A stretch of 25,123 bases of DNA from a virus: IMG/VR virus record IMGVR_UViG_3300020159_000557, positions 1 to 25,123 of that record. One strand, 5' to 3'. The notes below the pieces were generated by a model. It was not told the origin of the DNA, made no database searches, and saw nothing but the letters and a program-made list of their open reading frames with translations. The translations under genes and the position numbers were made by a program. Shown here piece by piece: positions 1 through 25,123 of the stretch (position 1 is the stretch's first letter; each line of letters opens with the position of its first letter).

Positions 1-198
1 AGTTGTTGATGTAGATGATACAAATAACTTAGACCAAGTAACATCACCGACAATACCATCGGCTGTTAAGCCATTTGCTGCTTGCCATTCTTTTACTTTA
101 GATTCTGTACCAGATCCAAAATGACCATCAGCTGCTAATCCTAATTTTGTCTGAAGTTGTTTAACTTCTTCTCCTTTTGACCCGTTTTTTAGTAACAT
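1..198 (-). CDS. Peptidoglycan-binding domain protein, N-terminal part (runs off left edge)
   Basis: Reading from the ATG at 198 to the window edge gives 66 open codons. The peptide begins MLLKNGSKGEEVKQLQ and continues with LGLAADGHFG, KVKEWQAANGL and TADGIVGDVTW. This is the pattern of a PG_binding_1 repeat: GSKGeeVkqLQ, then L..dG.fG, then v..fQ..nGL..DGivG..Tw. Such domains bind cell-wall peptidoglycan and are usually attached to endolysins or tail-associated lysozymes. The catalytic part, if any, would lie left of the window. There is no signal peptide. The start follows the kinase stop by 11 bases, so it is probably co-transcribed with it. The domain identification is confident; the full protein's role is unknown because it is truncated here. 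Confidence 0.8.
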   Translation of the reverse strand, partial: MLLKNGSKGEEVKQLQTKLGLAADGHFGSGTESKVKEWQAANGLTADGIVGDVTWSKLFVSSTSTT

Positions 199-209
199 AG
201 TTGTATATT

Positions 210-767
210 TTATTTATAGATTATTTTTCCTTTTTCACCTGACGGTGGACGAAACTTTTTAGCCATTATTTCTAACTTAGCAGCATTAACGCCATGAAGG
301 TTTCTTTGTGCTAATCGTTTTACGTCTTGTTTATTTGGCTCAAAGACTACATAAATAATCTTATAACCTAACTTTTCAGCCATATTTTCATATGGTAATC
401 GATCTTTATCGTTTAAATTGGTATTGTCAATAACTACAGTTGGTTTTTTCATTAACATACTATCATGAGCTTTATTTATACATTGTCTATGAGCTTCTGA
501 TAATTTAGTAACGTCAAATTTATATTCACCTCCTCTTTCAAAATAATGATCTGCAGAACAAACTACTGGATTTGGTAATTTTTTAATAAAAGTTGATTTT
601 CCAGATCCTGGAAGGCCTACCATAATAACCAAATTCAATTTAACCTCTGCTTCATTCAATTTGAATGTTTTGTATATTTCATTAGTGTATACTTTATTTG
701 GCTCAAACTTCATTGTATGAGCTTCTATATCTTCAAATACTACATCTAATATATCTTTTAATTTCAT
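210..767 (-). CDS. P-loop polynucleotide kinase-like protein
   Basis: This is a 185-residue protein with a Walker A motif GLPGSGKS at residues 51-58 and the motif VIDNTNLN at 112-119. The latter closely matches the kinase half of T4 polynucleotide kinase, which phosphorylates 5'-OH ends of RNA or DNA. A basic segment around RLAQRNLHG (151-159) could be the lid. About 45 residues precede the P-loop, including KLNEAE (36-41), which resembles a prohead-protease cleavage site. The kinase start overlaps the end of the HAD phosphatase gene by 4 bases, so the two are translationally coupled. T4 Pnk carries kinase and phosphatase in one chain; here they look split, phosphatase first. The general P-loop kinase call is strong. 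The substrate (nucleic acid end versus another small molecule) is inferred. Confidence 0.75.
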   Translation of the reverse strand: MKLKDILDVVFEDIEAHTMKFEPNKVYTNEIYKTFKLNEAEVKLNLVIMVGLPGSGKSTFIKKLPNPVVCSADHYFERGGEYKFDVTKLSEAHRQCINKAHDSMLMKKPTVVIDNTNLNDKDRLPYENMAEKLGYKIIYVVFEPNKQDVKRLAQRNLHGVNAAKLEIMAKKFRPPSGEKGKIIYK

Positions 768-1294
768 AAATTTATATGTTCAGCTTCTGTAGTATGTATT
801 ACTTGTAATTGTACTTCAGGATATTTTTCTTTTAATTTACTAACTGCATTTACATTTTTAATAGAGTCGTCAATAAATACAATATCATTATATCCTCTTT
901 TAATTTCCTTTTCTATATAATCTGCTTTCTTTTGCGGATTGGCATCGCCTAAAGCTATTACATAAACCTCTAATCCAAACATTGATTTAAGATATCTTTT
1001 AACTGGATATCCTAAAAGTCTAGCAGTTAAAATAGTTGTTTTAGTAGTTGGGCTAGATGCTGCCTTTTTCAATAATGCAATATTTGGTTTAATTGCAACT
1101 GCATTTTTTATAATAGAATTAAATTCTTTAAAATTAAATACATCTCCTTTTTTAGGGTTATATACAGCAAATTCAGCTGGAGATAATATAAATTTATTCT
1201 CTCCGTTGCGAACATGTATATTTGCTTTAACCTTTGCTAAAGTATCGTCAAAGTCAAATATTCTTAATTTTTTATTAACTACTTCTTTTAACAT
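764..1294 (-). CDS. HAD-family phosphatase, candidate polynucleotide 3'-phosphatase partner
   Basis: This 176-residue protein has the HAD motifs in order. Motif I is FDFDDTLA at 13-20, with D14 as the predicted nucleophile and D16 as acid/base. A motif II threonine sits in TILTAR (87-92, T90). A lysine region NPQKKADY (119-126) follows, and motif IV is VFIDDS (139-144). The cap is small, as in nucleic-acid or protein phosphatases of this class. Similar HAD proteins with LSPAEFAVY-type segments occur in T4-like phages. Its 3' end overlaps the kinase gene by 4 bases, and its ATG overlaps the PhoH stop. The pairing suggests a role in removing 3'-phosphates before end sealing, as the C-terminal half of T4 Pnk does. 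The enzyme class is clear; the substrate is inferred from context. Confidence 0.75.
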   Translation of the reverse strand: MLKEVVNKKLRIFDFDDTLAKVKANIHVRNGENKFILSPAEFAVYNPKKGDVFNFKEFNSIIKNAVAIKPNIALLKKAASSPTTKTTILTARLLGYPVKRYLKSMFGLEVYVIALGDANPQKKADYIEKEIKRGYNDIVFIDDSIKNVNAVSKLKEKYPEVQLQVIHTTEAEHINL

Positions 1295-1980
1295 TATCTA
1301 TCGTATTCTTTGTATACATTTAATATTTCCGGAACAATTGGGTGTCTATGATTTTGGTGCAATACAATTACTTTAACATCATTAACTCTAGATTCTAAAA
1401 TCTTAAAAAAGTCAATTCCAGATTCTTTTTTATTTCTTAAATCAATCTGTGAAGTATCTCCACAAAAAATCATTTTTGAATTTAATCCTAAACGTCCTAC
1501 AATCATTTCCGTTTGATTGTTATTAACGTTTTGAGCTTCATCGACAATAACGCATGCATTAACAAACGTTCTTCCTCGTACAAAAGCGAACGGTACAATT
1601 TCTATCTCTTGATTCTCAACCATCTTATCAATTGTCTGTTTGCTATACAACATATATAAGTTAGCATAAATAGGGGCTAACCATGGATCCATTTTTTCTT
1701 TCATTGATCCTGGAAGAAATCCAATTTCATCTGCCGAAGCGACGTTTGGACGAGTTATAATAATTTTTTCAATCTGACGATTAAAGAACATATCCAATGC
1801 AATTTGACACGCTAATAACGTTTTACCAGACCCTGCTTGCCCTTTTAAAAGCGATACCGTATGTGATAGAATGTCAGCTTTTGCTACTTTTTGCTCTTCA
1901 TTTAACGAAATGTTAAATTTAATATCGTTTTTTGGTTTACGCTTTTGACTGTTACGCAGTTTTTCAGTTACTGGATCCAT
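1294..1980 (-). CDS. phoH: PhoH-like P-loop ATPase
   Basis: This 228-residue protein is close to a minimal PhoH domain. It has LNEEQK at 26-31, Walker A GQAGSGKT at 47-54, the PhoH signature IITRPNV followed by GFLPGS, then PFAFVRGRTF. Walker B is VIVDEAQN (about residues 144-151), followed by a sensor segment FCGDTSQIDL and the arginine region HQNHRHP. PhoH family proteins are ATPases related to helicase superfamily 1; some are fused to or work with RNases. They are very common in large phages, but their phage role is not settled. The gene sits just ahead of the HAD phosphatase and kinase genes, all with no gap or slight overlap, which supports a nucleic-acid-metabolism group. Family assignment is firm. 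Confidence 0.93.
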   Translation of the reverse strand: MDPVTEKLRNSQKRKPKNDIKFNISLNEEQKVAKADILSHTVSLLKGQAGSGKTLLACQIALDMFFNRQIEKIIITRPNVASADEIGFLPGSMKEKMDPWLAPIYANLYMLYSKQTIDKMVENQEIEIVPFAFVRGRTFVNACVIVDEAQNVNNNQTEMIVGRLGLNSKMIFCGDTSQIDLRNKKESGIDFFKILESRVNDVKVIVLHQNHRHPIVPEILNVYKEYDR

Positions 1981-2004
1981 AAATAAATTTGTTAAGTGAT
2001 TAAA

Positions 2005-2259
2005 TTAATTTGATTTTTCTTCCATATACTCAGCAACGCTGTGCATATAATCAGAAGCTAACGTAATATATGCTGATACCCAACCTGGTAAGTTATCTTG
2101 ATCATTAATCATTTTATATAACTTTCCTGCATTTGTAATCATATCACGAAGTTCGCCTTTAGCCATTTTTGCTTCGTGGTCCGGTTCTGTTGGTGTAAGC
2201 ATATTATTCATTTCTTCCCGAACTATTGATTTGATTAGGGTTTTAATATTCTTATCCAT
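2005..2259 (-). CDS. Small acidic/helical protein of unknown function
   Basis: This 84-residue protein has no family I recognise. It begins with a probable amphipathic helix containing LIKSIVREEMNNML, similar in style to the N-terminus of the 131-residue protein at 7236-7631. The rest is predicted helical and charged (HEAKMAKGELRDMI; YMHSVAEYMEEKSN). There is no signal peptide or membrane segment. It has its own upstream ATATTTAT-type element (2279-2292) and follows the homing endonuclease gene, so it may be the first gene of a unit leading into phoH and the kinase group. Coding status is supported by the ATG, the operon position and the lack of a competing frame. Confidence 0.6.
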   Translation of the reverse strand: MDKNIKTLIKSIVREEMNNMLTPTEPDHEAKMAKGELRDMITNAGKLYKMINDQDNLPGWVSAYITLASDYMHSVAEYMEEKSN

Positions 2260-2278
2260 GTTTTTATTAAGTTATTAC

Positions 2279-2292
2279 TTTAATATAAATAT
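2279..2292 (-). promoter_or_regulatory. ATATTTAT-type upstream element before the 84-residue gene
   Basis: On the minus strand this reads ATATTTATATTAAA, 19 bases before the ATG at 2259. The identical 14-mer occurs at 2893-2906 and 16000-16013, each just before a start codon. It is a candidate late promoter core. Confidence 0.55.
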
Positions 2293-2306
2293 CTGTTTTG
2301 CTCCTT

Positions 2307-2321
2307 TATATCAGTAGAAGA
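2307..2321. repeat. 15-bp direct repeat, left copy flanking the homing endonuclease
   Basis: The plus-strand sequence TATATCAGTAGAAGA is identical to 2932-2946. Each copy sits directly against a hairpin and upstream (in the minus-strand sense) of an ATATTTATATTAAA element. The two copies bracket the homing endonuclease gene, 625 bases apart. Confidence 0.8.
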
Positions 2322-2340
2322 AGGGCTAAAATTAACCCTT
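2321..2340 (-). terminator. Hairpin downstream of the homing endonuclease gene
   Basis: AAGGG (2321-2325) pairs with CCCTT (2336-2340). The stem can extend inward with a TAA/TTA pairing after one mismatch. In the minus-strand sense it follows the endonuclease stop by about 13 bases and is succeeded by TCTTCT rather than a pure U-run, so termination would be weak or need help. Confidence 0.45.
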
Positions 2341-2353
2341 TTACTACATTAAG

Positions 2354-2884
2354 TTATGACTTAGAAAACTTTCCAGTAGCTGGGTCTCTGAATTTAGAAT
2401 AGTTTCTATTTTTTAAAGATTGTCTTCTAGCTTCATATTTTTCCATACCTACTTCATCTCCATATCGTTGCTTGAACCAATCTAAAGTATATCGACCTTT
2501 TGCTGCAAGTCGTTGATTTTCTTTAGTAGATTCTGAATGTGGCTTTTCTATATGGGTTTTACGATTTTCTCGTATACGAGATCGTATTGATTCTTTATTT
2601 GGATTGTATGTAAAGTTATCTCCGCCTTCACCGCCTTCTCCTACATTATAGTATTTTTGAGACTTTTGTGCATTTGTAATTGCAATCCAATGTTTTTCAC
2701 ATTCATTAAGCTCTTCAATTGAATTGCAAGATTCTAGAATTATTTTTTTAAAATTTTCTTTACCGTATTTTATAATTGCTTTTGTAAGTATACGACCAGA
2801 TCCTAAATACTCTGGATCGTTATGTGTGTCCTTTCCAATATATCGCTTGCCGTTAATTAAATTAATTGTTTCGTAAATTACCAT
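2354..2884 (-). CDS. Free-standing GIY-YIG homing endonuclease
   Basis: This 176-residue protein has an N-terminal GIY-YIG nuclease module. The GIY strand is degenerate (VIYETINLINGK), followed by RYIGKD and a YLGSG segment. Then come KYGKENFKKIILE, the conserved E in the ELNECEKHWI helix, and the NVGEGGEGGD loop. Related phage enzymes such as SegA types and I-TevI cut DNA near their own insertion site to promote gene spread. The C-terminal part has basic repeats and ends with RYGDEVGMEKYEAR and FRDPATGKFSKS, the latter like NUMOD-type DNA-binding tails. It lies between the capsid gene and a small gene, both intact, so it is not inside an intron here. It is flanked by matching hairpin and repeat modules. 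Confidence 0.88.
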   Translation of the reverse strand: MVIYETINLINGKRYIGKDTHNDPEYLGSGRILTKAIIKYGKENFKKIILESCNSIEELNECEKHWIAITNAQKSQKYYNVGEGGEGGDNFTYNPNKESIRSRIRENRKTHIEKPHSESTKENQRLAAKGRYTLDWFKQRYGDEVGMEKYEARRQSLKNRNYSKFRDPATGKFSKS

Positions 2885-2892
2885 AGAATTCT

Positions 2893-2906
2893 TTTAATAT
2901 AAATAT
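2893..2906 (-). promoter_or_regulatory. ATATTTAT-type upstream element before the homing endonuclease
   Basis: The minus strand reads ATATTTATATTAAA, ending 8 bases before the ATG at 2884. It is identical to the elements at 2279-2292 and 16000-16013. Confidence 0.55.
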
Positions 2907-2931
2907 ATGAGTTTTACGGAAACAAAGCCAA

Positions 2932-2946
2932 TATATCAGTAGAAGA
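2932..2946. repeat. 15-bp direct repeat, right copy flanking the homing endonuclease
   Basis: TATATCAGTAGAAGA on the plus strand, identical to 2307-2321. Its last bases overlap the strong hairpin that follows the capsid gene. Confidence 0.8.
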
Positions 2947-2968
2947 GGAGTTATTTCTAACTCCTCTT
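2943..2968 (-). terminator. Strong hairpin downstream of the major capsid gene
   Basis: AAGAGGAGTT (2943-2952) and AACTCCTCTT (2959-2968) form a perfect 10-bp stem with a 6-base loop, 25 bases after the capsid stop codon. The sequence after the stem in the minus-strand sense is TCTACTGATATA, not a U-run. It may therefore act as a terminator or as a 3' stabilising/processing hairpin for the abundant capsid mRNA. Confidence 0.65.
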
Positions 2969-2993
2969 CAATTTAATAATTAAATTTCAGTGA

Positions 2994-4670
2994 TTATACT
3001 AAATGTAATCCAGAAACTTTAATAGTTCCATAAAATTCCGGACGAACCATTTTCTTAGCATAACGAGTCATTACCCCTTTACGTGGAGTAAAGTTGGTAG
3101 GATCGTATACTAATGGAGTCATGATCAATGGAATGTAAGGAGCATATACAGCACCTGTTTCTAAGAATTGAGCACCTCTATAACCTAACAAGATTACGTT
3201 GTCAGTCATATATGGATTTTTGTACACTGTAAAGCGGCTGTTCAACATACCTACTTTTTGCACACCCATTGCAAATTGCATTTTATCACCATTAGTGTCA
3301 GCAGCATATCCTGGAATTGATTCTAAGATAGTTGCAACGTCTGGAGAACATACTAAGAAGTTTGCACCACCACGCATAGTCTTTTGGTGAATTTTATTAG
3401 ATACTTTTTGGATTTTAGTTCCTAAAGTTTGGAACCAAGTACCTTGAGTATAAGCAGTACCGGTATATCCACCAGCTGTAAACTGATCAGTTGCTGAATT
3501 GTACTCATATCCTACTTGTGCAGACCATCTTTCAGTTGTCACAGCATTTTGAATCAACATATCTAAGATTTCTAAATCAATCTCTTGAGAGATATATTCA
3601 GATAACATAGAAGTTAATTCAGCTTCTGCGTCAATTGAGTGGTATGCATTTAAGTCTTGAGCAAACTCTGGAGACCAAATAGCTTTTAACTTACGAGTTT
3701 TAGCAACGATTGCTTCAGATTTCAACTCAACGTTGATTTCAGGAATATTAATATCAGTTCCAGCACCTACAGTATCTTCAAAATCACCTCTTGAATTAGC
3801 AGCTGGTTGAGCTTGATAAAGAACGTGAGCTGCAGTTGCGGTTAATGCTATAGATCCAGAAACAATAAATGAAATTGTCGTTCCAGCACCAGAAGTACTA
3901 ACTGTTGTAAATTGTGGGAAGTAAGCAGAGATACCTGATCCTGTAATAGCAAAAGCTCTAGCTCCATTTATATCTGGATTAGTTAATGCTGCAGAAGAAA
4001 TAGTTATTTTTTTGAATGCTGTTGAACCTGAATAAGCATTGATGAATTTTGTATCATAGTTAAATGAATCATCATCTGCACCTAAACCTGGAATTACAGA
4101 AGCAATAGATGAAGATGCAGCTCCTGGAGTTACGGAAGCAGATACATATGTATTAGTTCTTACGTCATTAATTGAATAACCAAATCTACCAGCACCATAA
4201 AGACCTTGAGAAGGATCTGAAGTAGTGTTAGTTACACCGAATACAGAGTTATTTTGATATCCTGAATCAGTAGTCGATTGTCCAGCGGTATTACCAGCAG
4301 TTGAATTATTAAAACCAGCTTGAGCAGTACCGTATTTAAAATCCATATAGAACACTAGACCTGAAGGTAGGTTCATTGGTTGAACTGATACGAAATCTTT
4401 AGCAGCGATTTCAGCAAATACACGACGTACTAGCGGTAAAGCTACACCTGACCATTGTTCAGAGTTTGCTGCAATACCTGTTGAGTTTGCTTCAGTTACT
4501 AATTGTTTTGCCTGGTTTTCAAGCATGATAGCCATACCGTGACGGTCATATTCGCTATCAATACCTTCTAATAAACCAGTTTTAGACCATTTACCTACTA
4601 GGCCTTTGGTCTCTTCCATTTGACGGCGAACAGCGCTATTGCTATCACCTAAGATGTTTTGTAAAGACAT
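2994..4670 (-). CDS. 23: Major capsid protein, T4 gp23-like
   Basis: This 558-residue protein builds the phage head shell. The N-terminal part has KWSKTGLLEG (27-36), MLENQAKQLVTEA (49-61) and then ALPLVRRVFAEI and VSVQPMNLPSG. These match the layout of T4 gp23, whose N-terminal 65 residues are removed by the gp21 protease at a similar L-x-E/A site. Here the predicted cut is after E60. A beta-rich serine/glycine/alanine segment around residues 170-290 looks like an inserted surface domain. The C-terminus (YDPTNFTPRKGVMTRYAKK, then RPEFYG) is typical of the HK97-fold gp23 family. It follows the acidic scaffold-like gene by 31 bases and ends before a strong hairpin. The start is preceded by an A-rich leader without a Shine-Dalgarno sequence. 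Identification is confident. Confidence 0.95.
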   Translation of the reverse strand: MSLQNILGDSNSAVRRQMEETKGLVGKWSKTGLLEGIDSEYDRHGMAIMLENQAKQLVTEANSTGIAANSEQWSGVALPLVRRVFAEIAAKDFVSVQPMNLPSGLVFYMDFKYGTAQAGFNNSTAGNTAGQSTTDSGYQNNSVFGVTNTTSDPSQGLYGAGRFGYSINDVRTNTYVSASVTPGAASSSIASVIPGLGADDDSFNYDTKFINAYSGSTAFKKITISSAALTNPDINGARAFAITGSGISAYFPQFTTVSTSGAGTTISFIVSGSIALTATAAHVLYQAQPAANSRGDFEDTVGAGTDINIPEINVELKSEAIVAKTRKLKAIWSPEFAQDLNAYHSIDAEAELTSMLSEYISQEIDLEILDMLIQNAVTTERWSAQVGYEYNSATDQFTAGGYTGTAYTQGTWFQTLGTKIQKVSNKIHQKTMRGGANFLVCSPDVATILESIPGYAADTNGDKMQFAMGVQKVGMLNSRFTVYKNPYMTDNVILLGYRGAQFLETGAVYAPYIPLIMTPLVYDPTNFTPRKGVMTRYAKKMVRPEFYGTIKVSGLHLV

Positions 4671-4701
4671 TGTTATTTTTGTTTTTTTTAGTTTGTTAAA
4701 A

Positions 4702-5586
4702 TTATTTTAAACCTGCCAATTTTTTAAATCTATTAGCTAACTCAGTACCTTCAGAAATTACTTGCTTCGCAGGTTTGGTAGATCCTACCGGTTTTGAAGC
4801 GAATGATTCCTTAACTACTTTCTTCGTTGATGGCATTTTAAAGCCTTCAGCTAAAGTTGAGTATACTAATTTAACTTCACGTAAAGTAAAAGCTCTATCG
4901 AAGTTTTCGATAACTTTCATTTTTTGACCTTCGTTTAAAGTGAAATTACGGAATAATTTATTAGAATATAAAAGTTTAGCATTTAATAAATTTACTTCAT
5001 TAATTTTACCTTTTAGGAAACGTATTACATTATACGCTTCTTCTAAGTCTTCGCTAGACTCTTCTTCTGGTTCTTCCATTGTTTCTTCACTTTCGTCTTC
5101 TTCACGTAAAGATCTGATAATTTCATTGATGTCGATGTCTTCATCCATTTCGTCAGTCATGTCTTCAGCTTCTTCCATTGAATCATAGTCTTCAGACTCT
5201 TCGCCTTCTTCCATTGTTTCTTCGTCGCTGTCTTCCATTTCTAATTCGCGGATGATTTCTTCTAAATCTAAATCATCATCTTCTGTTTCTGTAGGAGCTT
5301 CTTCTTCAGCTGGAGTTTCTTCATACTCTTCTTCAGCTTCAGGTGCTTCCTCTTGCTCTTCTTCACCTTCGTCAAAACGTACGTTATTGTCTGCATACTC
5401 TTCAGTTTCAAACTCGTTTGTTAATTCTGCTTCGTCTTCGTCTGAAAGTTCTTCAGCCAATTTAGCAGACAACATAGATTGAAGTCTTGGAGTGAATGCC
5501 TCTTCTAACGCTAGTTTTGCATTGGCAAGAGCTGTTTCTCTAACCGCTTTTGCATCAGCAATAGCTTCTTTTAATAGGTCTTTCAT
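4702..5586 (-). CDS. Acidic prohead scaffold-like protein (gp22 position)
   Basis: This 294-residue protein lies between the protease gene group and the capsid gene, where T4 encodes scaffold gp22. An alanine/lysine-rich helix opens the protein. A very acidic block (roughly residues 48-185) is dominated by Glu and Asp with repeated EEtMEE-like units. A basic, helical C-terminal part follows, with LNEGQKMK, VISEGTEL and the final RFKKLAGLK. T4 scaffold and prohead-core proteins are similarly acidic and helical and are degraded by the prohead protease. I cannot show sequence homology to gp22 by eye, so the call rests on position, composition and putative cleavage sites. Two plus-strand open frames over this gene are artefacts of its repetitive GAA/GAT codons. 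AAGG stands 4 bases before the ATG, one of few Shine-Dalgarno-like tracts here. Confidence 0.7.
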   Translation of the reverse strand: MKDLLKEAIADAKAVRETALANAKLALEEAFTPRLQSMLSAKLAEELSDEDEAELTNEFETEEYADNNVRFDEGEEEQEEAPEAEEEYEETPAEEEAPTETEDDDLDLEEIIRELEMEDSDEETMEEGEESEDYDSMEEAEDMTDEMDEDIDINEIIRSLREEDESEETMEEPEEESSEDLEEAYNVIRFLKGKINEVNLLNAKLLYSNKLFRNFTLNEGQKMKVIENFDRAFTLREVKLVYSTLAEGFKMPSTKKVVKESFASKPVGSTKPAKQVISEGTELANRFKKLAGLK

Positions 5587-5656
5587 TGTCCTTTTATTAA
5601 TAAATTAATTGGAAATAAGATTATTATAAATCTTAATAGAATATAAAATATCTAGC

Positions 5657-5687
5657 GCCTTATATAAGTAGATAATAAGAATAAGGC
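5657..5687 (-). promoter_or_regulatory. Second hairpin in the leader of the scaffold/capsid unit
   Basis: GCCTTAT (5657-5663) pairs with ATAAGGC (5681-5687) around a 17-base loop. On the minus strand the loop and 3' arm give ATCTACTTATATAAGGCGC, then AGATATTTTATATT. That resembles the TCTACTGATATA-to-ATATTTATATT module near 2307 and 2932. It may be a promoter region or a leader structure. Confidence 0.4.
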
Positions 5688-5710
5688 ATTGTGCGTTACA
5701 AAAATAAATA

Positions 5711-5736
5711 TGGTAGTGCTGTTGAAAACACTACCA
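5711..5736 (-). terminator. Intrinsic terminator after the 239-residue gene
   Basis: TGGTAGTG (5711-5718) and CACTACCA (5729-5736) form a perfect 8-bp stem with a 10-base loop. In the minus-strand sense it is followed by TATTTATTTTTG, a U-rich run, and it lies 24 bases after the stop at 5761. A/T-rich arms on both sides would also allow function in the other direction. It separates the upstream head-gene unit from the scaffold/capsid unit. Confidence 0.75.
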
Positions 5737-5760
5737 TTTGTTATATTTATTTTTTAATTT

Positions 5761-6480
5761 TTAAGCAAGTTTAATTTTTGCTTGATGTTCTTTAATATAA
5801 TTTATTAATTCCTTAATAAGTTTATATATCTCTGCTGATTTACCTATCATTCCTGCAATAGCAAATATTACTAATATTCCGGAAGAAATTGAAGGAAATA
5901 AATAAGCTGCTAAAGCTAATAGTAATACTGTAGTTAATATCGTGCCAGAAATGCCGGCAATTTTTTGCCCAAACTCACTAAATCCTAATTTTTCAGCAAT
6001 CCAAGCAAAAGACTTTTCCATTACTTTAGCAGGAAATCCTGTAACTTTTTTAATTCCAGAAATTATTTTTTCTATTTTAGTTTTCATGCTATTTTCATCA
6101 ACCTCTTTAAATCCTAGTTTATGTAACCCATCTGCTAGTATATGTAAAAAAGCTGAATTGCCTAATATCGTGCCTACCGCTTCAATTGAGTGTAATACGC
6201 CGGATTCATTAATATATGATCTAGATTCTTTAATTTCTTTTTTTATTGAATCAATATCAGATACATTGACATTAGAAATTTTACCGTCTGCGTCTATTAA
6301 AGCAGAAAGCATAGCAGCTTGCACTTCATCATCTGTAATATTTTCACCATCTTTCTTAAGTTCAGTGCCTAATGAAAATAACTGTTTTTGTACATCAGAA
6401 GCATCACCTTCTGCAGATTCTATTAAAAATTTTACATATGTCTGTAAAACAATTGATTGTGCTATCGGCGCTAATCTCAT
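5761..6480 (-). CDS. Putative membrane protein with C-terminal hydrophobic hairpin
   Basis: This 239-residue protein has no family I recognise. The first ~170 residues are soluble and helical, with a YINESG segment near residue 93. A strongly hydrophobic stretch at about 179-213 (ILTTVLLLALAAYLF and ILVIFAIAGMIG) could form two membrane helices joined by a short SISS turn, and a charged tail ends the protein. Its ATG overlaps the stop of the preceding gene and it is the last gene before the terminator at 5711-5736, so it belongs to the protease-led unit. A membrane hairpin is unusual for a head-core protein; a role at the membrane during prohead initiation (as with T4 gp40) or in the virion is possible but unproven. 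A 198-codon plus-strand open frame covers it and is judged a shadow. Confidence 0.7.
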   Translation of the reverse strand: MRLAPIAQSIVLQTYVKFLIESAEGDASDVQKQLFSLGTELKKDGENITDDEVQAAMLSALIDADGKISNVNVSDIDSIKKEIKESRSYINESGVLHSIEAVGTILGNSAFLHILADGLHKLGFKEVDENSMKTKIEKIISGIKKVTGFPAKVMEKSFAWIAEKLGFSEFGQKIAGISGTILTTVLLLALAAYLFPSISSGILVIFAIAGMIGKSAEIYKLIKELINYIKEHQAKIKLA

Positions 6481-7232
6481 TATTCTTCGTTTGAATCAGT
6501 GTCTTTTTTTGATTCTTCTTCTTTTGCTTTGTAATTAGTATCAACCCAATTAAAGAATTTTTTCTTTTGCTTATCTGACTCTAGATCTGAAGGTTCTTGA
6601 ATTTTAAATTTCTTCATTGCTTTGGTAAAGAACTTTTGATAATCTTGTCCAGCTCCTGCTATTGCTGAAGCTTCATTTACCATACCACCAATATCATAAT
6701 ACTTACCTAAAGTACCGCCAATATCTTCATAAGCAGCTTCTAAACGTTGTTGAAGCGTAGCCATTTCTAAAGCTGTCTTTTCAAAAATTTTATGAGATTC
6801 TCCTAAATGTTTCATGTGACGGCCTACTGTATTAGCATCAAACCAATCTTCAGTTTCTGCTAAAGTTAATTGAGATGCCGCTTCAATTAATTCACCTAAG
6901 TATTGAGCTGTCTCTTTAATATTATGATTTCGGTAGATTGAGTCTGAATGCTCTGCAAACTTATATACCGCTTCTAAAAAAGCTTTCTTTTGTTCATTAG
7001 TCATATTAGCTGCTGGAGATTCGTTTTCCTGCAATTTAATTAATGAAGCTAATTTGATTGGTTTTGATGATTTCATTTCTTCTATATTAATTGTTTCGTT
7101 GGTGTGGATGTGTAATGCAGCTAAATACTTACGTAACGCTTCTTTATTACCAGCTGTATGACCAACTAATTTACCAGTGTCTTTTTTATACACTGCATAC
7201 TTGTCTCCTTGCTTTCTTGCGATATATGGCAT
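6480..7232 (-). CDS. Conserved-type phage protein, function unknown
   Basis: This 250-residue protein is mostly helical. The N-terminal ~45 residues (MPYIARKQGDKYAVYKKDTG, then LVGHTAGNKEALRKYLAALH) look like a small beta-hairpin plus helix module. I have the impression that it recurs as an N-terminal unit in phage head-region proteins, but I cannot verify this here. Later parts include LIKLQENESPA (a possible protease cleavage region), a long helical body, and a Lys/Glu-rich end (KAKEEESKKDTDSNEE). There is no membrane segment. It lies between the 131-residue gene (3-base gap) and the membrane protein gene (1-base overlap). Its location between protease and scaffold genes suggests a prohead core or internal protein. 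Confidence 0.7.
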   Translation of the reverse strand: MPYIARKQGDKYAVYKKDTGKLVGHTAGNKEALRKYLAALHIHTNETINIEEMKSSKPIKLASLIKLQENESPAANMTNEQKKAFLEAVYKFAEHSDSIYRNHNIKETAQYLGELIEAASQLTLAETEDWFDANTVGRHMKHLGESHKIFEKTALEMATLQQRLEAAYEDIGGTLGKYYDIGGMVNEASAIAGAGQDYQKFFTKAMKKFKIQEPSDLESDKQKKKFFNWVDTNYKAKEEESKKDTDSNEE

Positions 7233-7235
7233 ATA

Positions 7236-7631
7236 TTATCTAAAAGTTGATGATATTTTACCATTTCGATATAAAATTGACCCTAATGTAAATCCATTAC
7301 TACCTCTTGACAATAAAGACCAATTAGCATTTATTTGAAAAGAATATCCTCCAATTACATTTTCAATAGATCGACATTCTAAAGTTAAACTCATATCAGC
7401 AAAAATAGATTTCAAATAAGGAGTTCTAATTTCTTTAGACATATCTGCCATATAAATTATATAGCTAGGTCTGATTGTCGAAGGAGTAACTGTAGCAATA
7501 ATTCCAGTCTTTGCCTTTAATTCCTGCATTACTACTTTTAAAATTTGTTCTGATGGTTGTACTAATGTAGATTCTTTTAAAGTTTTCTTAACTTCTTCGC
7601 GTATTAAATTTTTTAATTCTAGATTTTTCAT
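7236..7631 (-). CDS. Small head-region protein, function unknown
   Basis: This 131-residue protein begins with an amphipathic helix LKNLIREEVKKTLKES, a charged N-terminus similar in style to other short proteins here. The remainder is predicted beta-rich, including PSYIIYMADMSKEI, SIENVIGGYSFQINA and FTLGSILYRNGKI. There are no cysteines beyond one and no membrane helix. It sits one base after the prohead protease gene and 3 bases before the next gene, so it is certainly in the same transcript. I do not recognise the family; a small virion or prohead component is the most likely class. Confidence 0.65.
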   Translation of the reverse strand: MKNLELKNLIREEVKKTLKESTLVQPSEQILKVVMQELKAKTGIIATVTPSTIRPSYIIYMADMSKEIRTPYLKSIFADMSLTLECRSIENVIGGYSFQINANWSLLSRGSNGFTLGSILYRNGKISSTFR

Positions 7632-7632
7632 A

Positions 7633-8244
7633 TTATTTATTGTCAGTTAAAATGTCAGTAATTAAACGATTAACGTTTTCGTATTTATTTGTTTTAATTG
7701 ATCTATCTACAGATTCATTCATATTCGATGGTCGTAAAAATGCTCCATGGGTTGAAGGATTAGATACAAAGTCAAATGCAATTAATTCAAAGTCTGATTG
7801 AACTTCAACTTCTCCTTCTCCTAATTGTTTAACTGACCCTAAACCTCTAGAAGAAATACCTAATTTAATACCACACTTAAATAATTCTTTTAAGATATTG
7901 CCCGAAGGAGTTGATAAAATTTCAACTGTACCTACTAAGTCATTTCCGTCCCAATGCATTTCAGTAATGTTATGAGATACGTTGTTTAAGTTAACAATAG
8001 AAGAATCTGGGTGATCTAACTCTCCTAACGCTCTTCTTTCTTTAATATTAATATCAGAATATTTTTTAGCTTCACGAATCAAGATATCTTTTGGATATAC
8101 TCGACCGTTTTGGTTTTTAGCATCCGCTCTTTGCAATACGCCTTTTACCATTAATCGCCCGTTGTTCTTTTCCATAGACTCACTAATCATTTCCGGAGAA
8201 ATGTCAAATGTGATATAGTCTACTAATAAATTCTTTTTTTCCAT
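7633..8244 (-). CDS. 21: Prohead maturation protease, gp21/S78-like
   Basis: This 203-residue serine protease is expected to cleave scaffold and capsid proteins during head maturation. The family hallmarks are visible: an N-terminal strand KGVLQRADAKNQNGRVYP, the catalytic histidine in LGELDHP (H78), and the serine in LGISSRGLGSV (S131 or S132). These are followed by FELIAFDFVSNPSTHGAF, which resembles the end of the T4 gp21 and related S78 proteases. The usual His-to-Ser spacing is preserved. It lies between the portal-side genes and the scaffold/capsid genes as in T4. The C-terminal ~30 residues (from about NMNESVDR) may be an autocleaved tail. Its ATG is embedded in the upstream gene's stop region (one-base overlap). 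Confidence 0.93.
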   Translation of the reverse strand: MEKKNLLVDYITFDISPEMISESMEKNNGRLMVKGVLQRADAKNQNGRVYPKDILIREAKKYSDINIKERRALGELDHPDSSIVNLNNVSHNITEMHWDGNDLVGTVEILSTPSGNILKELFKCGIKLGISSRGLGSVKQLGEGEVEVQSDFELIAFDFVSNPSTHGAFLRPSNMNESVDRSIKTNKYENVNRLITDILTDNK

Positions 8245-8777
8245 TATGATGCTAGCTCTTTTAATTGTTTAGAAACTCTCATTAAACGCTCACTAATTTT
8301 AGCAAGATTTTCACGAGACGATTTCCAATAAATATTGTTGTCGACGCCCATTTCCTGTTTTAAACGAACGTTATGATTAACAACTTTTTCAATTTCTTTC
8401 AACCCTTTATTAATGTAATTGATTGAAGAATTGATTTTTTGTTTAGGTGTGGCAACTGGGTCTTTTTTATAGTCATTATAGGCGATTTCTTTTAAGTACA
8501 AAGCCTTTGACATAGCAACAAAGTCTGAATCCACAGATTCTGTCTTTGGTTTTTTCACCTTTTTATAACCTAACATTTCAATATCATCATCTGATAATTC
8601 TCCGAATGCATTCGGAGTATCATATGCGCCGGCTCCAGCAGATACAGACATTTCTTCTAAATCATCTTCAATTGGAAAATCATCTTGTTCATCATCAACT
8701 AATCTAGTATTATCTCTATATTCTCTGCTTTCAGCTTCGTTAAGACGAAATTTCTTAAATGATTCTATATATGACAT
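8244..8777 (-). CDS. Acidic head-region protein with putative protease-cleavage N-terminus
   Basis: This 177-residue protein is not recognised by family. The N-terminus MSYIESFKKFRLNEAESREY resembles the capsid-targeting leaders of T4 internal proteins. These are short, amphipathic and end in an L/I-x-E cleavage site; here that is LNE/A at residues 12-15. An acidic segment (DDEQDDFPIEDDLEEM) and a glycine/alanine stretch follow. The C-terminal half is helical and basic (YNDYKKDPVATPKQK and NLAKISERLMRVSKQLKEL). The gene directly precedes the protease gene with a 1-base overlap and follows the small beta protein by 12 bases. A prohead core protein processed by the neighbouring protease is the most economical reading. 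Confidence 0.65.
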   Translation of the reverse strand: MSYIESFKKFRLNEAESREYRDNTRLVDDEQDDFPIEDDLEEMSVSAGAGAYDTPNAFGELSDDDIEMLGYKKVKKPKTESVDSDFVAMSKALYLKEIAYNDYKKDPVATPKQKINSSINYINKGLKEIEKVVNHNVRLKQEMGVDNNIYWKSSRENLAKISERLMRVSKQLKELAS

Positions 8778-8789
8778 AAATGATTTTGT

Positions 8790-9110
8790 TTAGTAATTAT
8801 ATAATATGGTAATATCGCCACCGGCTGATGCTGATACATATGATAATCCAATATTAAAAATTTGATGATTTTGGCCTGGCGCATGAAAATTTGTACTAAC
8901 ATATTGAGTACCGTTACTCGCTGATAAAAATACACTTGCTGTATTCATTATAAGAAATCCTGCATTGTTTGCAAAGCTTCCTGTTAAAGTTAATGGATTG
9001 TTAGTAGTTGCTGTTACTCGCACTGTTCGAGTATAAGTAGCTGCATTTGGTTGATGATATGCAGCGATAGCTACTGAATATGGACCTGATATTGGATTAG
9101 CGTCTGGCAT
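8790..9110 (-). CDS. Small beta-rich protein, possible virion decoration protein
   Basis: This 106-residue protein is dominated by Thr, Ser, Ala, Asn and Gly with alternating hydrophobics (TRTVRVTATTNNPLTLTGSF and GDITILYNY), typical of a small all-beta virion protein. It has no cysteine, no membrane segment and no signal peptide. It lies between the 281-residue helical protein (2-base gap) and the acidic protein gene, inside the head-gene run. Some wording (FLSASNGTQYVS) resembles the Ser/Gly-rich style of the fibre proteins at the right end. Family unknown; a capsid or neck surface protein is plausible. Confidence 0.6.
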   Translation of the reverse strand: MPDANPISGPYSVAIAAYHQPNAATYTRTVRVTATTNNPLTLTGSFANNAGFLIMNTASVFLSASNGTQYVSTNFHAPGQNHQIFNIGLSYVSASAGGDITILYNY

Positions 9111-9112
9111 AA

Positions 9113-9958
9113 TTATACTTTCTTAAGTTCTTTGATTAATTCGTGATAGCGTAACATATTTAAAACGTGATTGTCTTTAACTGCTTTAGCAGCTGTAATT
9201 TCATTTAATAAATTAGTTACTTCAGACAATTTAATTTTAACCACTTTATCGTCTACTTTTGCAGATAAAGCTTTTAATTCGGTTTGAAGTTTAGAAACCT
9301 CTTTATTAATAAACTCTTTTAATTCCGTACCTTCTGATACTGAATTAATATATTGTCTTAATAAGTTTTTCTGACCTTCGTTTAAATCTGAATACTTTTC
9401 ATTGAATTTGTCTACTAATATTTTATAAGACAATAAACGAACTTCTTTATCTTGTTTAACAAATGCGGCCATTTCATTTAACTCACTAAGCTTTTTAACT
9501 TCATTGCGAGTTATATGCTCAATAAGAGTATATCTGTTATTAACAGTCTCTACTGGATTATCAGCGATGGTATATTCAAATAGCTTGAATATTGCTGCTA
9601 GTGGCTTATAATTATTAACTTTTGATTTGAAAAAATCTTCCAACACGTAGTTGTTTTTGATTTCTTTAATTAAGTTATATTTTTGTCTATTTAGTATAGT
9701 TTGATTTAACTGCGATTTTGCTACTAGCACTGCTTCAATTAAAGAGTTTGCTTTGTCTTCTTTTGAGAATTTCTCTTTAACTAAAGTTTGATATAAGTTA
9801 AGTTCTTTAGCTAATTCCGTAGATTTAGCAAAATACTTTTTTATAAGCGGTATCGCCTTTGAATCGCTGTTATTCAAAGTGTCTGACGCAACTTGTCGTA
9901 CAAGCAATTCAAATAGAACGCCAGTGTTTTTAAACTTTGAGTGTTTTAGATTTTTCAT
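9113..9958 (-). CDS. Helical head-region protein downstream of portal, function unknown
   Basis: This 281-residue protein is almost entirely helical and Lys/Leu-rich. The N-terminus MKNLKHSKFKNTGVLFELLV looks like a conserved module. The C-terminal half has DLNEGQKNLLRQY and SEGTELKEFI, two short phrases also seen in the acidic scaffold-like protein (LNEGQK and SEGTEL). Its position after the portal gene corresponds to the T4 prohead-core genes 67 and 68, but it is larger and not acidic enough to call it gp67. An ATATTTAT-type element precedes it at 9979-9992. A prohead core or assembly protein is likely. Confidence 0.65.
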   Translation of the reverse strand: MKNLKHSKFKNTGVLFELLVRQVASDTLNNSDSKAIPLIKKYFAKSTELAKELNLYQTLVKEKFSKEDKANSLIEAVLVAKSQLNQTILNRQKYNLIKEIKNNYVLEDFFKSKVNNYKPLAAIFKLFEYTIADNPVETVNNRYTLIEHITRNEVKKLSELNEMAAFVKQDKEVRLLSYKILVDKFNEKYSDLNEGQKNLLRQYINSVSEGTELKEFINKEVSKLQTELKALSAKVDDKVVKIKLSEVTNLLNEITAAKAVKDNHVLNMLRYHELIKELKKV

Positions 9959-9978
9959 TCAGGCTTAATGTTATTTTC

Positions 9979-9992
9979 TTAATAATAAATAT
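9979..9992 (-). promoter_or_regulatory. ATATTTAT-type upstream element before the 281-residue gene
   Basis: The minus strand reads ATATTTATTATTAA, ending 20 bases before the ATG at 9958, within the 49-base gap after the portal gene. Confidence 0.5.
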
Positions 9993-10007
9993 GAACTTCT
10001 TAATGTT

Positions 10008-11855
10008 TTAAATTTCTTCTGGAATAATATTTATCTCGTCTAACATACTAGACTGTTCATTAATTAATCCTGGTTTTTTAATAACTAATTTATCTAAACC
10101 ATATTTCTTTTTTAATAAATCAATTGATTCATTTCGTGCATTTTTCCAAGCTATTCTACCGGTAGGATCATATCCTCTAGGATGATCATGAGTATTGTAC
10201 TTCATAGTCTCTTTAGGACGTCCAGCTCCAGGCCAACCACCTTCAGGTACTTCTGGCTTTTTGCGTTCTTTATCTTTAGATTTTGCACGTTTGTCATATT
10301 TGTTTAATAATTCTTCGTCAATTCCTTCTCCAAATGGATTAGCTCCTTTTTTATCTTCTCCTTCTTTCTCTTCCTCTTCTTTTTTCTTTGGTACTGGATT
10401 TGCAGGATCTTCACCATCCTCAGAAATTTTAGTCAATCTGAATATTTCTTTTTGATCTTTAATTAATCCTTTATCAATGTCTTCAATATCGTCTGGAGTA
10501 AAGTTAAAGATATTTTTATAAACCCAATCTTTAGAAATCAATTTCTTTTCAATCATATCACCAGCTAAGCTAACTTTAGTTGCATATAAAGTTAATTTTT
10601 CTTGCTCATAAATTGTCGATGGAGAAGACATTGTTAATTCAAAATCAGTTAATTCAGCATCAGCATAACCTTGAGAAGTTAAGTGAATAATTGCTATTTT
10701 ATATAATTCTGAAATTACTACTCTTTGTATTCTTTCAATAGTTCTTGCAAATCGTACATCTTCTGCTGCTAAGGTAGCTTTACCTCCTAATCCTTCTTCA
10801 TATCCAATAAATGCTTTTGGAACTTTCAAAGCAGCCATCATTTTATTTCTTAAGTACTCAATATCATCAATACCAGTAAATTCCATACCAGCTAATGTAT
10901 CAATTTCAGTACCAGATTGCCCACCACGAACCGGTAAAAAATAATCTTCTAACATGTTCATCATGTTAAATTTAAGATTATATTCTCCTGTTTTTTCATC
11001 TACATACGGAGTCTTTTTCATGGTATTCATGATTTTTTGCATGTAGTTGTCGACTTCGTTAGGAGGAATATTTCCTACGTCAATTTTAAATATACGCTTT
11101 TCAGGTGCACGCATAATTCTATGAATAAGCATCGCATCTTCCATCAACGTTAACTGTTTCCAAACTTTACGACCTCCTTCGATCATTGACTTACCATATG
11201 GTAAAAAGTTTGAATCTGTTAAGTTTCTGAAATGTGCAATTTCAAAAGTTTCATAAGTAATATTACCTCCGCCTAATTGTTTGAATTGCACGTGATATGG
11301 ATTATTTGGATCCATACCTTCTTCTCTTATAATTTCATATGCTGATAATGGAGTTACGTTTACAATTCCTACTTCTTCTTGAATATCTAAATGCAAATAT
11401 AAATCTCCATACTTACACATATTACGAACCCATGGCCATAAATTAAATTCTATGTTAAGGATGTCGTAAAATAAATTGTGAAGGATTTTTTTAATGTTAT
11501 CATCATTACTGGTGATTTTTAAGACGTCACCAAAATCGTCTTTCATAACTGTTTCGTCCGCATAAATGTCTAATGCTGAAGAAATAATAGAGTCTTGGTC
11601 CATTACTTCATAATCTGTATACAATTCTGTTTTTGAAGAAAAATAATTGTAATTAGCGTTATATGTATTTAGCGAGTTTGGACGAACACCATGTAAACGA
11701 GTAAAACGATCAATAAATTTTGAGTTATGTACGTTCCCTAAAGATTGCAAGTGGTCATTATCGACAACACGAAGTTTGTCTTTACCAACTTTACGCACAA
11801 TAACATTACTATTGAATAATCGTTTTAAACGTCCATATAATGTTGTATCTGCCAT
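10008..11855 (-). CDS. 20: Portal protein, T4 gp20-like
   Basis: This 615-residue protein is the expected dodecameric vertex through which DNA enters and leaves the head. Recognisable gp20-type segments are MDQDSIISSALDIYADE, then NIEFNLWPWVRNMCKYGDLY, PLSAYEIIREEG and FEIAHFRNL. After these come YGKSMIEGGRKVWKQL and HRIMRAPEKRIFKIDVGN, followed by EYLRNKMMAALKVPKAFIGY with EGLGGKATLAAEDVRFARTI. Length exceeds T4 gp20 (524 residues) because of a C-terminal extension of about 120 residues. The extension is Lys/Glu-rich and includes a GGWPGAGRPKE motif and an end with INEQSSMLDEI. It follows terminase closely and has its own upstream element. The call is firm; the extension's role is unknown. 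Confidence 0.95.
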   Translation of the reverse strand: MADTTLYGRLKRLFNSNVIVRKVGKDKLRVVDNDHLQSLGNVHNSKFIDRFTRLHGVRPNSLNTYNANYNYFSSKTELYTDYEVMDQDSIISSALDIYADETVMKDDFGDVLKITSNDDNIKKILHNLFYDILNIEFNLWPWVRNMCKYGDLYLHLDIQEEVGIVNVTPLSAYEIIREEGMDPNNPYHVQFKQLGGGNITYETFEIAHFRNLTDSNFLPYGKSMIEGGRKVWKQLTLMEDAMLIHRIMRAPEKRIFKIDVGNIPPNEVDNYMQKIMNTMKKTPYVDEKTGEYNLKFNMMNMLEDYFLPVRGGQSGTEIDTLAGMEFTGIDDIEYLRNKMMAALKVPKAFIGYEEGLGGKATLAAEDVRFARTIERIQRVVISELYKIAIIHLTSQGYADAELTDFELTMSSPSTIYEQEKLTLYATKVSLAGDMIEKKLISKDWVYKNIFNFTPDDIEDIDKGLIKDQKEIFRLTKISEDGEDPANPVPKKKEEEEKEGEDKKGANPFGEGIDEELLNKYDKRAKSKDKERKKPEVPEGGWPGAGRPKETMKYNTHDHPRGYDPTGRIAWKNARNESIDLLKKKYGLDKLVIKKPGLINEQSSMLDEINIIPEEI

Positions 11856-11866
11856 ATTTCGGATAA

Positions 11867-11880
11867 TTTTAAATAAATAT
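11867..11880 (-). promoter_or_regulatory. ATATTTAT-type upstream element before the portal gene
   Basis: The minus strand reads ATATTTATTTAAAA, ending 11 bases before the ATG at 11855. It is identical to the element at 24270-24283. Confidence 0.55.
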
Positions 11881-11921
11881 CAATTTTTATAATAACCAAG
11901 ATTTTTTAATATAGTTCATAG

Positions 11922-13502
11922 TTACAAAAGCCAAGTTAAATCTTCGTCTTGACCTCGATGACCAGTTTCCATAGACCAGCCGGCCTGCTTCATATTACCA
12001 GTACTATTATACGCTCCAGCTCCTTTACCAAAATAGTCTAAAGTTTTTCTATTTAGATCCATTCCTTGTTGACGCAGTTTCAATGCAGTATCTCTAATCC
12101 ATAATCCAATGCAAAAAGACAATACAAGGTCATCATTATAACCATGTTGTGCTTCTGGTCTTGAACCATTCCAAATAAATACAAACAATTCTTCCAGCAA
12201 TCGACGACTGCGAATTACTGGAATTCTTTCTCTCATATATGTGTCTAATTTAGAAATAACTAAAGGACGAGTACGAGATGAAGTTGTAAATCCTGGTGTC
12301 ATTTGAGAATTGTCTTTTAAATCAATATATCTAGATAATTGTTGAGATACATCTGATATTTGTCCGTCTTTAGGAGAATAGTAAAGATTTTTATAACCTC
12401 TATCAATTGCTACTTGAATAGATGCCCAACCTACATTAGCATTTTCAATCACTAATAACGCATCGTTATACTCAGTCGCTATATTTACTAAGAGATTGCC
12501 ATAGTCTTTGGTATGTATTTGTCCTTTGTATTCTGCAACTTGCGTTACTGATTCTACGTCAATTACATGAAATGCTGAATAGTCAGCTCCGTCACCGCGG
12601 GCAACGTCAGCTACGATAATGTAATCTCTTTGATAATCTGGCTGTTCCCAAATCCATAAATTTCCATCTACACCTCTTTTTTCAATTGGATCTTGAACGG
12701 TAGTTTGATTATACCATTGTAATAAAGCTCCTTCAATTACAGTATGACCTGATGAAATAAAATCACAATCACATTCTTGAGCTGCTCCTTTAGGTCCTAA
12801 CAATTCATCTTGTTTATCACGCCATGATTGATTTCTGTCAGGATGCACTGACCAATGCAGTCTAATTGTATTAAATCTATTTCGATTTTCTTCAGCTCCT
12901 ACCCATGTTTTATGGAAAAAGTTACCAGTACCATTAGGTGTTGATAATATAATAGCTCCACCTCCTGTAGCTAAAGTTTGCTGTGCTGATATCCAAATTT
13001 CTTCTACATTGGAAATAAACGCAGCCTCATCTATAATCAATAAAGACAATGCTTCAGAACGACCAGAGTCTCCTGATGAAGAAGTTGCTTTAATCTGAGA
13101 ACCATTATTTAAACGTAAAGACAATTTATTATCTTCTGCTGCTGGCAACTTTAGCCATGAAGGTAAATTTTCATACATGACTTTTACCTTTAATACTAAG
13201 TTCTTTGCTACCTCTTGTTTAGTTGCGATTACTAGGATATTTTTATCTCCGAAGAATGTCATTAACCAAAGTGCATAGCCTGCAGATAAAGTTGATATAC
13301 CTAATTGCCTTGATTTTAATATGATATTATAATCATTATCTCGTAACTCTCTTAACGCATCTTCCTGAAATGGATAAAGATGAAATGGAATTTTACCTTT
13401 TTGTGGATGTTGAATCTGACAATACTTTTTCATGAAATGTACAGGGTCAGACGCACACTTCTTGTATTCTTCTCTTATTATGTCCTTTAAGGATTGACTC
13501 AT
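11922..13502 (-). CDS. 17: Terminase large subunit, T4 gp17-like
   Basis: This 526-residue packaging motor has an N-terminal ATPase and a C-terminal nuclease. A Walker A-like motif SRQLGISTL is at 64-72, Walker B LLIIDE at 154-159 with catalytic E159, and the coupling motif LSTPNGTGN at 186-194. The RNase H-like nuclease begins with IIVADVARGDGADYS (D299 predicted metal ligand), then LLVIENANVGW and the late acidic site GYNDDLVLSFCIG. The opening (IIREEYKKCASDPVHFMKKY, then IPFHLYPFQ) is the normal start of this family, so the ATG at 13502 is right. Length is near the family norm, slightly shorter than T4 gp17 (610). It is followed by the portal gene after 66 bases. No small terminase subunit is recognisable in this window. 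Confidence 0.96.
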   Translation of the reverse strand: MSQSLKDIIREEYKKCASDPVHFMKKYCQIQHPQKGKIPFHLYPFQEDALRELRDNDYNIILKSRQLGISTLSAGYALWLMTFFGDKNILVIATKQEVAKNLVLKVKVMYENLPSWLKLPAAEDNKLSLRLNNGSQIKATSSSGDSGRSEALSLLIIDEAAFISNVEEIWISAQQTLATGGGAIILSTPNGTGNFFHKTWVGAEENRNRFNTIRLHWSVHPDRNQSWRDKQDELLGPKGAAQECDCDFISSGHTVIEGALLQWYNQTTVQDPIEKRGVDGNLWIWEQPDYQRDYIIVADVARGDGADYSAFHVIDVESVTQVAEYKGQIHTKDYGNLLVNIATEYNDALLVIENANVGWASIQVAIDRGYKNLYYSPKDGQISDVSQQLSRYIDLKDNSQMTPGFTTSSRTRPLVISKLDTYMRERIPVIRSRRLLEELFVFIWNGSRPEAQHGYNDDLVLSFCIGLWIRDTALKLRQQGMDLNRKTLDYFGKGAGAYNSTGNMKQAGWSMETGHRGQDEDLTWLL

Positions 13503-13505
13503 AAC

Positions 13506-14129
13506 TTATTTTTTAAGTGAAATCTTCCAAAGCATCGTGCCTTGAAAGTATGCATTTAATTGCGAATTGACTCCTATGCCAACTCCATACATATGATCGT
13601 TTTTTGTTTTTATCATTAAATTACCTCCAGTCATTAAATATAAAGGCTTTTCAATTCCTAATGAACCTCCTACATACAATTGATTTTTTGGTAATTCTTT
13701 TAAATAAATTTTGTTATCAACGATTATTTTATTAATTTTTGCGTCCCATGTTCTACCTAATAAAATATTTTTAGAAATTGAATCTGTCACTGCAATATAT
13801 CCTAAACTATCTTTTAATTTTAATGTATCTTTATAAACATTAAGAGTATAATAATTTTTAAGAATTGCAGCTGTATCTACATTTTCCGGGACATCGATAT
13901 AAACAGGAACTTCATGATATATATCTTGTCCTTTTTTATATACATTGTGAGCAACTTCAACTCTAATAGTGTCAGTTTCTCTTTTAACGACTTCATACTT
14001 TTTGCCGGCTATTTTAATTATTTCTTTAGTACTTTTTGGAGAACGTGAGCATGAACGTTGCATGATAATAATGACTACTAGAGCCAGCATTATCAAATAA
14101 TTGAAATTTTTCTTAATTAATGAAATCAT
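13506..14129 (-). CDS. Single-pass membrane-anchored protein with beta-rich C-terminus
   Basis: This 207-residue protein has one hydrophobic helix at about residues 11-27 (YLIMLALVVIIIMQ), preceded by lysines and followed by RSCSRSPKS. The N-terminus is therefore probably cytoplasmic and the body outside the cytoplasm. A Lys-rich middle region follows. The C-terminal part (LYVGGSLGIEKPLYLMTGG, then YGVGIGVNSQLNAYFQGT) is glycine-rich with alternating hydrophobics, like a small outer-surface beta sheet. The layout resembles membrane-anchored proteins I associate with Bacteroidota phages and mobile elements; I cannot name a family with certainty. A role in lysis or host-envelope interaction is possible. 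It lies 3 bases before terminase and has an ATATTTAT-type element upstream. Confidence 0.65.
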   Translation of the reverse strand: MISLIKKNFNYLIMLALVVIIIMQRSCSRSPKSTKEIIKIAGKKYEVVKRETDTIRVEVAHNVYKKGQDIYHEVPVYIDVPENVDTAAILKNYYTLNVYKDTLKLKDSLGYIAVTDSISKNILLGRTWDAKINKIIVDNKIYLKELPKNQLYVGGSLGIEKPLYLMTGGNLMIKTKNDHMYGVGIGVNSQLNAYFQGTMLWKISLKK

Positions 14130-14140
14130 AATTTTACTAC

Positions 14141-14161
14141 CTTATATTTAATAAATATAAG
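14141..14161. repeat. A/T inverted repeat in the gap before the membrane-anchored gene
   Basis: CTTATATTT (14141-14149) and AAATATAAG (14153-14161) are perfect inverted copies around AAT. The repeat overlaps the ATATTTAT-type element, so it may simply reflect that element's symmetry. Confidence 0.45.
14145..14158 (-). promoter_or_regulatory. ATATTTAT-type upstream element before the membrane-anchored gene
   Basis: The minus strand reads ATATTTATTAAATA, ending 15 bases before the ATG at 14129. Confidence 0.5.
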
Positions 14162-14173
14162 TCTAGTAATTAC

Positions 14174-14395
14174 TTAAGAAATTATAGCAGGAGGTGCAGG
14201 GGTTGATGTTACGCTTCCTACAACAGCTTGTCCCGGAGGTACTATAATTGTTGCTGATTTTATATAAACATCAATAGCGGTTGCTAAATCTTTTGCTAAG
14301 CTTTGTTGAGCAGATGACATATCTATTTGAGAATTTGTTAAATTCTGAAACGCTGCTAATATTTGCAATTCTAAAACTGATTTAATTAAAGGCAT
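14174..14395 (-). CDS. Small protein, probable virion component
   Basis: This 73-residue protein has a helical first half (SVLELQILAAFQNLTNSQID, then SLAKDLATAIDVYIKSA) and a beta/proline-rich end (TIIVPPGQAVVGSVTSTPAPPA). The pattern of a helical part followed by a VPPGQ tail resembles small phage structural proteins, though I cannot name a family. It is in the packed run between the cysteine-rich protein gene (1-base gap) and the membrane-anchored gene. Function unknown. Confidence 0.6.
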   Translation of the reverse strand: MPLIKSVLELQILAAFQNLTNSQIDMSSAQQSLAKDLATAIDVYIKSATIIVPPGQAVVGSVTSTPAPPAIIS

Positions 14396-14396
14396 A

Positions 14397-14912
14397 TTAT
14401 TTATCTTTTACAGGTCCACCTTCAACCCAAGCATTACATGTTCTTGAGCCGGCACATTTGAATTTATGCATTGTACAATATCCTAATTTACCAGCTTCTA
14501 TTGTATCCCAAGAGTCTTGAGCTGCACCTTGAGTATCATCTTCTTCAGGCGTCGATGCTTGGTAATCATCTCCTTCCATTGTAGGTTGAATTTGATCTTC
14601 TGGAACTTCTGGCTCTGATTGAGGTTCTAATCCTTTAGCGATGCAATCTAATATTCTTGAAGTAATATTAAATGCAGCACATGAATTACATCTAGCAGAT
14701 TTAACTTCATCCATTTCGGTATTAGGATCTAATTTCCACATACCTGCCTTTGCTTTCCAAAATTTAATATTTGGATTGTTAGGATTCAACGGACCGTAAC
14801 CATATCTGTCAATTGCAATTTGTCTATGCTTTAAATTGACTTCTATGTTTTGAGTAGCTACTGGGCACTTAGGTGCTTCCTCTTCTTTTATTAAATCTGC
14901 TAATTTAATCAT
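14397..14912 (-). CDS. Cysteine-rich predicted metal-binding protein
   Basis: This 171-residue protein has seven cysteines at 16, 75, 78, 90, 146, 153 and 159. They are arranged as CNSCAAF in the middle and GYCTMHKFKCAGSRTCNAWV near the end, with an acidic low-complexity linker (about 97-135) between them. The N-terminus MIKLADLIKEEEAPKCP is a charged leader like others in this cluster. Spaced cysteine pairs around aromatic residues suggest a structural zinc or an iron-sulfur site; the sequence alone cannot decide. Comparable proteins with a CxxCaaF plus C..RtC.aW pattern occur in T4-like phages as far as I recall. It lies in a tight operon with 1-base gaps on both sides. Function unknown. 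Confidence 0.7.
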   Translation of the reverse strand: MIKLADLIKEEEAPKCPVATQNIEVNLKHRQIAIDRYGYGPLNPNNPNIKFWKAKAGMWKLDPNTEMDEVKSARCNSCAAFNITSRILDCIAKGLEPQSEPEVPEDQIQPTMEGDDYQASTPEEDDTQGAAQDSWDTIEAGKLGYCTMHKFKCAGSRTCNAWVEGGPVKDK

Positions 14913-14913
14913 A

Positions 14914-15984
14914 TTACTTTATTTTGATAATAGACTCTTTAAGCATATTATCTAATTTTTTATTTACAGATTCTTTTTGATTAAATGGAGGAGCCATGTT
15001 AATATCTCCTTGGTTTTTTCCAGATAATTTATTAGTAATAGCATCAATTTTAGGGCCTCCTACTGAAGGATCAAATTGTGGCATATCTTTACGAGCTGGC
15101 GCATCTGGATTGTTTGGTAAATTTTCTAAATTTTGACCTACTTTTGTTGCAATTGCCAAACGTAATTGATATATAGAGTCGTCTGAACTAGGTTTTCCAG
15201 GACCAACTTTATCTTTTACTCTATCAGCTAACGGACCTAACCATTTTAAAACAATATTGATATCTTTATTTTCTCCAGAAGTTAAATTCTGCATCATTTT
15301 ATCATTAAGTAAAGCACCTGGAGCGTTTGGATCTGTTTTTTTATTAACATTATCCATAATCATTTTTCCAATCGCAACAGAGTTTATCTCCGGGCCTATT
15401 ATATTTGTTTTAAATGGTTTATCTTGCGAAGGAATTGGTTTGCCTGGGCCTAATTCTCCGGCAATTGCAATTTGAGCTGCAGCTAATTTTTCTTTAGTAT
15501 TTTTACCAGGCCAATTAACATCCTTTCCAGATATTTTAGCGTTATTGCCTCCAATTGCGATAGCGCCGGACCAGCGGTGATGCCCGTCAATAATTAAATC
15601 TCCTGAAGTAACTATGCCTACAGCTGTTGGACCCGACGTAATAGAATCTGTAAGTGTTTTTGCGGATCCTAATGGCCAAGAAACAGATTTCATTAAATCA
15701 ATTTCACTTTGTGTAGGTTTAAAATCCATTGCAGCGCCTTGAGCTGTACCAACTGACACAGTGTCATCAGACATACTTCCATCCGTTTGTGGATTAAGTA
15801 AAAGATCATTTCGTACAATATCAGATTGACCTTCAGTAGAATCTAAAAATGCTCTCGTAGCTTCCGGGCCTTTCTTAAATGCTGCAGCAAGTTCTGCTGC
15901 AAGCTCTTCTCGACTTTTTGCTTCTATTAAAATGCCAGCTAATTTTCTAAGTCTAACTGATTCTTCTATTAATTGTTGTTTCAT
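14914..15984 (-). CDS. ParB/sulfiredoxin-fold-like protein with DGHHR motif
   Basis: This 356-residue protein has a segment SGDLIIDGHHRWSGAIAIGG at about residues 127-146. That is the nucleotide-binding hallmark of ParB/Srx-like domains of the DGHHR type, which include serine kinases and some phage modification enzymes. A PVxW-like substrate segment and a Pro/Gly/Lys-rich helical region follow. The N-terminus ESVRLRKLAGILIEAKSREE has an L-I-E/A site, a possible prohead-protease cleavage point. The C-terminus ends with MLKESIIKIK. The domain call is by one strong motif only. The biochemical activity (CTPase, kinase or none) cannot be told. It has an ATATTTAT-type element upstream and begins the run down to terminase. 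Confidence 0.65.
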   Translation of the reverse strand: MKQQLIEESVRLRKLAGILIEAKSREELAAELAAAFKKGPEATRAFLDSTEGQSDIVRNDLLLNPQTDGSMSDDTVSVGTAQGAAMDFKPTQSEIDLMKSVSWPLGSAKTLTDSITSGPTAVGIVTSGDLIIDGHHRWSGAIAIGGNNAKISGKDVNWPGKNTKEKLAAAQIAIAGELGPGKPIPSQDKPFKTNIIGPEINSVAIGKMIMDNVNKKTDPNAPGALLNDKMMQNLTSGENKDINIVLKWLGPLADRVKDKVGPGKPSSDDSIYQLRLAIATKVGQNLENLPNNPDAPARKDMPQFDPSVGGPKIDAITNKLSGKNQGDINMAPPFNQKESVNKKLDNMLKESIIKIK

Positions 15985-15999
15985 GTTAATTTAAAAGTA

Positions 16000-16013
16000 T
16001 TTAATATAAATAT
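16000..16013 (-). promoter_or_regulatory. ATATTTAT-type upstream element before the DGHHR protein gene
   Basis: The minus strand reads ATATTTATATTAAA, ending 15 bases before the ATG at 15984. It is identical to 2279-2292 and 2893-2906. Confidence 0.55.
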
Positions 16014-16016
16014 TGA

Positions 16017-17156
16017 TTACCAAAATTTGCAGCTCCAATATCTAGCTTTCCATCTTGGACCTGGATTAGTATCACATTTGTGTCTAGCTCTAAATGATTT
16101 TCTCCGAGCTGGGTTGTTCTTTTTTATTTTCATTCCAGGCTCACCAAATCCTACTTTTACTACATTGCCTTTGTCATTTCTAACATATACAGCACGTTTT
16201 CTAGGACCTCCTGGCGTATAAAATGGTTTGCCTAATTTAACTTTTCTCCCTCGATATTCAGCCTCTTCAAGATGAGCTTCGTTTATATTTTTCTTAACAT
16301 AATCTATGTCAATGTCAATTTCTAAACTAGTATTATTTTCTTTAGCTTTTTGATTATAAGGTTTAATGACAAGTTTATTAATATTATCTTTTACTTTCAT
16401 TACTTTCCAATCTTCACCGTCTTTAAAGTGAATTATATCACCTACTTTATATGCCTCATTTATCTTTTTTTTTGACTCAATATAAAGCTCGGTTGGAGAT
16501 GTTTTAGGTTGTTTCATTTTTTTATCATAGTCACCCATGTTAACTCCTTTTTGTTGAGCTTTACTTCCAAATGCCATGTCCTCTAATTCTTTTTCAGATT
16601 GTCTAAAATCTTCAATTTCATTTTCAAACCAACCAGCAGCTATAGCTGCGTTATTCATAGCTTGAGCTACATTGTCTTGATCGGCTTCTGGAAATTTTTC
16701 AAATCCTAATTCATAAAATTCGTCCCAATTATCATCGTTTGCCAACGACTCTAGCTTTTTTTTATTTGATTTAAAAAATGATTCAACTTCATCTTTTAAT
16801 GAAACTTCTTCACTTTCTTGCAAATTTATAGATTCTTTAACAATTTTACGAACTGCCATTCTAACAATATGCTCTTGAACTTTATGATCTAATAAGTCAT
16901 AGATTTCTTCTGGTTCTGTTGATAAAATTTTATGGAATTCTTTATCGGCCGCATCAGCTTCAAATTCTGCCTGTTTTAATTTTTTTGCTTGAGCAATTAA
17001 TGCTGGTTTTGCTTTTTCTTTTTTAACTGGATTTGTCGCATTAACAAATGCCGTTTTTAAAGCTAACATTGTTGCTTCCTCTTGCTGCATTACAAGCATT
17101 TTAGCTTGCAACACTTCCGTTGCCTTTTTTAATTCTTTTGATATTGATGGTGTCAT
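16017..17156 (-). CDS. Multi-part protein with C-terminal RARHKC/YWSCKFW domain
   Basis: This 379-residue protein has three parts. The N-terminal ~120 residues are helical and charged. The middle region is acidic and helical, with INEAYKVGDIIHF near residue 234, where a small beta domain starts (KDGEDWKVMKVKD). The last ~80 residues hold YRGRKVKLGKPFYTPGGPRK, then RKSFRARHKCD and YWSCKFW. The terminal C361 and C376 with H359 could bind a metal. I believe this tail recurs in head-region proteins of large phages, sometimes fused to different partners, but I cannot name the family. INEA segments (about 233 and 291) resemble protease cleavage sites that could release the tail. It follows the GAF-like gene by 5 bases. 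Confidence 0.7.
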   Translation of the reverse strand: MTPSISKELKKATEVLQAKMLVMQQEEATMLALKTAFVNATNPVKKEKAKPALIAQAKKLKQAEFEADAADKEFHKILSTEPEEIYDLLDHKVQEHIVRMAVRKIVKESINLQESEEVSLKDEVESFFKSNKKKLESLANDDNWDEFYELGFEKFPEADQDNVAQAMNNAAIAAGWFENEIEDFRQSEKELEDMAFGSKAQQKGVNMGDYDKKMKQPKTSPTELYIESKKKINEAYKVGDIIHFKDGEDWKVMKVKDNINKLVIKPYNQKAKENNTSLEIDIDIDYVKKNINEAHLEEAEYRGRKVKLGKPFYTPGGPRKRAVYVRNDKGNVVKVGFGEPGMKIKKNNPARRKSFRARHKCDTNPGPRWKARYWSCKFW

Positions 17157-17161
17157 CGTTG

Positions 17162-17776
17162 TTATTGATTTAAATGTGTCATTAATACTCCACCCATCGC
17201 TGATGCGTGATTTGATATATGATTAATAGATTCCATATCTAATTTAGTTTTTCTTTTCGTATAATCTACTCCTAAATATCCAATAAACTTATTATCTATT
17301 GTTTTAATTGCAAAAAAGTAACCTGATTTACATCCATGCTCTTCAGCAATATATTTCAAACCAAACGTTGAAATTGTGTCGTCTTTGAAATCAGATATTT
17401 CAATTACATCATTTTCCAGCAATTCATTAATCGATTTTGAAAATAAATTAACTGGGATGTTTTGAAAATTGGATTGTATAGAAGAAACTGCAGAATTTAC
17501 TGTTTCGTAAAATATAGAAAATTTTGCTATAGATCTTCCAGAAGGATAAAAATGTCCTCCGTTATGAAACTGCGCAACCCATACTCTATCAGCATGAAAT
17601 TCTTCTTTGATATTTTCTATTTTGTCTGTTACTAGTTTAGAAACTTCTAAAGCTTTCTCTACCATATCAGCCGGCTTTTTCTGTCTATCTAAATAGTTTT
17701 TTATTATTAATAGTAAAATAGGGCCTGCTACGCCGGTTAAAAATGCAACTATAATTGTACTCAATGATTGAAACAT
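17162..17776 (-). CDS. Membrane-anchored GAF-like protein
   Basis: This 204-residue protein has an N-terminal membrane helix at about 6-27 (TIIVAFLTGVAGPILLLII), then a short coiled linker. A compact alpha/beta domain of about 140 residues follows. The segments RVWVAQFHNGGHFYPSG, KFSIFYETVN, GLKYIAEEHGCKSGYFFAIK and FIGYLGVDYT give the strand order of a GAF-like sensor domain. The FHNGG region would sit where GAF domains bind ligands. GAF domains bind small molecules such as cyclic nucleotides. The anchored layout would place the domain on the cytoplasmic side of the membrane. No output domain is attached. Its ATG shares one base with the stop of the zinc-ribbon gene. The fold call is by pattern and not certain. 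Confidence 0.6.
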   Translation of the reverse strand: MFQSLSTIIVAFLTGVAGPILLLIIKNYLDRQKKPADMVEKALEVSKLVTDKIENIKEEFHADRVWVAQFHNGGHFYPSGRSIAKFSIFYETVNSAVSSIQSNFQNIPVNLFSKSINELLENDVIEISDFKDDTISTFGLKYIAEEHGCKSGYFFAIKTIDNKFIGYLGVDYTKRKTKLDMESINHISNHASAMGGVLMTHLNQ

Positions 17777-18387
17777 TACTCTTTTGTATTAGTATTTTTT
17801 AATTTATTAATGAAGTTTTCTTTAAACTGTTTAAATTCGTTCTCAATTTTTTCGGCCATTTCTTCGCCTGTCAATCCGCCTTCCCATAATTCAGTTGTAC
17901 CATCTGAATTAGCGAATGTCAAAGGATTTTTAAACGCAGCTACTAATTCTACAGCTTCTTGTTCAGCTTCCTTTAACCAAGCTTCAGCATTTTTCAAAAT
18001 TCTTTCACACTCATACTCTTCGAACTTTCCTTCAATGCGCAAATCATGTTCAAATGCAACTTGACAGTCAAAACAATGACCTTCTAACTTCCAAAACTTT
18101 TCATCTAACCTAGGATTATCCATAGGTTCTTTACATTTAGGGCAATGCGAAGGCATTCTTGAAGCGGCAATCAATGAACGAATTTCATCCATTTTACCTT
18201 TTTTAATCTTAAACCCTTCTCGCTGCTCCCACTCAATACCATCGCTGTCAGTCCAAACATCACCTACGCTTCGTTTTTCAGTAACTTCTTTAGTGTCAGC
18301 AAACCCAACCGTATGTTTAGATTGAGTTCTATGCGTGCCATCAAGCATTTTCTTAATAGCGTCTATATTACGTAACTTAGTACTCAT
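17776..18387 (-). CDS. Zinc-ribbon protein of the T4-like phage type
   Basis: This 203-residue protein has a four-cysteine zinc ribbon: HCPKCKEPM with C82 and C85, and GHCFDCQVAF with C105 and C108. The N-terminal part contains VGDVWTDSDGIEWEQREGF, a small beta module. The C-terminal ~90 residues are helical and charged (CERILKNAEAWLKEAEQE; EKIENEFKQFKENFINKL) and probably form a coiled coil. It may bind nucleic acid or serve as an assembly factor; the sequence does not decide. It follows the 804-residue gene by 27 bases and has a near-match to the ATATTTAT element at 18396-18409. Confidence 0.7.
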   Translation of the reverse strand: MSTKLRNIDAIKKMLDGTHRTQSKHTVGFADTKEVTEKRSVGDVWTDSDGIEWEQREGFKIKKGKMDEIRSLIAASRMPSHCPKCKEPMDNPRLDEKFWKLEGHCFDCQVAFEHDLRIEGKFEEYECERILKNAEAWLKEAEQEAVELVAAFKNPLTFANSDGTTELWEGGLTGEEMAEKIENEFKQFKENFINKLKNTNTKE

Positions 18388-18395
18388 TATTGTAT

Positions 18396-18409
18396 TAATT
18401 TATAAATAA
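18396..18409 (-). promoter_or_regulatory. Near-match to the ATATTTAT element before the zinc-ribbon gene
   Basis: The minus strand reads TTATTTATAAATTA, ending 8 bases before the ATG at 18387. It differs from the consensus at the first base and at the A-tract end, so it is a weaker case. Confidence 0.35.
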
Positions 18410-18414
18410 TTATC

Positions 18415-20829
18415 TTACTTTCTAAAAGATGTCGCTAATCCACCTAAAATAAACTTTCCAGTAAGTTTAAACGGCTTTTTAGAAATTTTAGGATCGCGAA
18501 TTACAATACCTTCATGTTCTGAAACAGGGCCTAAAGGAGAATTTAACTTTGCTAAAATAGCATCTCCTAATTTCATAGTAGCCATGTAAGTTACAAACCC
18601 ATCTACAGCAGCTTTGTAATCTTTAGGATCTGCAATATATTCTGGCAATGGAGTACCTTCGGAAATTTTAATTAAAACATCTTTTGACAATGCAGAAATT
18701 CTTTTACCGTCTACTGTTTTAATTTCATTATCTGGAATGACTGTTTGTGCTAACCATTGAGAAAGAGTTTTAGTTTCTTTTTTATCTCCGTAATTAACAG
18801 TGTATTTTTTATTTAAAGCTCCTGTTAAATCAGGCTCTCCATCTAATGTAGTTGGAATAGAACCTAAAACTTCATATCCATTTTCAGATGCTATTGGAAC
18901 TAAATTATTTAATAAATCTTGTAAAGCTGTTTTAGAATATTTAATTTCTTTTGTTGCTCTTCGTTTCGGAGTTACTTGCTCAATTTCTAATAATCCGTGT
19001 ACTGCTAAAAAATTCTTATTATAAGATAACACGTTTGTCGAACCTGCTACATATTCCAAGTTAAACATGATATTTGGATTGTCCCAAAGTCCTAATTTTT
19101 TAAGAGCTGGCGTAATTGCAGGTAAAGAGTCATTGAAAATATCTAATACAGTTCCTCCTACTTTAATCATTCCATGACCAGCACCGAAACGATCTTCTAA
19201 TTCTGCTTTGGTAATACCTTTAACATCTAAAGGTTTATTTGAACCTCTATCCATTACAAAGACTTTTTTATTATCTAAAGTAATTAAACGAATTGAAGCA
19301 TTTACTCCATCAATTTTAACTGAAGCTGGGCCTTTTTTAAGATATTCAACAGACTGAACAAATACTTTAACTAAATCTTTTCCTGTCTTTACCCAATCAA
19401 TATTAAAGGGATGCGGCATATGACCTCCCGCTCCTCCTTCACTTAATAATTTATTATTTTTTTGATTATGCTCTTTAACGCAATTTGGAACTTGTTTAGA
19501 ACCTTTCTTTTTCATTCCATACTGACGATATCCTGACCAGCATGGATCGTCTTTATCTTTTTTATCTTCTTTTAAAGAAGAAATATTTGGCTTACCATAA
19601 ATTCGCTTAACAATAGATTTGTCTACTTTAGATAATTTTCTTTTATAATAACCATCTTTCATTATTTCCAATCCTTTGTCACCTACTACACCTTTAATGA
19701 CAGCTTCGTCAGTTACTGCATCAATACTTGGATGAGCTGAAAGTATTTGTTCCATTTTCATAGAAGCTTCTATATACCAACCTTTAGATGAAAGCATGCT
19801 AAATAATTTAGATATTAAATCTTTTTTAGCTTCTTTTTTATCATTGGTTCCTAATAAAGAAATTTTATTTCCATACGGAGTTGATTTATACACTATAAAC
19901 GCATCTGCTACGGAATCGCTATCAACATCTTCTAAATAAACTGCTTTGTATTTGCTTTGAAGTTCTGTAAAATTATCTGCCGAAAAATCCATTCCTTGTT
20001 TAGCGTATGTGCTTGTATACATGTCCCAGATAACTTTCATATCATCATCTGATAGTGTAGTTAAATTAAAGTCTTTCCATGTATTTGGTTTCAATGTCGC
20101 TTCTTTCAACTCTAAAGATTCACTCCACCATTCTTTAGTAAAAATAGATAATTGGTTTATTTCAGACACTCTACTGTTTAAATTCTTTTTTTTCATAATT
20201 TCTGCAATAAATGAAGATTTAGATTCTGTTATTCTTTCTAATCTATCAAATATCATTTTAGCTGTTTTTTCATTATACCAACCAAATGCAGCTTTGAATA
20301 ATTTAACTTTTTGGTCTCTAGGTACTGATTTATCTCCTAATGCATTTCGTAAAGTCGTTCCTGACATTTCTCCATATCCTGGAATGTTCATAGAAACGTG
20401 AGGTGCTACTATTAAATAACCATGCTTATCAAATCCTTGCAAATTTGACTTATGTTTATTATATTCTTGAAAATATGAATCAGACCCATCTTTTTTAAGT
20501 CCTATTCTAAACCTAGGATCTTCTTTCATATCTTTTGCGCCTACCATAAATACTAAAGCAGTATCCTCTGGCTTAAGATGTGCTGTAATCTCCTCCGCTT
20601 TATATGGATTCTTTACCTGTACTAGCCTGTCGCTGAAACCGTAATTACTTATTATGTCGTCTTTTTCTTTGAAAGAAAAAGGCGATTTAATCGGGTCTAC
20701 GACGTTTGATGTTATTATGTAACAATTTTGAGCTCCAAATTGTTTTTCTAACCATTTGAATGCTTCTGCATGATGTTTTCCAAATGGCTGAAACCTACCT
20801 GGATATAATGCTATTACGTTTTTAATCAT
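18415..20829 (-). CDS. Multidomain nucleotidylyltransferase plus ligase-like (KxDG) protein
   Basis: This 804-residue protein has at least four parts. Residues 1-165 are a cytidylyltransferase-fold nucleotidylyltransferase with YPGRFQPFGKHH (9-20) and MSGTTLR (155-161). Residues ~245-400 are an alpha/beta region that resembles a GNAT acyltransferase. A conserved-looking motif CWSGYRQYGMKKKGSKQVPNC follows from residue 430. Residues ~470-804 look like a ligase-type nucleotidyltransferase: KIDG at 505-508 (K505 predicted to take AMP), DRGS at 527-530, FNLEYV at 589-594, EGIVIRD at 773-779 and a Lys-rich KKPFKLTGKF at 784-793. These match ligase motifs I, Ia, IIIa, IV and V in order. The substrate is unknown; RNA end sealing or NAD/NMN chemistry are possibilities. 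It follows the fibre gene by 10 bases. Confidence 0.75.
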   Translation of the reverse strand: MIKNVIALYPGRFQPFGKHHAEAFKWLEKQFGAQNCYIITSNVVDPIKSPFSFKEKDDIISNYGFSDRLVQVKNPYKAEEITAHLKPEDTALVFMVGAKDMKEDPRFRIGLKKDGSDSYFQEYNKHKSNLQGFDKHGYLIVAPHVSMNIPGYGEMSGTTLRNALGDKSVPRDQKVKLFKAAFGWYNEKTAKMIFDRLERITESKSSFIAEIMKKKNLNSRVSEINQLSIFTKEWWSESLELKEATLKPNTWKDFNLTTLSDDDMKVIWDMYTSTYAKQGMDFSADNFTELQSKYKAVYLEDVDSDSVADAFIVYKSTPYGNKISLLGTNDKKEAKKDLISKLFSMLSSKGWYIEASMKMEQILSAHPSIDAVTDEAVIKGVVGDKGLEIMKDGYYKRKLSKVDKSIVKRIYGKPNISSLKEDKKDKDDPCWSGYRQYGMKKKGSKQVPNCVKEHNQKNNKLLSEGGAGGHMPHPFNIDWVKTGKDLVKVFVQSVEYLKKGPASVKIDGVNASIRLITLDNKKVFVMDRGSNKPLDVKGITKAELEDRFGAGHGMIKVGGTVLDIFNDSLPAITPALKKLGLWDNPNIMFNLEYVAGSTNVLSYNKNFLAVHGLLEIEQVTPKRRATKEIKYSKTALQDLLNNLVPIASENGYEVLGSIPTTLDGEPDLTGALNKKYTVNYGDKKETKTLSQWLAQTVIPDNEIKTVDGKRISALSKDVLIKISEGTPLPEYIADPKDYKAAVDGFVTYMATMKLGDAILAKLNSPLGPVSEHEGIVIRDPKISKKPFKLTGKFILGGLATSFRK

Positions 20830-20839
20830 TTTATAAATT

Positions 20840-21775
20840 TTATCCTAATGATGCTGTTTTCCAAGCTGTACCGTTGTGTATGTATAATATATTTGAACCT
20901 GTGTCAAAATATATAGACCCAGCCGTTACAGTTGAAGCTGTAACGGGTATTAATGTTGCAGATCCAAACAAGCTTCCTGTTATACCTTGACTTACTTTTA
21001 GCGAGCCTGTTATTTCAACTACTCCGTTGTTTCCTGTACCGTAAGCGTATATTAAATTACTTCTATTAGAAGTATTAGTACCATTTCCATGTATAAATGC
21101 TGATTGTATTGAAGATGATTGATTGTATTGACCTTGTACATGTTGATATAATCCAGATGCTATTGTGTTAAATCCTTCAGCGTGAGAAAAATTTCCTATT
21201 GCACTAGTACTTGTCCCTTCGGCATGAGAAGACTGCCCAGATGCAATAGTCGATTCACCTTCAGCATGAGAATAAGATCCAGATGCTGTTGTGCTATATC
21301 CTTCAGCATGAGATCGAACGCCAATAGCTACTGTAGAATGACCTTCTGCATGGGAGTGGTTTCCAGATGCTACTGTAACATACCCCTCTGTATGAGAATG
21401 ACTTCCAGATGCTATCGTGTTAAATCCTTCGGCATGCGAAGCATATCCAGATGCGACAGCATATTCACCTTCAGCATGAGAATAAGATCCGCTAGTTACT
21501 GTGCTATATCCTTCGGTATGTGACGCATATCCGTATGCTATCGTGTTAAATCCTTCAGCATGTGAAGCATATCCCGTTGCTCGGGTATTGTCACCTTCAG
21601 CATGTGAATAAGATCCAGATGCTCCTGTGTTAAGTCCATTACTTAATGTACCAGCAACTGATACAACTGTTATCAAGCTGCCAATGCCGTTAAATAGTTG
21701 ACCAGATGAAGATATCTGCATCAAACCTTGATACGATCGTGATATAAACTGATTTGATAAATCTTGTATTGCCAT
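20840..21775 (-). CDS. Fibre-type protein with SHAEG repeats
   Basis: This 311-residue protein consists of an N-terminal ~54 residues, then twelve 14-residue repeats at about 55-222 with consensus SHAEG...T.ASG. The last repeat is degenerate (HVQGQYN). A beta-rich C-terminal section ends GSIYFDTGSNILYIHNGT, then AWKTAS. Such repeats are characteristic of the left-handed beta-roll of YadA-type trimeric adhesin heads and occur in phage tail fibres. The protein is therefore probably a trimeric spike or fibre. The DNA repeat unit is 42 bp. It follows the 809-residue gene and has an ATATTTAT-type element upstream. The terminal part probably recognises the host or attaches to a larger fibre. Confidence 0.85.
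   Translation of the reverse strand: MAIQDLSNQFISRSYQGLMQISSSGQLFNGIGSLITVVSVAGTLSNGLNTGASGSYSHAEGDNTRATGYASHAEGFNTIAYGYASHTEGYSTVTSGSYSHAEGEYAVASGYASHAEGFNTIASGSHSHTEGYVTVASGNHSHAEGHSTVAIGVRSHAEGYSTTASGSYSHAEGESTIASGQSSHAEGTSTSAIGNFSHAEGFNTIASGLYQHVQGQYNQSSSIQSAFIHGNGTNTSNRSNLIYAYGTGNNGVVEITGSLKVSQGITGSLFGSATLIPVTASTVTAGSIYFDTGSNILYIHNGTAWKTASLG
21110..21613 (-). repeat. 42-bp tandem repeats inside the fibre gene
   Basis: Twelve in-frame units of 42 bases encode the SHAEG 14-mers. Unit copies vary in third positions and in the residues after SHAEG, so they are old duplications under protein selection rather than fresh ones. They also create a long plus-strand open frame that is not a gene. 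Confidence 0.85.
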
Positions 21776-21785
21776 TATCTACTTC

Positions 21786-21799
21786 TTTGTAATAAATAT
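21786..21799 (-). promoter_or_regulatory. ATATTTAT-type upstream element before the SHAEG gene
   Basis: The minus strand reads ATATTTATTACAAA, ending 10 bases before the ATG at 21775. Confidence 0.55.
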
Positions 21800-21823
21800 C
21801 TTGATAAAAATTAAATGTGAATT

Positions 21824-24253
21824 TTAATAAGGAGTATAGATGTCTGGATACTGCGCACCTGGGTATTGTGCCGGAATATTTCCTACGCCTGAAGAAACAT
21901 CTGATGCTAAGGCTCTGCTAGACATTACCGTAAAATTTGCAAATTTAGCTCGATATGTAAAATCAGTTCCAGGAACTGGTGGTATTTTTGTTTTATATCC
22001 TTTAAAAAATGCATAGTCTAAATCTATATTATTAATTCTATCATTAGAACCAGATGGAATAACAATTACAGCTTTAAAAGGTACTGCTACTGCAGAGGTA
22101 CTAGGTGCGGCAGTAGCACTTATTGTGTCGACAAGCGCTAATGAATTTAAGCCGGAAGTTTTTCCTGGGCTTAATGATCCTGACACTCCTGCTACGTAAT
22201 TATTATCAAATACTAATGGATCTTGATTACCAGATAATCCAAAATAATCATATGACGACGTAACTGGACTCCATACAGTAAATCGCAATGCTAAAACTAG
22301 TGGAGCGTTGTCGATAGTGTTCCCTGAATATTTATCTACATATATATTTCCAAATATAGTAATAATATTTTCAAATGGCAATGAATAATAAGACAAATCA
22401 GATATCATTGGCTGATAGTTTAGATATGGTTCTGAAAGTGGCTGTGATGCTGATCCTGAATTGATTGCTGAAGCTACACCATTATGATGCTGTAATGTAT
22501 TTGTATTCATTATAGGATTACTTGCAGAAGTGATTGTAATTGGATCTGTTTGGTGATATATAATACGGCCAATATTTTTACCATCAGTTAATCCAATAGC
22601 AGTATTCATCATATATTGTGAAGTAGTATCTGATGATCCTGTAATTGCGATAAATGCAGAAGCTGTAACATTACCTGCAATATCTAAATGAAATTTAGTT
22701 TTTCCTCCATTATAATTTAAAATTTCTAAGTTGTTATTTGATGCACTTATAAATGTAGTAGTATTACCAATAAAAAATTTATTTGTACGTATATCTAACA
22801 ATCCAGATCCTGAAGTTGTATACTTAAAATATGATGATGTGTTAGCGTATAATTCTAATCCTACTCCTGAATATTGTTCTGCGGCTCCTAATAACGATTG
22901 TACAGAACCTGAATATATAACAAATCCTGATAGTCCGTTTTGAAATCCAGTATATCCTAACGATCGAATCATTGAAGCGTTATTCCTTCCAGTAATTTGA
23001 ACTCCTGTACCCGTAGCTCCTGCTACAAATAACGATCCAGTTAATAAATTATCATCTCCTCCAATATATGTATTACCTCCAATAAATATATTGTTCAATG
23101 ACTCTACAATTTGTTTTGAAATTAATCCAGCTGGATTAATAAATTCAAATTTAAAATCAAATGCATCATTTCGCTGTATTGTAGGTAAAAAGAATGACGC
23201 TGATACTGTATCTACATTAAATCCAAATTCTGAAGTTAAATTAGTAATATCTGTTTCATTTGAAAAAATATATTCTCCAACTCCAGCACTTCGATAATAT
23301 GATCGAATTTTATCAATAGTTCCTGCGATTGGGGTTAAATTACTAAAATATGCAGTAGCTATGTTATAAGAATTTTCCGTAGTCTGCCCTGCTGAGCCGG
23401 ACATTTCATACGTAATATCAGTTAATGATACGTCAGCTGATATTGGTTGAAATTTTGAAATACTGTTTTGTACTGTTAATGATATTGGAGAATTTAATAC
23501 AGCTATACCTGAATTTACTACAGTAAAACTAGAACTAAATGAATTATTAATAACAGTACCTGATAATAAAGGCGTTGTGTTATTTAAGTATGGAGTATAT
23601 ATACTAACAGTCCCTGATATTGAATTAGTATCAAATCCTACAGTAGCATTTGATGCTGTAATTAAAACTGGAGTGTCGTTTTTGTAATAGTATCTTAAAT
23701 TTGTCAAAGAAACAGATTTAAATCTATTTCCGCCTGAATAAGATTGATTTGTATATACTCCTGTATTTGGAGTAATAGTAACATTTGGAAGTGAATTAAA
23801 TGTAATTTCAGCGTCATTACGTTTAAAAGTATCAATATAAACTGGTGCTGCCCAACGTACGTTGATTTTTGAAGTATCTAAGAAATTTCCATTAGCATCT
23901 CTTCGAATTGTACTGCATAATATAATATATGCTGTGCCTGGAGGTGTTGTAGATTTTACATAAACAGTTACAATAGCGGCTTGCTCTGTTGATTCTAAAT
24001 CTAAAGCTGTCTCGTAATATAAAGGCTGTCCATTTACATCTAAAATTTCAATATAAACATGACTTCCTTCATTAAATATATTTGGATTGCCTTTGAAATG
24101 AAATGTATTTTTACCAGCAGTAAACTCTTTTGGTAATTTTGAAACTCTAAAATAGTCCGGAGAGTCGCTGCTAATGTCTTCTACTAAAACACTTAAGTCG
24201 GCTAAGCCTTGATAAGCAAGTTCATTAGTCAATAAATTGTAGTTAACTGGCAT
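21824..24253 (-). CDS. Large virion structural protein, probably tail fibre or baseplate-associated
   Basis: This 809-residue protein is rich in Ser, Thr, Asn, Gly and Ile with long beta-type stretches, as in fibre or baseplate proteins. The N-terminal region (FHFKGNPNIFNEGSHVYIEI, then VNGQPLYYE) reads as an immunoglobulin-like attachment domain. Several repeating beta sections follow (YYKNDTPVLITASNAT; YTNQSYSGGNRF). Around residues 390-560 there are TGSLFVAG and SSYFKYTTSGSGLLDIR-type fibre repeats. A C-terminal region ends with QYPGAQYPDIYTPY. There is no signal peptide or membrane segment. It precedes the SHAEG fibre gene by 48 bases and has an ATATTTAT-type element. The virion role is likely, but the exact position is unknown. 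Confidence 0.7.
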   Translation of the reverse strand: MPVNYNLLTNELAYQGLADLSVLVEDISSDSPDYFRVSKLPKEFTAGKNTFHFKGNPNIFNEGSHVYIEILDVNGQPLYYETALDLESTEQAAIVTVYVKSTTPPGTAYIILCSTIRRDANGNFLDTSKINVRWAAPVYIDTFKRNDAEITFNSLPNVTITPNTGVYTNQSYSGGNRFKSVSLTNLRYYYKNDTPVLITASNATVGFDTNSISGTVSIYTPYLNNTTPLLSGTVINNSFSSSFTVVNSGIAVLNSPISLTVQNSISKFQPISADVSLTDITYEMSGSAGQTTENSYNIATAYFSNLTPIAGTIDKIRSYYRSAGVGEYIFSNETDITNLTSEFGFNVDTVSASFFLPTIQRNDAFDFKFEFINPAGLISKQIVESLNNIFIGGNTYIGGDDNLLTGSLFVAGATGTGVQITGRNNASMIRSLGYTGFQNGLSGFVIYSGSVQSLLGAAEQYSGVGLELYANTSSYFKYTTSGSGLLDIRTNKFFIGNTTTFISASNNNLEILNYNGGKTKFHLDIAGNVTASAFIAITGSSDTTSQYMMNTAIGLTDGKNIGRIIYHQTDPITITSASNPIMNTNTLQHHNGVASAINSGSASQPLSEPYLNYQPMISDLSYYSLPFENIITIFGNIYVDKYSGNTIDNAPLVLALRFTVWSPVTSSYDYFGLSGNQDPLVFDNNYVAGVSGSLSPGKTSGLNSLALVDTISATAAPSTSAVAVPFKAVIVIPSGSNDRINNIDLDYAFFKGYKTKIPPVPGTDFTYRAKFANFTVMSSRALASDVSSGVGNIPAQYPGAQYPDIYTPY

Positions 24254-24269
24254 TACTGTTTAATATCTA

Positions 24270-24283
24270 TTTTAAATAAATAT
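24270..24283 (-). promoter_or_regulatory. ATATTTAT-type upstream element before the 809-residue gene
   Basis: The minus strand reads ATATTTATTTAAAA, ending 16 bases before the ATG at 24253. It abuts the stop codon of the gp46-like gene. Confidence 0.55.
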
Positions 24284-25123
24284 CTAAACGTAATATATCT
24301 TGGAATTTCCGTTAGTCTTAGTAATTTCAATTAATTTATCAACTACATCTCTCATTGAATCGATATGTGATATAACCAACATAAATGAAAATTGAGTTTT
24401 TAAATAGTCAAATAAATTGAATATTGAATTTAAGTTGTCTGAATCGAGTACACCGAAACCTTCATCTATAGCTAGGAAATTAGGTCTAGGCAATGACGAA
24501 ACGTTTATTAACGCAGTTCTAATAGCTAAAGACGATATGAATTTCTCCATACCAGATGTCAATTCAATTGGCCAGAAATTATCTTGATCATATACAATAT
24601 AACAATTGATATTTTTACCGTCCATTTCAAGCATTAATTGAAAATCAACTAACTGACTTAATATGTTATTAATTTCTTGCTCAATAAATGGAACTGCTGT
24701 TGTAATTAAATCATATGGAACTCCGTCTCGATTAACTGCTTGTAAATAATATTCATAAAACTTATACTGTTGAGTTAGCTCTTTTAATTTAACAATTGAC
24801 TCTTCTGCTTTTTCTTTTAACTTTTCAGCAACTAATATATTTGAATGACAGGATAATATCTGGTCATTTAAAATACTTAATTCGTCTTTTAATTGAGCAA
24901 CTTCATCATTTAAAGTTTGAATTGCAGCTTTAATTATTTTATTTTCTTTAATAGCAGCTTCCTTTTTATAATATTCTTCAATTTGATGAACGACTTCATT
25001 TAATTTAGTTGCTAATTGATGTTGTTTAGAATCTATTTGATGTAATGCAGATTCAATAGAAGATTTAACAGATTCATTTTGATGAATTTCTTTTTGCAGC
25101 TTGTTATACTCTTCTTTTTCTTG
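24284..25123 (-). CDS. 46: Recombination nuclease ATPase subunit, gp46/Rad50-like, C-terminal part
   Basis: The frame stays open from the window edge at 25123 to the stop at 24284, giving 279 codons of the C-terminal portion. The first ~120 visible residues are a Glu/Lys/Gln coiled coil (QEKEEYNKLQKEIHQNES onward). Next comes VPFIEQEINNILSQL, then the ABC signature region LTSGMEKFISSLAIRTAL and Walker B FLAIDEGFGVLD. A D-loop/switch region ends SFMLVISHID. This is the SMC/Rad50 arrangement, and gp46 with gp47 forms the T4 end-resection nuclease. No zinc hook is visible here, so it would lie upstream. An internal ATG at 24634 is not the real start. The gp47 partner is outside the window. Confidence 0.9.
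   Translation of the reverse strand, partial: QEKEEYNKLQKEIHQNESVKSSIESALHQIDSKQHQLATKLNEVVHQIEEYYKKEAAIKENKIIKAAIQTLNDEVAQLKDELSILNDQILSCHSNILVAEKLKEKAEESIVKLKELTQQYKFYEYYLQAVNRDGVPYDLITTAVPFIEQEINNILSQLVDFQLMLEMDGKNINCYIVYDQDNFWPIELTSGMEKFISSLAIRTALINVSSLPRPNFLAIDEGFGVLDSDNLNSIFNLFDYLKTQFSFMLVISHIDSMRDVVDKLIEITKTNGNSKIYYV

What the first reader, a model, noticed from the sequence alone, without database searches (positions are those of the whole stretch)
18415..20829. Fusion of a nucleotidylyltransferase, a GNAT-like region and a ligase-type KxDG domain in one phage protein
The C-terminal ~330 residues carry, in order, K505-I-D-G, DRGS, FNLEYV, EGIVIRD and a Lys-rich KLTGK segment. This is the motif order of ATP/NAD-dependent ligases and capping enzymes. 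The N-terminus carries a nucleotidylyltransferase site with an altered HxGH (PFGKHH) and MSGTTLR. A single chain joining two different nucleotidyl-transfer chemistries suggests a nucleic-acid end-modifying, NAD-related or repair enzyme. The linking motif CWSGYRQYGMKKKGSKQVPNC is unexplained.
Basis: partly seen in the sequence, partly recalled or inferred. Interest (0 to 1): 0.72.

Follow-up and report, generated by a model that had tools for sequence, protein, structure and literature searches.

The report
Cleavable phage-head polyprotein with ligase-like domain
A T4-like virus of bacteria makes one long protein whose parts (an NAD-synthesis-like enzyme, a swappable middle, and an RNA-ligase-like enzyme) are joined by cut sites for the protease that matures the virus head, which suggests that the parts are packed into the particle, cut apart there and injected as separate tools at the start of infection.

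Summary
The ORF is real (minus strand, 18415-20829, 804 aa). Its two end domains hold up. Residues 1-203 fold like NMN adenylyltransferases, with HxGH changed to GKHH. Residues 465-804 keep K505, E592, E773 and K788 invariant in 38 aligned relatives from two families 20-25% identical; the AlphaFold2 model's best PDB matches are RNA ligases (T4 Rnl1 first), though global superposition is weak. The GNAT label is unproven. The fused-enzyme reading probably misses the main point. Relatives keep both ends but swap everything between (kinase, HAD phosphatase, DUF192, HNH, small basic modules, or nothing). Junctions carry [L/I]-x-E, the cleavage motif of the T4 gp21 prohead protease; a gp21 homologue is encoded 10 kb away. 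In P0001: LKE|A (243), LKE|D (421), LSE|G (464). Upstream of the C-domain, P4, P3 and P1 are by far the most conserved positions across 52 dissimilar contexts (E 45/52, L/I 51/52); site density in linkers is four times shuffled expectation. Published mass spectrometry finds NMNAT-like proteins in cyanophage virions. Best explanation: a head-packaged, protease-processed polyprotein delivering an RNA-repair/NAD kit. Cleavage, packaging and ligation are inferred, not shown.

The parts
18415..20829 (-). P0001, 804-aa predicted polyprotein (whole ORF with stop)
   Evidence: relatives
20221..20829 (-). Residues 1-203: NMN-adenylyltransferase-like (HIGH superfamily) domain; HxGH replaced by GKHH; SGTTLR kept
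   Evidence: AF2 pLDDT about 92 over this part; Foldseek PDB prob 1.00 to NadM/NadD; alignment A4
20101..20145 (-). Residues 229-243 IFTKEWWSESLELKE: recurring [FL]TK/SKxWWxxxL segment ending in site 1 LKE|A244; resembles N-terminal leaders MNLGxWLxxxIITE and MNKLTEWLVKPFLxE
19567..20100 (-).
19438..19566 (-). Residues 422-464: short basic CWxGYxxxGxKKKxxxxVPNC module, ends in site 3 LSE|G465
18418..19437 (-). Residues 465-804: KxDG nucleotidyltransferase domain, RNA-ligase-like (K505 19315-19317, E592 19054-19056, E773 18511-18513, K788 18466-18468)
7633..8244 (-). gp21-like prohead protease (Peptidase_S77), proposed processing enzyme
   Evidence: Pfam PF03420 E 8.7e-31
4702..5586 (-). gp22-like scaffold with six [LI]xE[AG] sites, the expected fellow substrate
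   Evidence: hit to the Mel-JY01 scaffold position
210..767 (-). Polynucleotide-kinase-like P-loop protein with LNE39|A site (651-659) just before its kinase domain; proposed partner
   Evidence: Pfam AAA_33, phrog_505 polynucleotide kinase E 1.8e-14, NCBIfam Pnkp E 4.8e-8, site
764..1294 (-). HAD phosphatase related to the phosphatase half of polynucleotide kinases; proposed partner
   Evidence: phrog_415 E 1.5e-8; HAD domain fused to the KxDG domain in L096/L097

Best explanation
P0001 is a modular polyprotein of a T4-like phage that is made late, taken into the prohead and cut by the gp21 prohead protease at LKE|A (243), LKE|D (421) and LSE|G (464). This would release an NMNAT-like enzyme, a middle module, a small basic peptide and an RNA-ligase-like enzyme inside the head, to be ejected with the DNA. 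There the ligase-like domain (lysyl-AMP on K505) would seal RNA ends, most likely host or phage tRNAs cut by defence nucleases, together with the separately encoded kinase and HAD phosphatase; the NMNAT-like domain would restore NAD+. Shown here: domain borders, conserved catalytic residues, cassette exchange, site conservation, head-operon location. Inferred: packaging, cleavage, ejection, enzyme activity and substrate.
For: Invariant ligase motifs in 38 sequences of two families; AF2 model pLDDT 87.3 with RNA ligases as best PDB hits, 18 of the best 20 being RNA or DNA ligases and RNA ligases among viral hits; motif IIIa match to the T4 Rnl1 profile, E 0.0044. NMNAT fold, prob 1.00. Junction sites: P1 E 45/52 and P3 L/I 51/52 in clustered dissimilar contexts; 97 linker sites against 23.7 +/- 4.6 shuffled, 64 against 22.9 +/- 4.9 without the last junction, and depletion in folded cores; the same modules start right after the site in different contexts; [LI]xE enriched 2.3-fold near N-termini, p 8e-21, [LI]xD not. 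T4 gp21 specificity L/I-x-E and capsid-targeting leaders (PMC9026906). S77 protease in the window and conserved synteny with terminase, portal and gp21. Kinase, HAD, CCA-type and ParB-like modules in sister polyproteins. Cytidylyltransferase or NMNAT-like proteins in cyanophage virions (PMC3037559, PMC9602691, PMC10665884).
Against: No virion proteome exists for this phage, and the cyanophage protein found in virions is related by fold and leader, not by the same fusion. TM-scores to ligases are low (about 0.24) and no sequence family matches. P0001 itself has no N-terminal leader. A few relatives lack the Glu (LLxCGG, LLLMGG). Tree relatedness inflates the counts. Whether the substrate is RNA, DNA or something else is open.
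Confidence: 0.5

Rival explanations
1. A single bifunctional enzyme works uncut in the infected cell: the NMNAT and ligase-like domains act together, for example the NMNAT regenerating NAD+ from the NMN released by an NAD+-dependent ligase reaction.
For: NMNAT-like and KxDG domains co-occur in both families and as neighbouring genes in cyanophages.
Against: The distance between the domains varies from nothing to over 350 residues with unrelated inserts; the C-domain occurs alone; junctions keep protease consensus. No NMN-binding domain Ia of LigA was recognised, though this was not tested specifically.
Confidence: 0.15
2. Head-packaged cut polyprotein as above, but the KxDG domain is not an RNA ligase: it caps, adenylylates or guanylylates another target (DNA ends, protein, small molecule).
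For: Only the general nucleotidyltransferase motifs are secure; motif V is KxTGxF, not KxK; DNA ligases and the capping enzyme Ceg1 also appear among weak structural hits.
Against: RNA ligases rank first in both libraries and the companion modules are RNA-end enzymes.
Confidence: 0.2
3. The [LI]xE motifs are fossils of gene fusion: once-separate head proteins, each with its own leader, became fused and the sites are no longer cut.
For: Internal leaders that still contain a Met, such as MMKLKSLINE|GG in L061 and SKMKLKDLIVE|GG in L074; the C-domain stands alone with a leader elsewhere.
Against: P3 and P1 stay conserved while the surrounding residues are not, which suggests continuing selection on the site.
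Confidence: 0.1

Closest known systems
Phage T4 internal head proteins (IPI-III, Alt) with capsid targeting sequences processed by gp21 (PMC9026906)
   Same: L/I-x-E cut sites, leader-like segments, T4-type head operon, S77 protease nearby, likely ejection with DNA
   Different: T4 internal proteins are single-function proteins that lose a short propeptide; here several enzyme modules are strung in one chain with a site at each junction, and P0001 has no N-terminal leader
Polyvalent proteins of phages and plasmids (Iyer, Burroughs and Aravind 2017, PMC5512222)
   Same: Many shuffled effector domains in one phage protein, proposed delivery with DNA, analogy with polyproteins
   Different: Those authors describe release by peptidase domains inside the protein; here the sites fit the separate prohead protease. 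The NMNAT-KxDG architecture did not turn up in the passages of that paper that I read
T4 RNA ligase 1 (Rnl1) and other RNA ligases
   Same: KxDG, motif IIIa Glu, EGxV, motif V Lys; best structural matches; local profile match at motif IIIa
   Different: No family-level sequence match; motif V KxTGxF rather than KxK; different spacing and a large insert between IIIa and IV; conserved N-terminal GGxxGHMxHPF
NMN/NaMN adenylyltransferases (NadM, NadD)
   Same: Fold (Foldseek prob 1.00), GRFQP loop, last His of the HIGH motif, SxTxxR
   Different: HxGH is (G/S/C)xHH; no curated family cut-off is reached
Cyanophage T4-GC190 cytidylyltransferase with neighbour T4-GC71 (Pfam DUF6267)
   Same: HIGH-family enzyme paired with a KxDG/EGxV protein; T4-type leader on T4-GC190; T4-GC190 detected in S-SM1 virions (PMC3037559)
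   Different: Two genes instead of one; different HIGH subfamily (PPTVGH/PPTTGH); homology of DUF6267 to the present C-domain is only suggested

Membership tests
Covalent nucleotidyltransferase superfamily (ligases, capping enzymes), C-domain | Motif I KxDG, motif IIIa Glu, motif IV EGxV, motif V Lys, in order | tested here: met
   Invariant in 38 sequences of two families
Covalent nucleotidyltransferase superfamily (ligases, capping enzymes), C-domain | Nucleotidyltransferase fold | tested here: inconclusive
   Confident model; 18 of the 20 best PDB hits are ligases, but E 3.8e-3 at best and TM about 0.24
T4 Rnl1 family | Family-level sequence match | tested here: not met
   No Pfam hit; hhalign to 20 Rnl1 sequences aligns only motif IIIa, E 0.0044
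RNA ligase | ATP-dependent sealing of RNA ends | not testable with these tools
   Needs an assay
HIGH-superfamily NMN adenylyltransferase | Rossmann-type HIGH nucleotidyltransferase fold | tested here: met
   Foldseek prob 1.00 to NadM/NadD
HIGH-superfamily NMN adenylyltransferase | HxGH signature | tested here: not met
   GKHH; last two His invariant, first position G, S or C
HIGH-superfamily NMN adenylyltransferase | SxTxxR signature | tested here: met
   MSGTTLR: T158 and R161 invariant, S156 nearly so
Substrates of the T4 gp21 prohead protease | L/I-x-E sites at the processed borders | tested here: met
   Three junctions in P0001; conservation and enrichment
Substrates of the T4 gp21 prohead protease | Cognate S77 protease in the same phage | tested here: met
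   Window 7633-8244
Substrates of the T4 gp21 prohead protease | Protein present in the virion and cut | not testable with these tools
   Only indirect: NMNAT-like virion proteins of cyanophages
Polyvalent proteins | Two or more shuffled effector domains in one phage protein | tested here: met
   At least twenty architectures by pattern scan, Pfam domains
Polyvalent proteins | Embedded peptidase domain for self-release (seen in some, not all, polyvalent proteins) | tested here: not met
   No peptidase domain found in P0001 or in the relatives scanned
GNAT acetyltransferase (residues 244-400) | Family match or confident fold | tested here: inconclusive
   No Pfam hit, low-confidence model, GNAT folds only at E about 0.1
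Pfam DUF6267 (PF19782) | Profile match | tested here: inconclusive
   No Pfam hit for the window domain; weak collinear hhalign matches over motif I and motifs IV-V, E 0.015 and 0.04

The most novel reading that the evidence does not exclude
T4-like phages of lakes and oceans carry a rapidly reshuffled polyprotein, cut by the head-maturation protease, that preloads the virion with an RNA-repair and NAD-restoring toolkit (kinase, phosphatase, CCA-type domain, NMNAT, RNA ligase) so that repair starts the moment the DNA enters. The KxDG domain, and possibly Pfam DUF6267 of cyanophages, is an unrecognised RNA-ligase family.
Probability: 0.35. Interest if true: 0.82.

Novelty: new variant of a known kind. 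Interest (0 to 1): 0.64.

Why it matters
Hundreds of relatives were counted in the viral contigs (338 and 304 loci), so this is a common freshwater and marine phage arrangement. If right, the prohead protease does for these phages what polyprotein proteases do for eukaryotic RNA viruses: it releases many enzymes from one evolvable gene. It gives a sequence rule for reading packaged cargo (look for [LI]xE-bordered modules in T4-like head operons), a function for an orphan ligase-like family, and a reason why NMNAT-like proteins keep turning up in cyanophage virions.

Tried and rejected
Sequence searches of the C-domain against Pfam and PDB gave only chance hits. Global hhalign to T4 Rnl1 failed; only motif IIIa aligned, and a control comparison with T4 gp32 gave nothing. 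A group I intron as explanation of the HNH insert in relatives: no Rfam match at gathering threshold. A catalytic site unique to this protein in the CW motif: rejected, since the motif recurs with many partners; its role stays unknown. Direct virion evidence for the fused protein: none found in the library; the T4-GC190 lead gave a related but unfused protein. Literature on DUF6267: none. The viral Foldseek search finds a 591-aa cytidyltransferase-like protein of S-PM2 that would be a useful fused relative; I did not retrieve its sequence.

Full report
What the sequence is. The window is a 25,123-base IMG/VR virus record that carries a T4-like head module on the minus strand: gp23 major capsid protein, a gp22-like scaffold, an S77 prohead protease, portal and large terminase. 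The finding's ORF (P0001, 804 aa) is on the minus strand at 18415-20829.

N-terminal domain. The AlphaFold2 model of residues 1-463 is confident over residues 1-203 and poor elsewhere. Foldseek against PDB gives NMN/NaMN adenylyltransferases (NadM, NadD) with probability 1.00; weak matches to Pfam CTP_transf_like and to the NCBIfam NMNAT model agree. HxGH reads GKHH. In relatives the first position is G, S or C and the last two histidines are invariant, while canonical HxGH occurs in relatives with other N-terminal versions (L096, L097, L181). From general knowledge, eukaryotic NMNATs also keep only the last His of this motif, so the change does not by itself imply loss of activity.

C-terminal domain. 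There is no Pfam or PDB match by sequence. An alignment of 38 C-domains from two families 20-25% identical to each other (the window family, 338 loci, and a family reached through Microcystis phage Mel-JY01, 304 loci) shows K505, D507, G508, E592, E773, G774 and K788 invariant. The model of this domain has pLDDT 87.3 and pTM 0.78. The best PDB match is T4 RNA ligase 1 (E 3.8e-3, prob 0.87), and 18 of the 20 best hits are RNA or DNA ligases; the viral library adds more RNA ligases. TM-scores are low, so the assignment rests on motifs plus the consistent ligase ranking. Profile comparison with a T4 Rnl1 alignment finds motif IIIa only (NxE[YF]VA followed by NV or IVL and Y; E 0.0044). I read the domain as a divergent RNA-ligase-like nucleotidyltransferase, not as a member of Rnl1.

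The middle is a cassette zone. In relatives the two ends are conserved while the region between them ranges from nothing to more than 350 residues. It can hold the P0001 middle domain, a helical hydrophobic module, the CW...VPNC module, a GYMS...FPKTV module, an HNH endonuclease-like insert or a DUF6934-like domain; other carriers have HAD phosphatase, DUF192 and ParB-like domains. In the second family the chain reaches 1,200-1,600 residues and puts a P-loop kinase (AAA_33/Zeta-like) and further modules in front of the NMNAT-like domain; one example has a CCA-enzyme RNA-binding domain.

Junctions are prohead-protease sites. T4 gp21 cuts after L/I-x-E (PMC9026906). Of the five [LI]xE[AGSDN] sites in P0001, three (LKE|A 243, LKE|D 421, LSE|G 464) fall on module borders; the other two are ITE|S 202 at the end of the NMNAT fold and ISE|G 724 inside the C-domain. 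In 52 clusters of dissimilar upstream contexts the C-domain is preceded by E at P1 in 45 and L/I at P3 in 51, while positions beyond P6 carry about 0.4-0.9 bits. In 55 non-redundant linkers the sites number 97 against 23.7 +/- 4.6 in shuffles; without the last junction 64 against 22.9 +/- 4.9; the folded cores are depleted. The module APRVPRKKGQHR follows an N-terminal leader in some relatives and an internal site in others. [LI]xE is enriched 2.3-fold at residues 5-20 of 449 clustered N-termini from these loci (p 8e-21), [LI]xD not at all. Leaders such as MNLGxWLxxxIITE|D and MNKLTEWLVKPFLxE recur. These counts are not fully independent because the phages are related; clustering reduces but does not remove that.

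Location. The gene keeps its place upstream of a small zinc-ribbon-like gene, large terminase, portal and, where the contig reaches, gp21, in both families. The C-domain is also found alone with a leader (MIKLKSLIP[KE]AY...SLL[YL]E|GG).

Support from virion proteomics of other phages. A cyanophage core protein called citidylyltransferase (T4-GC190) was detected in S-SM1 virions (PMC3037559), and NMNAT-like or cytidylyltransferase proteins in virions of S-SCSM1, S-CBWM1 and S-CREM2 (PMC9602691, PMC10665884), with the authors' caveat about carry-over in CsCl preparations. T4-GC190 proteins begin with T4-type leaders (MKKFSAFLKE|A; MKTLKFFLE|S). In P-SSM4, Syn33 and Syn1 they sit next to T4-GC71, a stand-alone protein with KWDG, EGxV and a motif-V-like lysine that is Pfam DUF6267. 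Weak collinear profile matches make DUF6267 a possible but unproven relative of the present C-domain. The virion-detected protein is not the same fusion, so this support is indirect.

Function. The company kept (kinase, HAD phosphatase, CCA-type domain, NMNAT, and a PhoH gene in the window) matches the RNA-repair and NAD+ counter-defence sets described for large phages (PMC7824862). The window encodes a polynucleotide-kinase-like protein with an LNE|A site just before its P-loop domain and a HAD phosphatase of the polynucleotide-kinase type. My best reading is an injected repair and NAD kit against defences that cut tRNA or drain NAD+. Activity, substrate, packaging and cleavage are not shown here.

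Verdict. The more interesting content is the architecture: a cassette polyprotein with head-protease sites, a new variant of the known themes of T4 internal proteins and polyvalent proteins.

Noticed in passing
window 16017-17156 (-): A second likely head polyprotein: short modules separated by INE|A (234), INE|A (293) and LEE|A (298), ending in a Cys/Arg-rich phrog_7595 domain.
   Followed up: partly
window 14914-15984 (-): Protein with a leader-like start (LIEE|S, LIE|A) and an IDGHHRW motif resembling ParB-like domains; phrog_2859 match.
   Followed up: no
L008, L022, L064, L090, between the NMNAT-like and KxDG domains: In-frame HNH-like insert with a Cys-rich N-terminus; carriers have LLxC|GG instead of LLxE|GG, and L018/L056 keep the Cys without the insert, like a scar of its loss. 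No Rfam intron match.
   Followed up: partly
L219 1588-2514, L220 1363-2259, L221 1281-2477: Cyanophage T4-GC71 (Pfam DUF6267, unknown function) has invariant KWDG, EGxV and a motif-V-like lysine, next to the virion-associated cytidylyltransferase gene: a candidate nucleotidyltransferase family.
   Followed up: partly
L179 3734-4864; L180 3338-4351: Cyanophage proteins near the terminase genes (T4-GC119) carry the CW...VPNC module with DUF5661/DUF6321/DUF5872 domains; probably the same kind of modular head protein.
   Followed up: no
L039 7928-9023; L041 7928-9023: The KxDG domain is a separate gene with its own leader, downstream of replication-type genes rather than in the head operon.
   Followed up: partly
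window 20840-21775 (-): YadA-head-like repeat protein (SHAEG repeats) just upstream of P0001, possibly a fibre.
   Followed up: no
window 2354-2884 (-): ORF starting MVIYETINLINGKRYIGKD, resembling a GIY-YIG homing endonuclease, next to the major capsid gene, as segD sits beside gene 23 in T4. Identity judged by eye only.
   Followed up: no
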